The notes below the pieces were generated by a model. It ran no database searches. It saw nothing but the letters and a program-made list of their open reading frames with translations, and was not told the origin of the DNA. This document shows positions 1 to 64,000 of a DNA stretch of 64,000 bases, in pieces. Source of the DNA: Clostridium chauvoei (GTDB taxonomy: Bacteria > Bacillota > Clostridia > Clostridiales > Clostridiaceae). The number at the start of each line of letters is the position of its first letter. Within the stretch, counting starts at the first letter, position 1. Position numbers and translations under genes: made by a program. The stretch spans positions 372,001 through 436,000 of the forward strand of contig NZ_CP018624.1 in NCBI RefSeq assembly GCF_002327185.1, given 5' to 3'.

Positions 1-801
1 ATAGATAGTGGTAGATATACTTATGTAGAAGATGATATAATGAGAGAATTTTTAAAGTCAGCTAAAGCTCACAATGTATCAGTTATAGATGATGAACCTT
101 TTGGAATTCCTAATAAATCATGGGGATATAATAAATACGGAGATGTTCTTAAAAATTATTTTATAAATAAAGAAAACATAAACTATGCAGAAATAGCATA
201 TTTAGGAGAGCTAAAAGACAAAACACAATATACAGTTATAAGAAAAATCTTATTTATAGAACCTAAAATATGGGTTATAGTAAATGAAATAAGATGTACA
301 GGAGAACATAATTGTAAAAACTATTATGTCTTAGATAATAATGTTAAAATTGAAAAACGTGATGATTATCTAGTAGCAGTTAATAATTCCAGAAAAATAA
401 AGTTATATAATTATAATATAGATAAGCTTAATATTAAAAACACATATATATCTAAAAACTATAATGAGATACAAAATAGTAAAAGAATAGAGACAAATAC
501 TAAATTTAATGGTAAGCTTATAAATTATGATATAATTATAGGAGATGAAGGTTTCGAAGATATAATTATAAAAGATGGAGTATTAAAACAATATAATAGT
601 AAAGAGCAAGTTTCTCTTGAAAGAGCAATGGTAAAAAATATTATAGTAAGTGATGAAGAAGAATACGTAGTAGTTATTTTTAATGAAGAAACCTATAAGG
701 GTGGAAAAGTATATTTTTATGATAAAACACCAATTTACGGAAAAGTGGTAGTAATTCATAAAAATAAAGGTATGAGTAAAGTTATAAGGTTAAAGGGATA
801 A
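1..801 (+). CDS. Heparinase II/III family protein, C-terminal part (5' end outside window)
   Basis: The reading frame is open from base 1, so the gene starts upstream of the window; an internal ATG at 40 is unlikely to be the start. The first residues read IDSGRYTYVEDD followed by a K-A-H-N motif, the pattern of the C-terminal beta-sandwich domain of heparinase II/III-type polysaccharide lyases. The remaining 250 residues are beta-rich, as expected there. The N-terminal alpha toroid with most catalytic residues is not visible. A RegR-like regulator follows 36 bases downstream. In streptococci a heparinase-like oligohyaluronate lyase sits beside RegR in the hyaluronan locus, so a role in degrading unsaturated glycosaminoglycan oligosaccharides is inferred. 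Confidence 0.75.
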   Translation: MDSGRYTYVEDDIMREFLKSAKAHNVSVIDDEPFGIPNKSWGYNKYGDVLKNYFINKENINYAEIAYLGELKDKTQYTVIRKILFIEPKIWVIVNEIRCTGEHNCKNYYVLDNNVKIEKRDDYLVAVNNSRKIKLYNYNIDKLNIKNTYISKNYNEIQNSKRIETNTKFNGKLINYDIIIGDEGFEDIIIKDGVLKQYNSKEQVSLERAMVKNIIVSDEEEYVVVIFNEETYKGGKVYFYDKTPIYGKVVVIHKNKGMSKVIRLKG

Positions 802-837
802 TAATATAATATGTTTAGAAAGTAGAGGCATTTACTA

Positions 838-1878
838 ATGGTAAGAGAAAAAAAAGTAACAATAAATGATATTGCTACGCAGGCTGGTACTTCTAAGACT
901 ACCGTATCTTTCTATTTAAATGGTAAATTTGACAAAATGTCTCCCGATACGAGAAGAAGAATAGAACAAGTCATAAATGAAACGAAGTATAGTCCAAGTA
1001 TAATGGCAAGAAGTTTGAAGTCTAAAAAATCAAATTTAATAGGGGTAGTTGTAGCAGATATAACAAATCCATTTAGCAATATTATTGTAAAAGGTATTGA
1101 TGATATAGCTATAAAAGAAGGATATCAAATTTTAGTTGGAAGTAGTAATTTCGAATATACTAATGAAAAGAAGTATATAGATAGAATGTTAGATATGGGT
1201 GTAGATGGATTTATAATTCAACCTACATTAAAATTTAATAAATTAATAAATAAAATACAAGATAGAGGAAAGAAATTAGTATTTTTAGACAGCGTTATAA
1301 AAGACTTCAAAGGAAGATGGGTAAAAACTAATAATTATGATATAACAAGTGAAGCTACTAAAACTCTCTTTAATGAGGGGTATGAAGAGTTTATTTTTGT
1401 TACAGAAGATCCAGAGTTATTAATGGCGAGAATGGAAAGAAAAAATGGATTTGAAGATTCATTAAAAGCAGTAGGGGCAAAGTATTCTATAATAGTTGTA
1501 GATAATGAAATAGAATATCTAGAGCTTTCAAAAAAATTAAAAGAAAAGATAAATAATGATAAAAAGACATTAATATTTGCTGTAAATGGTAGAATTCTTC
1601 AAAAGGTATTTAAAACTGCTAAAAAGGAAAAATGGAGTGTTCCAGATAACATAGTAATTATAGGTTTTGATAATTGGGATTGGACATTTTATGCTACACC
1701 TTCAGTAAGCACTATAGATCAACCAACATATGAAGAAGGAACTTATGCTGCAAGCATTTTAATAGATATGCTACAAGAAAAAGAAATAATAGAAGAGTCA
1801 GCTATTTTTAAGTGTAATATAAATTGGGCAGAATCAACTAATATAAATAAAAAGACTTTAAAAAACAGAGAATTTTAA
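838..1878 (+). CDS. LacI family transcriptional regulator, RegR-like
   Basis: This 346-residue protein has the LacI layout. An N-terminal helix-turn-helix (about residues 5-50, TINDIATQAGTSKTTVSFYL) is followed by the hinge helix around SIMARSLKSKK and a periplasmic-binding-type effector domain (about 60-335) with the typical GFDNWDW and PSVSTIDQP segments. The sequence strongly resembles streptococcal RegR, which represses hyaluronidase and the unsaturated glucuronyl hydrolase/PTS genes; this is recalled, not aligned. Position directly after a heparinase-like gene fits that role. Ligand and operators are not identifiable here. A hairpin terminator follows. Confidence 0.85.
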   Translation: MVREKKVTINDIATQAGTSKTTVSFYLNGKFDKMSPDTRRRIEQVINETKYSPSIMARSLKSKKSNLIGVVVADITNPFSNIIVKGIDDIAIKEGYQILVGSSNFEYTNEKKYIDRMLDMGVDGFIIQPTLKFNKLINKIQDRGKKLVFLDSVIKDFKGRWVKTNNYDITSEATKTLFNEGYEEFIFVTEDPELLMARMERKNGFEDSLKAVGAKYSIIVVDNEIEYLELSKKLKEKINNDKKTLIFAVNGRILQKVFKTAKKEKWSVPDNIVIIGFDNWDWTFYATPSVSTIDQPTYEEGTYAASILIDMLQEKEIIEESAIFKCNINWAESTNINKKTLKNREF

Positions 1879-1883
1879 AGATT

Positions 1884-1930
1884 AATAGAGATAAAGTTTA
1901 GAGGAGCTAACTTTATCTCTATTATTTTTA
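1884..1930 (+). terminator. Rho-independent terminator after the LacI-type regulator
   Basis: A 15-base perfect inverted repeat (1884-1898 and 1909-1923, AATAGAGATAAAGTT) with a 10-base loop is followed by a T-rich run. Confidence 0.8.
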
Positions 1931-2002
1931 CATAGAACTATTAATAATAGGAACATCTATAGAATAGTATATAATAATAGGACTATTTATAAGGAGTATA
2001 GT

Positions 2003-2592
2003 ATGGTTAGGACATATGCTTATTCTGCAAATTTAGATAGAGAAACAGAGACTTTATTTAGGGAGGCAGAATTTTAGGCGAAGGGCACAATGGTATTGTA
2101 TATGAATTACCAGGAAATAAGGCTATAAAAATATTTCAACAAGCTAAATGCTGCTTAGATGAAGGAAGGGTTTTAAAAAGAGTTAGTAAATCTAAGTTTT
2201 TCCCCAATGTATATTCAGTAGGTAAGCATTATATTGTAAGAGAAAAAATAGGCGGTGAAAGATTAGATCATTATATAAAAAAACATGGTTTAAGTGATAA
2301 ACTATCTAAAAATTTATATGATTTAATTAAGGAATTTAAACGTTTAAGATTTACAAAATTAGATGCAAGATGCAGGGATATTTATGTTTTAGAGGATGAA
2401 ACAGTTAGAGTAATAGACCCAAAACAATGCTATACAAAAAAAGTAACTTATCCAAGACACTTAATGAAAGGATTTAAAAAAATAGATTGTTTAGATGAGT
2501 TCTTGGAAAACATTAAATCTATAGATAAAAAGATCGGAGAAGATTGGGAAAAGAAAATAAGCAGATATTTTCATGATAGCGAATTAGAATAA
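2003..2592 (+). pseudogene. Protein kinase-like protein, frameshifted
   Basis: An AAGGAG site precedes ATG 2003. That frame stops after 24 codons at TAG 2075-2077. One extra T in the run at 2072-2075 would join it to a second open frame that runs to TAA 2590-2592. The downstream frame begins LGEGHNGIVYELPGNKAIKIF, a glycine-rich loop followed by the VAIK-like lysine of a protein kinase fold. It continues to a weak DARCRD loop and DPKQCY, where a DFG-like aspartate could sit. The repaired product is about 196 residues, a small kinase-like protein. The substrate is unknown. The lesion may be a real mutation or a homopolymer sequencing error. Confidence 0.7.
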
Positions 2593-2621
2593 GACGCCTT
2601 TTGGTGTCTTATTTTATTTTG
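2590..2621 (+). terminator. Terminator after the kinase-like gene
   Basis: The hairpin AAGACGCC-TTTT-GGTGTCTT is followed by ATTTTATTTT, starting directly at the stop codon. Confidence 0.8.
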
Positions 2622-2666
2622 AATTATGTATATTTTGCTTTTCCTAGGAAACACTAAATAAAGTAG

Positions 2667-4049
<1,383 letters not shown>

Positions 4050-4062
4050 TAATCTAATATTT

Positions 4063-4150
4063 AAGAAGTAGTTAATTATAAGATGCACAATATTTAATTT
4101 CTAGTATAATGTTGTGTGTCAAAATAAGACTACTTCTTATTTATTTTTAT
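4063..4150 (+). terminator. Structured region after eno, probable terminator
   Basis: A 10-base inverted repeat, AAGAAGTAGT (4063-4072) and ACTACTTCTT (4129-4138), encloses a second hairpin-like stretch. It ends in a T-rich run. The long loop makes it weaker as a classical terminator. Confidence 0.5.
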
Positions 4151-4339
4151 TAATTTAATTAGATTAATTAAATTAATAATTGTATTTATTATATAAATAT
4201 ATACAAATAGTAAATTAATAATATATGGTCAATATATTCCCTTTAATTTACAATGAATCTCTTGTTTTTTAATATTTATTATGTTATGATAACCTTACGT
4301 AAATACGACTGTTTGGAAGATATCGTGGGAGGTGTAACT

Positions 4340-4570
4340 ATGAAGAATTTTCTATTTGTATTAGAAGGTATTTTAGGATTAATAGTTATAGTATCAATAT
4401 TATTACAACCAAGTAAAGCTGATGCGTTAAATGGATTAATTCAAGGGAGTAAGACAGAAACCTTTTTCTCAAAGAATAAAACAAGAACTAAAGAAGCTAT
4501 GCTTTTAAAGTTAACAGTTATTGCTATGGCTGCATTTGCTATTAATACTATTGTATTAAATTTAGTATAA
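4340..4570 (+). CDS. secG: Preprotein translocase subunit SecG
   Basis: SecG is the small accessory subunit of the SecYEG translocon in the cytoplasmic membrane. The 76-residue product has two hydrophobic segments (about residues 3-22 and 55-75). Between them lies the conserved LLQPSKADALNGLIQGSKTE stretch, equivalent to the SecG loop. I chose ATG 4340 because GGGAGGTG lies just before it; an upstream in-frame ATG at 4253 would add 29 residues without a clear ribosome site. It sits between eno and rnr, as in many Firmicutes. Confidence 0.95.
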   Translation: MKNFLFVLEGILGLIVIVSILLQPSKADALNGLIQGSKTETFFSKNKTRTKEAMLLKLTVIAMAAFAINTIVLNLV

Positions 4571-4589
4571 GACGGAATAAGAATATAAC

Positions 4590-4625
4590 AAGGCTACTAT
4601 AAATATTATGGTAGCTTTATTTATT
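4590..4625 (+). terminator. Terminator after secG
   Basis: Inverted repeat AAGGCTACTATAA / TTATGGTAGCTTT (with one wobble) followed by a T-rich run. Confidence 0.75.
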
Positions 4626-4655
4626 TAAAAAATATAAATTAAAAAGGAGAGTATT

Positions 4656-4922
4656 ATGGGATTATTTAATGGTATTATGGGAAACGCATCTGAGGTTAAG
4701 CTTGAAGAAGTAACAAAAGAATAGGGTAAAAAAACAGAATATCATTAAATACCATATAGAGCCATAACTCATTTCAAAATAGAAACAGCAGGACATTTTG
4801 GTTTAGACGCAGAACTAAAAATTTGGATATCAGGAGCAAGTATGCCAATAGAAAAACAGTTTAATAGTAGTCTAAATATATATGAACTTCAAGCAGTATT
4901 AGCAGAGTACTGTTTAAAATAA
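4656..4922 (+). pseudogene. Bacterial PH-domain protein remnant (internal deletion and stops)
   Basis: After AAAAAGGAGA, ATG 4656 starts MGLFNGIMGNASEVKLEEV, the usual beginning of bacterial PH-domain (bPH, Pfam 08000-type) proteins. The frame stops at TAG after 23 codons and the central part of the domain is missing. The C-terminal part remains in the sequence, with IPYRAITHFKIETAGHFG and DAELKIWISGAS, ending at TAA 4920-4922. Intact members are about 125 residues, so a block of roughly 35-40 codons has been lost. This is decay rather than sequencing error. Confidence 0.8.
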
Positions 4923-4951
4923 GGTTGCCATAAGGTAGCCTTATTTTATTT
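4921..4951 (+). terminator. Terminator after the PH-domain remnant
   Basis: AAGG-TTGCC / GGTAGCCTT hairpin followed by ATTTTATTT. Confidence 0.7.
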
Positions 4952-5092
4952 ATCAATAAAAATTGCTTAGAAGCATATATTATCCTAATTAATTGTATAA
5001 AATATATTGTGTATGGTACTATTATAGTGTATGATAAGAAAATTATGGATACACTTTAAATATAAATAATATTAATGGAGGAACTTAAGCAT

Positions 5093-7312
5093 ATGGGAAT
5101 AAAACAAACTGTATTAAGCTTTATGAGAGAAGAAGCTTACAGACCTATGGATATTCAAGAGTTAGTTACTGTATTTGACATAAACCCAGACGAATATAAG
5201 CCTTTTAAAAAGGCATTAAAAGCTATGGAAAAAGAAGGATTAATAGTTAGAACTAAAAAAGATAAGTTTGCACTACCTGAAAGATTAGGATTAATAACAG
5301 GAAAACTTCAAGTTCATCAAAAAGGATTTGGATTTCTTATACCAGAAGTTGAAGGAGAGAAAGACGTATTCATTGCTAGCTCATGTATGAATGGAGCTAT
5401 GAATAACGATAAAGTTATTGTTCAAGTAACAAGAGAAGACTTAAATGGTAAGAAAAGAGAAGGAGAAGTTCTTGAAGTTTTAGAAAGAGCAAACACTAAA
5501 ATTATAGGAGTTTATGAAGACAGTCGTAACTTTGGCTTTGTAGTTCCAGAGGATTCAAGATTAAATCAAGATATATTTGTTTCTAAAAAGGATAGAGCTA
5601 ATGCTAAAACTGGAGATGTAGTTATTTGTGAAGTAACTAAATGGCCAGAAAAGAGAAGAAGCCCAGAAGGAATAATAAAAGAAGTCCTTGGTCAAAAAGG
5701 TGAAAAAGGATTAGATATTCTTACTATAATAAAAAAATATGGATTACCAGAAGAATTTTCAGAAAAAGTATTAAGTTATGCTGAAAATATTTCCGAGGAA
5801 ATTGACGAAAAGGAATATAAAAGAAGAAAAGATATTAGAAATTTAAGAATGGTTACAATAGATGGAGAAGACGCAAAAGATTTAGATGATGCTGTATCTA
5901 TTGAAAGACTTGAAGGTGGGAATTTTAGATTAGGAGTTCATATAGCTGATGTAACTCATTATGTTCGAGAAAAGAATCCACTAGATAAAGAAGCTTTAAA
6001 AAGAGGTACATCTGTTTATTTAATAGATAGAGTTATTCCAATGTTACCTAAAAAACTATCTAATGGTATTTGTTCATTAAACCCTCAAGTAGATAGATTA
6101 ACATTAAGCTGTTTTATGACTATAGATCAAAAAGGAAAGGTGTTAAGTCACGAGATTGCTGAAACAATAATTAAAACAAATGAAAGAATGACTTATACAG
6201 ATGTAACTAAAATTTTAAGAGATAATGATGAAGAACTTATAAAGAGATACGACTATTTAGTTGATGATTTTAAAGCTATGGAAGAACTTTGTTTAATTCT
6301 TAGAGAAAAGAGAATGAGAAGAGGCGCTATAGATTTTGATTTTGAAGAGTCAAAAATTATCTTAAATGAGTTAGGAAAACCTATAGATATAAAGCCTTAT
6401 GAAAGAGCTATTGCTAATAGAATAATAGAAGAGTTTATGTTAGTTTGTAATGAAACAGTAGCAGAGCATATGTTCTGGACTAATACACCATTTGTATATA
6501 GAGTCCATGAAGATCCAGATGAAGAAAAATTAGAAAAGTTTAAAGAATTTGTTTATAACTTAGGATATATAGTAAGATGGGGTCAAGAAACTCATCCAAG
6601 AGCTCTTCAAGATTTACTTGAAAAAATAAAGGGTAAAAAAGAAGAAACAGTAGTAAATACACTTTTATTAAGATCAATGATGCAAGCTAAATATTCCCCA
6701 GAATGTGTAGGTCACTTTGGTCTTGCAGCTAAATACTATTGTCACTTTACATCACCTATAAGAAGATATCCAGATTTACAAATACACAGAATAATAAAAG
6801 AGCATATAAATAGTAAAATAGACGATAAGAGAAGTACTAGATTAACTAATATAGTTGAAGTAGCATCTAAACAAGCATCAGAAATGGAAAGATTAGCACA
6901 AGAAGCAGAAAGAGAAGTAGATGATCTAAAGAAAGCTGAGTATATGTTAGATAGAGTTGGTGAAGAATTCAATGGAATTATATCATCAGTAACTTCATTT
7001 GGATTATTTGTTGAATTACCAAATACAATAGAAGGTCTAATTCATATAACGGCTTTAGATGATGACTACTATATATATGATGAAGCACATCTTTGCTTAA
7101 TAGGTGAAAGAAGAAAGAAAGTTTATAAGTTAGGTGATGAAGCTAAAGTTAGATGTAGTAGAGTTGATATAGAGAATAGAGAAGTTTATTTTGATTTAGT
7201 AGAAGATGAAGAAACAAAAGAAGAAATAAAAGCAACTCAAGAACTAGTAGATAAGTTACCAGAAGTAAAAGAAGATATGAAAACAAATTTTTCAGAAGAA
7301 GTAACAGAGTAA
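5093..7312 (+). CDS. rnr: Ribonuclease R (3'-5' exoribonuclease)
   Basis: RNase R degrades structured RNA from the 3' end and works with SmpB/tmRNA in trans-translation quality control. Domains in order: an N-terminal winged helix (about 1-60), two cold-shock domains (about 65-215) and the RNB catalytic domain (about 240-570). The RNB domain carries the acidic cluster in TIDGEDAKDLDDAVS. A C-terminal S1 domain (GVISSVTSFGLFVELP-like) and an acidic tail follow. Length (739 residues) is typical. ATG 5093 is preferred because GGAGG at 5077-5081 lies upstream of it; ATG 5075 overlaps that site. smpB follows about 100 bases later. Confidence 0.96.
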   Translation: MGIKQTVLSFMREEAYRPMDIQELVTVFDINPDEYKPFKKALKAMEKEGLIVRTKKDKFALPERLGLITGKLQVHQKGFGFLIPEVEGEKDVFIASSCMNGAMNNDKVIVQVTREDLNGKKREGEVLEVLERANTKIIGVYEDSRNFGFVVPEDSRLNQDIFVSKKDRANAKTGDVVICEVTKWPEKRRSPEGIIKEVLGQKGEKGLDILTIIKKYGLPEEFSEKVLSYAENISEEIDEKEYKRRKDIRNLRMVTIDGEDAKDLDDAVSIERLEGGNFRLGVHIADVTHYVREKNPLDKEALKRGTSVYLIDRVIPMLPKKLSNGICSLNPQVDRLTLSCFMTIDQKGKVLSHEIAETIIKTNERMTYTDVTKILRDNDEELIKRYDYLVDDFKAMEELCLILREKRMRRGAIDFDFEESKIILNELGKPIDIKPYERAIANRIIEEFMLVCNETVAEHMFWTNTPFVYRVHEDPDEEKLEKFKEFVYNLGYIVRWGQETHPRALQDLLEKIKGKKEETVVNTLLLRSMMQAKYSPECVGHFGLAAKYYCHFTSPIRRYPDLQIHRIIKEHINSKIDDKRSTRLTNIVEVASKQASEMERLAQEAEREVDDLKKAEYMLDRVGEEFNGIISSVTSFGLFVELPNTIEGLIHITALDDDYYIYDEAHLCLIGERRKKVYKLGDEAKVRCSRVDIENREVYFDLVEDEETKEEIKATQELVDKLPEVKEDMKTNFSEEVTE

Positions 7313-7412
7313 GTACTTTTCCTAAGACTAAAAAAGCATAGCATAGCTACTTTAGATTATGTTATACTAGAGTTATTAATAAATAGGATAAAGAAATTGT
7401 GTGGTGAGAAAT

Positions 7413-7883
7413 ATGGTAAGAAAGAAAAATAGCAATACGTTAGCAGATAATAGAAAAGCAAGACATGATTATTTTGTTGAAGAAACTTTAGAAGCAGGAA
7501 TAGCTTTAGTAGGGACGGAAGTAAAATCAATTAGAGCAGGAAGATGTAATTTAAAGGATTGCTATGCAGATATATATAATGGAGAAATATTTATTAAAAG
7601 TATGCATATAAGCCCATATGAACAAGGAAATATTTTTAATGTAGATCCATTAAGAGAAAGAAAGCTTTTACTTCATAAAGAACAAATTGCGAGATTCGCA
7701 GGATTAGTGGCACAACAAGGATATACACTAATACCTTTAGCATTATATTTAAAAGAAGGTAAAGTAAAAGTAGCTTTAGGTTTATGTAGAGGTAAGAAGA
7801 ACTACGATAAGAGAGATTCTATGATTGAAAAAGCTCATAAGAGAGACATAGAAAGACAATTAAAAAATTCAGGAAGATATTAG
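7413..7883 (+). CDS. smpB: SsrA-binding protein SmpB
   Basis: SmpB binds tmRNA and brings it to stalled ribosomes. The 156-residue product shows the OB-fold core with [21 protein letters not shown] and [10 protein letters not shown]. It ends in the basic tail [14 protein letters not shown] that probes the empty mRNA channel. I chose ATG 7413 with an upstream GGTGAG; GTG 7401 would add four residues. Its RNA partner ssrA lies 11 kb downstream on the same strand rather than adjacent. Confidence 0.97.
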
Positions 7884-7890
7884 TTAATAT

Positions 7891-7926
7891 AAAGCATGTA
7901 GTTTTAATAGCTACATGCTTTTTTTG
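7891..7926 (+). terminator. Terminator after smpB
   Basis: AAAGCATGTAG / CTACATGCTTT perfect hairpin followed by a T run. Confidence 0.9.
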
Positions 7927-8000
7927 TGGAAAAAAGGTGTATAAAAGGTTAAAATGTTATTAGAACATTAATTCAGTTTTGGAATAAGTATGGGGGTATT

Positions 8001-9899
8001 ATGGAAGAGAGAAGATTATTAATTGAAAAGTCCAATAAAAGAAGTGAAAGTTATGGAGTAGAAAAAAGCTCAAGTCACTCAAAGAAAATACTTATGGGAG
8101 AAAATCTAGAGAGAGTTTTAGCAAAACATAAGGAATTAATAGAAGTGTCAATACCATATATAGATATGGTATTTTCAGCAGTTCAAGATAATGAGTTTAT
8201 TATAGTATTAACTGATAATGAAGGCTGCATTTTATATATAAGAGGAGAAGAAGAGGTAACAAATCACTTAAATAAGCTAAATGTTAAAGTAGGAGCTTAT
8301 ATGGACGAGCAGAATATAGGTACTAATGCTATGGGAACAGCTATAAAAGAAGATAAATGTGTTCAAATAACAGCAAATGAGCATTATATAGAAATATTTC
8401 AAAACCTAACTTGTTCAGCGGCACCAATACATAATGATAAAGGCGAAATTATAGGGACTTTAAATTTAACAGGTAATTGCACTTTAAAACATCCACATAC
8501 ATTAGGGTTAGTAGTATTTGGAGTTAAAGCAATTGAAAATGAGTTAGATAAAAGAAAAATAAATGATATTTTAAATCAAACCTATAACTACATGGAAAGT
8601 GTAATCGATAATGTGGATAAAGGTATAATGATTGTGGATATTGAAGGAAAAATAACAAATATAAATAAAGTTGCATCAAGGCTTTTAAATAAAGACAAAG
8701 AAGATTTAATTAATGAAGAGATAGATCATATAATATCAGATTTAGGAAATATATTAGAACAATTACAAGGGGATGAAAATATAATCACAAAGGAAGTTAA
8801 GTTTAAACATACAAGTAGACATAAAACAAAACTAACTTTTAAAGGTATTAGATATAAAGGAAAAGTAATTGGGATAGTAGTTACCATGAGTAAAGAAAGA
8901 GAGCAAGATGATATAAAGGATATAACAGGAGCTTTTTTTACATTCAATGATATTATTGGAGATAGTGCAGCAATAACAAATGTAATCACAAATAGTAAGA
9001 TAATATCAAATAGCCCATCAACAGTACTTATTGAAGGAGAAAGTGGAACAGGTAAAGAGGTTTTAGCACAATCTATGCACAACTATAGTTTAAGAAGAAA
9101 AAATAAATTTGTAGCTATAAATTGTGGAGCTATACCAGCTAATATAATAGAAAGTGAATTATTTGGATATGAAGATGGTACATTTACAGGTGGGAAAAAA
9201 GGCGGAAAGCCTGGAAAGTTTGAAATTGCAAATGGAGGAACGCTATTTTTAGATGAAATAGGGGAAATGCCTCTTGATATGCAAGTGAATTTATTGCGTG
9301 TACTTCAAGAAGGAAGAGTTACAAGACTTGGAGGAAGCGATGAAATACCTATAGATATTAGAGTAATAGCAGCAACAAATAAAAATCTAAAGAAAGAAGT
9401 GAAAAAGGGAACATTTAGAGAAGATTTATATTATAGACTATGTGTTATTCCTATAAAGCTACCACCTCTTAGAGAAAGAAAGGGAGACGTGGAAAAGCTT
9501 ATAGAATATTTTCTAAGAATAAAATCTTTTAAACTGAATAAGGAAGTTCCAGAGATAAATTCAGACTTATATAATAGATTATTATCATATGGTTGGCCAG
9601 GTAATATTAGACAACTGGAAAATTATATTGAGAATATAGTTAATTTAGATGGAAATTTATCTTTTGATATATGGGATGATAATGAAGAAAAAAAATATGA
9701 AATAACTCCTAAAGAAATAATTGAAGAAAAAAATAACAAAGAAGAGCGAGAAATTCTCAATTTATCAGCACTTGAAAAAGAAACTATAGAAAAGGCTATA
9801 AAAATTTATAAACATAATATGACTAAGGTAGCTAAGGTATTAGGAATAAGTAGAAATACATTATATTTAAAAGCTAAAAAGTATGATATAAAATTGTAA
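8001..9899 (+). CDS. Sigma54-dependent activator of the adjacent alcohol dehydrogenase gene
   Basis: This 632-residue enhancer-binding protein resembles AcoR-type regulators. It has a GAF-like sensor region (about 60-190) and a PAS-like segment (about 200-290). The AAA+ domain (about 310-540) has Walker A GESGTGKE and Walker B GGTLFLDEIGEMP. A Fis-type helix-turn-helix at the C terminus reads MTKVAKVLGISRNTLYLKAKK. The sigma54-contacting loop reads GTFTGG instead of the usual GAFTGA; both changes occur in functional relatives. A perfect -24/-12 promoter follows at 10035-10050 in front of the alcohol dehydrogenase, so that gene is the probable target. The GAF ligand is unknown. Confidence 0.9.
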   Translation: MEERRLLIEKSNKRSESYGVEKSSSHSKKILMGENLERVLAKHKELIEVSIPYIDMVFSAVQDNEFIIVLTDNEGCILYIRGEEEVTNHLNKLNVKVGAYMDEQNIGTNAMGTAIKEDKCVQITANEHYIEIFQNLTCSAAPIHNDKGEIIGTLNLTGNCTLKHPHTLGLVVFGVKAIENELDKRKINDILNQTYNYMESVIDNVDKGIMIVDIEGKITNINKVASRLLNKDKEDLINEEIDHIISDLGNILEQLQGDENIITKEVKFKHTSRHKTKLTFKGIRYKGKVIGIVVTMSKEREQDDIKDITGAFFTFNDIIGDSAAITNVITNSKIISNSPSTVLIEGESGTGKEVLAQSMHNYSLRRKNKFVAINCGAIPANIIESELFGYEDGTFTGGKKGGKPGKFEIANGGTLFLDEIGEMPLDMQVNLLRVLQEGRVTRLGGSDEIPIDIRVIAATNKNLKKEVKKGTFREDLYYRLCVIPIKLPPLRERKGDVEKLIEYFLRIKSFKLNKEVPEINSDLYNRLLSYGWPGNIRQLENYIENIVNLDGNLSFDIWDDNEEKKYEITPKEIIEEKNNKEEREILNLSALEKETIEKAIKIYKHNMTKVAKVLGISRNTLYLKAKKYDIKL

Positions 9900-9913
9900 T
9901 AAAATAAGACAAT

Positions 9914-9961
9914 GTCCTAAAATGATACACATAATTTAAAAAATATGTATTATTTTAGGAC
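9914..9961. repeat. Inverted repeat between activator and adh: terminator or activator site
   Basis: GTCCTAAAAT (9914-9923) pairs with ATTTTAGGAC (9952-9961). Further partial pairing inside (ATACA/TGTAT) extends the stem. T-rich sequence follows, so it may terminate the activator gene. Its place about 100 bases upstream of the sigma54 promoter also suits an enhancer-binding site. Confidence 0.5.
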
Positions 9962-10034
9962 AATATTATTTTATCTTATTTTTTATAAATCAAAAAACTG
10001 TTGAAAATAGGCGGTTGATAAAAAAATAACAAAT

Positions 10035-10050
10035 TGGCACGAAATTTGCT
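10035..10050 (+). promoter_or_regulatory. Sigma54 (-24/-12) promoter of adh
   Basis: TGGCAC-GAAAT-TTGCT matches the sigma54 consensus TGGCAC-N5-TTGCW exactly. It lies 82 bases before the adh start codon and directly downstream of a sigma54 activator gene. Confidence 0.92.
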
Positions 10051-10131
10051 ATACATATTATTGTAAAAATAATAATAAATTATTAAGAATAAATTTTTAA
10101 ATAAATTTTCATAATTTTAGGAGGCAAAATA

Positions 10132-11298
10132 ATGGCACGTTTTACATTACCAAGAGATTTATATCATGGAGAAGGATCATTAGAAACACTTAAGACTTTA
10201 AAAGGAAAGAAAGCTTTCGTAGTAGTTGGTGGCGGATCAATGAAGAGATTTGGTTTCTTACAAAAAGTTGAAGATTATTTAAAAGAAGCTGGAATGGAAG
10301 TAAGAATATTTGAAGGCGTTGAACCAGACCCATCAGTTGAAACAGTTATGAAGGGTGCTGAAGAAATGAGAGATTTCCAACCAGATTGGATAGTAGCAAT
10401 GGGTGGTGGATCACCAATAGATGCTGCAAAAGCAATGTGGATATTCTATGAATACCCAGACTTTACATTTGAACAAGCTGTAGTTCCATTTGGATTACCT
10501 GAATTAAGACAAAAAGCTAAATTTGTAGCTATCCCATCAACAAGTGGTACTGCTACAGAAGTTACTGCTTTCTCAGTAATAACAGACTACAAAGCTAAGA
10601 TTAAATATCCTCTAGCTGATTTTAACATAACTCCAGATATAGCTATAGTTGACCCAGATTTAGCTCAAACTATGCCTGCTAAATTAGTAGCACATACTGG
10701 AATGGATGCTTTAACTCATGCTATAGAAGCTTATACAGCATCATTAAGATCAAACTTCTCAGATCCATTAGCTATGAAAGCTATTGAAATGGTAAGAGAA
10801 AACTTAGTTAAATCATACGAAGGAGACAAAGACGCTAGAAACTTAATGCATGAAGCACAATGTTTAGCTGGTATGTCATTCTCAAATGCATTACTAGGAA
10901 TAGTTCACTCAATGGCTCATAAAGTAGGAGCTGTATTCCACATTCCTCATGGATGTGCAAATGCAATATTCTTACCATTTGTAATTCAATATAACAGAGT
11001 AGAATGTGAAGACAGATACGCTGATATAGCTAGAATGTTAAAATTAGAAGGAAATACAAATGCAGAATTAACTGATTCATTAATCAAGATGATAAATGGA
11101 TTAAATGATTTATTAAATATTCCTCATACAATGAAGGAATATGGAGTTACTGAAGAAGACTTAAAGAACAATGTTAAATTTATAGCTCATAATGCAGTAT
11201 TAGATGCTTGTACAGGATCAAATCCAAGAACAATAGATGATGCAACAATGGAAAAATTATTAACTTGCACATACTATGGAACAAGAGTAGATTTCTAA
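10132..11298 (+). CDS. Iron-containing alcohol dehydrogenase
   Basis: This group III alcohol dehydrogenase (388 residues) reduces short-chain aldehydes to alcohols with NAD(P)H. The N-terminal nucleotide-binding half shows GGGSPIDAAKAMW (about 98-110) and PSTSGTATEVTAFS. The C-terminal metal-binding half carries the Fe ligands in the DALTHAIEAY, HSMAHKVGAVFHIPHG regions. Codon bias is strong, suggesting high expression. The gene is transcribed alone from the sigma54 promoter and ends at a hairpin. NfnAB just downstream can supply NADPH. Ethanol or butanol formation is likely but the substrate is not shown by the sequence. Confidence 0.93.
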   Translation: MARFTLPRDLYHGEGSLETLKTLKGKKAFVVVGGGSMKRFGFLQKVEDYLKEAGMEVRIFEGVEPDPSVETVMKGAEEMRDFQPDWIVAMGGGSPIDAAKAMWIFYEYPDFTFEQAVVPFGLPELRQKAKFVAIPSTSGTATEVTAFSVITDYKAKIKYPLADFNITPDIAIVDPDLAQTMPAKLVAHTGMDALTHAIEAYTASLRSNFSDPLAMKAIEMVRENLVKSYEGDKDARNLMHEAQCLAGMSFSNALLGIVHSMAHKVGAVFHIPHGCANAIFLPFVIQYNRVECEDRYADIARMLKLEGNTNAELTDSLIKMINGLNDLLNIPHTMKEYGVTEEDLKNNVKFIAHNAVLDACTGSNPRTIDDATMEKLLTCTYYGTRVDF

Positions 11299-11359
11299 TT
11301 TATATAGACAAAAAGATAATCAATGCACTAAAATCTAAATGAAATAAAAATCCCTAAGC

Positions 11360-11386
11360 AAAGGCTCTCAACGCGAGGGCTTTTGT
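11360..11386 (+). terminator. Terminator after adh
   Basis: AAAGGCTCTC / GAGGGCTTTT stem (two wobble pairs) with loop AACGC and a short T run. Confidence 0.75.
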
Positions 11387-11528
11387 CATTAAAAAATATA
11401 AATGTCAAAAAGATAAAAAAATACTGAATTTTATAAAAATTTATCAAAAATAGTTATACACTTATACAAAAGTTTAAATTTATGTTAATATTAATTAATG
11501 TTACAAAGATTATAGGGGGATACAGGGG

Positions 11529-12416
11529 ATGTACAAAATAGTTGGTAAAAGAGAACTTACAAATAATATCTTTTTAATGGATATTGAGGCACCTAGAGTT
11601 GCAAAGTCTGCACAACCAGGACAATTTATAATAGTAAAGAATGATGAAAAGGGTGAAAGAATACCTTTAACAATAGCAGACTATGATAGAAAAAAAGGAA
11701 CTGTAACTATAGTATTCCAAACTGTAGGAGCAGGTACAAAGGAATTAGCTACTTTTAATGAAGGAGACTATGTTTGCGATTTCGTTGGACCATTAGGACA
11801 ACCAAGTGAACTAGTTCATGAAGATATAGAAGAATTAAAGAAGAAAAACTTTATCTTTGTTGCTGGAGGAGTTGGTGCTGCACCAGTATATCCACAAATT
11901 AAATGGATGCATGAACATGGAATTAAATGTGATGTAATTGTGGGTAGTAGAAACAAAGAATTATTAATATTAGAAGAAGAAATGAAAAAAGTTGCTGGGA
12001 ATTTATATGTTGCAACTGATGATGGATCATATGGTTTTAATGGTAGAGTTACAGATTGCCTAAAAAGTTTAGTTGAAAAGGGAAATAAATATGATCATGC
12101 TATAGTAATAGGACCTATGATCATGATGAAATTTATGTGTGTACTTACAAAAGAATTAGAAATTCCAACAACAGTTAGTTTAAATCCAATTATGGTTGAT
12201 GGAACAGGTATGTGTGGTGCTTGTAGAGTTACTGTAGGTGGAGAAGTTAAATTTGCATGTGTTGATGGACCAGAATTTGATGGTCACTTAATTGATTTTG
12301 ATGAGTCAATGAGAAGACAAACAATGTATAAGACTGAAGAAGGAAGAGATCAATTAAAGAAAGAAGAAGGGGACACTCATAGCCATGGTGGTTGTGGATG
12401 TAAAGGTGATAAATAA
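11529..12416 (+). CDS. nfnA: NADH-dependent reduced ferredoxin:NADP+ oxidoreductase subunit A
   Basis: NfnA is the small subunit of the electron-bifurcating transhydrogenase, related to dihydroorotate dehydrogenase PyrK. In 295 residues it shows an FAD domain (about 1-100), with the RIPLTIADYD motif. An NAD-binding domain (about 105-215, FVAGGVGAAPVYPQ) follows, then the [2Fe-2S] cluster motif DGTGMCGACRVTVGG with a later Cys in KFACVDGPEFDGH. The tail ends in a Gly/His/Cys-rich stretch. Its stop overlaps the nfnB start by one base (TAATG), so the two are translationally coupled. A GGGGGATACAGGGG region precedes the start. Confidence 0.93.
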   Translation: MYKIVGKRELTNNIFLMDIEAPRVAKSAQPGQFIIVKNDEKGERIPLTIADYDRKKGTVTIVFQTVGAGTKELATFNEGDYVCDFVGPLGQPSELVHEDIEELKKKNFIFVAGGVGAAPVYPQIKWMHEHGIKCDVIVGSRNKELLILEEEMKKVAGNLYVATDDGSYGFNGRVTDCLKSLVEKGNKYDHAIVIGPMIMMKFMCVLTKELEIPTTVSLNPIMVDGTGMCGACRVTVGGEVKFACVDGPEFDGHLIDFDESMRRQTMYKTEEGRDQLKKEEGDTHSHGGCGCKGDK

Positions 12417-13807
12417 TGGATATAAAAGATAGAATGAAAAGAACGCCTGTTACTGAACAAGCACCAAAAATAAGAGCAACTAATTTTGAAGAAGTTTGTT
12501 TAGGATATGATGAAGAAAGAGCTATTAAAGAAGCTAATAGATGTTTAGGTTGTAAAAACCCTAAATGTGTAGAAGGATGTCCAGTATCAATAAACATTCC
12601 AGCATTTATATCAAAGGTTAAAGTTGGAGATTTCGAAGCAGCAGCTAAAGAAATAGCTAAATATAGTGCATTACCAGCAGTTTGTGGTAGAGTATGTCCA
12701 CAAGAAAGCCAATGTGAAGGTAAATGTGTATTAGGAATAAAAGGTGAAGCAGTAGCTATAGGTAAATTAGAAAAATTCGTTGCTGACTGGGCAAGAAAGC
12801 ACAATGTAGATTTAGCTCAAACAGAAGAATCAAAAGGTAAAAAAGTTGCAGTTATAGGAAGTGGTCCTGCTGGATTAACTTGTGCTGGAGATTTAGCAAA
12901 GAGAGGCTATGATGTAACTATCTTCGAAGCTTTACATGAACCAGGTGGAGTTTTAGTTTATGGTATTCCAGAATTTAGATTACCTAAAGATGAAGTTGTT
13001 AAGGCAGAAATAGAAAATATAAAGAAGCTTGGAGTAAAAATTGAAACTAACGTTATTATAGGTAGAACCATAACTATAGATGAGTTAATGCAAGAAGAAA
13101 ACTTCGAAGCTGTATTTATAGGATCAGGTGCAGGTCTTCCTAAATTCATGGGAATCCCAGGAGAAAATGCTAACGGAGTATTTTCAGCAAATGAATTTTT
13201 AACAAGAGTAAACTTAATGAAGGCATATAAAGAAGATTACCATACTCCAGTTAAAGTTGGTAAGAAAGTTGCTGTAGTTGGTGGCGGAAACGTTGCTATG
13301 GATGCTGCAAGAACTGCATTAAGACTTGGTGCTGAAACTCATATAGTTTACAGAAGAAGTGAGTCAGAACTTCCAGCAAGAGCAGAAGAAGTACATCACG
13401 CAAAAGAAGAAGGTATAATATTCGATGTATTAACAAACCCAACAGAAATCGTAACAGATGAAAACGGATGGGTTAAAGGAATGAAATGCGTTAAGATGGA
13501 ATTAGGTGAAGCTGATGCATCAGGAAGAAGAAGACCTGTAGTTGTAGAAGGTTCAGAATTCGTTATGGAAGTAGATACAGTAATAATGTCTCTTGGAACA
13601 TCACCAAATCCATTAATATCATCAACAACTAATGGATTAGAAACAAATAAGTGGAAATGTTTAGTAGCAGATGAACACGGCTTAACTACTAAAGAAGGAG
13701 TTTATGCTGGTGGAGATGCTGTTACAGGAGCAGCAACAGTTATATTAGCTATGGGAGCTGGTAAAAAAGCTGCTGAAGCTATAGATGAATATCTTGCTAT
13801 AAAATAG
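12416..13807 (+). CDS. nfnB: NADH-dependent reduced ferredoxin:NADP+ oxidoreductase subunit B
   Basis: NfnB (463 residues) resembles the glutamate synthase small chain. N-terminal Cys clusters (CLGCKNPKCVEGCP and CGRVCPQESQCEGKCV) bind two [4Fe-4S] centres. A FAD-binding GSGPAGLTCAGDLAKRG follows at about 143-160. The NADP(H) domain has VVGGGNVAMDAARTALRLG. The C-terminal GDAVTGAATVILAMGAGKKAA binds flavin. With NfnA it couples NADH and reduced ferredoxin oxidation to NADP+ reduction in the cytosol. Without NfnA one would call it GltD-like, but the NfnA partner decides the assignment. Confidence 0.93.
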   Translation: MDIKDRMKRTPVTEQAPKIRATNFEEVCLGYDEERAIKEANRCLGCKNPKCVEGCPVSINIPAFISKVKVGDFEAAAKEIAKYSALPAVCGRVCPQESQCEGKCVLGIKGEAVAIGKLEKFVADWARKHNVDLAQTEESKGKKVAVIGSGPAGLTCAGDLAKRGYDVTIFEALHEPGGVLVYGIPEFRLPKDEVVKAEIENIKKLGVKIETNVIIGRTITIDELMQEENFEAVFIGSGAGLPKFMGIPGENANGVFSANEFLTRVNLMKAYKEDYHTPVKVGKKVAVVGGGNVAMDAARTALRLGAETHIVYRRSESELPARAEEVHHAKEEGIIFDVLTNPTEIVTDENGWVKGMKCVKMELGEADASGRRRPVVVEGSEFVMEVDTVIMSLGTSPNPLISSTTNGLETNKWKCLVADEHGLTTKEGVYAGGDAVTGAATVILAMGAGKKAAEAIDEYLAIK

Positions 13808-13833
13808 CATTAAATAGAACATAATATTTAATA

Positions 13834-13880
13834 AAGGTATAAGATATAGGAAAAAGTCTATATCTTATACCTTATTTTTT
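13834..13880 (+). terminator. Terminator after nfnAB
   Basis: Perfect 15-base inverted repeat AAGGTATAAGATATA / TATATCTTATACCTT followed by a T run. Confidence 0.9.
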
Positions 13881-13998
13881 TCTTAAATAAAAATAAGGAT
13901 TTTAAAGATTTTAATATAAAAATATAAAAAGCCTTTTAACTTTGTAGATAAATAGTTAAAATATGCTTATAACAATAATAAAAATGCGAGGTATAAAA

Positions 13999-14394
13999 AT
14001 GTATTTATCTAAATTTACAGATTACTCATTTAGAGCGCTAATATATTTAGCAATTAATAGAGATAAGCTATGTACAGTGGAGGAATTAGCTTCTAACTTA
14101 GAAATATCAGAACATCATCTTAAAAAGATTATTCATAAGCTAGCCAAAACTGATTATATAATTTCAATAAAAGGCAGATCAGGGGGATTAAAGCTAGGTT
14201 TAGAACCAAAGGATATAAATTTAGGGGAAGTATTAAAAGTTACAGAAGATAACTTAAATATTGCAGAATGCTTTAACAAAGAAAACACATGCCCATTTAT
14301 AGTGGGGGGCTGTAAATTAAAGGGGATAATGAATAAGTCTTTAAAGTCTTTTGTTGATGAATTTTCAAAATACACATTAGAGGATGTGTTATAG
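13999..14394 (+). CDS. Rrf2 family transcriptional regulator, NsrR-like
   Basis: A 131-residue winged-helix protein. The start MYLSKFTDYSFRALIYLA and the recognition region VEELASNLEISEHHLKKIIHKLAK followed by a wing with GRSGGLKLG are typical of Rrf2. Three cysteines in ECFNKENTCPFIVGGCKL match the spacing of NsrR-type [Fe-S] ligands that sense nitric oxide. I chose ATG 13999, with GCGAGGT upstream; an earlier start at 13963 would add 12 residues before the conserved beginning. The next gene starts directly after the stop, so the pair is probably an operon. Targets are not known. Confidence 0.88.
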   Translation: MYLSKFTDYSFRALIYLAINRDKLCTVEELASNLEISEHHLKKIIHKLAKTDYIISIKGRSGGLKLGLEPKDINLGEVLKVTEDNLNIAECFNKENTCPFIVGGCKLKGIMNKSLKSFVDEFSKYTLEDVL

Positions 14395-16269
14395 ATGCCT
14401 CATAATAATTACTCAGAGATAAAAAATGAAACTAAAGGGTTATTAAGAAATACATATAAAAATTTTACTTTTAATATAAAATCATTACTATATTTTGAAT
14501 TAATTTATAGACTAATAAGTACATTTTTATTTGTACCTATTAATATGTTTATTTTAAATAGATTTATGGGGCACATTGGAGTGAATAATATAACGAATAA
14601 AGATTTTCTTAAGTTTGGATTAACTTTTGAGGGTATAGTATATTTTGCTTTATTAGTAGTGGTTTCTTTTATTGCAATTTTTATAGAAATGGCAGTATTA
14701 ACGTACATATCAGCTAAATCATATAAGAGAGAAAGGGTAACATTACTAGAAGCTATTATAAATAGTATAAAAATAGTTCCCCAAACTTTAAGCTATAGTA
14801 TGATTTTTATAGTCTTAGTAGCAGGTATTATAGGACCATTAACTGGAATAGGATTACATAGTTCATTAATTAAAAATCTTAGTATTCCATCCTTTATAAC
14901 TATAGAACTTTTTAAAACTAGCGGAGGAACTTTATTTTACTGTGGGTTTATAGTATTTATAGTAATACTATTTTTAAGATGGGTTTTATCTATACCAGCT
15001 GTAATTATAGAGAATAACAAATTAAGAGTTGCTATTAAAAATAGTATAAAGATATATAAAGGTAGTAGATTCAAGATATTTGGATATGTTTTATCATGGA
15101 TTATAATATCATTTATAATACCAGCCATAGCTTTATTTATTTATACTGCTACTGGTTACTATGTTATGACTTTACTTGGTAGCGAAAGCATTTTAAGTGC
15201 AGTTTTTATGGGAATCTATATACTATTATTTTATATTGCATATATTTTAATATCTCTTATAGGTATTCCTATTTTTATTTCATTTATAGTAGAACTTTAT
15301 TATAGATATAGAAATTATGAAGTTTCTGAAAGACAATTTAAGAGTATAGATGAATATAAGAATAATAAAGTATTAATATTTGTAAACGCAAAAAAGAAAT
15401 TAATAAAGGTAATTACTATAGGAATATTCGTTATAATGGTTAATTTACTTGGAATTAATGCAATCTTTTTTAGAGTAGTAGATAAAGAAACTTATGTAAC
15501 AGCTCATAGAGGAAGTGCTATAAGTGCACCAGAAAATAGTATTTCATCTGTGAAAAATGCTATTATGGAAGAAGCAGATTATGCAGAAATAGATGTTATG
15601 ACAACAAAAGATGATGTTGTTGTATTGTTCCACGATACAACATTAAAAAGAATAAATAAATCAAATAGAGCTATAAAAGATATGACCTTTGAAGAAACAC
15701 AACAAGTAGACAATGGTTCTTATTTTGACGAAAGCTTTTCAAGTGAAAGAATACCAACATTAGAAGAAATCTTAAAACTATCAAAAGGAAAGATTAAGCT
15801 TAATATTGAATTAAAACCTATGAAAGAAAAGGAGACGTTAGCTGAAGAAGTAGTAAAACTTATAGAAAAATATCACATGGAAGATGAAGTAGTTATTACT
15901 TCATTAGATTATGACATACTTCAAGAAACTAAAAAGTTAACTAATAAAATTCCAGTAGGATATATATTAATGGCAGGATTAGGGGATTTAACTAAGCTTA
16001 ATGTAGATTTTTTAAGTGTAGAAAAATCAGTTCTTAAAGCAAAACTTGTATATGCAATGCATGCTTTAAATAAAGAGGTTCATGTATGGACCATAAATGA
16101 TCCAGAAGAGATTGAAGAAGTAATTTCTTTAGGCGCTGACAATATAATTACAGACGATGTTGAATTAGTAGAAGACGTTAAAGAAAGTTTAAAACATTCA
16201 GGAGAAAAAGACTATATAACTATATTTTATGAAACAGTAAATACAATATTAAAATATATAAAGATATAA
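14395..16269 (+). CDS. Membrane-anchored glycerophosphodiester phosphodiesterase
   Basis: The 624-residue protein joins a membrane domain (about residues 20-355, six to eight hydrophobic segments) to a GDPD catalytic domain (about 365-600). The catalytic part begins TAHRGSAISAPENS, with the His-Arg and Glu-Asn pairs of the active site. It continues with YAEIDVMTTKDDVVVLFHD, giving metal-binding Glu/Asp and the second His. GDPDs hydrolyse glycerophosphodiesters to glycerol 3-phosphate and an alcohol; fused membrane forms may act on lipids or teichoic-acid products. The start codon follows the Rrf2 stop without a gap. Ends at a bidirectional hairpin shared with the opposite-strand gene. Confidence 0.9.
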   Translation: MPHNNYSEIKNETKGLLRNTYKNFTFNIKSLLYFELIYRLISTFLFVPINMFILNRFMGHIGVNNITNKDFLKFGLTFEGIVYFALLVVVSFIAIFIEMAVLTYISAKSYKRERVTLLEAIINSIKIVPQTLSYSMIFIVLVAGIIGPLTGIGLHSSLIKNLSIPSFITIELFKTSGGTLFYCGFIVFIVILFLRWVLSIPAVIIENNKLRVAIKNSIKIYKGSRFKIFGYVLSWIIISFIIPAIALFIYTATGYYVMTLLGSESILSAVFMGIYILLFYIAYILISLIGIPIFISFIVELYYRYRNYEVSERQFKSIDEYKNNKVLIFVNAKKKLIKVITIGIFVIMVNLLGINAIFFRVVDKETYVTAHRGSAISAPENSISSVKNAIMEEADYAEIDVMTTKDDVVVLFHDTTLKRINKSNRAIKDMTFEETQQVDNGSYFDESFSSERIPTLEEILKLSKGKIKLNIELKPMKEKETLAEEVVKLIEKYHMEDEVVITSLDYDILQETKKLTNKIPVGYILMAGLGDLTKLNVDFLSVEKSVLKAKLVYAMHALNKEVHVWTINDPEEIEEVISLGADNIITDDVELVEDVKESLKHSGEKDYITIFYETVNTILKYIKI

Positions 16270-16272
16270 ATA

Positions 16273-16304
16273 AAAGCTATCTAATTTTACTTAGATAGCT
16301 TTAA
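16273..16304. terminator. Bidirectional terminator between convergent genes
   Basis: AAAGCTATCTAA / TTAGATAGCTTT perfect 12-base stem with T-rich flanks on both strands. Confidence 0.85.
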
Positions 16305-16307
16305 AAT

Positions 16308-17582
16308 TTATTCAGTAATAGATAATAAGCTAAATGTAATATCATCATTACTCCAACCTAAATCAAAGGGGATTTGATATTTATCAATGGAGTTAGCATT
16401 CACTAGAGGATACCCCTTATTGTCAAAGCCTGTAATTATAGCACTATGTTCAACAGAATTATTTATATTGTAAGATATTAAATCACCAGGTTGAATCTTA
16501 GGAAAACTATCCATTAAAATTTCAAAATTTCCTGTGTTTATTAAATTACATCTGTTGTTATTTAAAAGATAATTTATTAATTTACTTGAATTAACCCAAG
16601 TTTCACTTACAGTAGGAGGTTTAGATGATTTGGGTTTATATAGCCAAGTTTTATCTTGTTTTAATTTACCTCCCTCAGTTTTATCAGCTAGACATTGAGA
16701 TATAAAATTTGTACAGTTACCACAGGATGCAGTATAAACATAGTAATTACTGTTATATCCTTTAGATTTATCATTAGCCCAAGATATACCACAATATTTA
16801 TTGGCATAATTAACAGCAGCTTTTCTATCATATATTTTATTAGAATCAAAATTTAAACTGTCTCTATTAAAATTAATATTATAAGTTTTAAATTTAGTTA
16901 GTGGTATTTCTTTTTCGGTAAGGTCAAATTTATAATCTTTTAAACCTTCTTGGAAACAATCTAAATAATAATCCTTTTGAACTATAAAGGAATTACCTAC
17001 TCTTTTTAAATCTACAGTATGAAGTAATACCACACCAAAGTCGTTTATTATATCGGGAGTATCTTTATAAAAATATTTAAATTTATATTCTTCACTTAAA
17101 ACTATAGAGTAAGTACCATTATTTATCTTAAGATCTTTAATCTTAGGAGTAGATTCAATAGTTGAGAAGGTTATAGCTCTTTCATTAGCCCAATCTCTCA
17201 AATAAGCAATTCTCTTAAATTCATGAAGAAGTGAATATTGACTATAAGTGTGAGATTTATCATAAAACTTATATAATTCTTCAACATTACCAGTCAAAAA
17301 AGCCTTATTACGAGTAGAAAATAATTCATTAAAAAAAGTTATAATTTCATCTTCAGTAGGTTCTTCACCATCAGTAATAAAAGTACCTACATTAGCAGTT
17401 GCTTCATATTCAAGATTTTCTTCAAATTGACAAGATGGAACTAAAATTAGTTTGTTAGTTCTGCTTAGAGAATAAAGAAAACTAATAAATAATGTTGCAA
17501 TCAAAAATATATTTAAAAACATAGAAAAAAAGTTTTTATTATTTTTAAAAAACTTTATTAAGTCTTGAAGCCAAAGTCTCAT
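16308..17582 (-). CDS. Amidase-domain protein with N-terminal membrane anchor
   Basis: The 424-residue product has one hydrophobic segment near the N terminus (about residues 19-42), so most of it is probably outside the membrane. The middle region (about 65-240) has no recognised fold. The C-terminal part (about 255-424) begins YDRKAAVNYANKYC and contains ASCGNCTNFISQCL and VEHSAIITGFD. These give the Cys and His of the amidase_6 (putative NlpC/P60-like amidase) family. Such proteins are often predicted to act on cell wall peptides. An AGGAGG-like site (GGAGGAT) lies upstream on the minus strand. Confidence 0.82.
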   Translation of the reverse strand: MRLWLQDLIKFFKNNKNFFSMFLNIFLIATLFISFLYSLSRTNKLILVPSCQFEENLEYEATANVGTFITDGEEPTEDEIITFFNELFSTRNKAFLTGNVEELYKFYDKSHTYSQYSLLHEFKRIAYLRDWANERAITFSTIESTPKIKDLKINNGTYSIVLSEEYKFKYFYKDTPDIINDFGVVLLHTVDLKRVGNSFIVQKDYYLDCFQEGLKDYKFDLTEKEIPLTKFKTYNINFNRDSLNFDSNKIYDRKAAVNYANKYCGISWANDKSKGYNSNYYVYTASCGNCTNFISQCLADKTEGGKLKQDKTWLYKPKSSKPPTVSETWVNSSKLINYLLNNNRCNLINTGNFEILMDSFPKIQPGDLISYNINNSVEHSAIITGFDNKGYPLVNANSIDKYQIPFDLGWSNDDITFSLLSITE

Positions 17583-17743
17583 TTTAAATCCTCCTTTATT
17601 TAATAATAGATAACAATAGTATGTGCATTACAAATATAAATATTTATCTTTAGAATTTTATATTTTATGTAAGGTTTTTATCTAGTATAATTATCTTAAA
17701 GTTCTAAGGAATAGTAGTTTAACTATAAAGGAGAGGGTTATAT

Positions 17744-18736
17744 ATGGATAATGAGATTGTTAGATTTGGGGTTATAGGTACTAATAATATTACAGAATGG
17801 TTCTTAAAAGGGGCTAAAGATGTAAAGAGGTTTAAATTAGAAGCTGTTTATTCAAGGACAGAAGAAAAAGCAAAAGCTTTTGGTGGTAAATATGGAGTTA
17901 AAAATATATTTACAAATCTAGAAGAAATGGCAAAGAGTAATTTAATAGATGCAGTATATATAGCATCTCCTAATGCATTACATGCTAAGCAAACTATTCT
18001 ATTTCTAGAAAATAACAAACATGTTTTATGTGAAAAGGCTTTTGCTTCTAATGAAAAAGAAGTAAATGAAATGATAAAAAAAGCTAGAGAAAATAATGTT
18101 GTTTTAATGGAAGCTATGAAAACTACATTATTTCCAAACTTTAAGTTAATAAAAGATAATTTACATAAGATAGGTAAGGTAAGAAGATATTTTGCAAGCT
18201 TTTGTCAATATTCTTCAAGGTATGATAAATATAAAGCAGGAGAAGTTTTAAATGCTTTTAAACCAGAATTATCAAATGGATCATTAATGGATATAGGGGT
18301 TTACTGTATAGCACCAATGGTTAATCTTTTTGGTAAGCCAAATACAGTTAAAGCAACTGCAATGATGCTTGAATCAGGTGTAGATGGTGAAGGTAGCTTA
18401 ATATTAGGATATGATGATATGGATGGAGTAGTAATATACTCTAAAATAAGTAATTCATATCTTCCATCAGAAATTCAAGGAGAAAAAGGAAGTATAATAA
18501 TAGATAAAATAAATGCTTTTAATAATGTGAAGATAATATACAGAGATGGAAATACAGAAGAAATTTCGGTAAATCAAAAAGAAGATGATATGTGTTATGA
18601 AATAGAGGAATTTATAAATTTAATTTTAAATAAAAAATTAGAATCAGATGTAAATACTCTAGAAAATTCTAGAATAGTTATGAAAATAATGGATGAAGCC
18701 CGTAAACAAATAGGATTAAGGTATATAGCCGATTAG
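17744..18736 (+). CDS. Gfo/Idh/MocA family oxidoreductase
   Basis: A 330-residue NAD(P)-dependent oxidoreductase. The Rossmann half (about 1-120) has FGVIGTNNITEWFLKGAKDV and the conserved VLCEKAFASNEKEV, where the EK lysine is the family's catalytic or cofactor-contacting residue. The C-terminal half shows the GSLMDIGVYCIAPMVNLFG motif found in this family. The substrate is probably a sugar or polyol derivative but cannot be assigned. It stands alone just upstream of ssrA. Confidence 0.88.
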   Translation: MDNEIVRFGVIGTNNITEWFLKGAKDVKRFKLEAVYSRTEEKAKAFGGKYGVKNIFTNLEEMAKSNLIDAVYIASPNALHAKQTILFLENNKHVLCEKAFASNEKEVNEMIKKARENNVVLMEAMKTTLFPNFKLIKDNLHKIGKVRRYFASFCQYSSRYDKYKAGEVLNAFKPELSNGSLMDIGVYCIAPMVNLFGKPNTVKATAMMLESGVDGEGSLILGYDDMDGVVIYSKISNSYLPSEIQGEKGSIIIDKINAFNNVKIIYRDGNTEEISVNQKEDDMCYEIEEFINLILNKKLESDVNTLENSRIVMKIMDEARKQIGLRYIAD

Positions 18737-18753
18737 AGAAGCATTGTATCAAG

Positions 18754-18782
18754 TTGACAGAAAAACGTATATAATATATAAT
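18754..18782 (+). promoter_or_regulatory. Sigma-A promoter of ssrA
   Basis: TTGACA (18754-18759) and TATAAT (18777-18782) are both perfect and are spaced by 17 bases. Transcription would start near 18789, leaving a leader of about 50 bases to be trimmed from the mature tmRNA 5' end. Confidence 0.9.
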
Positions 18783-18839
18783 TACTACACAAGATAGAAA
18801 CAAAATTGAATAGCGATGCGTTAAACTTAATTTTAATCT

Positions 18840-19192
18840 GGGGGCGTTTTGGCTTCGACGGGGGTAAGATGGGTTTGATAAGCGGGTGGAGGCAAGCATG
18901 TCACCTCCTTAATAAAGTATGCATTAAAGATAAACGCAGAAGACAATTTTGCATTAGCAGCTTAATATAAGCTACTCATCAGTCCGGGATGCCCACGTTT
19001 CGGGTAGCTGGTGTCATAGAGTGGGAAACGAAGTCTAACAAAGCTTTGAGTTAGAGGGGTATTTATGAAGCTAGGAAATAGGAAGTTTGTTTGTGAGCAA
19101 CCTAGGACCGAAACCTTAATCACAAACTACACTCGTAGAAATTCAGATTGGTCTGCTTTCGGACACGGGTTCGACACCCGTCGCCTCCACCA
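18840..19192 (+). ncRNA. ssrA: Transfer-messenger RNA (tmRNA, 10Sa RNA)
   Basis: tmRNA rescues stalled ribosomes and adds a degradation tag. The 5' end GGGGGCG (18840-18846) pairs with CGCCTCC before ACCA at the 3' end. GGCTTCGACGGGGGT is the conserved 5' tRNA-like part, and GGACACGGGTTCGACACCCG gives the T arm. The tag frame runs from GCA 18936 to TAA 18963-18965 and encodes AEDNFALAA. Pseudoknot-like stems lie between tag and T arm. The last 11 bases of the gene, from the acceptor stem through CCA, are repeated twice downstream, at the ends of two inserted cassettes. Confidence 0.97.
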
Positions 19193-19193
19193 A
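19181..19193 (+). repeat. att-like site 1 (tmRNA 3' end, left junction of cassette 1)
   Basis: TCGCCTCCACCAA is the tmRNA 3' end and recurs exactly at 22250-22262 and 28382-28394. Tyrosine integrases commonly use the ssrA 3' end as attB, and this repeat marks the left junction. Confidence 0.75.
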
Positions 19194-19226
19194 AAAATCC
19201 ACGATAGTAATATCGTGGATTTTTAT
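19194..19226 (+). terminator. Terminator directly after ssrA (cassette 1 left end)
   Basis: AAAATCCACGATA / TATCGTGGATTTT hairpin with a four-base loop and T tail. A near-identical hairpin follows the second att copy. Confidence 0.88.
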
Positions 19227-19254
19227 TGTTGTAAAAAGGTACAAATGATATAAT
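19226..19254 (+). promoter_or_regulatory. Probable promoter of cassette 1 ABC-3C operon
   Basis: TTGTTG (19226-19231) and TATAAT (19249-19254) are spaced by 17 bases, 57 bases before the first gene and just after the terminator. Confidence 0.55.
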
Positions 19255-19311
19255 TTTTACTATAGAAGGTATTAGATTAACTATTACAAAGTATGATAAA
19301 GTGGGGAAAAG

Positions 19312-20280
19312 ATGGATAAGTATGATTATATAGAGGGAATAATGATAGCTCAGAGAGGTATAACTGGGATTAATTATCAAAAATGTTTGAGAGATATTTT
19401 AAAGAGATATTATAAGTATAAAAATAAAACATATGAAATGCCAGATGCTTATGGCGGGGATGATAAAAATGATGGATGGGTAGTTGAGGATGCTTTATTT
19501 TATCAAGTATTTGCACCTACTAGATTGAAAGAATCGTTAAGAAAAGAAATGCAAAATAAGTTTTCTGATGATTTAGAAGGATTAATAAAAAAAGTATATA
19601 AAGAAGGTAAATGGAATGGGCAAATTAAGAAATTTATTTTTCTTGTAAGTACTTTTGATGGAGATTTACCTCATGATAGTGAAAGATTTTTTGAAAATAA
19701 GGTTAATGATTTGAAGAGAATATATAATATAAGTTTTGATTATGAAGTAACTAATGGGGAATACATAAGAGATATATTATATGAGATTGAAGATATAAAG
19801 GTATTGGAACAAATATCATCTCAAATGAGGATTAGAGGACTGATAGATTATAACGCTATTACTGAAGAACTTATTATAAATTTAATAGATGAAATAGCAG
19901 GAAATATAATTACTAAATATATGACTAATGATACAATCAATACATATAATAGAGTATCAAGTCCTAGAAAAATAGAGATTAATAAATTGGATGAAAAGAA
20001 GGATGAAATTGAAGCTATAATTGAAAAATTAGATATAGTAGAGAATGCAATAAATACAATAAACCAAGATATCTTAAGTGAGGACAGGTTTGAACGGGTT
20101 AAGGGAGCAATAATAAGGAGTTATAGCGAATTGTGTTCAGAATTATCTGGTGTTGAATTGTATGATAAAATTATAGAGGAAGCATTAAAGTTTACAAATA
20201 ATAAATCAGGTAAAAGTGGTCCAGTAAAATTTTTAATTGTATATGTTTTTGATAAATGTGATATATTTGAAAAAGAATAG
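19312..20280 (+). CDS. ABC-three-component system protein (CTD component), system 1
   Basis: The 322-residue protein occupies the first position of a three-gene ABC-3C set. Residues 47-69 read YGGDDKNDGWVVEDA then LFYQVFAP. This resembles the N-terminal signature of many ABC-3C C-terminal-domain proteins and is compatible with a degenerate restriction-endonuclease-like fold (Asp54, Gln65), though a full D-ExK set is not visible. The last 100 residues (ELCSELSGVELYDKIIEEAL, then PVKFLIVYVFDKCDIFE) look like the ABC-3C C-terminal domain proposed to dock to the ATPase. Cytosolic, no membrane segment. A role in phage or plasmid defence is inferred from the family. GTGGGGAAAAG precedes the ATG. 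Confidence 0.75.
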   Translation: MDKYDYIEGIMIAQRGITGINYQKCLRDILKRYYKYKNKTYEMPDAYGGDDKNDGWVVEDALFYQVFAPTRLKESLRKEMQNKFSDDLEGLIKKVYKEGKWNGQIKKFIFLVSTFDGDLPHDSERFFENKVNDLKRIYNISFDYEVTNGEYIRDILYEIEDIKVLEQISSQMRIRGLIDYNAITEELIINLIDEIAGNIITKYMTNDTINTYNRVSSPRKIEINKLDEKKDEIEAIIEKLDIVENAINTINQDILSEDRFERVKGAIIRSYSELCSELSGVELYDKIIEEALKFTNNKSGKSGPVKFLIVYVFDKCDIFEKE

Positions 20281-20298
20281 TATAAGGAGGGATGAACA

Positions 20299-20571
20299 AT
20301 GATCTTACCTAATAAATATGTGATATTAAGTGAGAGTTATATTGGCATTAGCGCATTAATATTAGATACATTATTAAATAAAAAAATGAAAATAGATAAG
20401 TTGTGGAATAATTTTGAAAAAAAATATGTTAAAACCAATATAGTTAAAAACCCTCCGACATATCAAAAGTTTATATATGTAATAGAGTTTATGTATCTTT
20501 GTGGAATGATATCTTATACGGAAGGAGGGGAAATTTTAAATGAAAATATTGAATTTAAAGATAATAAATAA
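20299..20571 (+). CDS. ABC-three-component system middle component, system 1
   Basis: A 90-residue helical protein in the middle position. Its start, MILPNKYVILSESYIGISALIL, resembles the class I recall as middle component 6. Such middle components are small winged-helix-like proteins thought to bridge the effector and the ATPase. AAGGAGGG precedes the ATG by about 7 bases. The gene overlaps the ATPase gene by 32 bases, so translation is coupled. Function is by association only. Confidence 0.75.
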   Translation: MILPNKYVILSESYIGISALILDTLLNKKMKIDKLWNNFEKKYVKTNIVKNPPTYQKFIYVIEFMYLCGMISYTEGGEILNENIEFKDNK

Positions 20572-22207
20572 GGAAGATATTATATTAAGAGACATAAATT
20601 TTAATGAAAATGGTATTTCATATATTTATGGAGATATACAAGATCCCAAAAATAAAAGGGGAACGAGTAACAGTTTAGGAAAGACGTTATTGTTAAAATT
20701 TATTAATTATATATATGGTGCAAATGAGGACTCTTCGATTTCTAAAGGTGAGTTGAATGGATATAAGTTGAGTGCTACAATAAAATATAATGGAAAAGAG
20801 CAATATGTTTCCAGAATAATTGGAAATTCAAAAGAAATTACATTAGATGGTAAAGTGAAGACTTTAGGTGAGTATAAGGATTTGTTAAACATAGATAGAG
20901 GACTTTATAGTAAGCAAATTATAATAAATAAAAAATCTAGCATAATCAGTTTCAATTCTAATCCAAATAAGGAAGATAATATTAATTTTATCAATTTATT
21001 AAATATTGATGGAATTATTAATAATATAAATGAAATTTATAAGGCGCAGAATAAAATAAAGAGTTTAAAGAATAATAAAATGGAACTAATAAGTCTTTAT
21101 GATGGCATAAAGAGTGATACAATTGATGAAGAAATTTATTTTGTTGAAAAAGAAGTGAATAAACTTGAAAGTCAGATTGAAGAAGTTTCTAATAAGATTA
21201 AGTGTATTGAAATATCAGGGTTACAAAGAAATGTAATAGAAGAATATGAAATTAAGAACAAAGAATTAAAAAAATTAAATACTTTAATAAATAGATTAAA
21301 TTTAGAATTAGAGAGATTAACTAAATTTATTGAGGATTCTAATAAAATAGATATAACAAGTGAACATATAATTGCAATATATAATAAATCTATGATAGAG
21401 GTACCACAATTAGTTAAAAAAAAGCTTAAAGATGTAGAAGTCTTTCATAAAAAGGTTTATGAAGAGAGAAAAGATTTTCTTGGCAAAAAGAAAGAGGAAA
21501 TTCAGAAAGAAATTATAGAAAAAGAAGAAAAGACTTCTAAGTTAGCTAAACAAATAGATAAGTTAGGTGAAATTTTAGCAACAAATCAAATATATCAAGA
21601 ATCTGTAATGTTATATGAAGATTTTAATAATAAACTTCAGAATTTGAAATTTAATCAAGGAAAACTATCTCAAATAAAAGAAATTGATGATGCTATTATG
21701 ACAGAGGATAGTAAGTTAACTGATAATTTCGAAAGCTCTAGCGAAGAATTGAAAAAGTATTATAGTATAATTGAAGAGTATAGAGATTATATATATAATA
21801 TTACTAAAGATATATATGATGAAAATGTAAATTCATATTTTGATATAAAGATTAGGAAAAAACATCAAACAAGCAGACCTCTAAACATTGAATTTACTTT
21901 GAAGGGGGATACTGGGGAAGGTGTAAATGAGGTTAAGAAAAATATAGTTGATTATTTAATATTAAAATATAACAATATTATTGATATATTAATACAAGAT
22001 TCGGCTTGTTATAATGGAATAGATCCTAGACAAGTATGTGGACTATTACGAAATTTAAGTGAATTCTCATCGGAATTAAATAAACAAACTATAATAGCTA
22101 TAAATAAGTATCAACTAGGAGATAATACAGAATTTATAAATAAAGTAATAGAAAATAGCGCAATAATTTTATCAGAAAAAGATAAATTATTGAAGTTTAA
22201 TTTTTAA
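20540..22207 (+). CDS. ABC-3C ATPase with DUF2326 domain, system 1
   Basis: A 555-residue SMC/RecN-like ATPase. The N terminus holds an atypical Walker A (GTSNSLGKT, residues 41-49, Lys48). A long coiled-coil arm follows (about 165-420), rich in Lys, Glu and Asn. The C-terminal head (about 430-555) contains the DUF2326-type stretch IDILIQDSACYNGIDPRQVCGLL, where D and S stand in for a Walker B region. AAGGAGGGG at 20522-20530 fixes ATG 20540. DUF2326 proteins are the usual ATPases of ABC-3C systems. It presumably senses DNA or nucleoprotein and activates the partner proteins. Confidence 0.82.
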   Translation: MKILNLKIINKEDIILRDINFNENGISYIYGDIQDPKNKRGTSNSLGKTLLLKFINYIYGANEDSSISKGELNGYKLSATIKYNGKEQYVSRIIGNSKEITLDGKVKTLGEYKDLLNIDRGLYSKQIIINKKSSIISFNSNPNKEDNINFINLLNIDGIINNINEIYKAQNKIKSLKNNKMELISLYDGIKSDTIDEEIYFVEKEVNKLESQIEEVSNKIKCIEISGLQRNVIEEYEIKNKELKKLNTLINRLNLELERLTKFIEDSNKIDITSEHIIAIYNKSMIEVPQLVKKKLKDVEVFHKKVYEERKDFLGKKKEEIQKEIIEKEEKTSKLAKQIDKLGEILATNQIYQESVMLYEDFNNKLQNLKFNQGKLSQIKEIDDAIMTEDSKLTDNFESSSEELKKYYSIIEEYRDYIYNITKDIYDENVNSYFDIKIRKKHQTSRPLNIEFTLKGDTGEGVNEVKKNIVDYLILKYNNIIDILIQDSACYNGIDPRQVCGLLRNLSEFSSELNKQTIIAINKYQLGDNTEFINKVIENSAIILSEKDKLLKFNF

Positions 22208-22225
22208 AATACGGATATTAAATTT

Positions 22226-22262
22226 ATGGTGGATTTTAAAGGTTACGTATCGCCTCCACCAA
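22226..22262 (+). repeat. att-like site 2 (right end of cassette 1, left junction of cassette 2)
   Basis: A 37-base stretch from ATGGTGGATTTTAAAGGTTA to TCGCCTCCACCAA. It matches 28358-28394 with one mismatch. The last 13 bases equal the tmRNA 3' end. Inside it TGGTGGA (22227-22233) and TCCACCA (22255-22261) form an inverted pair, like integrase core sites. Confidence 0.82.
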
Positions 22263-22263
22263 T

Positions 22264-22296
22264 AAATCCACGACAGAAATGTCGTGGATTTTTTTA
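22264..22296 (+). terminator. Terminator at the left end of cassette 2
   Basis: AAATCCACGACA / TGTCGTGGATTT hairpin with loop GAAA and T tail. It differs from the hairpin after ssrA by a compensated base-pair change (A-T to C-G type), so the stem is conserved. Confidence 0.88.
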
Positions 22297-22394
22297 TGTG
22301 TATTATGTTGATAAAAAGGGAAATATATTTAAATTGGTTGTTTTATATAGTAAAATATAGTTATATGAAATAATGAGAAAATATGGAGGCAATG

Positions 22395-23360
22395 GTGAGT
22401 ATAGAGATTAGAGTTGAAAAAGCCTTTAATGGAGATTGTATTTGGTTAAGATATGGAGGAAGAGAGAAGGCTAATATTATAATTGATTCAGGACCAGGAA
22501 TTTTTGAGAGAGGTTTTAAAAAGGTAATAGATGATATAAAGGAAAAAAAGGAGGAGGTAAATCTATTAATTCTTACGCATATAGATAATGACCATATTTT
22601 GGGAGCGAAAAACTATATAGCTAAAAATGATTGTGAAGTAATAAGAAAAATATGGTTAAATGGTGAAGGTGTAAAGGTATACAGTACTAATCAGACACTG
22701 TCACCAAAAAATGTAGGAAAATTAGTAGAAGTTATTAAGGAAAAGGGAATAGAATTAATAACTCCAATATATGAAGGGTATGAGGATATAATTAATGGAG
22801 GGGAACTAAAAGTGATTACTCCTAAAAAGGAATCTGTTTTAGAAGTAGCAAAATTAGTTGATAAGTTTAATTTGAATTCAAGTAATTCTACATATACAGA
22901 TTTAGAAACACTTTATTTAGAGGATAAATATGAAGAAGAAAATACACCTACTAATAAGGCATCGATATCTGTTGTTTTTAAATATGAAGATAAAAAAATA
23001 GCTTTTTTAGGCGATTCAGTTGCTACTGATGTAATAGAAGGATTAAATAAATATTTTAGTGGAGATGAAATGGATTTAGTTAAAATAGCTCATCATGGTA
23101 GTAAACACAATACAAATTGTGATTTAATAAGAAAATTAGGTTCAAAAAAATTTGTTATAAGCAAAAAAAATAAGGTTGATAAAGAGACTATAGCAAGAAT
23201 AGTAAATTGTTGCGAAAAATCTGAAATATATTGTAATTATAATTGGTGGAGAAATAGAAATTATTTTAGTGAAAATGATAAATTAAGATATATTGATACA
23301 GGAAATTTATCTATAGATGAAAAAAATCTAATATTAATTTCTGATGGGGAGAGTTTATAG
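22395..23360 (+). CDS. MBL-fold hydrolase, ABC-3C system 2
   Basis: A 321-residue metallo-beta-lactamase-fold protein of the ComEC/Rec2-like type. It begins SIEIRVEKAFNGDCI and has the metal motif HIDNDH (HxDxDH, residues 62-67), the Asp in FLGDSV and the His pair in IAHHGSKHN. These ligands suggest an active hydrolase, perhaps of nucleic acid. I chose GTG 22395 because GGAGG at 22385-22389 is correctly spaced; ATG 22383 overlaps that site. The next gene starts directly after the stop. It is the first gene of a four-gene operon ending with an SMC-like ATPase. Confidence 0.82.
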   Translation: MSIEIRVEKAFNGDCIWLRYGGREKANIIIDSGPGIFERGFKKVIDDIKEKKEEVNLLILTHIDNDHILGAKNYIAKNDCEVIRKIWLNGEGVKVYSTNQTLSPKNVGKLVEVIKEKGIELITPIYEGYEDIINGGELKVITPKKESVLEVAKLVDKFNLNSSNSTYTDLETLYLEDKYEEENTPTNKASISVVFKYEDKKIAFLGDSVATDVIEGLNKYFSGDEMDLVKIAHHGSKHNTNCDLIRKLGSKKFVISKKNKVDKETIARIVNCCEKSEIYCNYNWWRNRNYFSENDKLRYIDTGNLSIDEKNLILISDGESL

Positions 23361-24725
23361 ATGATTATAGAGAATGAATTACAAAATTTTTCAGTTAGAA
23401 TAGAAAGCTTTAAATCAGAAAGTAATAATGAATTATTAGGAAGTGGAATATGGTGGGAACCAGAGGAAACTTCGGAGTATATATACATATTTACTGCGGC
23501 ACATGTGGTATTAGATAAAAAAGATATAGTTGTTAGATATATAGATGAAAATCAAAATGAATTAGAGGTTAGAATAGAGGATAATAATATAGCTTATCAT
23601 AAAGATAAAAAAATAATAGAAGGAGAATTACCAAGTCGAGATGTTGCTGTTCTAAGATGTAAAAGGCAGGAGGCTAATAAAGCAATTGTGAATACATACA
23701 AATTACAAAAGGTGGAAAATTTAAAGAGCAATAGGGAGATGATTTTTAGCGGATTTCCAGATGCTCTACATCAAAAGAGTTCGTTTATCTTTTCTAATAG
23801 AATTGTAAATGCTACTTTAGGAAATATAGATAAGCGAGAAAAGAGATTTACTTATGGAATTTCATCTTCAGTGATAGTTAATCCATATGAAGCTAATGAG
23901 CAATTGATTGGTTTTTCTGGTGCAGGTATATTCTTGAATGATAATTCAGAACTTTTATTATTAGGGATAAATAGTAATAGTCTTGGTAAACAGGCTGATT
24001 TAGGTACTTGTGCTGCTATGTCATCTGAATTAATAGTTGAGATATGTGAAGAAAAAAAATGGGATATACCTATTATAGCAAATAGTGTGATAGGGAATTT
24101 AGAAGATGCTATTGAAAATTTTTTAGATGAGATAGATAATGATGAACTACAGGAAATAATGAAAGAAATAATAGAGAACGATTTTGAAAAAGTAATTAAA
24201 GGTGATTTTTGCGGTATTTCTAAGGAATGTGAAAAAGCTAATTGTTCACATGAGTGTCAAACATTTAGGAATTATTTGTTAATTATTCTATGTATACTAA
24301 AATATTTAAATGATTCAATTAAATTTGAGAAAGCTTGGATAGAAAATGAAGGTGAAAGAATACCAGTAAAGTATATATGCTGTGATGGAGAATTACAATT
24401 AAATAAAGTAACTTTAAGTAGTTTTATAAATTCTTTGAAAAATGACTATCTTATAAATAATAAAATAGATGAGAAAAGTTTAATTTTATGGGGAACCAAG
24501 AAACCAGTTAAGGGGATAGAGAAATATTGCACTCCAAAAAATTTTAGAAGGATTATAAAAGATATAAAAGGAACATATACATCAGGTAGCAGATTTGATA
24601 TAAAAAGAGGTCTTAGCCAACCTAAGGATTTAGCGATTATTGAAATTAGTACATTAATTGAAAAAATTAATGATCATACACTAGAAGATATGGTTAATCT
24701 TATAAAAGAAAGCCTTGCAAATTAA
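23361..24725 (+). CDS. Trypsin-like protease with ABC-3C C-terminal region, system 2
   Basis: The 454-residue protein starts with a chymotrypsin-fold protease domain (about 1-235). The catalytic triad is visible as His48 (FTAAHVV), Asp94 (SRDVAVL) and Ser186 (GFSGAGIF). No signal peptide is present, so it acts in the cytosol. The second half (about 240-454) contains a Cys cluster (CGISKECEKANCSHECQ) and resembles ABC-3C C-terminal parts that attach to the ATPase. A protease plus an MBL protein makes a conditional-killing or defence effector set plausible. The substrate is unknown. Confidence 0.8.
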   Translation: MIIENELQNFSVRIESFKSESNNELLGSGIWWEPEETSEYIYIFTAAHVVLDKKDIVVRYIDENQNELEVRIEDNNIAYHKDKKIIEGELPSRDVAVLRCKRQEANKAIVNTYKLQKVENLKSNREMIFSGFPDALHQKSSFIFSNRIVNATLGNIDKREKRFTYGISSSVIVNPYEANEQLIGFSGAGIFLNDNSELLLLGINSNSLGKQADLGTCAAMSSELIVEICEEKKWDIPIIANSVIGNLEDAIENFLDEIDNDELQEIMKEIIENDFEKVIKGDFCGISKECEKANCSHECQTFRNYLLIILCILKYLNDSIKFEKAWIENEGERIPVKYICCDGELQLNKVTLSSFINSLKNDYLINNKIDEKSLILWGTKKPVKGIEKYCTPKNFRRIIKDIKGTYTSGSRFDIKRGLSQPKDLAIIEISTLIEKINDHTLEDMVNLIKESLAN

Positions 24726-24739
24726 ATTAGGAGTTCGAA

Positions 24740-25299
24740 ATGATAAATATAAATAAAGATATAGAATTAATAAAAGAAAATATTGAATGTGATAGAGTAA
24801 AAGTTGTACGTTTTGAAGAAAAAATTAAAATAATAATAGAAAAGAATATAAACTAAATATAATATGCTGTTCTTTTGATAACGAGCAAGATTTAAAAGAT
24901 TACTGGAGAATAATAGTTGATAATGTAGCTTTATATATACAAAGTAAATTAGAAAAAGTTATAGAGCTTTATAATGTTTATATAATTTTTTTTATCGATG
25001 ATATTAATGAAGAACTATTATATAAAATAGAGCAAGATAAGTATTCATCTAGAAAGATAATAATTAAAAAAGCTATGCCTGAATCTGAAGAAAAATTAAA
25101 GTCTGTAGTAAACAAGAGATTATTTTATTTTAATATAGAAAAAGCAGTAAATAATTTTTCTATACTAGAAATATTAAACAATTGTGAAAAAGAGTTTTAT
25201 GAATATATAGATAGTAGAGACTTGCTAAAGGATGAGAATATAGATGAAATTGTAAATATCTTAAATAAGAATAATTTAGGAGGTGATTTTATTGAGTAA
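24740..25299 (+). pseudogene. ABC-3C system 2 middle component, single-base frameshift
   Basis: ATG 24740 follows TTAGGAG. Its frame stops at TAA 24854-24856 after 38 codons. The -1 frame is open from about 24829 to TAA 25297-25299 and lacks an early start. One extra A in the AAAA run at 24840-24843 joins them into one 186-residue protein containing NIICCSFDNEQDLKDYW. The joined product has the place and size of an ABC-3C middle component. The ATPase gene overlaps its end by 8 bases. It is either broken, phase-variable, or affected by a homopolymer error. The downstream frame alone could be read from an internal ATG at 25075 (74 residues). Confidence 0.7.
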
Positions 25300-28200
25300 A
25301 ATTTCAAAAGTTAAGCTATCAAATTTTCGTATATTTACAGATGATTTTAATCAAGTAGATTTTAATAATGAAAATGGATTGCCAGCTGATTTTATATGTA
25401 TTTATGGACAAAATGGAATGGGAAAGACTTCATTTTTTGATGGAATAGAATGGTTTTCATCTGGAACAATTTACAGATTTGAAGATAAAAATATGAAAAA
25501 GGAAATTAAAAGATATAAAGGATATGTTCTTTCAAATAGAAATATCGATGGAAATAATGATAAATCGTATGTTGAAGTTAATTATTCAGATAATTGTACT
25601 GTAAAAAGAACTGTTACAAAATCTAGTAAAGATATAAATGAAAAAGGATATAGAGATTATAATAAGGGAAGATTAAATCCTCAAAAATTTAAAATGAATA
25701 TAATGGCCAAGCAGATATTACCTCATAATAAAATAGATAGTTTTATACACGCAAATAGTCCTAATGATAAATATGAAGAATGGGGAAAGTTTTGGGATAG
25801 TGATGGAAGTCAAAGAAAATTATTTACTAAGGTCTATAAAGTTAAAAAGTTAATTGCCAAAAGAATTGATTTAATCAAGAGAGATTGTGAAGATGCTATT
25901 GAAGAATTAAGAGAATTGACAATAAGCGATGAAAAAATAAAAGAAATAAATAATAAAATAAATGATTTCAATATTTTAGAGACAATAAGTGGATTAAAGT
26001 TAAAGGAAGTAATAAAATCTGAGAATGAAATAATCAATATTCCTGATAAAAATAAAATACGAGAATATAAAAATAGTGTAAATAAAATAATTGATAATGA
26101 AAAATTAAATATTGATAAACTTATATATCTATTGAATTATTACGGGGAGGACTATACTCAAAAAAAAATAGAGCTGAATAATAAAATCAAAAAGATAATT
26201 GATAATATTGATAGATATAAGCAATTGAATGAGGCCGGAGATATATGGTTTAAAGAGTATAATCAATGGAAGCAATTGGACTCTAACCTAAAATTAATTA
26301 ATCGACAATTAAAGTTTAAATTATCAAGTCTAGAATTTAAATATAAAGAGTTAGATAATATTAATGAAGAAATAAATAAGTTGAAATCTTCTTTTGAAAT
26401 TTTAAATGATAAAGAAAATTACTTTTTAACTAAATGTAAGTTTATTGAAGGAATAATAAATGAAATATCTAATAAAAAGTATAAGAATAAAGTAAATATT
26501 GATACTTTACAAAAACTTGATATTATAAAAAAACATAATCAAAAGATAATTAGTAATTTAGAAGAAGCTAAACTGAATAAGGAAAGAAAGAATTTTGATA
26601 TACATATATCATCAGTAGTTGAAGATGATGAGAGATTTATTTTATTAAAAAAAATATACATTGATAAGTATAAGAACTTAAAGAATAAAATTGAAAATAA
26701 TTCTAAAGAAGTTATTAAGAAAAAAGAACTATATTTTTCATGCAAGAAAAGTTTTGATGAATTACAGAATATACTTATGCAGGTTAAAGGTTACATTGAA
26801 AAAGAAGATTTAAATAATTGTCCAGTATGTCATACCCCTTTTAAAGATATTGGACTATTATTATCTAAGATTAATTTAGATGAACAAAGTAATAATTGTA
26901 AAAAACTATATGATAATTATCAATTGGCATTATCACATAAAGAAAAAGCTTTAAATGAAGAAAAAGAGTTAATAGATAAATGGAATGAAGAATGTGAAAA
27001 ATATAAGGTAGTGCTTGGGGAGGAAATTTCGAATTTAACACAAAAAATAACTAGAGTTATACGTGAAAACGAAAAGTTAAAAGAGGATATAAAGTTAGAT
27101 GAATTAAAAGTTAATGAATTTAAGGAAGAGTTAGATAAAATAAGTAAATATGAAAAAGACTTTTCACAAGATTCTATTAAAGAATGGTTAAATATAATTA
27201 AGAAGTCTTACAAAAGTAAGTTAGATAAAAGTATTAGAGATAAAGAAAAATTATATCTAATGGTAAGAGAATTAGATAAAGAAAGTAGAGAATTAAAATT
27301 AAATATTAAAGAATTAGAAGATAAAAATGATGATTTTAATCAAAAAGATATTAATAAAATTTTAGTTGCTAAATTAGAAGAAATAAATACTATCAATAAG
27401 AGTAAAATAAAAGAATGGATAGATTTTGAGAAATATTATAGTTCATTAATTATTAAAAATGAAGAACTTAAAAAACAAATTAAAGATATAGATAATTATA
27501 TTAGAGGATATGAAAAAAATGATTACAAAGATATATTCAAAGAAAAATATTTAAAATATAATAAAAATAGTTATAGAGATTATATGTTACAAATATTTAA
27601 GGGGAATTATATTGATTTTAGTAATTTAATTCTTTTATGTAAAGAAAAGAAACATATTATCGAAAACCTTAAGAGAAATATTGATATATTAGACTATATT
27701 AATATTGAATTATGTAATTCTAACTATAATGAAAAATATTCTGTTATAAGTAAAAATATATCAATAAAAAAATATGAATTAAAAAAGTATGAAGCGTCTA
27801 AAAATAAAATTGATGGTATATTTTATAATCTAAAAAAATATATTGAAGAAAATATAGAAGAAGTGTTAGGAAGTAAGCCAATGAATCAAATTTATTCAAT
27901 AATAGAACCTAATAAAGAATTTAAAAAGTTAAAAATAGAGGTTTCTTTTACTAATAGTGAAGATGGAGAAGATATACCAGAATTATATTTAAAAAGTTCT
28001 GGAGATGAGAATGAAGACATTTTACCTGAATATTTTTTCAGCACAGCTCAATTAAATACAGTAGCATTGAGTATATTTTTGGGTCAGGCCTTGTCTATGG
28101 ACTTAGAGGTGAAAACTATTTTTATAGATGATCCTGTTGGACATTTTGATGATATTAATGTTTTAGCTTTTGTAGATTTATTAAGGAATATAATTAAAGA

Positions 28201-28342
28201 TGGAGAATGGCAAATAGTAATTTCAACTCATGATGAGTCATTTTATAATATTCTAAAAAATAAAATATCAGATGAGTATTATAATTCGAAATTCATTACT
28301 TTTAGTTCTGTAGGAAAATTATCTGAATCAAATATAAATTAG
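25292..28342 (+). CDS. SMC/Rad50-like ATPase of ABC-3C system 2
   Basis: A 1016-residue ATPase. An N-terminal head begins KISKVKLSNFRIF and has Walker A GQNGMGKT (residues 39-46). Long coiled coils (about 170-880) surround a zinc-hook-like CPVC (Cys510, Cys513), as in Rad50/SbcC. The C-terminal head has a signature-like region FSTAQLNTVALSIFLGQAL, Walker B TIFIDDPVGHFDD and an STHDESF switch. I chose TTG 25292 because TAGGAGG ends 8 bases before it; GTG 25283 overlaps that site. Composition is very A-rich (many Lys, Asn, Ile). It is the motor of the second system, probably recognising foreign or damaged DNA. Confidence 0.85.
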   Translation: MSKISKVKLSNFRIFTDDFNQVDFNNENGLPADFICIYGQNGMGKTSFFDGIEWFSSGTIYRFEDKNMKKEIKRYKGYVLSNRNIDGNNDKSYVEVNYSDNCTVKRTVTKSSKDINEKGYRDYNKGRLNPQKFKMNIMAKQILPHNKIDSFIHANSPNDKYEEWGKFWDSDGSQRKLFTKVYKVKKLIAKRIDLIKRDCEDAIEELRELTISDEKIKEINNKINDFNILETISGLKLKEVIKSENEIINIPDKNKIREYKNSVNKIIDNEKLNIDKLIYLLNYYGEDYTQKKIELNNKIKKIIDNIDRYKQLNEAGDIWFKEYNQWKQLDSNLKLINRQLKFKLSSLEFKYKELDNINEEINKLKSSFEILNDKENYFLTKCKFIEGIINEISNKKYKNKVNIDTLQKLDIIKKHNQKIISNLEEAKLNKERKNFDIHISSVVEDDERFILLKKIYIDKYKNLKNKIENNSKEVIKKKELYFSCKKSFDELQNILMQVKGYIEKEDLNNCPVCHTPFKDIGLLLSKINLDEQSNNCKKLYDNYQLALSHKEKALNEEKELIDKWNEECEKYKVVLGEEISNLTQKITRVIRENEKLKEDIKLDELKVNEFKEELDKISKYEKDFSQDSIKEWLNIIKKSYKSKLDKSIRDKEKLYLMVRELDKESRELKLNIKELEDKNDDFNQKDINKILVAKLEEINTINKSKIKEWIDFEKYYSSLIIKNEELKKQIKDIDNYIRGYEKNDYKDIFKEKYLKYNKNSYRDYMLQIFKGNYIDFSNLILLCKEKKHIIENLKRNIDILDYINIELCNSNYNEKYSVISKNISIKKYELKKYEASKNKIDGIFYNLKKYIEENIEEVLGSKPMNQIYSIIEPNKEFKKLKIEVSFTNSEDGEDIPELYLKSSGDENEDILPEYFFSTAQLNTVALSIFLGQALSMDLEVKTIFIDDPVGHFDDINVLAFVDLLRNIIKDGEWQIVISTHDESFYNILKNKISDEYYNSKFITFSSVGKLSESNIN

Positions 28343-28357
28343 AATAGTGAATTAAAT

Positions 28358-28394
28358 ATGGTGGATTTTAAAGGTAACGTATCGCCTCCACCAA
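28358..28394 (+). repeat. att-like site 3 (right end of cassette 2, original chromosomal junction)
   Basis: ATGGTGGATTTTAAAGGTAA to TCGCCTCCACCAA: 36 of 37 bases equal site 2, and the last 13 equal the tmRNA 3' end. Chromosomal sequence resumes after it. Confidence 0.82.
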
Positions 28395-28415
28395 ATAAGA
28401 ACGCAAGTAAGGATA

Positions 28416-28466
28416 CAATGGTAAAACCTTGAAATATCAAGGTTTGGCCATTGTATTTTGCTTTTT
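28416..28466 (+). terminator. Terminator beyond the cassettes, probably the original ssrA terminator
   Basis: A 17-base stem 28416-28432 with 28437-28453 (one mismatch: CAATGGTAAAACCTTGA / TCAAGGTTTGGCCATTG) is followed by T-rich sequence. Its place just after att 3 fits the pre-insertion end of ssrA transcription. Confidence 0.75.
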
Positions 28467-28669
28467 AAGTGAGAATCCAAATTTTAATTTGGCTATTTGA
28501 ACTTACTCATTCGACGACAATAGAAGGAGTTTCTTTTTAAAATAAACTGATTTTAATAGATAATTTAGCCACTTTTAGGTTTTTGAGTATTTGCGCACAC
28601 CACTTAGTAGAAGTGTTACTAGGGGGTGTGCATTTTTATATGTAAAGAAGAATAAACTACTGGAAAAAA
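28467..28669 (+). other. Gap before the nitroreductase operator, with one hairpin
   Basis: No gene is visible. GCACACC (28595-28601) and GGTGTGC (28625-28631) form a hairpin followed by ATTTTT, a probable terminator remnant. The rest shows nothing recognisable. Confidence 0.5.
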
Positions 28670-28734
28670 GGTTTGACATCAAACCAGTATTGATATAAGA
28701 TTAGTTTGACATCAAACTAATCTTATATCAATAC
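28670..28734. promoter_or_regulatory. Large palindromic operator upstream of the nitroreductase
   Basis: A perfect 23-base inverted repeat (28687-28709 and 28712-28734) has the centre TTTGACATCAAA. The same core palindrome GGTTTGACATCAAACC occurs again at 28670-28685. Paired TTTGA/TCAAA sites are typical for dimeric winged-helix repressors such as MarR. A marR gene lies downstream of the nitroreductase. Confidence 0.65.
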
Positions 28735-28837
28735 ATAAAGTATACTCTCAAATAACATATTAGTTTTATAGAGATTATTATTTTAAATTGAATAAAGTGA
28801 AAATTTTACAATAGGGATACAGACGAGGAGAGTTAAT

Positions 28838-29476
28838 ATGAATGTTTTAGAAGCTATATATGCTCGTAAGAGTATAAGAAAATTTAAAGATGAAATTGTT
28901 CCAAGAGAAGATATAATAAAAATGATAGAAGCAGCAACACAAGCTCCATCGCCAAAGCATCAACAGAACTGGAATTTTATTGTACTTACTAACCCTGAAA
29001 TAATAAATAAAATGGCTGATATAGTAACAGAAAGCCATGAAAGACTAGGTGAAATTGCAAAGACTGAAAAAGATAGAAAAATTCATATGAGTGTAATAAA
29101 ATATTATACAAGTTTTAAAAATGCACCTGTAGTAGTAATGGTATATGGTTCAGAGTATAAAATGATAGAATATAAAATATTAAAAGAAAATAATGCATCT
29201 CAAGAAGTGTTAGATATGTTAGTATCTCCACAATCTGCAGCACAGGCAATAGGGGCAGCAGTTCAAAATTTTCTATTAGCTGCAACAGAAATGGGATATG
29301 GAACATGTTATATGACAGGACCTACTCACGCTAAAGCTCAAATAGAAGAATTAATAGGTTTTGATAAATCAGGATTTGAATTAATGTCTATGATATCTTT
29401 AGGTGTGCCAGAAGAAGAAACATCAAAAAAGCCACCACGTAAGCAACTTGAAGAAGTAGTAACATTTATAGATTAA
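28838..29476 (+). CDS. Nitroreductase family protein
   Basis: A 212-residue FMN-dependent nitroreductase-family protein. It starts with the signature AIYARKSIRKFKDE, where RxSxRxF binds FMN phosphate. It continues with APSPKHQQNWNFIVLT and the conserved AIGAAVQNFLLAATEMGYGTCYMTG. Such enzymes reduce nitroaromatics, quinones or related compounds with NAD(P)H. GACGAGGAGAG precedes the ATG. A double palindromic operator lies about 100 bases upstream and a convergent marR gene is next, which suggests induction by toxic compounds. Confidence 0.92.
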   Translation: MNVLEAIYARKSIRKFKDEIVPREDIIKMIEAATQAPSPKHQQNWNFIVLTNPEIINKMADIVTESHERLGEIAKTEKDRKIHMSVIKYYTSFKNAPVVVMVYGSEYKMIEYKILKENNASQEVLDMLVSPQSAAQAIGAAVQNFLLAATEMGYGTCYMTGPTHAKAQIEELIGFDKSGFELMSMISLGVPEEETSKKPPRKQLEEVVTFID

Positions 29477-29503
29477 TTAAAAATAAACTGAAAATAAAGA
29501 AAT

Positions 29504-29553
29504 CCCCTATAAAGTAGATATTTATTAATAAACGCTACTTTATAGGGGGTTTT
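29504..29553. terminator. Terminator between nitroreductase and marR
   Basis: Perfect 14-base stem CCCCTATAAAGTAG / CTACTTTATAGGGG followed by a T run. Confidence 0.85.
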
Positions 29554-29607
29554 AAATATGTATGAAAAATATTAAGTAACAGTTTATTAAATCTAAACAT
29601 GTAATAT

Positions 29608-30057
29608 CTATTTATATTTTTCATTTGCAGTTTTGAAATTAGAATTGAGCTTTTTAAGTAATCTTAAAAATTCAGCTTTTTCTTCTTTAGTAAAGTCTTT
29701 ATAAGCAGTATCTTTGACTTGAGAAGATATAGAATTAAATTTATATTCAATAGACTTAGCTTTAGGAGTTAAACTTATATGCGTAACTCTTTTATCGCTA
29801 GGGGATTGCTCTTTTTTTATGTAGCCTAGATTTATAAGCTTATTTACTAGTGCAGTAACTGTAGATTTATCTTTACCAATTCTCTTTGATATTTCTTTCA
29901 TAGTAAGTTTATTAGGACTTTCATAAAGTGCAGTTAATATATTACCGTGTGTAGGTATCAAATCCGTTAATTCATTTTCCACTAATTTATTTTCAATAAA
30001 TTTAATCATAGATGCTTTTGTTTTACTAATAAAATAAATAATATATTTATCTTTCAT
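29608..30057 (-). CDS. MarR family transcriptional regulator
   Basis: A 149-residue winged-helix repressor. The DNA-binding part has LTMKEISKRIGKDKSTVTALVNKLINLGYIKKE followed by a wing with SPSDKRVTHISLT, the classical MarR pattern (about residues 55-100). Helices at both ends form the dimer interface. It is convergent with the nitroreductase gene and may bind the TTTGACATCAAA palindromes upstream of that gene. An AGGAGA site precedes the start on the minus strand. Confidence 0.9.
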   Translation of the reverse strand: MKDKYIIYFISKTKASMIKFIENKLVENELTDLIPTHGNILTALYESPNKLTMKEISKRIGKDKSTVTALVNKLINLGYIKKEQSPSDKRVTHISLTPKAKSIEYKFNSISSQVKDTAYKDFTKEEKAEFLRLLKKLNSNFKTANEKYK

Positions 30058-30454
30058 TTATAATTCTCCTGTTCATATAAAAGAATATATCTATATAATA
30101 TCATATTTTTTATAGCACCCCAATAACTTAAAAGTGGAATATACTTTTATATTCCATAAGACTATATATACTGAGACAGTTGTAAGGCTATTAAGAAATA
30201 TCTTAATGTTCCCTAAGACTACGGCTTGGGGGGGATTTTTGTGTTATGGGGTAACAATTACACTAAATAAAATATTAAAAGTTAGTAATTAAATTATTAA
30301 AAAGAGGAATCTGTTAAGTAGTTATGAAAAAATAGCTTGATTTTTCATAGAATTACTTGCTCTTTGAAAATTATATAAGTTTGAATGTTTTATTGTATGG
30401 CAAATAAGTCTACAATAGCATTGATTTTTTGCAGGTTAATCAAAGGTATTAAAT
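30058..30454. other. Gene-free stretch upstream of marR
   Basis: No open frame of note. An inverted repeat around GGAATATA...TATATTCC near 30135-30157 and a G-rich run near 30230 are visible. No recognised RNA family or gene remnant was seen. Confidence 0.4.
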
Positions 30455-31029
30455 TTAATTAAGATGCTGAAAACCAAGAGTTTTTAGTAAAGCTATTGCT
30501 GGAGTACAGTTATTTAATGATCCATGTGGTCTAATAAAGTTATAGTGAAAGATAAATAAATATATAAGGTTATTAGCTTTTTGAAAAGAGTTGAATCCTT
30601 TCTTGGTTTTATACCAGGCTTTAAATTTATCAGCCTTTTGTTTAAAGAAAGGTGCAAAGTTATTAGTCCAACTGGCTATCGTAGCATGGGATACCTTAAT
30701 ACCAGCGTTAATCATCAAGAATTGAGAAATAGCCCTTGTTGATGAATTGTTTAAAAAATATAGTGTTAATGCAGTTAATATTACATGAAGTGGAAACTCA
30801 TTTCTTTCATAGAAAGGGAACCGGTAATCAATTCATTAGAGGCTATATCAATATTTGTAGTATGATGTTTAACTATTAGGTTATTACATTTCTTATTACC
30901 ACATTTATAGCGATTGTAGTGCTTACATTCATGATGAAGGAATGTAGCCTTATTACATTTAGGACATCTAGGATATTTAGATATTATCGGATTGCTGACG
31001 GAGTCAGGAGCAAATTGACGGTTATATTT
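30455..31029 (-). pseudogene. DDE transposase remnant (frameshift and core deletion)
   Basis: On the minus strand an N-terminal zinc finger is readable at about 30960-30880 (CPKCNKATF, then CKHYNRYKCGNKKC). A DNA-binding segment follows that changes frame near 30790. The second frame (GIKVSHATIASWTNNF) runs to a transposase C terminus (FHYNFIRPHGSLNNCTPA) ending at 30455. Between KFK and AWYKTKKGFNSF about 150 residues of the catalytic core are missing. Terminal inverted repeats were not found. The remnant is non-functional. Confidence 0.75.
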
Positions 31030-31280
31030 TTTACTAGGATTTTTTTAGTATGTTAATTATTTTTTAGGATTTAATAAGTTTGAGAGCAATAAAATTAAGA
31101 AATAGAGGCATTAAATTTATCTTAGAAAATAAAGAATATGAGCTAAAGACTAAATAGGATCTAATGTATTAATATCTATGACTTAGTTTACTAAATTTAA
31201 ATAGGGAATCTACAGCTAATATATATAATTGTTGTAATATAAGGGATATATTGGTATAATCATGAAGACAATTAGTTAAC

Positions 31281-31605
31281 TTGACAGGTGAATGGAAACA
31301 AGAAAATAGTAAATCTGATGATTCTTATCAAGTTGCAACAATAAATGGTGATAACATTGAAATTTACTGGGTAACTGATAATGGTGATACAAAATCTCTT
31401 TATTGGGCAGGTTCATTTACTGCACCAACAACTAATGACGAACCTTATTCATGGGATTCAAAAAATGATCATAGCAAAACTGAAAGTGCTTTACTAGCTT
31501 CAAGTGATGATACTAAAACTATAACATACCAAGATGATGTATTAAGTTTATGAAGTTTCTGCTATGGGAACAACTACAAAGGTTAAATTGAAAAAGCAAC
31601 AATAA
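31281..31605 (+). pseudogene. Secreted or lipoprotein-like protein fragment, frameshifted
   Basis: The frame beginning LTGEWKQENSKSDDSYQVAT has no signal sequence or start. It continues through GDTKSLYWAGSFTAPTTNDE to a stop at 31551-31553. Removing one T at 31547-31549 extends it with YEVSAMGTTTKVKLKKQQ to TAA 31603-31605. This looks like the C-terminal 108 residues of a small exported protein whose N terminus is deleted. The family is not identified. Confidence 0.6.
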
Positions 31606-31614
31606 TAACATAAA

Positions 31615-31655
31615 AAAGGCTGAAAGTTAGATAATATCTAGCTTTCAGCCTTTAA
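31615..31655 (+). terminator. Terminator after the broken lipoprotein-like gene
   Basis: AAAGGCTGAAAG / CTTTCAGCCTTT perfect stem with an inner AGATAATATCT pairing. Confidence 0.8.
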
Positions 31656-31714
31656 ATATGTTAGATTAAATTATAAGTTAGAGGAGAAATGTCGCGAATT
31701 CAAAGGAGGTAGTA

Positions 31715-32830
31715 ATGCCAACAAAAAAGAGAAAAAATGAAAGAATAAAGATTTGTAATATAGATGATTTAAAGAAAGCATTAATATTAGAAGGTCACAA
31801 TTTAGAAGTAGTAGATTATTATATTTTAAAGGAAAACTTTATAAAGGCTTTTGATATAACTGAAGATGTATTTATTAAGTTATATGAAAGTCTTAAGGAA
31901 GAATCAATTACTTATAAAGTAGATGATATTAACGATTTAATAAATTACATAAAGAACATTATAGTTTTTGAGAATGAACATAAAATGTTATGTGAAAAGA
32001 TAAAGAATATAAAGGCATTACATATTTATAGAGTTGAATATGAAAGGATTCCAACCCCTCAAGATGATGTTGAACATATCTTGAAAATAGTAGAAGAGAC
32101 CAAGAATGCTGTATCAACTAAAATTAATGAAGAAGGAAAGCTAAAATTAAAATTATTAGAAAAAGAAATAGATAGAGATTATGTGTATGCAAAAGATATA
32201 GAATTATTAAAAAGAATTCTTCTTTGTAACAGTGAAAATGTAAGCGAGAATTATGATAAAGATAATCAAACTAAAATTTTATTTATTGATGTTCCTAAAA
32301 ACATTACTTTTAATTATATAAAAGCAGAGAAGGGATCAATAGAGTATCATAAACATATTAAAAGTTATATTCCTAGAATGAAAAGGCTTATTAAAAATTT
32401 AGATAAGTATATTACAGAGGAAGAGCATGGAGTATTTAAAATTAATCAAAGTATGGTAATTCAGGATTCTGTAAATAAGGCTATTGCAGTATTTAATAAT
32501 AAGGAGTTTAGAGCTGTTAGTGGGAAAAATGATATTGAAGATAGCTGTACATTAATACCAATGGGAGAAGAATACTTTAAAAGTTGTAAAGTTAATAAAC
32601 TTGGGAAATTAGGAATTGGTTATAATAGAATAAATGATAGTGAAAAAAAGATTTTAGAAAAGATAAATAGACTTATAAAAGAAGGAACGTTAGCTAATGA
32701 AGGAGAACTAATTTTATATAGTAAATGGGAACCCTGTCCCAGCTGTTATTATGTAAGTAGGCAATTTTGTGAAATGTATCCTAAAATAAATTTTAATATT
32801 ATGTATTATAAAAACTATGGAGAAAAATAG
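31715..32830 (+). CDS. Protein with C-terminal nucleic-acid deaminase-like domain
   Basis: A 371-residue cytosolic protein behind a strong AAAGGAGG site. Residues about 265-371 match the pattern of BURPS668_1122-type deaminases from polymorphic toxins. FRAVSG is followed by GYNRINDSEKKILE, with Glu310 as the likely proton donor. PCPSC (340-344) supplies the zinc cysteines and VSRQFCEMYPKI ends the core. The N-terminal 260 residues are helical, charged and unrecognised, with no secretion signal or repeats. It stands alone in a decayed region between an IS remnant and deoR. Deamination of free or nucleic-acid cytosine is inferred from the fold; immunity or toxin roles are guesses. Confidence 0.7.
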   Translation: MPTKKRKNERIKICNIDDLKKALILEGHNLEVVDYYILKENFIKAFDITEDVFIKLYESLKEESITYKVDDINDLINYIKNIIVFENEHKMLCEKIKNIKALHIYRVEYERIPTPQDDVEHILKIVEETKNAVSTKINEEGKLKLKLLEKEIDRDYVYAKDIELLKRILLCNSENVSENYDKDNQTKILFIDVPKNITFNYIKAEKGSIEYHKHIKSYIPRMKRLIKNLDKYITEEEHGVFKINQSMVIQDSVNKAIAVFNNKEFRAVSGKNDIEDSCTLIPMGEEYFKSCKVNKLGKLGIGYNRINDSEKKILEKINRLIKEGTLANEGELILYSKWEPCPSCYYVSRQFCEMYPKINFNIMYYKNYGEK

Positions 32831-33038
32831 AAAGATAATAAATTGGATTATGTATATTTAGTAAGTTTATTGAAATAAAGATATGTTTTTAGTATAATTG
32901 AAATATTAAGAATTTTAAGGGCTAGTATTATTAGATAAGGTAGTACGTAGCCTATAGTTATTTTTGAAAACGATTAGTTTAACAATATTATAAAGTGATG
33001 GATTGTGTACAGTGGAAGAATGAGAGGAAGTGAAACTG

Positions 33039-33974
33039 ATGGATAATGCAAAACAAGAATTGAGTGTTGAAGTGGCAAGACTTTATTATCAGTTAAATTA
33101 TAGTCAGCAACAGATTGCATCACGTCTTGGGATATCGAGACCAACTATATCAAGGCTTCTTAAATATGCAAAGGAAAAGGGTTACATTACTATTAATATA
33201 ATTGATCCATTTTCTGATTTGGATAAGTTAGCTTGTAAATTAAAAGAAAGATATGCATTAAGTGATGTTCGTATTGTGCTTTCATCAAATAATGAATATG
33301 AATCTATTTTAGAATCTATTAGTAAGGAAGCAGCAGAATATTTAGAAGAAAATATAAAAGATGGGGATATTATTGGAGTAGGTGCAGGAACAACTATGAA
33401 TAAAATTGGGAAAGAACTTACTTACAAAAATACTAAAGAGATAAAGGTAGTTCAGTTACAAGGATTAGTTACTAATTTAGAGGTAAATAAATATGAAGCT
33501 GAAATAGTTTCTGCTTTTGCAAAAGCTTTTCAAGCTATCCCTAAATACTTACCATTACCAGGATTTTTTGATAATAATAATATAAAGCAAATGGTAGAAA
33601 AAGATTGTCATATTCAAAATACTTTAGAAATGGGTACAAAAGCTAATATAGCTATTTTTACAGTTGGAAATGTTGATGAAAATGGAGTACTATTCAATTT
33701 AGATTATTTAAGTGAAAAAGAGAAGTTAATTTTAAAACAAAAAAGTGTCGGAGATGTTTGTTTACGTTTTTTTGATGAAGATGGTAAGATTTGTGATGAA
33801 GAAATTAATAATCGTACTATGTCTATATCATTAGATAGTCTTAAAGAAAAGGAAAAGTCTATTTTAGTTGCTGGTGGAGAACATAAAGTACAAGCAATAA
33901 AAGGTGTACTAAAAGGAAAGATTTCTAATATTTTAATTACAGATCAATATACTGCAAAAAAGCTTTTAGAATAA
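33039..33974 (+). CDS. deoR: Deoxyribonucleoside regulator DeoR (SorC-type)
   Basis: A 311-residue repressor with an N-terminal helix-turn-helix (LNYSQQQIASRLGISRPTISRLLKYAKEKGY). A sugar-phosphate-binding domain follows (about 55-311), with GVGAGTTMNKIGKEL and LVAGGEHKVQAIKGVLKG. It closely resembles Bacillus subtilis DeoR, which responds to deoxyribose 5-phosphate (recalled, not aligned). ATG 33039 follows GAGAGGAAG; GTG 33030 overlaps that site. Two copies of the known DeoR-type palindrome flank the terminator between deoR and nupC, which supports the assignment. Confidence 0.9.
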   Translation: MDNAKQELSVEVARLYYQLNYSQQQIASRLGISRPTISRLLKYAKEKGYITINIIDPFSDLDKLACKLKERYALSDVRIVLSSNNEYESILESISKEAAEYLEENIKDGDIIGVGAGTTMNKIGKELTYKNTKEIKVVQLQGLVTNLEVNKYEAEIVSAFAKAFQAIPKYLPLPGFFDNNNIKQMVEKDCHIQNTLEMGTKANIAIFTVGNVDENGVLFNLDYLSEKEKLILKQKSVGDVCLRFFDEDGKICDEEINNRTMSISLDSLKEKEKSILVAGGEHKVQAIKGVLKGKISNILITDQYTAKKLLE

Positions 33975-33976
33975 AG

Positions 33977-33994
33977 TATGAACAAAATTTCATA
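33977..33994. promoter_or_regulatory. DeoR operator copy 1
   Basis: TATGAACAAAATTTCATA lies two bases after the deoR stop. It matches the B. subtilis DeoR palindrome ATTGAACAAAATTTCAAT (recalled) except at the outer bases, and its arms TATGAA/TTCATA pair perfectly. Confidence 0.75.
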
Positions 33995-34012
33995 TATTTA
34001 AAGGGAAAATAT

Positions 34013-34057
34013 ATACCCTCTTTTATGATTGTTTTAGCATAAAAGAGGGTATTTTAA
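34013..34057 (+). terminator. Terminator between deoR and nupC
   Basis: Perfect 15-base stem ATACCCTCTTTTATG / CATAAAAGAGGGTAT with T-rich tail. Confidence 0.88.
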
Positions 34058-34110
34058 TATAAAAAATATATTTACTTAATTTTCATTAAAATATTAATAT
34101 TTAAATTTTC

Positions 34111-34163
34111 TATGAACAAAATTTCAAGAGATGCTTTACAAATGTTCAGAAGAAACTTATAAT
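34111..34163 (+). promoter_or_regulatory. nupC promoter with DeoR operator copy 2
   Basis: TATGAACAAAATTTCAAG (34111-34128) is followed by TTTACA (34135-34140), a 17-base gap and TATAAT (34158-34163). With a start near 34170 the operator covers about -59 to -42, nearly the position reported for the B. subtilis operator. Confidence 0.8.
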
Positions 34164-34245
34164 AAATATGTTTGTAATTATGGGGAAAAATATCTATTAA
34201 TATTTATATTATTATAAATTTATACTATTAAAAAGGAGCATGAAA

Positions 34246-35427
34246 ATGAAGTATATTATTGGAATCATAGGATTAGTCGTTATTTTAGGCTTTGCATGGA
34301 TTGGAAGTAGTGACAAGAAAAATATAAAGTATAAACCAATTATTACAATGATTATTCTGCAATTTATATTAGGTTTTGCTTTACTAAATACTGAATTAGG
34401 AAATTATCTGGTAGGTAGTATAGCAAACGGTTTTGAAGTATTACTTAAATGTGCTAGTGAAGGAGTAAACTTTGTATTTGGTGGATTAGTTAATAATGAT
34501 CAATTCTCATTTTTTATTAGCGTTCTTTTACCAATAGTTGTTATTTCAGCCTTAATTGGTATTTTACAACATTTTAAGATACTACCTGTTGTGGTAAAGT
34601 ACATAGGATTAGTTTTAAGTAAAATTAATGGTATGGGTAAGTTAGAATCTTATAATGCAGTAGCATCAGCTATATTAGGACAATCAGAAGTATTTATTTC
34701 AGTAAAGAAACAACTTGGGTTATTACCTAAACATAGATTATATACTCTTTGTGCATCAGCTATGTCAACAGTATCTATGTCTATAGTTGGTTCTTATATG
34801 GTTCTTTTAGAGCCTAGATATGTTGTAACAGCACTTGTTTTAAATTTATTTGGTGGATTTATTATAGCATCAATTATAAATCCTTATACTGTAACAGCAG
34901 AAGAGGATATTTTAGTAGTTGCTGAAGAAAAGAAACAAACATTTTTTGAGGTTCTTGGTGAATATATTTTAGATGGATTTAAAGTAGCTGTTATAGTATC
35001 AGCTATGTTAGTTGGATTTGTAGCAATAATTGCTATAATTAATATGCTATTCCAAAGTATATTTGGAATTACATTCCAACAAATACTTGGATATGTATTC
35101 TCTCCATTTGCATTTTTAATGGGTGTACCATTAAATGAATCAATACAAGCTGCAAGTATAATGGCAACTAAACTAGTATCTAATGAATTTGTTGCAATGA
35201 ATTTATTAGCAAGTGGAAGCATACACTTAACAGAAAGATCACTGGGAATTGTTTCTGTATTCTTAATATCTTTTGCTAACTTCTCATCAATTGGAATTAT
35301 TTCAGGAGCAGTAAAAGGTCTTAATGAAGAACAAGGAAATGTGGTTGCACGTTTTGGATTAAAGTTATTATATGGAGCAACATTAGTAAGTATGTTAACA
35401 GCAACTATTGTTGGATTAATTATATAG
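34246..35427 (+). CDS. nupC: Concentrative nucleoside transporter NupC
   Basis: A 393-residue CNT-family permease with about nine to ten membrane segments. It imports nucleosides by cation symport. Family motifs include GQSEVFISVKKQL, the TVSMSIVGSY segment and GVPLNESIQAASIMATKLVSNEFVAM, the substrate-binding region of CNT proteins. ATG 34246 is 7 bases after AAAAGGAG; ATG 34240 is too close. It lies under a DeoR operator and downstream of deoR, so deoxynucleoside import is the probable job. No deoxyribose-phosphate aldolase or phosphorylase gene is nearby. Confidence 0.92.
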   Translation: MKYIIGIIGLVVILGFAWIGSSDKKNIKYKPIITMIILQFILGFALLNTELGNYLVGSIANGFEVLLKCASEGVNFVFGGLVNNDQFSFFISVLLPIVVISALIGILQHFKILPVVVKYIGLVLSKINGMGKLESYNAVASAILGQSEVFISVKKQLGLLPKHRLYTLCASAMSTVSMSIVGSYMVLLEPRYVVTALVLNLFGGFIIASIINPYTVTAEEDILVVAEEKKQTFFEVLGEYILDGFKVAVIVSAMLVGFVAIIAIINMLFQSIFGITFQQILGYVFSPFAFLMGVPLNESIQAASIMATKLVSNEFVAMNLLASGSIHLTERSLGIVSVFLISFANFSSIGIISGAVKGLNEEQGNVVARFGLKLLYGATLVSMLTATIVGLII

Positions 35428-35462
35428 ATAATAAATACATATTAAAACAATACAATATTAAC

Positions 35463-35503
35463 AAAGTAGCAATAATATTTAAGGTATTATTGCTACTTTT
35501 TTG
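35463..35503. terminator. Terminator between convergent nupC and araC-type gene
   Basis: AAAGTAGCAATAAT / ATTATTGCTACTTT perfect stem with T tail. Confidence 0.88.
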
Positions 35504-35520
35504 TGTTATTAGAAGTTTTA

Positions 35521-36357
35521 TTAAGGTGTTGGTTGTTTTATAAACATACTTCTATATTCCATTGGAGACTTATTAAAATACTTACTAAATATTTTTGAAA
35601 AATAAGATGGACTATTGAATCCAACTAAATAGCTAATTTCACTAATGGAATAGCTACTTTTTCTAAGTAAGTCACAAGCTTTGTTAAGTCTATAATTTAT
35701 TAGATATTCTTGAGGACTTATATTCATATGTTTTTTTATTAATTTAAATAGATGGCTTCTATTTATATTTAAATGATTAGATATATCAGAAATTGAAATG
35801 TTTTGGTGATAATTATCACGTATATAATCAACAAAAAGTGATATATATTTTTCGTAAGAATTAGGTGCAAGAGCTGAAAGATTATTATTTTTAAGTATTA
35901 ATTGGTTAAAAAATAAATAGAGATTTCCTAGAGCTTGAAAATACTGATCATTATTACAACCATCTAAAATATTTTTAAAGCAATTATTAACAAAATTATC
36001 ATCAGTATAATTAAAAGTGAAGTTAGAATTGTTAAATCCACAAGATTTTAAAATTTTTGAAACCTCACTTCCATTAATACCAATCCAGCGATAGCACCAA
36101 GGATTATTTGTATCTGGATAGTAATTGTTGTCAGTATGTGGAGGAATTAAAAATCCATCGCCTTTTTTTAGTTTATATACTTCACCATTAATAAAGAATA
36201 GACCTTCTCCAGATAAAACGTAATGTATCAAATAATAGTCTATCTGTTCATATTGATAAGGAATACGAGGTTTACATTCTTCGTATCCACATTCATAAAT
36301 ATATAATTCTTTACTTGCTTGTTTATCTGTAGTAAAAACTTGAATTTGTGTATTCAT
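35521..36357 (-). CDS. AraC family transcriptional regulator
   Basis: A 278-residue regulator. The N-terminal cupin-like sensor (about 20-110) includes YLIHYVLSGEGLFFINGEVYKLKKGDGFLIPP. The C-terminal pair of helix-turn-helices (about 180-275) has ISISDISNHLNINRSHLFKLIKKHMNISPQEYLINYRL and SISEISYLVGFNSPSYFSKIFSKYFNKSPMEYR, the full AraC signature. It is divergent from the permease/beta-galactosidase pair, so it probably activates them in response to a sugar or glycoside. Confidence 0.92.
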   Translation of the reverse strand: MNTQIQVFTTDKQASKELYIYECGYEECKPRIPYQYEQIDYYLIHYVLSGEGLFFINGEVYKLKKGDGFLIPPHTDNNYYPDTNNPWCYRWIGINGSEVSKILKSCGFNNSNFTFNYTDDNFVNNCFKNILDGCNNDQYFQALGNLYLFFNQLILKNNNLSALAPNSYEKYISLFVDYIRDNYHQNISISDISNHLNINRSHLFKLIKKHMNISPQEYLINYRLNKACDLLRKSSYSISEISYLVGFNSPSYFSKIFSKYFNKSPMEYRSMFIKQPTP

Positions 36358-36618
36358 ATAAAAAACTCCTTTGAAGGTAAAAGTTTACAAAAGCAATGAT
36401 TAATTGCAACATAAGTACAAGTTTTAGCAACATTCGTATATTGTTGCAATAAACATAACATAATATAATTAACATATCAAGTAAACGATTTTACAAGAAA
36501 ATTACATATGTTACGTAAGGAGATGATATAGAAATTACCATTTGAATTTTGGGAATTATAAAAGTATAAAAAAATATTTTGTAAACAAAAGTACAAACGA
36601 TTAAAAGGGAGAATTAAA
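36358..36618. promoter_or_regulatory. Divergent control region, araC-type gene / permease
   Basis: ATTGCAACA (36403-36411) and TGTTGCAAT (36442-36450) form an inverted pair 30 bases apart, with a third TAGCAACATT copy near 36425. GTAAACGATTTTAC (about 36480) is another dyad. These are candidate AraC-type sites. The start of the permease gene follows AAAAGGGAG. Confidence 0.5.
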
Positions 36619-38103
36619 ATGAGTAATAGAAGACAAACCTTAAGCTCAGGAGCTTTAATGTTAATGACTTTCACAGCAGTATTTTCATTTGGAAATATTA
36701 TTGATAGTAGTGTAAATGTAGGACTTGCTACCATTCCTTCATACATATTCGGAACAATATTTTACTTCTTTCCATTTGCATTAATGATAGGAGAGTTTGC
36801 TTCAGCTAATGGAGATTCAGAGTCAGGAATTACTAGTTGGATAAAAACCTCATTAGGTGCAAAATGGGCATTTTTAGGATCATGGGCATATTTCTTTGTA
36901 AATTTATTCTTTTTTACATCATTATTACCAAAGACATTAATTTACGGATCATATGCACTAGTAGGAAGAAATGTTTTTGATGGAAAAACAGTTTTAATTT
37001 CAATAATTTCAATAATTCTATTTTGGGGCGTAACAATAATATCTACTAAGGGTGTTACTTGGGTATCGAAAATAACTAGCTTATCAGGTATAGCAAGAAT
37101 ACTATTAGGGATAGGATTTATCGTTTTTTCTTTTGGAATTATAATTTTCTTAGGAGAATCACCAGCACAAGAATTCACAGCACAATCTATGACGCCAAAG
37201 TTTGATTGGAAATACTTCATGGTATTAGCATGGATATTACAAGCAGTAGGTGGAGCAGAGAGTATAGGGGTTTATATAAAAGATGTTAAAGGCGGAAACA
37301 AAGCATTTATAAAGACAATGTTATTATCAACAATAGTTGTTGGGTTATTATATGCTTTAGGTGCAGCAGCAGTAGGTATAGTTGTACCAGAAAGTACATT
37401 ACAAGGAAATTTCTCAAATGGATTATTTGATTCATTTGTTTTATTAGGAGCTCATTATGGAATTGGTAATATTATAACAAATATTGTTGGATTCATAATG
37501 TTACTTGCAAGTTTAGGTTCATTAGTATTATGGACAGCAGCACCAGTTAAAGTTTTATTCTCAGAAATACCTGAAGGAATTTTTGGAAAATGGGTTGCTA
37601 AAACTGATAACCAAGGAAATCCAGTTAATGCATTATACCTTCAAGCAGTTATAGTTACAATACTTTTAATAATACCAGCATTAGGAATAGGTTCAGTAGA
37701 TTCATTATTAGAAATATTAATTAATATGACAGCATCTACATCATTAATACCAGTTTTATTCTTCTTAGTTGGATATATTGTATTAAGACTTAAGAAAGAT
37801 AATCTTGTAGATAGAAGTTTTAAAGTAGGATCAAGAAAATTTGGAGTAGCTATAGGATCATTATTACTTGCATTATTTACTTTCGTATTTGTTATTTCAT
37901 CAGTGCCATCACCAGCAGAAATAAGTGCATATTTTAATGGTACATTAGAAGCAGGTGCAGTTAATCCAATGTTTGTGCTTATATACAATGTATTAGGATT
38001 AGTAGTATTCTTAGGATTTGCTTTAATTTGTTGGAAGAGATATGAAAAAAGAGTTGGAAAAGATGTAGCAAATGAAGTTGAAAATTTATGTACAGCTCAA
38101 TAA
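36619..38103 (+). CDS. APC superfamily permease
   Basis: A 494-residue transporter with about twelve membrane segments. It resembles amino acid/glutamate antiporter-type APC permeases. Visible pieces are the N-terminal FSFGNIIDSSVNVGLATIPS, VLAWILQAVGGAESIGVYIKDVKGG in segment 6 region, and ASLGSLVLWTAAPVKVLFSE. The adjacent GH42 beta-galactosidase (34 bases downstream) and divergent AraC regulator form one locus. This pairing suggests that the substrate is a galactose-bearing amino compound rather than a plain sugar, but that is inference. Confidence 0.85.
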   Translation: MSNRRQTLSSGALMLMTFTAVFSFGNIIDSSVNVGLATIPSYIFGTIFYFFPFALMIGEFASANGDSESGITSWIKTSLGAKWAFLGSWAYFFVNLFFFTSLLPKTLIYGSYALVGRNVFDGKTVLISIISIILFWGVTIISTKGVTWVSKITSLSGIARILLGIGFIVFSFGIIIFLGESPAQEFTAQSMTPKFDWKYFMVLAWILQAVGGAESIGVYIKDVKGGNKAFIKTMLLSTIVVGLLYALGAAAVGIVVPESTLQGNFSNGLFDSFVLLGAHYGIGNIITNIVGFIMLLASLGSLVLWTAAPVKVLFSEIPEGIFGKWVAKTDNQGNPVNALYLQAVIVTILLIIPALGIGSVDSLLEILINMTASTSLIPVLFFLVGYIVLRLKKDNLVDRSFKVGSRKFGVAIGSLLLALFTFVFVISSVPSPAEISAYFNGTLEAGAVNPMFVLIYNVLGLVVFLGFALICWKRYEKRVGKDVANEVENLCTAQ

Positions 38104-38136
38104 TAAGAAAAATATAGACAATAGTGGAGGGTTAAA

Positions 38137-40203
38137 ATGAAAAATTACGGACCAATAAGCTCTAAGATTAATAAAATGCTTCACGGAGCAGATTACAATC
38201 CTGAACAATGGATTGATGTTCCAGGAATTTGGGGTGAAGATGTTAGATTAATGAAACTTTCTCATAGTAATGTTGTAGCAGTAGGCATATTTTCATGGAC
38301 AATGTTAGAGCCAGAAGAAGGTAAGTTTAACTTTGAATGGCTAGATGAAGTAATGGATTTAATGCATAAAAACGGAAATTACGTTATACTTGCAACACCT
38401 AGTGGAGCTAAGCCAATATGGATGGCTCATAAATACCCAGAAACATTAAGAGTTGCACCAAATAGAGTAAGAAATTTATATGGAGAACGTCATAATCATT
38501 GTTATACATCTCCTATATATAGAGAAAAAATTGCTATTATAGATAGGATGTTAGCGGAAAGATATAAAGATCATCCAGCTTTAATTATGTGGCATATTTC
38601 TAATGAGTTTGAAGGTCAATGTAGTTGTCCTTTATGTGAACAAGCATTTAGAGAGTTTTTAAAAGAAAAATATGATAATAGTTTAGAGAAATTAAATGAA
38701 GCATGGTGGACTAAGTTCTGGAGCCACACTTATGGATCATGGGATGAAATTGAAGCTCCAGCACCTCATGGAGAGCCAGCATTACATGGATTAAATTTAG
38801 ATTGGATGAGATTTGTTACTCATCAAACACTAGATTATTATAAACATGAAAGAAGTATATTAAAGGAAATTACACCAGATATCCCTGTAACTACTAATTT
38901 CCACGATTATGTATCTCTTCAAAGAGGAATTGATTATTGGAAATTTGCACCTTACTTAGATGTTGTATCATGGGATAACTATCCATACTGGCATGGTGAA
39001 AGAAGTGATGACCATGAAGGAAGTAGAATTGGATTCGTTCATGATTTAAATAGGGCACTTTTAAATGGTAAGCCATTTATGATGATGGAAAGTTCTCCAA
39101 GTTCAACTAACTGGCAACCAGTTGCAAAGCTTAGACGTCCAGGTATGCATGTATTATCATCAATTCAAGCTGTTGCTCATGGATCAGATACAGTACAGTA
39201 TTTCCAATGGAGAAAGAGTAGAGGTTCTTCAGAAAAGTTCCATGGAGCAGTAGTTGACCATTGTGGACATGAAAATACAAGAGTATTTAGAGATGTAACT
39301 AGAGTTGGAGAAATTCTATCTAAACTTAATGAGGTAATTGGAACATCTGTTGAGCCAGAAGTAGCAGTTATTTATGATTGGGAAAATTTTTGGGCAATTG
39401 ATGATGCACAAGGCCCTAGAATTGAGAAAAAAGATTATTATGATACATGTCAAAAACATTATAAAGCATTTTGGGATATGTCAGTTCCAGTTGATGTTAT
39501 AAATATGGATTGTGATTTTTCAAAATATAGAGTAGTAGTAGCTCCAATGCTTTATTTAGTTAGACCTGGTGTAGGTGAAAGACTTGAGGAGTTTGTAAAT
39601 AATGGAGGAACTTTAATAACAACTTATTGGAGTGGAATCGTAAACGAAAATGATCTATGCTTCTTAAATGGATTCCCAGGACCTCTTAGAAAGGTTACAG
39701 GAATATGGGCAGAAGAGTTAGATGCTCTTTATGATGAAGATGTAAACTATATAGCTATGGAAAGTGAAAATAGTCTTACTATGAAGGGAGAATATGAAGC
39801 AAGAATATTCTGTGATTTAATACATGCTGAAGGGGCTGAAGTTCTTGCAACATATAAAACTGATTTCTATAAAGGAAGACCAGCCTTAACTTGTAATAAG
39901 TTTGGAAAGGGAGAAGCATATTATATAGCTTTTAGAAATAATGATGAATTCTTAAGAGATTTCTATAGAAGTTTAGCTAAAAAGATGAAGTTAGAGAAGG
40001 CTATAGATTTAGATTTACCAACAGGAGTTAATGCTCAAGTTCGTAGAGATGAAAAAAATGAATTTGTATTCTTATTAAATTTCTCTGATGAAAATAAAGT
40101 TATCGATACTAAGGGTATGAAATTAACAAATGTAGAAACAGGAGAAAAAGTAGGAAATAATATAGAAATTGAATCTTATGGAGTTAGAATATTTAAGAAA
40201 TAA
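38137..40203 (+). CDS. Beta-galactosidase, glycoside hydrolase family 42
   Basis: A 688-residue GH42 enzyme. The catalytic TIM barrel (about 1-390) has the acid/base Glu in WHISNEFEGQC and the nucleophile Glu in MMMESSPSSTNW. The Cys group (CYTSP, CSCPLC) matches the structural zinc site of the family. A trimerisation domain (about 395-600) and a small beta domain follow. No signal peptide, so it acts in the cytosol on an imported galactoside. GTGGAGGG precedes the start. It is co-transcribed with an APC permease under an AraC regulator. Confidence 0.94.
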   Translation: MKNYGPISSKINKMLHGADYNPEQWIDVPGIWGEDVRLMKLSHSNVVAVGIFSWTMLEPEEGKFNFEWLDEVMDLMHKNGNYVILATPSGAKPIWMAHKYPETLRVAPNRVRNLYGERHNHCYTSPIYREKIAIIDRMLAERYKDHPALIMWHISNEFEGQCSCPLCEQAFREFLKEKYDNSLEKLNEAWWTKFWSHTYGSWDEIEAPAPHGEPALHGLNLDWMRFVTHQTLDYYKHERSILKEITPDIPVTTNFHDYVSLQRGIDYWKFAPYLDVVSWDNYPYWHGERSDDHEGSRIGFVHDLNRALLNGKPFMMMESSPSSTNWQPVAKLRRPGMHVLSSIQAVAHGSDTVQYFQWRKSRGSSEKFHGAVVDHCGHENTRVFRDVTRVGEILSKLNEVIGTSVEPEVAVIYDWENFWAIDDAQGPRIEKKDYYDTCQKHYKAFWDMSVPVDVINMDCDFSKYRVVVAPMLYLVRPGVGERLEEFVNNGGTLITTYWSGIVNENDLCFLNGFPGPLRKVTGIWAEELDALYDEDVNYIAMESENSLTMKGEYEARIFCDLIHAEGAEVLATYKTDFYKGRPALTCNKFGKGEAYYIAFRNNDEFLRDFYRSLAKKMKLEKAIDLDLPTGVNAQVRRDEKNEFVFLLNFSDENKVIDTKGMKLTNVETGEKVGNNIEIESYGVRIFKK

Positions 40204-40393
40204 TATTTATAAATATTTTAATTTATCTAAATAATTTTTGATACTAGTCTTTTGTTGTAGTATAATAAAAATAATAAAGATTTATGTTACGTTAATTATA
40301 ATTGTTATATTTTATAGGAATTATTATTTTGGAAATTAAAGAATAACTAAATTTTTCATATTTTATAAACTTAGGAATTAGGAGAAAATATAT

Positions 40394-41542
40394 ATGAAAG
40401 AATTTAGTATTAGTACAAATATTTATTTTGGAGAAGGATCTTTAAATAGATTAAGTGAACTTAAAAATAAAAAAGTAATGATTGTATGTGACAAGTTCAT
40501 AGAATCTTCAGGGATGGCACATAAAATACAGGAGAAGCTAGTTAATTGTGAGGTAACTATATTTAGTGATATAGTACCAGATCCATCAGTAGAAATTATA
40601 GCTGCTGGAATTCAAACATTAAAAGCTTGTGGAGCAAAGATAATAATAGCTCTTGGTGGTGGATCATCAATTGATGCAGCAAAAGCAATAAGAGAGTATT
40701 CTAAAAAGTTATTAGGACAAGATGCTGAAATAGAAGAATGTTTTGCTATACCTACTACAAGTGGAACAGGTTCTGAAGCTACTCAGTATGCAGTAATAAC
40801 TAATAAAAAAGAAGGCTTAAAATATGCTTTATCAGATAAATCACTACTTCCTATGGTGGCTATACTTGACCCGGAACTTGTAACTTCTGTACCTAAGGCT
40901 ATTACAGCAGATACAGGAATGGATGTAATTACACATGCTATAGAAGCATATGTTTCAAAGGATGCTAATGATTTTTCAGATGCTTTAGCAGAGAAGGCCC
41001 TTTCTTTAGCAGTTAAATTTTTACCAGAGGCTTTTGATAATGGAGCTAATTTGTTAGCAAGAGAAAAAATCCATAATGCATCTTGTTTAGCAGGTATGGC
41101 ATTTAATTCAGCAGGACTTGGTATTACACATAGTTTAGCACATGCAGTAGGTGGAAAACTTCATATATCTCATGGAAGAAGTAATGCAATAATACTTCCT
41201 CATATAATAGAATATAATGCAAAATTGAATAAAGATTTCTATAATAAAGATTATGAAATAGCTGCTAGAAAATATCAAAGGTTAGCAAAAGTATTAAATT
41301 TACATGCTTCTACAGTAAGTATTGGAGTTAATAATTTAATTAAGTGTATTGTTGATTTACAAAAAAAATTAATGATTCCAACTACCTTAAAAGAACAAGG
41401 TGCTGATTTAAATTTATTAGAACAGGTAAAAGAAGAAATATTAAATGCTGCTATGAAGGATATTTGTACAACAGCAAATCCTAGAGAAGCGACAAAAGAA
41501 GATTTATTAAATATTTTAAATAAAGTATCAGGAAATAAATAA
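40394..41542 (+). CDS. Iron-containing alcohol dehydrogenase of the choline locus
   Basis: A 382-residue group III alcohol dehydrogenase of the EutG/PduQ type. [12 protein letters not shown] binds the cofactor, and [33 protein letters not shown] and [16 protein letters not shown] hold the metal ligands. In cut/eut/pdu loci such enzymes reduce acetaldehyde to ethanol and recycle NADH inside the shell. It is followed by a strong terminator and then the MerR gene, so it forms its own transcription unit. It is distinct in sequence from the sigma54-driven enzyme at 10.1 kb. Confidence 0.88.
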
Positions 41543-41562
41543 ATTTAACATATACGGATTTT

Positions 41563-41598
41563 AAAAAAGTGGATTCATATCGAATCCACTTTTTTTTG
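41563..41598 (+). terminator. Terminator after the alcohol dehydrogenase
   Basis: AAGTGGATTC / GAATCCACTT stem followed by eight T. The rest of the gap to 41869 holds only a weak dyad ATGAAAT (41804-41810) / ATTTCAT (41822-41828) upstream of merR. Confidence 0.88.
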
Positions 41599-41869
41599 TA
41601 GTGCCAATTATAAATAATTAATAAAATATACATAAATATATAGAGAGTTTTATGGAATTATAGAATATTTTTCATTCAATTTTTATCAGATTTACTAAGA
41701 TATCTATAAAAAGATAATAAAAATTTTATGAATATAAACTCATATCTACATATGATTTCTAAATATTGAAAAACAAATGAATTTTATGTAAACTTATATT
41801 AAATATGAAATACAAGACTGAATTTCATTACATCTAGATTTCTGGGGAGAAAATAGGGGAGGGTTGTTT

Positions 41870-42706
41870 ATGAGAGAAAGTGGATTGTATTGTATAGGAA
41901 AGGTAGGAGAAATATGTAAATTATCAAGGAAGGCTCTTCGATATTATGACAAAATGGGGATATTATCACCGGATAAAGTATCAGATGAAAGTGGGTATAG
42001 ATATTATAGTAAAAAAACTTTATTGTCTGTACCAATGATAAAATATTATAAACAAAGCGGATTTAAGCTTGAAGAAATGAAGTCATTGCTTGAAGGGACA
42101 ACTTATTCAGTTTTTGAAAAATGTTTTAGAAGTAAAATAGGTGAACTTGAGGATAGAGAAAATGAGATAAATTTAAAACTTAAATCTATAAAAGATTGGT
42201 ATGAACTTATAGTTGAAGCACAAATGGTTATAGAAAATGATGTTAAAGAAGTATCAGTAAAATATTTAGATAATTCTAGAATGGTATATTTAAATCAAGA
42301 TTTTAATTATGATTATATGGAGTCTATAATAAATATTGAATTTACCAATTATATAGAAAATATAAATAATGCAATAACAGGGCCTGTAATAATAGAATTT
42401 CCATCTTTAGAAGATAAAATGAATGGAACTTGTAATAAAATGAAAATAATGCAGGAAACAATATTAAAGTGTAAAGACAATGAAACAGTTGATTTTGGAG
42501 GCTTTATGGTGGCATCTTGTTATCATGTAGGTTCTCATGAAACAATTAATGAAACCTATGAAAAGATAAAAAGTTGGATAGAAAAAAATGGATATAATTA
42601 TGAAAATAATTCATATGAAAGGTATGTTACAGATTATTGGACAACTAAAAATACTGATAAATTTGTAACGGAAGTAATGATTAAAATTAGTAAGGGTAAA
42701 AAATAA
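41870..42706 (+). CDS. MerR family regulator of the choline locus
   Basis: A 278-residue MerR protein. The N-terminal domain reads IGKVGEICKLSRKALRYYDKMGILSPDKVSDESGYRYYS, the MerR DNA-binding motif. A coiled-coil follows (about 80-118). The C-terminal half (about 125-275) resembles GyrI/BmrR-type effector domains. ATG 41870 follows AGGGGAGGG. Two promoters downstream have 20-base spacers containing CCC/GGG dyads, the classic MerR target design, which suggests that this protein activates the transporter and shell/cutC operons. Choline or another small amine could be the ligand. Confidence 0.88.
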   Translation: MRESGLYCIGKVGEICKLSRKALRYYDKMGILSPDKVSDESGYRYYSKKTLLSVPMIKYYKQSGFKLEEMKSLLEGTTYSVFEKCFRSKIGELEDRENEINLKLKSIKDWYELIVEAQMVIENDVKEVSVKYLDNSRMVYLNQDFNYDYMESIINIEFTNYIENINNAITGPVIIEFPSLEDKMNGTCNKMKIMQETILKCKDNETVDFGGFMVASCYHVGSHETINETYEKIKSWIEKNGYNYENNSYERYVTDYWTTKNTDKFVTEVMIKISKGKK

Positions 42707-42723
42707 TATTTCAATAAAAAGTT

Positions 42724-42737
42724 TTCCCTATAGGGAA
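42724..42737. promoter_or_regulatory. Perfect palindrome, candidate MerR site
   Basis: TTCCCTATAGGGAA is a perfect 14-base palindrome 18 bases after the merR stop. It shares the CCC/GGG core with three other sites in the next 2.1 kb, but no promoter boxes surround it. Confidence 0.5.
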
Positions 42738-42753
42738 TATATAACTCAAAAAT

Positions 42754-42808
42754 AAAAGCATTTTAAGCGATAAAAATATAAAGATTTATTACTTAAAGTG
42801 CTTTTTTA
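42754..42808 (+). terminator. Terminator after merR
   Basis: AAAGCATTTTAAG / CTTAAAGTGCTTT stem (one wobble) with a T run. Confidence 0.75.
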
Positions 42809-42980
42809 TATGGAAATTTTTCGCCTTTATATAGAGATTTTTAAGCTTTAAATTTAACTAAGAGTACTAAATCTATCGAAAATAAAGGGGTGGGATATAG
42901 TTTGAAAATACTGACAATAAGAAAGAATTATTGTTAAAAAAGTATAAGTATATTATAGAAAAATATGGTTAAAACACATA

Positions 42981-43012
42981 TTGACTTTACCCCCTAGGGA
43001 AAGGATTATAAT
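42981..43012 (+). promoter_or_regulatory. MerR-type promoter of the DMT transporter operon
   Basis: TTGACT (42981-42986) and TATAAT (43007-43012) are 20 bases apart. The spacer contains ACCCCCTAGGGAAA. A normal sigma-A promoter has 17 bases; 19-20 with a dyad inside is the MerR signature. The remaining gap to the start at 43180 holds an AT-rich leader with no gene. Confidence 0.75.
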
Positions 43013-43179
43013 TTAATTGAAGAAAAAAATACATAAGATGAAAAGTTATTCGATAATTTCAAAACAAATAAAATGTCCATATATAAAATTATAACAATTT
43101 TTAATAGATCATTATAAATCTTTATTTAATGATATATATAATCAAAACTGATAACGTTTAAATGGAGGGAGTTTTATTT

Positions 43180-44271
43180 ATGAGTGAAATGTCAGGAGCA
43201 GTTAATTCGTCTGCAATTGCTGCTAAAAAGAAACTATCATCTAATTTTCTTAAAAAAGGTATTTCAATCGCATTATTCTCAGGTCTTATGTATGGATTTT
43301 ATTCAGCATTTATGACATATGGAATGACAAAAGGTGTTTGGGCTGATTGGAAAGGTGATAATAGTACACTATCCTTACTTGTAGTTATGTATCTACTAGG
43401 TGCACTTGGAAGTGCAGTAAACGATACTTGTAGTGCTATTTGGGCAATAATTTATGCAGCTATAAAAGGAAAACTTGGAGACTTTTTTAGATGTATTAAG
43501 ACAACACCAGGTGGAGTAATGATTTTAGCAGCTCTTATTGGAGGGCCAATTTCAAGTACAGCTTATGTTGTTGGTCTTCAAATGGCTGGATCTATTGTTA
43601 TTCCAATTACTGCACTTTGTCCAGCTATTGGAGCTATACTAGGAAGAATCTTATTTAAACAAGAATTGAACAAGCGTATGATGCTTGGAATTGTAATTTG
43701 TGTTACTGCAAGTTTTATTATTGGTAGTTCAAGTCTTTTAGGAGATGCGCCAGATGGAATGCTTTTAGGAATATGTATTGCATTTATAGCTGCTCTTGGA
43801 TGGGGATTTGAAGGTTGTGTGGCAGGTTATGGTACATCAATGATTGATTCAGAAATTGGTATAACTATACGTCAAGCAACATCAGGATTAGCAAATTTAT
43901 TAATTTTAGTTCCTATCTTTGGTATGATTTTTGGCGATGGTATTAGTTTTGCCAATAAATTAGTTGTTGATGCGTTTACAAGTGGACCAGCTATGATTTG
44001 GTTTATATTAAGTGGTCTTTGTGCATTTATTTCATACATGTGTTGGTATAACGGTAATAGTATGTGTGGTGCTGCACTTGGTATGGCATGTAATGGTACT
44101 TTTTCATTCTGGGGACCATTCTGTTGTTGGATTGTACTTGGAGTATGTGCAGGAATAGATGGTTGGGCATTACCAATTAGAGTTTGGATTGCAGCTGTAT
44201 TAATGATTTTTGGTATTTTAGTTATTGCTATGAATCCATTAGATCTATTTAGAAAAAAGGAGGTAGAGTAG
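43180..44271 (+). CDS. DMT/EamA-like transporter of the choline locus
   Basis: A 363-residue membrane protein with about ten hydrophobic segments in two halves, as in EamA drug/metabolite transporters. Conserved pieces are GLMYGFYSAFMTYG, GGPISSTAYVVGLQMAGSIVIPITALCPAIGAILGRILFKQ and ALGWGFEGCVAGYG. ATG 43180 follows GGAGGGAG; ATG 43162 contains part of that site. No BetT-type choline carrier occurs in the window, so this is the best candidate for choline entry or trimethylamine exit. It shares its operon with a small protein two bases downstream. Confidence 0.8.
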   Translation: MSEMSGAVNSSAIAAKKKLSSNFLKKGISIALFSGLMYGFYSAFMTYGMTKGVWADWKGDNSTLSLLVVMYLLGALGSAVNDTCSAIWAIIYAAIKGKLGDFFRCIKTTPGGVMILAALIGGPISSTAYVVGLQMAGSIVIPITALCPAIGAILGRILFKQELNKRMMLGIVICVTASFIIGSSSLLGDAPDGMLLGICIAFIAALGWGFEGCVAGYGTSMIDSEIGITIRQATSGLANLLILVPIFGMIFGDGISFANKLVVDAFTSGPAMIWFILSGLCAFISYMCWYNGNSMCGAALGMACNGTFSFWGPFCCWIVLGVCAGIDGWALPIRVWIAAVLMIFGILVIAMNPLDLFRKKEVE

Positions 44272-44273
44272 TA

Positions 44274-44540
44274 ATGAAGCCACTAAATTATGCTATATTA
44301 AAATATTTTACAACTGTAAAAGAAGCTTGTGCAGATGATGTAATTAATGCATTGAAAGATGTATATGGTAACTTTAAAGCTCTTAATAAAAAGGATGTAA
44401 TTACAGCATTAATGACAGCTGAAGCAAATGGACTACTTGAAGAAACGAGATTTGATATGGATATTAATGGAGAATTAAGAGTTTATTATCATGCACCAGA
44501 AGAAGGCGCAGCTACAATAAATAAGTATATTAAAGATTAA
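44274..44540 (+). CDS. Small conserved-looking protein, possible winged helix
   Basis: An 88-residue soluble protein starting MKPLNYAILKYFTTVKEACADDVINALKDVYG. Its helix-helix-helix pattern (VKEACADDVINAL, KKDVITALMTAEANGLLEE) followed by a strand pair (RFDMDINGELRVYYH) is compatible with a winged-helix fold. I do not recognise the family. The start follows the transporter stop by two bases with AAGGAGG upstream, so it is translated with it; it may regulate or assist the transporter. Confidence 0.7.
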   Translation: MKPLNYAILKYFTTVKEACADDVINALKDVYGNFKALNKKDVITALMTAEANGLLEETRFDMDINGELRVYYHAPEEGAATINKYIKD

Positions 44541-44568
44541 TAATATTTTTTAACCAGTTATTATTTAT

Positions 44569-44626
44569 AAAGATTCTCTTTAATAAAAGTGTAAATAATA
44601 TCTGTTTAAAGGGAGTCTTTATTTAT
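44569..44626 (+). terminator. Terminator after the transporter operon
   Basis: AAAGATTCTCTTTAA / TTAAAGGGAGTCTTT stem with wobble pairs, then T-rich sequence. Confidence 0.7.
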
Positions 44627-44638
44627 AAATAAAGGTAA

Positions 44639-44658
44639 CATTACCCGTAGGGGTAATG
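44639..44658. promoter_or_regulatory. Dyad CATTACCC/GGGTAATG, candidate MerR site
   Basis: Eight-base perfect arms around GTAG, in the gap before the main cut operon. It shares the CCC/GGG core with the two MerR-type promoters. No -35/-10 boxes with the right spacing surround it. Confidence 0.45.
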
Positions 44659-44830
44659 ATTGTTTATAAATTAAATAAAAAAATCAAATATATTTATAGG
44701 TAAATTTGAAAGTTATTAATATAAAAATATATATTTTTACGAAATTAAACTTGTAAATAAAGGATTTATCACAAAGATAATGTATAGGTTTACCTAAAGA
44801 AATGTGTAAGTTTTAGTTATTAAAAAGATA

Positions 44831-44862
44831 TTGACTTTCCCCCAAAGGGAAAGGGATATAAT
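44831..44862 (+). promoter_or_regulatory. MerR-type promoter of the main cut/BMC operon
   Basis: TTGACT (44831-44836) and TATAAT (44857-44862) are 20 bases apart. The spacer holds CTTTCCC-CCAAA-GGGAAAG with 7-base perfect arms overlapping the -35. The layout equals the promoter at 42981 almost base for base. It precedes the first shell gene by 80 bases. Confidence 0.8.
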
Positions 44863-44941
44863 AAATTTAAGGACAAGAAAGAGCATAATAAAAATTAAAA
44901 TTAATCAGAGAATTTGTTAGAAGGAGAGGTGGGAACTGTAG

Positions 44942-45238
44942 ATGAGATATTATGGTGATGAGGCGCTAGGCCTTGTAGAAACAATAGGGTTAGTCCCAGC
45001 ACTTGAGGCGGCTGACAAAATGTTAAAAGCTGCAAATGTTGAATTAATATCATATGAAAATGTTGGGTCTACTTTAGTTACGATTATGGTTAAAGGTGAT
45101 GTAGCAGCAGTTAGATCAGCTGTAGAAGCAGGGGCTGAAGCAGCAGCCGCAATAGGAAAGTTAACAGCAAAAAATGTTATGCCACGTCCTATTAGAGGAG
45201 TAGGAGATATTGTTTCAGTACATGATATAGATTCATAA
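44942..45238 (+). CDS. BMC-H hexameric shell protein A
   Basis: A 98-residue single BMC-domain protein: ALGLVETIGLVPALEAADKMLKAANVELISYENVGSTLVTIMVKGDVAAVRSAV, then NVMPRP. This is the canonical EutM/PduA fold forming hexagonal tiles of the compartment shell. Pore residues lie in the loop after ISYENVGST, which differs from the GGGL-type pore loop of the later shell genes and suggests another permeability. First gene of the main operon; AAGGAGAGGTGGG lies upstream. Confidence 0.93.
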   Translation: MRYYGDEALGLVETIGLVPALEAADKMLKAANVELISYENVGSTLVTIMVKGDVAAVRSAVEAGAEAAAAIGKLTAKNVMPRPIRGVGDIVSVHDIDS

Positions 45239-45263
45239 ATTTAATGAAGGGAAAGATGTTTAA

Positions 45264-45569
45264 ATGGCAAGTCATGAAGCTTTAGGATTAATTGAAACTT
45301 TTGGTTTAGTTTTTGTTTTAGAAGCAGCAGATGCTATGTGTAAAGCAGCAGATGTTGAGCTTATAGGATATGAAAATGTCGCATCAGGATATATATCGGT
45401 ACTTGTTAGTGGGGATGTAGGAGCATGTAAAACAGCTGTAGAAGCTGGAGTTAAAGCAGTTGAAGAAATGGAAGGTGCAAACCTTTATAGTTCAGTTGTT
45501 ATTGCAAGACCTCACCAAGATCTTAGTAAAATTATTGAACGTTATAAAATTACTAATTTAATACCTTAA
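45264..45569 (+). CDS. BMC-H hexameric shell protein B
   Basis: A 101-residue BMC-domain protein: ALGLIETFGLVFVLEAADAMCKAADVELIGYENVASGYISVLVSGDVGACKTAVEAG. The C terminus carries the ARPH motif and a short extra helix. Its pore loop ENVASGY differs from that of shell protein A. It lies 25 bases after that gene and is probably co-transcribed. Confidence 0.92.
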   Translation: MASHEALGLIETFGLVFVLEAADAMCKAADVELIGYENVASGYISVLVSGDVGACKTAVEAGVKAVEEMEGANLYSSVVIARPHQDLSKIIERYKITNLIP

Positions 45570-45646
45570 AGATAAAAAATAGGTGTTAAATACAAAATAT
45601 AAAAGAGAATATATTATAGTTATTTTAAGAAAAAGGAGAGAAAAAA

Positions 45647-47137
45647 ATGAATATAATTGATAACGATTTACTCTCCATACAAGAATCACGAATTCTTGTT
45701 GAAAATGCTCGAGAAGCTCAAAAAAAGTTAGCAACTTTTTCACAAGAAAAGCTTGATGAAATTGTTGAAAGGATGATTGAAGAGATAGAAAAGCATACTT
45801 ATGAACTTGCGATGATGTCTAGTGATGAAACAGATTACGGAAAATTTGAAGATAAGAATATAAAAAATAACTTCGTTTGTAAGTATCTACGTAATAGACT
45901 AAAGGGTATGAAATGTGTTGGAATAATTAGTGAGGATAAAGAAAATAAAACTATGGATGTAGGAGTACCTATGGGGGTAATAATAGCCTTTTGTCCATCA
46001 ACAAGTCCAGTTTCAACTACAATATACAAAGCTTTAATTGCAATAAAATCAGGAAATGCAATTATATTTTCACCTCATCCAAGAGCAAAAAAAACTATTT
46101 CAAGAACTTTAGATATTTTGATTCGTGCAGCAGAAGGATATGGATTACCAGAAGGTGCACTTACGTATCTTCATAATGTAACAGTTAGTGGAACATTAGA
46201 ATTAATGAATCACAAGGATACTTCACTAATAATAAATACAGGTGTACCAAGTATTTTAAAAGAAGCTTATAAATCAGGAAAGCCTGTAATATATGGTGGT
46301 ACTGGTAATGGACCAGCTTTTATAGAGCGTACTGCGGATATAAGACAAGCTGTTAAAGATATAATTGCTAGTAAAACCTTTGATAATGGGGTTGTTTCAG
46401 CAGCAGAACAGTCAATTGTTGTTGATAGCTGTATTGAGTCAGAAGTAAAAATGGAACTAGAAAAAAATGGTGCATACTTTATGACAGAAGAAGAAGCAAA
46501 TAAGCTTGGCTTACTTTTTTTCCATAGCGATGGAAGTCCAGAACCAGAGGTTGTTGGTAAATCAGCGCAGGAACTAGCAAAAAGAGCTGGCTTTAGTGTA
46601 TCTAATGATACAAAGATTCTTATTTCAAAACAAAAGTATGTTTCACAAAACAATCCGTATTCTAGGGAAAAACTTTGTCCGGTACTTGCGTATTACATTG
46701 AAGATGATTGGATGCATGCTTGTGAAAAGTGTATAGAATTATTGTTAAGTGAAAGGCATGGACATACGTTAGTTATACATTCAAAAGATGAGGAAGTTAT
46801 CCGTCAATTTGCACTTAAAAAACCAGTAGGTAGGGTGTTAGTAAATACACCAGGAGCTTTAGGGAGTATGGGAGCAACAACTAATTTATTTCCTTCAATG
46901 ACTTTAGGTAGTGGATCAGCAGGACAGGGAATGACATCAGATAACGTTTCTCCAAAGAATCTAATATATATAAGAAAAGTTGGATATGGAGTTCGTAAAG
47001 TTGATGAAATAATTAACTTTAAATCAGTAGAAAATAGAGAGCTATCAAAAGAATATGAAGAAAATAAAAACTACAACCTAGAAAATACAGAATTTTTAGA
47101 AAAGATGCTAAAGAAAGTATTAGAAAATTTAAAATAA
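45647..47137 (+). CDS. CoA-acylating aldehyde dehydrogenase homologue with Ser in place of catalytic Cys
   Basis: A 496-residue EutE/PduP-type protein. PSTSPVSTTIYKALIAIKSGNAIIFSPHPRA binds cofactor and GGTGNGPAFIERTADI is conserved. At the active site the sequence is ASKTFDNGVVSAAEQ, so residue 251 is Ser (TCA 46397-46399). The second enzyme in this locus has ASKTFDNGTICASEQ with Cys251. Thiol chemistry should therefore be lost or much altered. The C-terminal helix NTEFLEKMLKKVLENLK looks like an encapsulation peptide. It is intact otherwise and sits directly upstream of cutC. A structural, regulatory or altered catalytic role is inferred. Confidence 0.88.
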   Translation: MNIIDNDLLSIQESRILVENAREAQKKLATFSQEKLDEIVERMIEEIEKHTYELAMMSSDETDYGKFEDKNIKNNFVCKYLRNRLKGMKCVGIISEDKENKTMDVGVPMGVIIAFCPSTSPVSTTIYKALIAIKSGNAIIFSPHPRAKKTISRTLDILIRAAEGYGLPEGALTYLHNVTVSGTLELMNHKDTSLIINTGVPSILKEAYKSGKPVIYGGTGNGPAFIERTADIRQAVKDIIASKTFDNGVVSAAEQSIVVDSCIESEVKMELEKNGAYFMTEEEANKLGLLFFHSDGSPEPEVVGKSAQELAKRAGFSVSNDTKILISKQKYVSQNNPYSREKLCPVLAYYIEDDWMHACEKCIELLLSERHGHTLVIHSKDEEVIRQFALKKPVGRVLVNTPGALGSMGATTNLFPSMTLGSGSAGQGMTSDNVSPKNLIYIRKVGYGVRKVDEIINFKSVENRELSKEYEENKNYNLENTEFLEKMLKKVLENLK

Positions 47138-47181
47138 ATTAGATTTTAATCTAAAATATATAAAGAATGTGAGGTAAGGAT

Positions 47182-49722
47182 TTGGATATTCAAGAGTTTT
47201 CAAATAAATTTAAAGATGCTACTAAAAATATGTCTTCTGAAGAACGTGATTGTTTAATGAAGATGTTTGAAAGTATTTCAAAAGAAATTATAAAAGAAGA
47301 GCCTACAACAACAGTACCTCTAAGTGCTGAAGGAGATAAGATTCCAGATGGAATAACAGAACGTTTAGTAAGATTAAAAGATAATTATTTAAAACAAGTT
47401 CCAACAATAACAACATATCGTGCACGTGCTATTACTAAAATAGCTAAAGAAAATCCAGGTATGCCTAAAATTTTATTACGTGCTAAATGTTTTAAATATT
47501 GCTGTGAAACGGCACCACTAGTAATTCAAGATAATGAATTAATTGTAGGGGCACCTTGTGGATCACCACGTGCAGGAGCTTTTTCACCTGATATAGCATG
47601 GAGATGGATGGTTGATGAAATTGATACTATTGGTACTCGTGCTCAAGATCCATTCTATATTTCAGAAGAAGATAAAAAAATTATGCGTGAAGAACTATTC
47701 CCATATTGGGAAGGTAAATCAGTTGATGAGTATTGTGAAGACCAATATCGTGAAGCTGGTGTTTGGGAACTTTCAGGAGAATCCTTTGTTTCAGATTGTT
47801 CTTATCATGCTATAAATGGTGGGGGAGATTCAAACCCAGGTTATGACGTTATTTTAATGAAAAAGGGTATGTTAGATATTCAACAAGAAGCGAAAGAACA
47901 TCTTTCAAAACTTGATTATGAAAACCCTGAAGATATAGAAAAAATTTATTTCTATAAAGCAGTTATAGATACTACAGAAGGTGTAATGATTTATGCTAAA
48001 CGTTTATCAGAATATGCTGCACAATTAGCTACAAAAGAAACAAATCCTAAGCGTAAAGCTGAGTTGCAAAAAATATCAGAAATTAATGCAAGAGTACCAG
48101 CACATAAGCCAAGTACATTCTGGGAAGCAATTCAAGCTGTTTGGACTATTGAATCTTTATTAGTAGTTGAAGAAAATCAAACAGGTATGTCTATAGGTCG
48201 TGTGGACCAATACATGTATCCATTATATAAAGCAGATATCGAATCAGGAAGAATGAATGATTTTGAAGCATTTGAATTAGCAGGTTGTATGCTTATTAAA
48301 ATGTCTGAAATGATGTGGATTACAAGTGAAGGGGGATCTAAATTCTTCGCAGGATATCAACCATTTGTAAATATGTGTATTGGTGGTGTAACAAGAGATG
48401 GTCGTGATGCTACTAATGATTTAACTTATTTACTTATGGATGCAGTTCGTCACGTTAAAATTTATCAACCATCATTAGCGTGTCGTATTCATAATAAGTC
48501 ACCTCATAAATATCTTAGAAAGATAGTTGATGTAGTTCGTGCAGGAATGGGATTCCCAGCATGTCACTTTGATGATATTCATATAAAAATGATGTTAGCT
48601 AAGGGAGTTTCTATTGAAGATGCAAGAGATTACTGTCTAATGGGATGTGTTGAACCTCAAAAAGCTGGTAGATTATATCAATGGACATCAACTGCATATA
48701 CTCAATGGCCAATATGTATCGAACTTGCCCTTAATAATGGAGCTCCAATTTGGTATGGAAATCAAGTTTGTCCAGACATGGGTAATATAGATAGCTTTAA
48801 AACTTATGAGGAATTTGAAAATGCAGTTAAAGAACAAATTAAGTATATAACTAAGTGGACTAGCGTTGCTACTGTAATTTCACAACGTGTTCATAAAGAC
48901 CTTGCACCAAAACCTTTAATGTCTATTATGTATGAAGGTTGTATGGAAAAAGGTAAGGGTGTTGAATCAGGTGGAGCAATGTATAACTTCGGACCTGGAG
49001 TAATATGGAGTGGATTAGCAACTTATACTGATTCCATGGCAGCTATTAAAAAATTAGTATTTGAAGACAAAAAATATACATTAAGAGAATTAAACGAAGC
49101 TTTAAAAGCTGATTTTGTTGGATATGAAAAACTTAGAAAAGATTGCTTAGAAGCACCTAAGTATGGTAACGATGATGACTATGCAGATTATATTGCAGCT
49201 GATTTAATTAATTTTACTGAGATGGAACATCGTAAATATAAAACATTATATTCAGTTCTTAGTCATGGTACTTTATCAATTTCTAATAATACACCATTTG
49301 GTCAAATAACTGGTGCATCAGCAAATGGTCGTAAAGCATGGATGCCATTATCTGATGGTATAAGTCCATCACAAGGATCAGACTATAAAGGACCTACAGC
49401 AATAATTAAGTCAGTATCTAAAATGGCTTGTGACAATATGAATATTGGTATGGTTCATAACTTTAAACTTATAGCTGGACTTCTTGATACTAAAGAAGGT
49501 GAAGATGGAATTATAACTTTATTACGTAGTGCTTGTGCCCTTGGTCTTGGTGAAGTTCAATTTAATTATTTAGATAATAAAACTCTAATTGAAGCACAAA
49601 AACACCCAGAACAATATCGTGATTTAATTGTCCGTGTTGCAGGATATAGTGCATTCTTCGTTGAGTTATGTAAGGATGTTCAAGATGAAATAATTAGTAG
49701 AACAATGCTAACACATTTCTAA
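47182..49722 (+). CDS. cutC: Choline trimethylamine-lyase (glycyl radical enzyme)
   Basis: CutC cleaves choline to trimethylamine and acetaldehyde by radical chemistry, inside a microcompartment. The 846-residue protein keeps every key residue at the position I recall for the Desulfovibrio alaskensis enzyme. These are Tyr208, Asp216 ([10 protein letters not shown]), Phe395, Cys489 and Glu491 (MGCVEPQ), Thr502, Tyr506 and the radical Gly821 (RVAGYSAFF). Asp216 and the Thr/Tyr set separate CutC from glycerol, propanediol and other dehydratases. The start is TTG 47182 after GAGGTAAGGA. The first 40 residues form helices that may target the shell. cutD follows. Confidence 0.97.
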
Positions 49723-49779
49723 AATATAAGAATTATCTTGGAAATTTAGAGTAATAAAATAGACTGGAGATTGAATAGT

Positions 49780-50733
49780 ATGAGAAATAAAAACTTAGGT
49801 ATAATCGAACGAAAAGCAACAATTTTCAATGTTCAAAAATACAATATGTACGATGGGCCAGGAGTAAGAACTCTAATATTTTTTCAAGGTTGTCCATTAC
49901 GTTGTAAATGGTGTGCTAATCCAGAAGGCATGATAAAGAAATCTAGAGTTATGTTTAAAAGCAATTTATGTGTTGATTGTGGTGCTTGCGTTTCTGTTTG
50001 TCCAGTTGGAATACATACTATTTCCAATGACAGCCTAAAGCATGAGGTAAATCGTAATATTGATTGTACTGGATGTGGAAAATGTGTTGATGCTTGTTTA
50101 AAATCAGCTTTATCTATAGTAGGAGAAGTAAAGACTATTTCTGAGATTTTAGAAATTATTGAAGAAGATAGAGCATTTTATGAAGTTTCAGGTGGTGGAG
50201 TTACCTTAGGTGGTGGTGAAGTTTTAATGCAACCAGAAGCTGCTTGTAGTTTACTTATGGCATGCAAACAGGAAGGTATAAACACTGCAATTGAAACTTG
50301 TGGATATGCAAAAAAAGAGACAATATTAAAAGTTGCTGAGTTTACAGATTTATTTCTATTTGATATAAAGCATATTAATTCAGATAAGCATTTCCAATTA
50401 ACAGGAGTAAGAAATGAACAGATATTAGAAAATCTAAAGGAAGTTCTTCGTCATAAATACAATGTTAAGATTAGAATGCCTTTATTAAAGGGAGTAAATG
50501 ATTGTAAAGAAGATATTGAAAATACTATGGAATTTTTAATTCCCTTTAAAGATTATAAAAACTTTAAAGGAATAGATTTACTTCCTTATCATAAGATGGG
50601 GGTAAATAAATACAATCAATTAGGAATTGATTATCCAATTAAAGGAGATCCAAGCTTGAGCAATGAAGATTTAGATAAAATTGAAAGTTGGATTAAAAAA
50701 TACGATTTGCCTGTTCAAGTGATTCGTCACTAA
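49780..50733 (+). CDS. cutD: Choline TMA-lyase activating enzyme (radical SAM)
   Basis: CutD uses S-adenosylmethionine and a [4Fe-4S] cluster to make the glycyl radical on CutC. The 317-residue protein has the activase motif GCPLRCKWCAN (CxxxCxxC). Two ferredoxin-like clusters follow (CVDCGACVSVCP and CTGCGKCVDACL), as in other glycyl-radical activases. GGGVTLGGGEVLMQ binds SAM. ATG 49780 lies 9 bases after GGAGA; TTG 49771 overlaps that site. It is 57 bases downstream of cutC. Confidence 0.95.
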   Translation: MRNKNLGIIERKATIFNVQKYNMYDGPGVRTLIFFQGCPLRCKWCANPEGMIKKSRVMFKSNLCVDCGACVSVCPVGIHTISNDSLKHEVNRNIDCTGCGKCVDACLKSALSIVGEVKTISEILEIIEEDRAFYEVSGGGVTLGGGEVLMQPEAACSLLMACKQEGINTAIETCGYAKKETILKVAEFTDLFLFDIKHINSDKHFQLTGVRNEQILENLKEVLRHKYNVKIRMPLLKGVNDCKEDIENTMEFLIPFKDYKNFKGIDLLPYHKMGVNKYNQLGIDYPIKGDPSLSNEDLDKIESWIKKYDLPVQVIRH

Positions 50734-50769
50734 ACAATTTCAAATAAATAAAAATGGAAGGTAAGGTTT

Positions 50770-51123
50770 ATGGGAGAAATTTTTGAAAGAAATATGCAGC
50801 GTGTTATACAGGAATCAGTACCAGGTAAGCAGATTACAATAGCTCATGTTATTGCCTCACCTATGCCAGATATATATGAAAGATTAGGAATTGATGAAAA
50901 AGGAGCTATAGGAATTTTAACATTAACACCTTATGAAACTGCTATTATTGCAGCTGATATTGCAACAAAAGTTGCTGATGTTGAAATAGGTTTCTTAGAT
51001 CGTTTTACCGGATCTTTAGTTATAAATGGTGATGTACAAAGTGTTGAAACTGCTCTTAGTGCTGTAAATGATACGTTTAGTAATTTACTTGGATTTACAA
51101 CTGCTCCCATTACAAGAACATGA
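50770..51123 (+). CDS. eutS: EutS/PduU-type circularly permuted BMC-H shell protein
   Basis: A 117-residue shell protein: [21 protein letters not shown], then [44 protein letters not shown]. The BMC domain is permuted as in EutS and PduU, with an N-terminal beta-barrel segment over the pore. It overlaps the eutP-like gene by four bases (ATGA), so both are coupled. Confidence 0.92.
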
Positions 51124-51560
51124 GAAAGAAGAGAATTATGGTAATAGGACCTTCAAGGTGTGGCAAAACTACATTAGTAAATGAATTAAATAATTATCAC
51201 GGTGAATTAAGAAGGACACAAGATATGATTTATGGTGAAAATACTATTGATGTACCAGGATCATATATAGAAAATTCTTGGATGTATAAACATATAATTG
51301 CAGCAGCTCAAGATGCTTCTCATGTATTAATTTTAGTTGATCAATCTAAATGTACAGATGTATATTCTCATGGATTTGCAAAATCTTTTAGATGTCCTGT
51401 GATAGGTGTAATAACTAAATGTGATTTAATGCCAGAGAATGAGGAAAATTGCTTAAGGCAATTAAAAATGATAGGAGTTTCAGAACCATATTTTCATATT
51501 AGCTTTTCCAATAGAAATGGCATTGATGCTTTGAAAAAATATTTATTTGAAACAAGGTAA
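51120..51560 (+). CDS. eutP: EutP/PduV-type GTPase
   Basis: A 146-residue small P-loop GTPase with Walker A GPSRCGKT (residues 8-15), a G3-like DVPGSYIE and G4 TKCD (in GVITKCDLM). EutP/PduV proteins occur in most eut and pdu loci. Reported roles include shell positioning and, for some EutP, acetate kinase-like activity. Its start overlaps the upstream shell gene. Confidence 0.88.
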
Positions 51561-51573
51561 TGTAAAGGGGGCA

Positions 51574-52248
51574 ATGATGAAATTTATTACTGAAGAGTAT
51601 TTAAGAGATTTGTATAAGAAAGAACCTTTTAGTACCTATGAATTAAATCAGGGAGAACGTCTTACACCAGGAGGAAAACAATATCTTTCTGATAGAGGTA
51701 TAAAAATGTTAGATGAGGTTTCATACAATAATAAAAAAATTTCTGAAGTAAAGCAATCAAAAACATTGCCAGTAGGAAATAAAAATAGTAAGAAGAAACT
51801 TTATTACAAATTAAAATCTATAGAGGCGTTATTCCTTATAACAAGCAGTGATATTTTAAAAGAAGATATTGCTCTAGCTCAAAGCATTATTACTTTAAGA
51901 AAAAATATTACAAATATCAGAAAATTTATAGAAGGAAAAGGGGAAATAGAGAGTCTTAGTTGTCAATATTGTACTGGAATAAATGAAACTAATTTTTACG
52001 ATGACATTGATGACTGCTTTGAAATTACAGAATTCTTTATGCAACTTGAAAGAAGCAAAGAGATTCTAAAATTACATGCACTTCGTTGTAGTGTCCATGA
52101 ATTAAAACCGTATGTTACTGAGGTGTATGAAAATGAAGAAAATAATTTAGGGAATGAAGTTATTAAAAATATTAATTCAATTATTAATTCATTATCCCAA
52201 ATGATTTGTTCAATTATTGGAGGAAAAAGATGTCAGAGAAAAAATTAA
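51574..52248 (+). CDS. eutT: EutT-like cobalamin adenosyltransferase-family protein
   Basis: A 224-residue protein whose first 45 residues (KFITEEYLRDLYKKEPFSTYELNQGERLTPGGKQYLSDRGI) match the EutT start. The rest is helical, with SCQYC and LERSKEILKLHALRCSVHELKP, a plausible adenosyltransferase-like bundle. AAAGGGGG fixes ATG 51574 (or 51577). CutC needs no B12, so either the protein is a repurposed relative or it has another cofactor role. The EutT metal motif HX11CCX2C is not clearly intact. The end overlaps eutJ by 19 bases. Confidence 0.72.
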   Translation: MMKFITEEYLRDLYKKEPFSTYELNQGERLTPGGKQYLSDRGIKMLDEVSYNNKKISEVKQSKTLPVGNKNSKKKLYYKLKSIEALFLITSSDILKEDIALAQSIITLRKNITNIRKFIEGKGEIESLSCQYCTGINETNFYDDIDDCFEITEFFMQLERSKEILKLHALRCSVHELKPYVTEVYENEENNLGNEVIKNINSIINSLSQMICSIIGGKRCQRKN

Positions 52249-53075
52249 CTTTTGAATATTGTGATAAGCTTGTTCAAGATTTTGAAGAAGTTATAGATAA
52301 AACAATTAAGAAAAAATCATCAACTTATTATACAGGAGTTGATTTAGGAACTGCATGTATAGTATTAGCAGTTTTAGATGAAAACTATGAACCTGTTGCA
52401 GGAGCTTATAGATATGCAGATGTAGTTAGAGACGGTATGATTGTTGACTATATTGGAGCAGTAAAGATTGTAAGAGAATTAAAACAAGAAATTGAAGAAA
52501 AGTTAGGTGAAGAGCTAATTTATGCAGCAGCAGCAATACCACCAGGAACTGATGCTCTAGATTCAGGAGCTATTAAAAATGTAGTACAAGCAGCTGGATT
52601 TGAGCTTACTAGTATATTAGATGAACCTACTGCAGCCAATGCAGTACTTAAAATTGAAAATGGAGCAGTTGTAGATATAGGTGGTGGAACAACAGGTATT
52701 TCCATATTGAAAAATGGAAAGGTTGTATATGTAGCAGATGAACCAACGGGAGGAACTCATTTTTCATTAGTTATTTCAGGAGCTTATGGTATGTCTTTTA
52801 AAGAAGCAGATGTATTTAAAAGAGATGAAATAAATCATAAAGAATTACTTCCAGTGTTAAAACCTGTAGTTGAAAAAGTTTCATCTATTATTAATCAACA
52901 TATAAAGGGACACGATGTTAAAGAAATTTCTTTAGTAGGTGGAACTTGTTGCTTAACAGGAATAGAAGAAATTATTGAGAAGCAAACAGGAATATATACA
53001 CATAAACCTAAGAATCCAATGTTTGTTACACCATTAGGAATAGCTCTTAGTTGCACAAAAGAAATTATTGAATAA
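52230..53075 (+). CDS. eutJ: EutJ-like chaperone/ATPase
   Basis: A 281-residue Hsp70/actin-fold protein. TGVDLGTACIVLAVLD is the phosphate-1 loop, DIGGGTTGISIL is phosphate-2 and LVGGTCCLTGIEE lies near the adenosine site. EutJ proteins are presumed to help fold or reactivate compartment enzymes. ATG 52230 follows GGAGG by 6 bases; an earlier in-frame ATG at 52206 lacks a site and would overlap the upstream gene more deeply. Confidence 0.88.
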   Translation: MSEKKLTFEYCDKLVQDFEEVIDKTIKKKSSTYYTGVDLGTACIVLAVLDENYEPVAGAYRYADVVRDGMIVDYIGAVKIVRELKQEIEEKLGEELIYAAAAIPPGTDALDSGAIKNVVQAAGFELTSILDEPTAANAVLKIENGAVVDIGGGTTGISILKNGKVVYVADEPTGGTHFSLVISGAYGMSFKEADVFKRDEINHKELLPVLKPVVEKVSSIINQHIKGHDVKEISLVGGTCCLTGIEEIIEKQTGIYTHKPKNPMFVTPLGIALSCTKEIIE

Positions 53076-53089
53076 GAGGAGTGATAAAT

Positions 53090-53392
53090 ATGGAATTTAG
53101 AATTATAAAGTCACCCTCTGAAGGTACTATAGATATCTTAAGAAGACGTATGGGAAATAACTGTAAAACAGATTTAAATATTGCTGATGCAGTTGGTCTT
53201 GTCCAAAGAAGAATGATAGAAATGATTTATGCAGCTGATATAGCAGAAAAAGCTGTTGGAGTAACAGTTGAAGATATAAGAGGAAGTTGTCCTCAAAATA
53301 TGATTTTAATTGCTATTTTTGGAGATACAGCTTCTGTAGAATCAGCAATTAATGAAATTAAAATGAAGATGGAAGAGGGAAAAGCATTATGA
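53090..53392 (+). CDS. Atypical BMC-domain shell protein
   Basis: A 100-residue protein: EFRIIKSPSEGTIDILRRRMG, then ADAVGLVQRRMIEMIYAADIAEKAVGVTVEDIRGSCPQNMILIAIFGDTASVESAI. The second part follows the BMC pattern loosely; the N-terminal 30 residues are extra, so the domain may be permuted like EutS. It lacks the small-residue pore loop of normal BMC-H. ATG 53090 is placed after AAGAGGA. Its stop overlaps the next start by four bases. Confidence 0.75.
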   Translation: MEFRIIKSPSEGTIDILRRRMGNNCKTDLNIADAVGLVQRRMIEMIYAADIAEKAVGVTVEDIRGSCPQNMILIAIFGDTASVESAINEIKMKMEEGKAL

Positions 53393-53649
53393 TAACAGCA
53401 AAACTGATTGGTAATGTGTGGGCAACTAGAAAAGCAGAATCTCTTAGTGGATTTAAGCTTATGCTAGCTGAGGAATTTGGTGGAATTAATGAAGGAAGAA
53501 GATTGATAGTAGTAGATACTATTAGTGCAGGGATAGGGGATAGAGTAATTATATGTACTGGTTCCTCTGCTCGTAGAATGTTAGAAGATGATAATATTCC
53601 AGTTGATGCAGTTATTATAGGCATTATTGATGAAGATTGTAATTTATAA
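53389..53649 (+). CDS. eutN: BMC-P pentameric vertex protein (EutN/CcmL family)
   Basis: An 86-residue protein starting MITAKLIGNVWATRKAESLSGFKLMLAEE, with GIGDRVIICTGSSARRML. This is the EutN/CcmL/PduN pentamer that closes shell vertices. It overlaps the preceding gene by four bases. It is the only pentamer gene in the locus. Confidence 0.93.
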   Translation: MITAKLIGNVWATRKAESLSGFKLMLAEEFGGINEGRRLIVVDTISAGIGDRVIICTGSSARRMLEDDNIPVDAVIIGIIDEDCNL

Positions 53650-53666
53650 TTTTAGGAGGTATAACA

Positions 53667-54995
53667 ATGAGCCTTTTAGATAAAGTAAAGGATGCAGGCG
53701 TTATTGGTGCTGGTGGAGCAGGGTTTCCAACTCATGTTAAATTAGCAGCAAAAGCAGAATATATACTTCTAAATGGAGCAGAATGTGAGCCGCTTTTAAG
53801 AGTTGATCAACAGTTGATGGAGATTTTCCCAGATGAAATAATTAAAGGCTTTGAAGCAGCTAGAAAGCTAGTTGAAGCAAAGAAAGGAATTATAGGAATA
53901 AAGGGAAAACATAAAAAAGTAATTTCTATTTTAAAAGATAGAATTATAAGTTTACAACTAGGAGATTTAATTGAGGTAAAAGAACTTCCAGATATTTATC
54001 CAGCAGGTGACGAACAAGTTCTTGTTTATGAACTTACAGGAAGGATTGTTCCGGAAGTCGGCATTCCGATTCAGGTTGGTTGTGTAGTTGTTAATAGTGA
54101 AACAGCATTAAATATTTATAATGCGTCTTTAGGGAAACCAGTTATAGAAAAATATATCACTATTTCAGGTGATGTTCCAAAGCCTATAACTGTAAAAGTA
54201 CCAGTTGGAACAAAGACTATAGATGTACTAAAGCTTAGTGGTATAAAAGATTTTAGTGATTATGCAGTTATTGATGGTGGACCAATGATGGGACCTGTAA
54301 TGAAAAATTTAGATGGATATATAACTAAAAAAAATAAGGGCTTCATAATACTTAGAAAAGATCACTCATTAATACGTAAAAAATCTGTTAAAATGAGCCA
54401 AGCTAAAAGAATAAATAGATCAGCTTGTGAACAATGTAGAATGTGTACAGATATGTGCCCACGTTACTTATTAGGTCATAATACTCAACCACATAAGATG
54501 ATGAGAGCTATAGCGTACAATATGGATAATATGGAAGAACAAAAAATATCTCAACTATGTTGTCAGTGTAATTTATGTGAATTATTTTCATGTCCAGCAG
54601 GACTATATCCTAAAACTGCTAATTTATATTTTAAGCAAAAACTTGCTGAAAAAAATATTAAATATAAGCCAGTAAAAGATAAATTTGAAGCAAGACAAGC
54701 TCGCGAATATAGATTAGTTCCAAGTAAAAGACTTATTTATAGGTTAGGATTAAGAGATTTTGATAAACAAGCTCCTTTAACAGATGTCCTAGTAGAACCT
54801 GATACAGTTTGTATTTTAAAGCAACAACATGTAGGAGCTCCTGCTGTTTGTAGTGTGAATATAGGAGATCATGTTCAAGCTGGAGATTTAATAGGAAAAA
54901 TTAAAGAAGGCAGCTTAGGTGCAAATATTCATGCAAGTATTTCAGGAACTATTACAGACATTGGAAATGAATTTATAACCATAAGGAGGGATTAA
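53667..54995 (+). CDS. pduS: PduS-like flavin/Fe-S electron-transfer protein (RnfC family)
   Basis: A 442-residue RnfC-type protein. The N-terminal NADH/FMN part begins DAGVIGAGGAGFPTHVKLA, followed by NGAECEPLLRVDQQLM. Two Fe-S motifs are visible: CEQCRMCTDMCPR and CCQCNLCELFSC-P. A C-terminal biotinyl-like sandwich ends the protein (GAPAVCSVNIGDHVQAGDLIGKI). PduS reduces cobalamin in the pdu system. In this B12-free locus it more likely moves electrons across the shell with the PduT-like protein next to it. TTAGGAGGT precedes the ATG. Confidence 0.9.
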   Translation: MSLLDKVKDAGVIGAGGAGFPTHVKLAAKAEYILLNGAECEPLLRVDQQLMEIFPDEIIKGFEAARKLVEAKKGIIGIKGKHKKVISILKDRIISLQLGDLIEVKELPDIYPAGDEQVLVYELTGRIVPEVGIPIQVGCVVVNSETALNIYNASLGKPVIEKYITISGDVPKPITVKVPVGTKTIDVLKLSGIKDFSDYAVIDGGPMMGPVMKNLDGYITKKNKGFIILRKDHSLIRKKSVKMSQAKRINRSACEQCRMCTDMCPRYLLGHNTQPHKMMRAIAYNMDNMEEQKISQLCCQCNLCELFSCPAGLYPKTANLYFKQKLAEKNIKYKPVKDKFEARQAREYRLVPSKRLIYRLGLRDFDKQAPLTDVLVEPDTVCILKQQHVGAPAVCSVNIGDHVQAGDLIGKIKEGSLGANIHASISGTITDIGNEFITIRRD

Positions 54996-54996
54996 T

Positions 54997-55545
54997 TTGG
55001 CTAATGCAATAGGAATGGTTGAATTTACAAGCATAGCACGTGGAATTTATGCAACTGACCAAATGCTTAAGACATCAGAAGTTGAAATAGTTACTGCTAC
55101 TTCAGTTTGTCCAGGAAAATACATTGCAATAGTTAATGGTGATGTTGCTGCAGTAAAAGAATCTGTAGATGTAGGAGAAAATATGGCAGGAGAGTTTTGG
55201 ATTGATTCAATAGTTATTCCAAATGTAAGTCCATTAGTTTTTCCAGCAATTACAGGAGCAACAATGCCTGATAGAATACAAGCACTTGGAATTCTAGAAT
55301 CCTTTTCTATAGCTAATATGGTTATAGCAGCAGATGCTATTTTAAAGGCTGCTAATTTAGATCCAATAGAGCTTAGATTAGGGACTGGATTAGGAGGAAA
55401 ATCTTTCTTTACTTTTACAGGTGATGTAGCAGCAGTTGAAGCTGGTATAGAATCAGGAAAGTCAATTATGCAAGAAAAAGGTTTGTTAGTTAATGCAGAG
55501 ATTATACCATCTCCTTCAGATAGATTACTACAGTCTTTACTTTAA
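54997..55545 (+). CDS. pduT: BMC-T tandem shell protein, PduT-like
   Basis: A 182-residue protein with two BMC domains (about 4-88 and 96-180) forming a pseudohexameric trimer. The first has SVCPGKYIAIVNGDVAAV with Cys38, the same position as the residue that holds a [4Fe-4S] cluster in the pore of Citrobacter PduT (recalled). The start is TTG 54997 after AAGGAGGG, two bases behind the PduS-like gene. The pair suggests an electron conduit through the shell. Confidence 0.9.
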   Translation: MANAIGMVEFTSIARGIYATDQMLKTSEVEIVTATSVCPGKYIAIVNGDVAAVKESVDVGENMAGEFWIDSIVIPNVSPLVFPAITGATMPDRIQALGILESFSIANMVIAADAILKAANLDPIELRLGTGLGGKSFFTFTGDVAAVEAGIESGKSIMQEKGLLVNAEIIPSPSDRLLQSLL

Positions 55546-55599
55546 AGGTAAGTAAAAACATTATATAAAAATAATTTTACAATGAAAGGATGTGAGTAA

Positions 55600-56262
55600 A
55601 TGAAAAAGTTAATCATTGCAAAAGATATTGAAGATTTAATAAAGCAAGGTGAAACAAGATTTAATATTGATAGTAATGTAATTATTACACCAGCAGCTAA
55701 AGATTTAGCAAAGGCTAATGGTATAGAATTTACTACAGAGGAGACTAAATGCGAAGTAAAAGCATTTGATCCAATATCAAAAGCTTGTATAGAAGGATTA
55801 GATAGTGAAATGCTTCTAGCTTTCTTTAAAACTATGATGGATAAAGGACTTTTACAAGAAATGCTTAATTGCTTAAACAAGCCTAATAAACCTTATACTT
55901 TTGAAAGTGATAAAGGAGGTTTAAAGGTTGTTAGAGGTAATACAGTTAAAATGGATGTTTTTGATACAGGTGATCCAAAGGTAAAAGCTTATTATCAAGA
56001 ATTAGTTAGTAAAGAAGAATCTAAAATGAGTGCAGGTTTTTTAACAATAGAAAATTCACGCTTTGATTGGGAATTAACTTATGAAGAAATTGATTATGTA
56101 ATAGAAGGGACATTGACAATAGAGATAAATGGAAAGACCTATACTGCATATCCTGGTGATGTATTATTTGTACCATCAGGCTCTAAAGTAGTTTGGGGTT
56201 CACCTAATAAAGCAAGGGTATTTTATGCTACTTATCCTGCAAACTGGGCGGATCTTTTATAG
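55600..56262 (+). CDS. eutQ: EutQ-like cupin protein
   Basis: A 220-residue protein with a short N-terminal helical part (KLIIAKDIEDLIKQG; ITPAAKDLAKANGIEF). A C-terminal cupin domain (about 115-220) includes EEIDYVIEGTLTIEINGKTYTAYPGDVLFVPSGSKVVWGS. EutQ from eut loci has acetate kinase activity, which would turn acetyl phosphate from PduL into acetate and ATP. The sequence shows the fold, not the activity. GAAAGGATG precedes the start. Confidence 0.88.
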   Translation: MKKLIIAKDIEDLIKQGETRFNIDSNVIITPAAKDLAKANGIEFTTEETKCEVKAFDPISKACIEGLDSEMLLAFFKTMMDKGLLQEMLNCLNKPNKPYTFESDKGGLKVVRGNTVKMDVFDTGDPKVKAYYQELVSKEESKMSAGFLTIENSRFDWELTYEEIDYVIEGTLTIEINGKTYTAYPGDVLFVPSGSKVVWGSPNKARVFYATYPANWADLL

Positions 56263-56284
56263 TAAACTTTGGGAGGATTAAGCT

Positions 56285-56896
56285 ATGAAAGCACTTGGAT
56301 TAATAGAAACAAGGGGACTATTAGCAGCAATTGAAAGTGCAGATACAATGCTTAAAGCAGCAGATGTTAGTATTTTTGATAAAACCTATGTTGGAGGTGG
56401 CCTTGTTTCAGTATCAGTAACAGGAGATGTAGGTGCAGTAAAAGCAGCAGTTGAAGCTGGTGTTGCAGCTGTTAAAAAACTTGATAGTTCATTACTTGTT
56501 TCAGAACATGTAATACCTAGACCTCATGAAGAATTAGATAGCATTATTGGAATTAAAAGTACAATAAGAAATATAGATGATTCTAACAATCAAAATGAAG
56601 ATCTAGATGAGGATAATTCAAATTTTATATTAGATAATTTATTTGATGGTAATTTAGAAGATGAAAAAAAAGCTAATTCTGAGAAAGTAGATTTAGATAA
56701 TTTACAAAAAGAGAGTATAGATAATTTAGTAAAAGATAATGGAATAGAAAAAACTATTGAAGTTTTAAATAAGCTTAAGCTAAGAAAACTTAGAACTTTA
56801 GCTAAACAATATACAGATTTAGGAATTACAAATGAAATGATTTCTAAAGCAAGTAAAAAGTTATTAATTACAAAAATAGAAGAGTATTATAAATAA
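56285..56896 (+). CDS. BMC-H shell protein with acidic linker and SAP/Rho_N-like tail
   Basis: A 203-residue protein. Residues 1-90 are a normal BMC-H domain ([48 protein letters not shown], ending PRPHEEL). Residues about 100-150 form an Asp/Asn/Glu-rich linker (DDSNNQNEDLDEDN, then FDGNLEDE). Residues about 155-203 fold as helices (LRKLRTLAKQYTDLGITNEMISKASKKLLITKIEEYY) that resemble a SAP or Rho N-terminal domain, a nucleic-acid-binding fold. EutK carries a winged helix in a comparable place. The tail could bind nucleic acid or cargo. Confidence 0.82.
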   Translation: MKALGLIETRGLLAAIESADTMLKAADVSIFDKTYVGGGLVSVSVTGDVGAVKAAVEAGVAAVKKLDSSLLVSEHVIPRPHEELDSIIGIKSTIRNIDDSNNQNEDLDEDNSNFILDNLFDGNLEDEKKANSEKVDLDNLQKESIDNLVKDNGIEKTIEVLNKLKLRKLRTLAKQYTDLGITNEMISKASKKLLITKIEEYYK

Positions 56897-56934
56897 CTTT
56901 GATATAGACAGATTCTAAAAGGGGGAATGACAAA

Positions 56935-58497
56935 ATGGAGAATTTTGATAAAGATTTACGATCTATTCAAGAAGCAAGAAATCTTGCCAGACTAGGAAAA
57001 GTTGCAGCAGAAAAAATTGCTGATTATAGTGAAGAACAAATTGATAGAATTTTGCGTAATATGGTTAAAGTTGCAGAAGAGAATGCAGCATGTTTAGCAA
57101 AAATGGCAGTAGAAGAAACAGGCTTTGGTAAAGTTGAGGATAAAACTTATAAAAATCATATGGCATCAACAATTTTATATAACGCAATAAAAGATATGAA
57201 AACTATTGGTGTAATTAAAGAAGATGAAGTAAATAAATTAATTGAAATTGCAGAGCCCGTTGGTTTAGTAATGGGAATAGTACCATCTACAAATCCAACA
57301 TCAACTACTATTTTTAAAGCAATGATTGCAATTAAATCTAGAAATGCAATAGTATTTTCACCACATCCATCAGCTGCAGAATGTACAATTAAAGCAGCTA
57401 AATTAATGAATGAGGCTGCAATTGAAGCAGGAGCTCCTAAAGATATTATTGGATGTATTTCTATACCAACTCTTGGAGCAACAAATGAATTAATGACCTG
57501 TAAAGAAGTTGCAATTATTATAGCAACTGGAGGTCCAGGGATGGTAAAGGCTGCTTATAGTTCAGGTAAGCCTGCACTTGGAGTTGGAGCAGGTAACTCT
57601 CCTGCATATATAGAAAGAAGTGCTAATGTTAAGCAAGCTGTTACAAGTATAATTGCAAGTAAGACCTTTGATAATGGTACAATCTGTGCATCAGAACAAT
57701 CAATTATATGTGAAGAATGTAATTATAATGAAGTTGTTGAAGAATTAAAAAATCAAGGTGGATACTTTATGACAACAGAAGAAACTAATAAGGTTTGTAA
57801 CTTGTTGTTTAAGAATGGACATAGTATGAATGCTAAGTTTGTTGGTAGATCACCTAAAGTTATTGCAGATGCAGCAGGAATTTCTATTCCAGAAGGAACT
57901 AAAGTGCTTATTGGAAAGCAAGAAGGGGTAGGGGATGGTTATCCTTTATCATTTGAAAAACTTACTACAGTACTTGGTTTCTACACAGTAAGAGATTGGC
58001 AAGAAGCATGTGAATTAAGTATTAAGTTACTTCAAAATGGAATTGGTCATACAATGAGTATTCACACTGAAGATAGAGATATAGTAATGAAGTTTGCTAG
58101 AAAGCCAGCGTCACGTATTTTAGTTAATACTGGAGGTAGCCAAGGTGGAACAGGTGGAAGCACAGGTCTTATACCATCATTTACACTAGGTTGTGGTACT
58201 TGGGGTGGTAGCTCAGTGTCAGAAAATGTCACTCCAATGCATTTAGTTAATATAAAGAGAGTTGCTTATGGTCTGAAGAATTGTGCAACGTTAGTTGCTG
58301 ATGACCCAACTTTTAATTGCTTAAAAACTACTGATAACTGTCATTCTACACATAATCAATATGAAACATTAAGTCCTTCACAATATGCGGCTGCATCAAA
58401 GTGTAATAATACTACTGATAATAGTACAGGCACTAATAATGAAGAACTTATGAAATTAGTTAATGAGATAGTAAAGGCAATGAAGGGGGACATCTAA
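56935..58497 (+). CDS. CoA-acylating acetaldehyde dehydrogenase of the compartment
   Basis: A 520-residue EutE/PduP-family enzyme that converts acetaldehyde, CoA and NAD+ to acetyl-CoA and NADH. Cofactor motifs include PSTNPTSTTIFKAMIAIKSRNAIVFSPHPSA. The catalytic Cys is present: ASKTFDNGTICASEQ, Cys251. Beyond the enzyme core a linker rich in Cys, Asn and Thr (about 455-500) leads to an amphipathic helix (ELMKLVNEIVKAMKG) typical of encapsulation peptides. Unlike the homologue at 45.6 kb, it should be active. pduL follows without a gap. Confidence 0.93.
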   Translation: MENFDKDLRSIQEARNLARLGKVAAEKIADYSEEQIDRILRNMVKVAEENAACLAKMAVEETGFGKVEDKTYKNHMASTILYNAIKDMKTIGVIKEDEVNKLIEIAEPVGLVMGIVPSTNPTSTTIFKAMIAIKSRNAIVFSPHPSAAECTIKAAKLMNEAAIEAGAPKDIIGCISIPTLGATNELMTCKEVAIIIATGGPGMVKAAYSSGKPALGVGAGNSPAYIERSANVKQAVTSIIASKTFDNGTICASEQSIICEECNYNEVVEELKNQGGYFMTTEETNKVCNLLFKNGHSMNAKFVGRSPKVIADAAGISIPEGTKVLIGKQEGVGDGYPLSFEKLTTVLGFYTVRDWQEACELSIKLLQNGIGHTMSIHTEDRDIVMKFARKPASRILVNTGGSQGGTGGSTGLIPSFTLGCGTWGGSSVSENVTPMHLVNIKRVAYGLKNCATLVADDPTFNCLKTTDNCHSTHNQYETLSPSQYAAASKCNNTTDNSTGTNNEELMKLVNEIVKAMKGDI

Positions 58498-59148
58498 ATG
58501 GATGGATGTGAAGCTATATTGAAACTTTTACTGGAGGCTGTACAAAATAATTCAGTTAATGAAGTATCAAAAAATAATTCATTAGAAATTCCAGTAGGTG
58601 TTTCAAATAGACATATACATCTTTCAAAGAAAGATTTAGACACTTTGTTTGGTGAGAATTATCAGTTGACAAAAATAAAGGATTTATCACAACCTGGTCA
58701 ATATGCATGTAAGGAAACATTAACAATTTGTGGACCCAAAGGTGCTATTGAAAAAGTTAGAATTCTTGGACCTACAAGAAGTAAAACACAGGTTGAAGTA
58801 TTAGCAGGAGATTGTTTTAAGCTTGGTGTTATTTCACAACCAAGACTATCAGGTGACTTATGTAGAACACCTGGAATAACTTTAATTGGTAAAAAAGGTT
58901 CAGTTCAAATTGAAGAAGGATTAATAGTTGCACAAAGACATATTCATATGACACCAGAAGATGCTAAAAGATTTCAAGTCTCTGATGGGGATATAGTTTC
59001 AATTAAATTTGATGACCTACGAGGTGGAATTTATAGCAATGTAGCTATTAGAGTAACAGATACTTCAAGTCTTGAGTGTCATATTGACACAGAAGAAGCA
59101 AATGCTATGAATATTAATTCTAATTCAAAACTAAAAATTATAAAGTAA
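58498..59148 (+). CDS. pduL: Phosphotransacylase PduL
   Basis: PduL converts acetyl-CoA and phosphate to acetyl phosphate, recycling CoA inside the shell. The 216-residue protein has both zinc-binding halves: GVSNRHIHLSKKDLDTLFG (His-x-His) and VAQRHIHMTPEDAKRF. GPTRSKTQVEV and RLSGD are also present. Its N-terminal helix CEAILKLLLEAVQNN resembles the PduL encapsulation peptide. The ATG directly follows the stop of the aldehyde dehydrogenase, with AGGGGGAC upstream. Confidence 0.94.
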   Translation: MDGCEAILKLLLEAVQNNSVNEVSKNNSLEIPVGVSNRHIHLSKKDLDTLFGENYQLTKIKDLSQPGQYACKETLTICGPKGAIEKVRILGPTRSKTQVEVLAGDCFKLGVISQPRLSGDLCRTPGITLIGKKGSVQIEEGLIVAQRHIHMTPEDAKRFQVSDGDIVSIKFDDLRGGIYSNVAIRVTDTSSLECHIDTEEANAMNINSNSKLKIIK

Positions 59149-59223
59149 AAAATAAAAATTCAAATATAAAAGCTATTAATAAAAATATTAAATAAAAATG
59201 AAAGAAAATAGGAGGATTTTAAA

Positions 59224-59514
59224 ATGAAATATGATGCATTAGGAATGATAGAAACAAGAGGTTTAGTTGGTTCAATAGAGGCTGCAGATGCTATGGTTAA
59301 GGCAGCAAATGTTTATTTAATTGGTAAAGAGTATGTTGGTGGAGGTCTTGTAACAGTTATGGTAAGAGGTGATGTAGGAGCTGTAAAAGCTGCTACTGAT
59401 GCTGGTGCTGCAGCAGCACAACGTGTTGGAGAATTAATTTCAGTTCACGTTATTCCACGTCCACACTCAGAAGTAGAAGTAATTCTTCCAACAGCTAAAG
59501 AAATTACAAAATAA
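59224..59514 (+). CDS. BMC-H hexameric shell protein C
   Basis: A 96-residue canonical BMC-H protein: [57 protein letters not shown], ending [14 protein letters not shown]. The pore loop GGGL equals that of the tailed shell protein and of EutM/PduA. TAGGAGG precedes the ATG. It is the last gene of the operon, followed by a strong terminator. Confidence 0.94.
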
Positions 59515-59534
59515 ATTAAAATTAAAAATGATAA

Positions 59535-59585
59535 AAAGAGGTGTTGCAAAATAATTTTTCGTTATTTTGTAGCATCTCTTTTTGA
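59535..59585 (+). terminator. Terminator of the cut/BMC operon
   Basis: A 20-base stem (59535-59554 with 59562-59581, one or two mismatches) and a T run. The rest of the gap to 59869 is AT-rich; TAACATATTA-like repeats near 59830-59850 are the only visible structure. Confidence 0.88.
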
Positions 59586-59869
59586 ATTTAAATATATAAA
59601 ACGAAAAATAATATCATTAAATTAATGACTTAACTTTCGAAAATTAATAGAATATACATAAAAAATTAAACAAAAACACATAAAAAATTAATTATTTTTT
59701 ACAAAAAGATAATTTGATACTAAAAATATTTAAAAAAGTCGATTTGTGTAGAAATTTAAAGAAAAAAACAGTAAGAATAATTTAATTTTACTAAAAGCTA
59801 TTTATTAATAAAAACTATCACTTTCCAATATGTTATTATTTTAACATATTAAAAGAAGAGGTGATACAA

Positions 59870-60811
59870 ATGAAAATAGCAATCGCTGGCGCTGGAGCTA
59901 TGGGAAGTAGATTTGGACTTATGTTACATAAAGCAGGAAATGAAGTTATATTAATTGATAAGTGGACTGAACATGTAAATAAAATAAAAGAAGTAGGTTT
60001 AAAAGCTAATTTTAATGGAGAAGATATTGTTGAACAAATACCAGCATTTTTCCCAAATGAATTAGAAGGAAAGGTAGGATCTATTGATACTGTTATATTA
60101 TTTACAAAAGCTATGCAATTAGATGATATGTTACAATCAATAAAATCAATATTATCAAAAGATACTAAAGTATTATGCTTATTAAACGGATTAGGACATG
60201 AAGATACTGTTAAGATGTATGTATCAGAAGAAAATATTTTACTTGGAAATACTATGTGGACAGCTGGATTAACTGGTCCTGGAGAAGTAAAACTTTTTGG
60301 AAATGGAGAAGTAGAACTTCAAAACGTATATTCAAGTGGTAAAGAATCAGGATTAGAAGTTGTAAAGGTATTAAGTGAAGCAGGATTGAACGCAAAGTAT
60401 AGTGAAAATGTAAAGTATTCTATATGGAGAAAAGCTTGTGTAAATGGAACTTTAAATGGAACATGTACTATTTTAGATTCAAATATTGCAAGTTTTGGAG
60501 CATCTAAAGCAGCAGATGAAATAGTTCGTACAATTATTAATGAATTTGCAGATGTAGCAGAAAAAGAAGGTATTATTCTTGATCGTGAAGAAATAGTAAG
60601 CCATGTTAAGAGTACTTTCGATCCAAATGGAGTGGGTAAACACTATCCATCTATGCATCAAGATTTAATTAAAAATAATCGTTTAACAGAAATTGATTAT
60701 ATTAATGGAGCAGTATGCAGAAAGGGTGCAAAATACAATGTTTCAACACCTTACTGTCAATTCTTAACTCTATTAGTTCATGCAAAAGAAGAAATTTTAA
60801 CAGCGAAATAA
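59870..60811 (+). CDS. Ketopantoate reductase family protein (PanE/ApbA)
   Basis: A 313-residue NADPH-dependent reductase. The N-terminal Rossmann motif MKIAIAGAGAMGSRFGLML is followed by IDTVILFTKAMQLDDML. NTMWTAGLTGPGEVKLFGNGEV and the C-terminal KACVNGTLNGTCTIL and SMHQDLIKNNRLTEIDYINGAVCRKG hold the substrate-binding Asn, Ser, Glu pattern of PanE. It may make pantoate, but its operon partner is a PTS-like membrane protein rather than panB or panC, so another 2-keto acid is possible. ATG 59870 follows AGAGGTGA. Confidence 0.85.
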   Translation: MKIAIAGAGAMGSRFGLMLHKAGNEVILIDKWTEHVNKIKEVGLKANFNGEDIVEQIPAFFPNELEGKVGSIDTVILFTKAMQLDDMLQSIKSILSKDTKVLCLLNGLGHEDTVKMYVSEENILLGNTMWTAGLTGPGEVKLFGNGEVELQNVYSSGKESGLEVVKVLSEAGLNAKYSENVKYSIWRKACVNGTLNGTCTILDSNIASFGASKAADEIVRTIINEFADVAEKEGIILDREEIVSHVKSTFDPNGVGKHYPSMHQDLIKNNRLTEIDYINGAVCRKGAKYNVSTPYCQFLTLLVHAKEEILTAK

Positions 60812-60829
60812 TAAAGGAGATATATAAAT

Positions 60830-61897
60830 ATGTCTGAAATTAAAAGACTTACGCCTAAGGATTTTTTAAATAAAGTTCTGGCTGGAACAGCTTTAGGAAT
60901 TATAGTTGGACTTATTCCAAATGCTGTTTTAGCATCTATTTTAAAACTTTTTGAACAAACAGACTTTGTAGTTTTATTAACTAGAACTGTTGTTATGTTT
61001 CAATTAACTACTCCATTATTAATAGGAGCTCTTATTGCATTACAATTTGGATTAAATCCAATGAAGATGGCTGTTGTTGCAGGAGCAGCATTTGTAGGTT
61101 CAGGTGTTACTATGTTTAACCCACAAATGCAAAATATGGCAACAAACACTATGGGTGCATATGTAAGTGCTGGAACTGGAGATATAATAAATACTATGCT
61201 TACTGCATCAATAGCAGTAATTCTAATATTATTAGTTGGAGAAAAGTTTGGTTCAGTAAGTATAATATTAACACCTATTCTTATTGGAGCTGGATCAGGG
61301 TTAATAGGATTGCTTATACTTCCTTACGTTAAAGGATTTACAGCAATTATTGGAAATGGAATAAATTCATTTACAAATTTACAACCTATATTAATGAGTA
61401 TTTTAATAGCTTGTTCATTTGCAGTATTAATTATTTCACCAATATCAACAGTTGCTATTGGTATGGCAATTCAATTAAATGGTATATCAGCAGGAGCAGC
61501 AGCAATGGGAGTTGCAGCAACAACAATAGTATTAGTTGTTCACTCTTGGAAAGTTAATAAACCAGGCCTTACAATGGCAGTAGGTTTAGGAGCAATGAAA
61601 ATGATGATGCCAAACTTGTTCCGTTATCCTATTATTTTAGTGCCTGTTTTATTTACAGCAGCTATTTCAGCAATACCAGTTGCGCTATTTAATGTTATGG
61701 GAACAGCTTCATCATCAGGATTTGGACTAGTTGGATTAGTTGGACCATTAGCATCAATTAATGCAGGTCTAAATATAATACTAGCAATAGTGGTATGGTT
61801 TGTTATTCCTACAATAGCATCAATAATATCATTAGTATTATTTGAAAAAGTACTTAAATTATATAAAAAAGAAGAAGCTTTTGCTTATCTTGGATAA
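60830..61897 (+). CDS. PTS_EIIC_2-type membrane protein
   Basis: A 355-residue protein with about ten membrane segments. Signature pieces are LNKVLAGTALGIIVGLIPNAVL, VAGAAFVGSGVTMFNPQ, GSGLIGLLILPYVK and ISPISTVAIGMAIQLNGISAGAAAMG. It fits the PTS_EIIC_2 family of stand-alone EIIC-like proteins, which lack IIA and IIB partners here. It lies 18 bases after the PanE-like gene, so both form an operon; the transported compound may be the reductase's substrate or product. AAAGGAGAT precedes the ATG. Confidence 0.85.
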   Translation: MSEIKRLTPKDFLNKVLAGTALGIIVGLIPNAVLASILKLFEQTDFVVLLTRTVVMFQLTTPLLIGALIALQFGLNPMKMAVVAGAAFVGSGVTMFNPQMQNMATNTMGAYVSAGTGDIINTMLTASIAVILILLVGEKFGSVSIILTPILIGAGSGLIGLLILPYVKGFTAIIGNGINSFTNLQPILMSILIACSFAVLIISPISTVAIGMAIQLNGISAGAAAMGVAATTIVLVVHSWKVNKPGLTMAVGLGAMKMMMPNLFRYPIILVPVLFTAAISAIPVALFNVMGTASSSGFGLVGLVGPLASINAGLNIILAIVVWFVIPTIASIISLVLFEKVLKLYKKEEAFAYLG

Positions 61898-61907
61898 GAT
61901 AATTAGA

Positions 61908-61947
61908 AATACCAAAGTCGAAATAAATCGTCTTTGGTATTTTTTTA
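61908..61947 (+). terminator. Terminator after the EIIC-like gene
   Basis: AATACCAAAG / CTTTGGTATT stem followed by seven T. Confidence 0.88.
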
Positions 61948-62029
61948 GTACATATGGAAATAAAATTTTAAACTTTTAAAGCTATTATTATGTTATAATT
62001 AGTGGAAATTTAAATAAGAGGGAAAAGAA

Positions 62030-63136
62030 ATGAACTTTAAAGAATTAGGAATAAATGAAAATATAATAAAAACATTAAAAAATAATGGGATAGTAAGCCC
62101 GACTGAGATTCAAAAATATAGTATCAAAGATATATTAAATGGTAAGGATATTATAGCGGAAGCACAAACAGGTACAGGTAAAACATTAGCCTTTTTATTA
62201 CCTATATTTGAAAATATTTCACTATCATCTAAAGATATTCAATGTTTAATAATAACGCCAACAAGAGAGCTAGCAATACAAATTACTGAAGAGGCTACAA
62301 AACTAAAAGAAGGTAAAGATATTGGTATTCTAGCAATGTATGGAGGCAAGGATATAGGAGCACAGTTAAATAAGTTAAAAGGCAATATTCAAATTATTAT
62401 TGCTACACCAGGAAGACTTCTTGATCATATAAAGAGAAAAACTGTCGATTTAAAGAAATTAAAAACTATAGTTATTGATGAAGCGGACCAAATGTTACTT
62501 ATGGGCTTTAGAAATGAAATAGATATAATAATGAAGGAAAAACCTAAAAAAGTTCAAACTTTATGTTTTTCTGCAACTATGGATTCAGCAGTTAAAAAAC
62601 TAGCATATAGATATATGAGTGAACCATCAGTTATTTCTGTTAAGAAAGAAGAAGTAACATTAGAAAATATCAGACAGCAAGTAGTAGAAACTACAGACAG
62701 ATTAAAAAGAGATGCTTTATGTAAAGTTCTAGATGAAGATAATCCTTTTATGGCTATTATATTCTGTAGAACAAAAAGAAGAGCAGACGAGCTTGAAGTA
62801 GTTATGCATAGAAGAGGATACAACTGTAAGGTAATACATAGCGATATACCACAAAACAAACGTGAGAGAATTATGAAGTCCTTTAGAAATGCAGACATAC
62901 AATATCTAATTGCAACAGATGTTGCTTCAAGAGGTTTAGATATAGGGGGAGTAAGTCACATATACAATTATGATATTCCTGAAAAGGTAGAAACATACAT
63001 TCATCGTATAGGTAGAACAGGTAGAGCTGGTGAAGATGGATATACATGCCTATTTGTAGATAAGAAAGATTTAAGGTTATTAGGGGATATAGAAAAGGAA
63101 ATAAAATTTACAATACAAAGAAGAGTTTTTGAGTAA
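62030..63136 (+). CDS. DEAD-box RNA helicase
   Basis: A 368-residue ATP-dependent RNA helicase comprising the two RecA domains only. Motifs in order: Q motif (GIVSPTEIQKYSI), I AQTGTGKT, Ia PTRELAIQ, II DEAD, III SAT, IV IIFCRTKRRAD, V TDVASRGLDI and VI HRIGRTGRAG. There is no C-terminal RNA-binding extension as in CshA or DbpA, so it is a minimal helicase. Likely roles are RNA remodelling or cold adaptation. GAGGGAAAAG precedes the ATG; it is monocistronic. Confidence 0.95.
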   Translation: MNFKELGINENIIKTLKNNGIVSPTEIQKYSIKDILNGKDIIAEAQTGTGKTLAFLLPIFENISLSSKDIQCLIITPTRELAIQITEEATKLKEGKDIGILAMYGGKDIGAQLNKLKGNIQIIIATPGRLLDHIKRKTVDLKKLKTIVIDEADQMLLMGFRNEIDIIMKEKPKKVQTLCFSATMDSAVKKLAYRYMSEPSVISVKKEEVTLENIRQQVVETTDRLKRDALCKVLDEDNPFMAIIFCRTKRRADELEVVMHRRGYNCKVIHSDIPQNKRERIMKSFRNADIQYLIATDVASRGLDIGGVSHIYNYDIPEKVETYIHRIGRTGRAGEDGYTCLFVDKKDLRLLGDIEKEIKFTIQRRVFE

Positions 63137-63460
63137 AATATGTAATGTTATCTATTTTTTGTATAAGATTTTTTTGAATTAAATAAAATAACTAAAAATT
63201 TAATATTGGTTAATGGAAATTACCCCCTTTTTATAAAATCCATATATTATTATAATAAATTGTGATGAATATTAGTAAGAAATCATTTAGATTTAAATAA
63301 TTTTAAATAAATAAGTAATTTTTTTAAAAATTTCAACAAATTACTTTATTTGATTTTATAAATTTTGTTATTTATAATTTATAAATCGTCAATTTAATAA
63401 CAAATAAAATGCTTTAATAAAAATTAAAAAATTTAATTATCAAAGTAGGGGGTAGTTTTG
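63137..63460. other. AT-rich gap before the PucR-type gene
   Basis: No gene, hairpin terminator or known RNA is evident. It presumably holds the terminator of the helicase gene and the promoter of the next. Confidence 0.4.
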
Positions 63461-64000
63461 TGGCTATAACAGTTAAGGAAGCTCTTGAACTTCAGATACT
63501 AGATGGGTTTGAAGTAGTAGCAGGAAAAAATGGTTTATCTAAAGAAATAACAAATGTAGCTGTTTGGGATTATGAAACAGGGGACTTGATAAAGAAAAAT
63601 TTTAGAGCGGGAGATTTTGCATTAAGTACATTAGTAGCAATAAAAGATGATATAAGAAAATTATATGACAGCGTACAAAGGATGATTGATATTGGAATAA
63701 CTTGTTTAGCTATTAAAAATATATATTTCGATTATATTCCAGAAGATGTATTGGATATTGCAAATAAAAATAACTTTGTACTAATGCTATTTAAGGATAC
63801 GTTTACAGAAGATGTAATAGTAGAAGTAAATAAAGCGATTATAATAAAGAAAGAATTTGAAAATTTAGCTCTACAAATAGATAAAATATTATATGATAAT
63901 TTAAATGAAGCAACTATAAAAAAACTTGCTTATAATATAAATGTTAATTTTAAAGAGAAAAATATAGTTGCATATTGCAAGAAAAAAAATAATAAGCTAA
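63461..64000 (+). CDS. PucR family transcriptional regulator, N-terminal part (cut by window end)
   Basis: GTG 63461 follows GTAGGGGGTAG and the frame stays open to the last base, giving 180 residues. The visible part starts AITVKEALELQILDGFEVVAGKNGLSKEITNVAVWD, then FRAGDFALSTLVAIKDD, matching the PucR N-terminal (PurC-like) ligand domain. The C-terminal helix-turn-helix lies beyond the window. Such regulators control purine or amine catabolism; the target here cannot be told. Confidence 0.85.

Follow-up and report, generated by a model that had tools for sequence, protein, structure and literature searches.

Organization of the ssrA locus

The window analyzed here, a 64,000-nucleotide stretch of Clostridium chauvoei (genome G000; relatives carry other G numbers), contains the ssrA gene followed by two tandem units (Table 1). 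The 13-nt 3' end of ssrA, TCGCCTCCACCAA, occurs three times in the window, each time exactly in a search allowing up to one mismatch. Shuffled sequences contained it 0.01 times on average, and none of 100 shuffles reached three copies. The recurrence of the ssrA end at two downstream positions, as described in an initial annotation of this DNA, is thus confirmed, and the core-to-core spacings of 3,069 bp (unit 1) and 6,132 bp (unit 2) agree with the intervals of 3.1 and 6.1 kb given there.

Core copies 2 and 3 are each preceded by the same 25-nt right end. The 38-nt direct repeat that ends in these cores (22225–22262 and 28357–28394) is 97% identical between its two copies, and a genome-wide search allowing up to three mismatches located it at these two places only. 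Directly 3' of core copies 1 and 2 are related terminator-like hairpins. In the relative G002, ssrA is continuous with sequence that is 98.9% identical over 87 bp to positions 28382–28468 of the window. This empty site supports the conclusion that the two units are insertions at ssrA, whose boundaries are marked by the repeat. Neither unit has a match to the PF00589 or PF07508 profile, in agreement with the earlier observation that no integrase is present, and no A-type large serine recombinase (LSR) was found in G000.

Table 1. Features of the ssrA locus, numbered from the first position of the window.
Feature	Position	Strand	Basis
ssrA (tmRNA), target gene	18840..19192	+	Rfam RF00023; last 12–13 nt are the putative crossover core
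Core copy 1, ssrA 3' end, left attachment site	19181..19193	+	motif search
Unit 1 left end, terminator-like hairpin after ssrA	19193..19224	+	repeat and hairpin
Unit 1 gene 1, ABC-3C CTD-type protein, 322 aa	19312..20280	+	PDC-M68A; CTD10 below cut-off
Unit 1 gene 2, ABC-3C middle component MC6, 90 aa	20299..20571	+	Pfam
Unit 1 gene 3, SMC-like ATPase, 555 aa	20540..22207	+	DUF2326; PDC-M68B
Unit 1 right end, type A1	22225..22249	+	repeat comparison
Core copy 2, joint of units 1 and 2	22250..22262	+	motif search
Unit 2 left end, terminator-like hairpin	22264..22291	+	repeat and hairpin
Unit 2 gene 1, LmuA-type metallo-beta-lactamase-fold hydrolase, 325 aa	22383..23360	+	PADLOC, Pfam
Unit 2 gene 2, LmuA-type trypsin-like protease, 454 aa	23361..24725	+	PADLOC, Pfam
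Unit 2 gene 3, probable LmuC by position only	24741..25299	+	reading frame split around 24840
Unit 2 gene 4, LmuB SMC-like ATPase, 1019 aa	25283..28342	+	PADLOC, Pfam
Unit 2 right end, type A1	28357..28381	+	repeat comparison
Core copy 3, right attachment site	28382..28394	+	motif search
Original ssrA-downstream sequence	28395..28468	+	contiguous with ssrA in empty-site genome G002

Cargo of the two units

Unit 1 is an ABC-3C operon composed of an ATPase, a middle component, and a CTD-type effector. The MC6 and DUF2326 models scored above their cut-offs (40.8 versus 27.2 bits and 93.4 versus 28.7, respectively), and CTD10 scored below its cut-off (17.7 versus 28.1). Unit 2 is a Lamassu operon of the hydrolase/protease effector type, with an LmuA hydrolase, an LmuA protease, and LmuB identified by PADLOC (E-values of 6.5e-61, 3.3e-32, and 8.6e-117, respectively). 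Its Pfam matches (Lactamase_B, Trypsin, and AAA_23) are not ABC-3C models. The earlier assignment of one ABC-3C operon to each interval therefore stands for unit 1, whereas for unit 2 the label depends on the kinship of Lamassu with ABC-3C. The cargo departs from these known systems at the probable LmuC: the small gene between the protease and LmuB is split across two frames and does not supply an intact LmuC, and its 74-amino acid piece had no PADLOC match.

A cassette family in Clostridium and relatives

The joint, consisting of the right end and a 12-nt core, occurs 147 times (summed from the per-genome table) in 29 of 68 genomes of the genus. It was found in 59 of 225 genomes of the order and in 21 of the 56 genera searched; a reversed-pattern control gave no occurrences in either the genus or the order tables. 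The stacking first noted for the window recurs in relatives, where as many as 14 units follow ssrA in one array, all in the same direction; in each of 17 array segments, the units lie on one strand. Arrays start at ssrA in G068 and in contig C11 of G033 according to ARAGORN, and in G069 and G071 as judged by sequence. Sites away from ssrA account for 7 of 13 in G071, 6 of 6 in G027, and 4 of 4 in G029. Rather than a block fixed in all relatives, we observed empty, single, and multiple states at this site, with content varying from genome to genome.

Each unit has the order core, left-end hairpin, cargo, right end, and core. The joint between units reads right end, TCGCCTCCACCA, and left end, and shows imperfect dyad symmetry centred on the first base of the core. 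The dyad at the core start is 0.48 complementary, compared with a mean of 0.255 (sd 0.057) for 90 centres, and a second dyad at position 15 is slightly higher (0.51). A consensus was built from 85 joints selected for having at most four mismatches to the pattern, so that the selection itself accounts for part of the conservation within the pattern; the columns of the left end are outside it.

The median unit length is 4.3 kb, and many units are compact operons of 2–4 kb; the 59-unit set leaves out intervals longer than 15 kb, including that of G008, and some units contain hidden joints. Among 50 units from seven genomes, 48 have no match to PF00589 or PF07508, which is the sense in which units are called recombinase-free here, and the other two hold LSR remnants. 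One recombinase-less unit, 3.3 kb in length, is found in two arrays of C. beijerinckii HUN142 (G033), at 138353–141684 of contig C11 and 117865–121199 of contig C12. These copies are 93.7% identical and homologous from core to core, have no recombinase ORF, and their main alignment stops no more than 12 nt from the unit ends. The arrays of G008 and G059 match precisely on the left side only (99.8%); on the right side, G059 has ~2.5 kb of extra sequence without a clean joint.

Cargo across the arrays includes a biotin operon, PTS, two-component systems, and defence. By eye and from tallies, it is mostly metabolic, transport, and regulatory, with some defence; the tallies sample approximately every second unit ORF of 150 amino acids or longer (102 of 204) and, out of 147 Pfam and 114 PADLOC families, show the 25 that occur most often. 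The description of the two window units as mobile defence cassettes is partly supported: the empty site identifies them as insertions, and they belong to a family with one unit present in two arrays, but the family is not specifically defensive.

Large serine recombinases associated with the cassettes

LSR matches in the genus with at least 56% identity (10 rows from nine genomes) are without exception located within arrays, inside an ssrA element, or next to a joint on the same contig; relatives found at 54% identity or more likewise neighbor such joints. The LSRs of relatives (none is from G000) have Resolvase, Recombinase, and zinc ribbon domains, and the A-type LSRs fall into subclades A1, A2, and A3 in a tree of nine rows. 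For eight of the nine, the next core joint downstream, at a distance of 1.3–9.8 kb, bears the right end typical of the subclade. The exception is G119a, where the first right end encountered downstream (L227 3336) is A1-like and the A3 right end comes second (1470). The A1 right end is the cassette right end, and it also occurs in the three broken A1 units with a readable right end (G034, G069, and G068). Subclade A1 comprises two intact LSRs (G008 and G003) and five broken ones; the intact G008 LSR is located 9.5 kb from its right end, within a unit of 28.6 kb that is perhaps composite. An A-type LSR or remnant occurs in only 8 of the 29 joint-bearing genomes of the genus. More distantly related (B) LSRs were located at 15 loci, of which 11 adjoin ssrA or a core; the remaining four (G066, G115, G051, and G046) do not in the stretch examined.

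The joint was not detected in public viral contigs (exact pattern) or in plasmids and phages (blastn, E ≤1). The best identities to A1-like LSRs in these collections were 46% in phages, 48.5% in plasmids, and 33% in viral contigs, and hence they yielded no phage or plasmid helper. The correlation between LSR and right end suggests that the helper is likely an LSR, with A1 matching the cassettes. The helper integrase acting in trans that was initially proposed is accordingly kept in role and revised in type. Right-end type and LSR descent may instead have been inherited together without causation.

Discussion

We interpret the two G000 units as integrase-less members of a site-specific cassette family that inserts at the ssrA 3' end and stacks in a single orientation, using an A1 LSR in trans (probability about 0.7). 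By this interpretation, an A1 LSR, encoded in some of the arrays (as an intact gene in G008 and G003, broken elsewhere), would act on excised units, and the attP-type joint of such a unit would recombine with the ssrA 3' end, with crossover at the TC with which the core begins. ssrA would be restored by the copy of its last 12 nt that the unit itself brings, and the unit's left-end hairpin would supply a new terminator, such that repeated insertion would spare the tmRNA and build an array. Recombinase-less units would be moved in trans. As no A-type recombinase was found in G000, the array there is probably immobile until a helper arrives.

These units could alternatively have arisen by accretion and decay, each having once been a full ssrA island whose own serine recombinase was later deleted, leaving immobile relics with no history of movement in trans. 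Arrays, or the sequence beside joints, do contain broken LSR genes or fragments (G069, G068, G034, G060, and G075), and in G034 a broken LSR lies in a single unit of 10.2 kb. We nevertheless consider such an origin unlikely, given that LSR remnants occur in only two of 50 units, that many units are compact, and that one recombinase-less unit has exact ends in two arrays. A tyrosine integrase supplied in trans would fit the usual occupants of tRNA and tmRNA genes, the latter being customary targets of these enzymes according to the Islander paper, and a tyrosine recombinase adjoins the first core of one G069 array. This recombinase (2313506, beside the core at 2314562) is the sole array neighbor among PF00589 positions in eight genomes, but it was set aside as a helper: it appears to be part of an IS91-like element (family assigned by eye) and has a second copy elsewhere. 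Moreover, 42 clustered proteins (40 from 64 PF00589 rows of G000, G068, G069, G033, and G071, of which 42 rows were looked up and two gave no ORF, together with that of G059 and the IS91-like one) yielded no array-linked family, and the LSR/right-end correlation favors serine recombinases, making a tyrosine helper very improbable. By eye, the tyrosine recombinases common to array genomes look like hsdS-shufflon, post-spo0A, XerC-like, and phage types. Use of host Xer/dif was likewise set aside, the joint having by eye no resemblance to dif.

Same-direction arrays, diverse cargo, and a fixed first site are also what a true integron or CALIN, with attC cassettes and a distant IntI, would present. 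We give this scarcely any credence, since the units examined have no PF00589 match, the 85-joint consensus has by eye no attC box of the GTTRRRY type, and units hold operons on both strands. The term "integron-like" from the initial annotation serves as an analogy only, because IntI and attC were not seen and the site that closes each unit looks like an attP of the serine-integrase type. That the locus is a defence island fixed in the chromosome, with repeats arising by chance or from terminators, is a negligible prospect: the left-end repeats do include terminator-like hairpins, but the site is empty in G002, the reversed-pattern control gave zero, and content varies among relatives.

The trans-mobilized cassettes favored here are of a kind already known. 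According to McMurdie 2011 (PMC3146451), the Dehalococcoides ssrA islands are tandem, lie behind ssrA, are bounded by repeats of its 3' end, and use the serine recombinase DsiB; a conserved motif immediately precedes each repeat. The integration module is missing from 15 of the 31 islands, for which mobilization in cis was suggested. Insertion at ssrA, with the 3' end regenerated and present again at the opposite boundary, is shared with the elements described here. That report describes a 20-bp repeat with insertion in the T-loop, a six-gene module with left-end dsiB overlapping attL, and vcr islands of ~12 kb. In contrast, the core here is 12–13 bp and lies at the acceptor/CCA end, no six-gene module with dsiB over attL was seen, the A-type LSR is directed downstream with ssrA and lies 1.3–9.8 kb before a right end rather than at attL, and units are small and mostly recombinase-free. 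Nearer to the DsiB arrangement are the B-type LSRs of G008, G059, and G026, which run into the 3' end of ssrA. With the staphylococcal SCC and pseudo-SCC elements (Ccr at rlmH; cited in PMC3146451), the family shares a serine recombinase, a restored 3' gene end, and composite arrays with recombinase-less members. The target here is ssrA instead of rlmH, and the window units contain no large serine recombinase. SCC elements are larger, occur few per array, and usually have ccr genes. Integrons and CALINs similarly combine a fixed primary site, a same-direction stack of promiscuous cassettes, and a separately supplied recombinase. They differ in having a tyrosine rather than a serine recombinase and attC rather than an attP-like palindrome, and the cassettes here are operons. 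The cassette-sized form is what is new; titles and abstract openings gave no report of a Clostridium or serine-recombinase cassette array, which does not establish absence in print.

A wider and more tentative reading, to which we give somewhat less than even odds, is that these elements are the equivalent of an integron built on a serine recombinase: small attP-ended cassettes would form a pool across the Clostridiaceae and be caught at the tmRNA gene by a shared LSR in trans, with parallel pools (A1 and A3) that each have a recombinase subclade to read them. If right, Clostridia would have an integron-like platform for gene capture that uses a serine recombinase, which would explain the spread of compact operons for defence, biotin, and sugar uptake among them. 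The right-end sequence would make it possible to search for accessory genes, among them unrecognised defence systems, and every LSR subclade would bring a paired attP and natural attB that may be of use in genome engineering.

ssrA and the two units of C. chauvoei

Recurrence of the ssrA 3' end, reported in the initial annotation, is borne out: the last 13 nt occur again, exactly, at 22250 and 28382 (three matches in the window versus 0.01 expected). These last 12–13 nt of ssrA are termed the core, and the core-to-core cassettes unit 1 and unit 2. A 38-nt repeat, 97% identical between copies, ends in each of the two extra cores, and the genome-wide search proposed for this right end located it only at these two sites in the 2.87-Mb genome (≤3 mismatches). 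Directly behind the core, each unit opens with a hairpin and T's (three such sites in the region versus 1.2 expected). Because of this opening, we infer that each unit inserted at ssrA would bring a replacement terminator. A perfect 23-bp inverted repeat with a 2-nt loop (28687–28734) lies between the array of stacked units and a nitroreductase gene.

The empty site sought among relatives was found in genome G002, in which ssrA runs straight into sequence located past the third core in the window. The two are 98.9% identical over 87 bp on the ssrA-downstream side and 88.6% identical on the ssrA side, and at ssrA the window has an extra 9,201 bp. By this alignment, G002 has an empty site.

Unit 1 (3,069 bp) has three genes, encoding a CTD-type protein, MC6, and a DUF2326 ATPase, and its cargo is an ABC-3C operon. 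Unit 2 (6,132 bp) carries an LmuA-type hydrolase, an LmuA-type protease, a split small gene, and LmuB. This is a Lamassu operon. The earlier assignment of one ABC-3C operon to each interval stands for unit 1 and is corrected for unit 2, for which it would depend on the kinship of Lamassu with ABC-3C. As claimed, the units show no integrase, with no match to PF00589 or PF07508 in either. A probable LmuC gene (24741–25299) occupies two reading frames, split near 24840; the split may have inactivated the Lamassu system, or may be an indel in the sequence.

Features of the ssrA site and right ends of the LSR subclades
Feature	Position in window	Sequence	LSRs (genomes)
ssrA (tmRNA gene)	18840–19192		
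Left-end hairpin and T's directly behind core, unit 1	19193–19224		
Left-end hairpin and T's directly behind core, unit 2	22264–22291		
A1 right end		GTGGATTTTAAAGGTCACG	G008, G003
A2 right end		GTCGAGGGTACTANNAGTAACG	G064, G018
A3 right end		GTGGRTTTYGCNYAYYGTG	G136, G119b, G096, G175

A cassette family across genomes

To trace the family, we combined right end and core into one degenerate search pattern (≤3 mismatches). Within the genus, 29 of 68 genomes contain this joint pattern, at 147 sites (sum of the tabulated counts); within the order, it is present in 59 of 225 genomes, covering 21 of 56 genera. As control, the reversed pattern had no match in any genus or order genome listed. An exact-pattern scan of a named genome collection returned 15 stretches, 13 labelled Clostridium and two from one 'Bacillota' MAG. 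The consensus over 85 distinct joints is TRGTGGATTTYAAAGGTCAYGCT / TCGCCTCCACCA / TRAAAYCCACGA, the third part lying outside the search pattern. Units share one strand in 17 of the 17 segments that yielded units, and the 59 delimited units span 0.75–13.5 kb (median 4.3 kb). The longest array, in G069, has 14 units over 83 kb, and that of G068 has 11 joints; the latter begins at ssrA as located by ARAGORN, and the former likewise, by tmRNA-like sequence.

Some arrays away from ssrA have a first core without the consensus right end (segments L061 6887, L070 9865, and L077 12562), which may be a secondary site or a displaced array end; the ~120-nt left flanks of L070 and L077 are similar by eye. 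Right ends followed by apparently native ssrA-downstream sequence occur at L070 15293, L205 4677, L217 14176, and L216 12963, and further joints lie behind one such end on contig C12 of C. beijerinckii HUN142. These may be rearranged arrays, or the native terminator may have been captured by units. In L088 (18011–18287), ~270 nt separate the T-arm of the tmRNA gene from its last 12 nt, as measured in that segment, and L081, L089, L090, and L096 probably have a similar gap. We take this gap to resemble the group I introns of tmRNA genes; Rfam matched only tmRNA in L088.

The unit as the probable moving entity

In HUN142, one unit is present twice, as the second member of the ssrA array and as the first of a different one. 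Its copies are 93.7% identical, the main alignment stopping at most 12 nt from the unit ends. By eye, this double unit carries a MarR-like regulator, an oxidoreductase-like gene, and a 400-aa gene, and no recombinase ORF was found in it. The related genomes G008 and G059 are 99.8% identical up to and across a core, behind which lie unrelated units (28.6 kb and 4.0 kb, respectively) that share 36 nt. To the right, matching sequence restarts in G008 at the 69th nt counted from the core start, and in G059 ~2.5 kb further along, with no clean joint. The HUN142 copies point to the unit as the moving entity.

A candidate helper recombinase

A large serine recombinase (LSR) tracks the arrays, unlike tyrosine recombinases, no family of which was seen to do so. 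In the PF07508 search, the G008 array showed an intact 535-aa LSR (Resolvase, Recombinase, and zinc-ribbon domains) within its 28.6-kb unit, and the G069 array a remnant. At ≥56% identity, the genus search gave 10 entries in nine genomes, each of them located in an array or an ssrA element, or next to a joint on the same contig. The LSR is intact in G008, G064, and G018 and broken in G034, G069, G068, G060, and G075; that of G003 has a stop inside the matched stretch yet a 529-aa ORF. Among 15 more distant (B-type) loci (43–50% identity or as listed), 11 adjoin ssrA or a core (G008, G059, G026 twice, G063, G091, G124, G121, G189, G134, and G095), and four (G066, G115, G051, and G046) do not within the stretch examined. 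In L098 (1754–3268) and L119 (6644–8206), the B-type gene extends across the core and into the 3' end of ssrA. Separately, in L136, L140, and L168 (C. chauvoei, G068, and G071), a tyrosine recombinase sits inside what looks by eye like a type I restriction locus containing several hsdS-like genes, likely a specificity shufflon.

In a tree of 22 LSRs, the A group (nine entries, G175 as a 277-aa piece; support 89/99) divides into A1 (96/100), A2 (100/100), and A3 (98/98). To each LSR we assigned the next core joint downstream on its own strand, the A2 and A3 ends being located by seeking a core near the LSR rather than with a pattern of their own. Right ends follow subclade except at one of nine LSRs, G119a, for which an A1-like end is nearest and an A3 end second. 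The A1 end, which is the type of the cassettes, is also present in all three broken A1 units whose right end can be read (G034, G069, and G068). A3-type ends, present in 16 of 225 genomes, suggest a second cassette pool. The G119 array (L227 1470, 3336, and 19819) mixes A1- and A3-type ends and has two A3 LSRs.

This association makes an LSR acting as helper the best explanation. Counted against it are the few intact genes behind A1, the mismatched nearest end of G119a, an A-type LSR or remnant in only eight of 29 joint-bearing genus genomes (none was found in C. chauvoei), and sites away from ssrA (7/13 in G071, 6/6 in G027, and 4/4 in G029), including the arrays there that begin with a non-consensus first core. 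Around the first core base, the joint forms an imperfect palindrome (centre-21 score 0.48 versus a mean of 0.255, sd 0.057); a dyad centred at 15 competes with it (0.51). Because units differ in the base that precedes the core (T in most, A or C in others), and this base is G or C in ssrA, the TC opening the core would most simply be the common crossover dinucleotide. After insertion, one junction would join ssrA to the left end of the unit and the other would join its right end to a core, and the next insertion would stack another unit. Serine integrases normally act one way, on attP × attB; stacking would require use of an occupied site.

Cargo and relation to known islands

Units mostly contain compact operons, such as bioA/bioD/bioB/bioY-like genes in G069 (5573624–5577614); one G071 unit encodes a TOTE conflict protein. 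Among 102 sampled proteins, the top Pfam families were histidine kinase ATPase (5), radical SAM (4), and LysR (3), followed by PTS, CoA transferase, and other families with two each; each PADLOC family listed (E≤1e-10) had at most two matches. The view of these elements as defence cassettes therefore fits the window, whose cargo is defensive, but not the broad cargo of the arrays, in which defence is one flavour among many. A group II intron-type reverse transcriptase ORF (L077 16336–17751, by eye) lies within a G069 cassette.

Tandem ssrA islands with a serine recombinase are described in Dehalococcoides (PMC3146451), 15 of 31 islands being without the module, so that tandem location at ssrA, the recombinase, and module-less members all have a precedent there. 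The B-type genes of L098 and L119 resemble dsiB in the same account (PMC3146451). SCC composites offer a second precedent. From both, the Clostridium arrays differ in cassette size, in the near-constant absence of a recombinase from examined units, in their conserved attP-type joint, in LSR and core position, and in spread. Given these precedents and differences, we therefore class the Clostridium arrays as a variant of a known island type.
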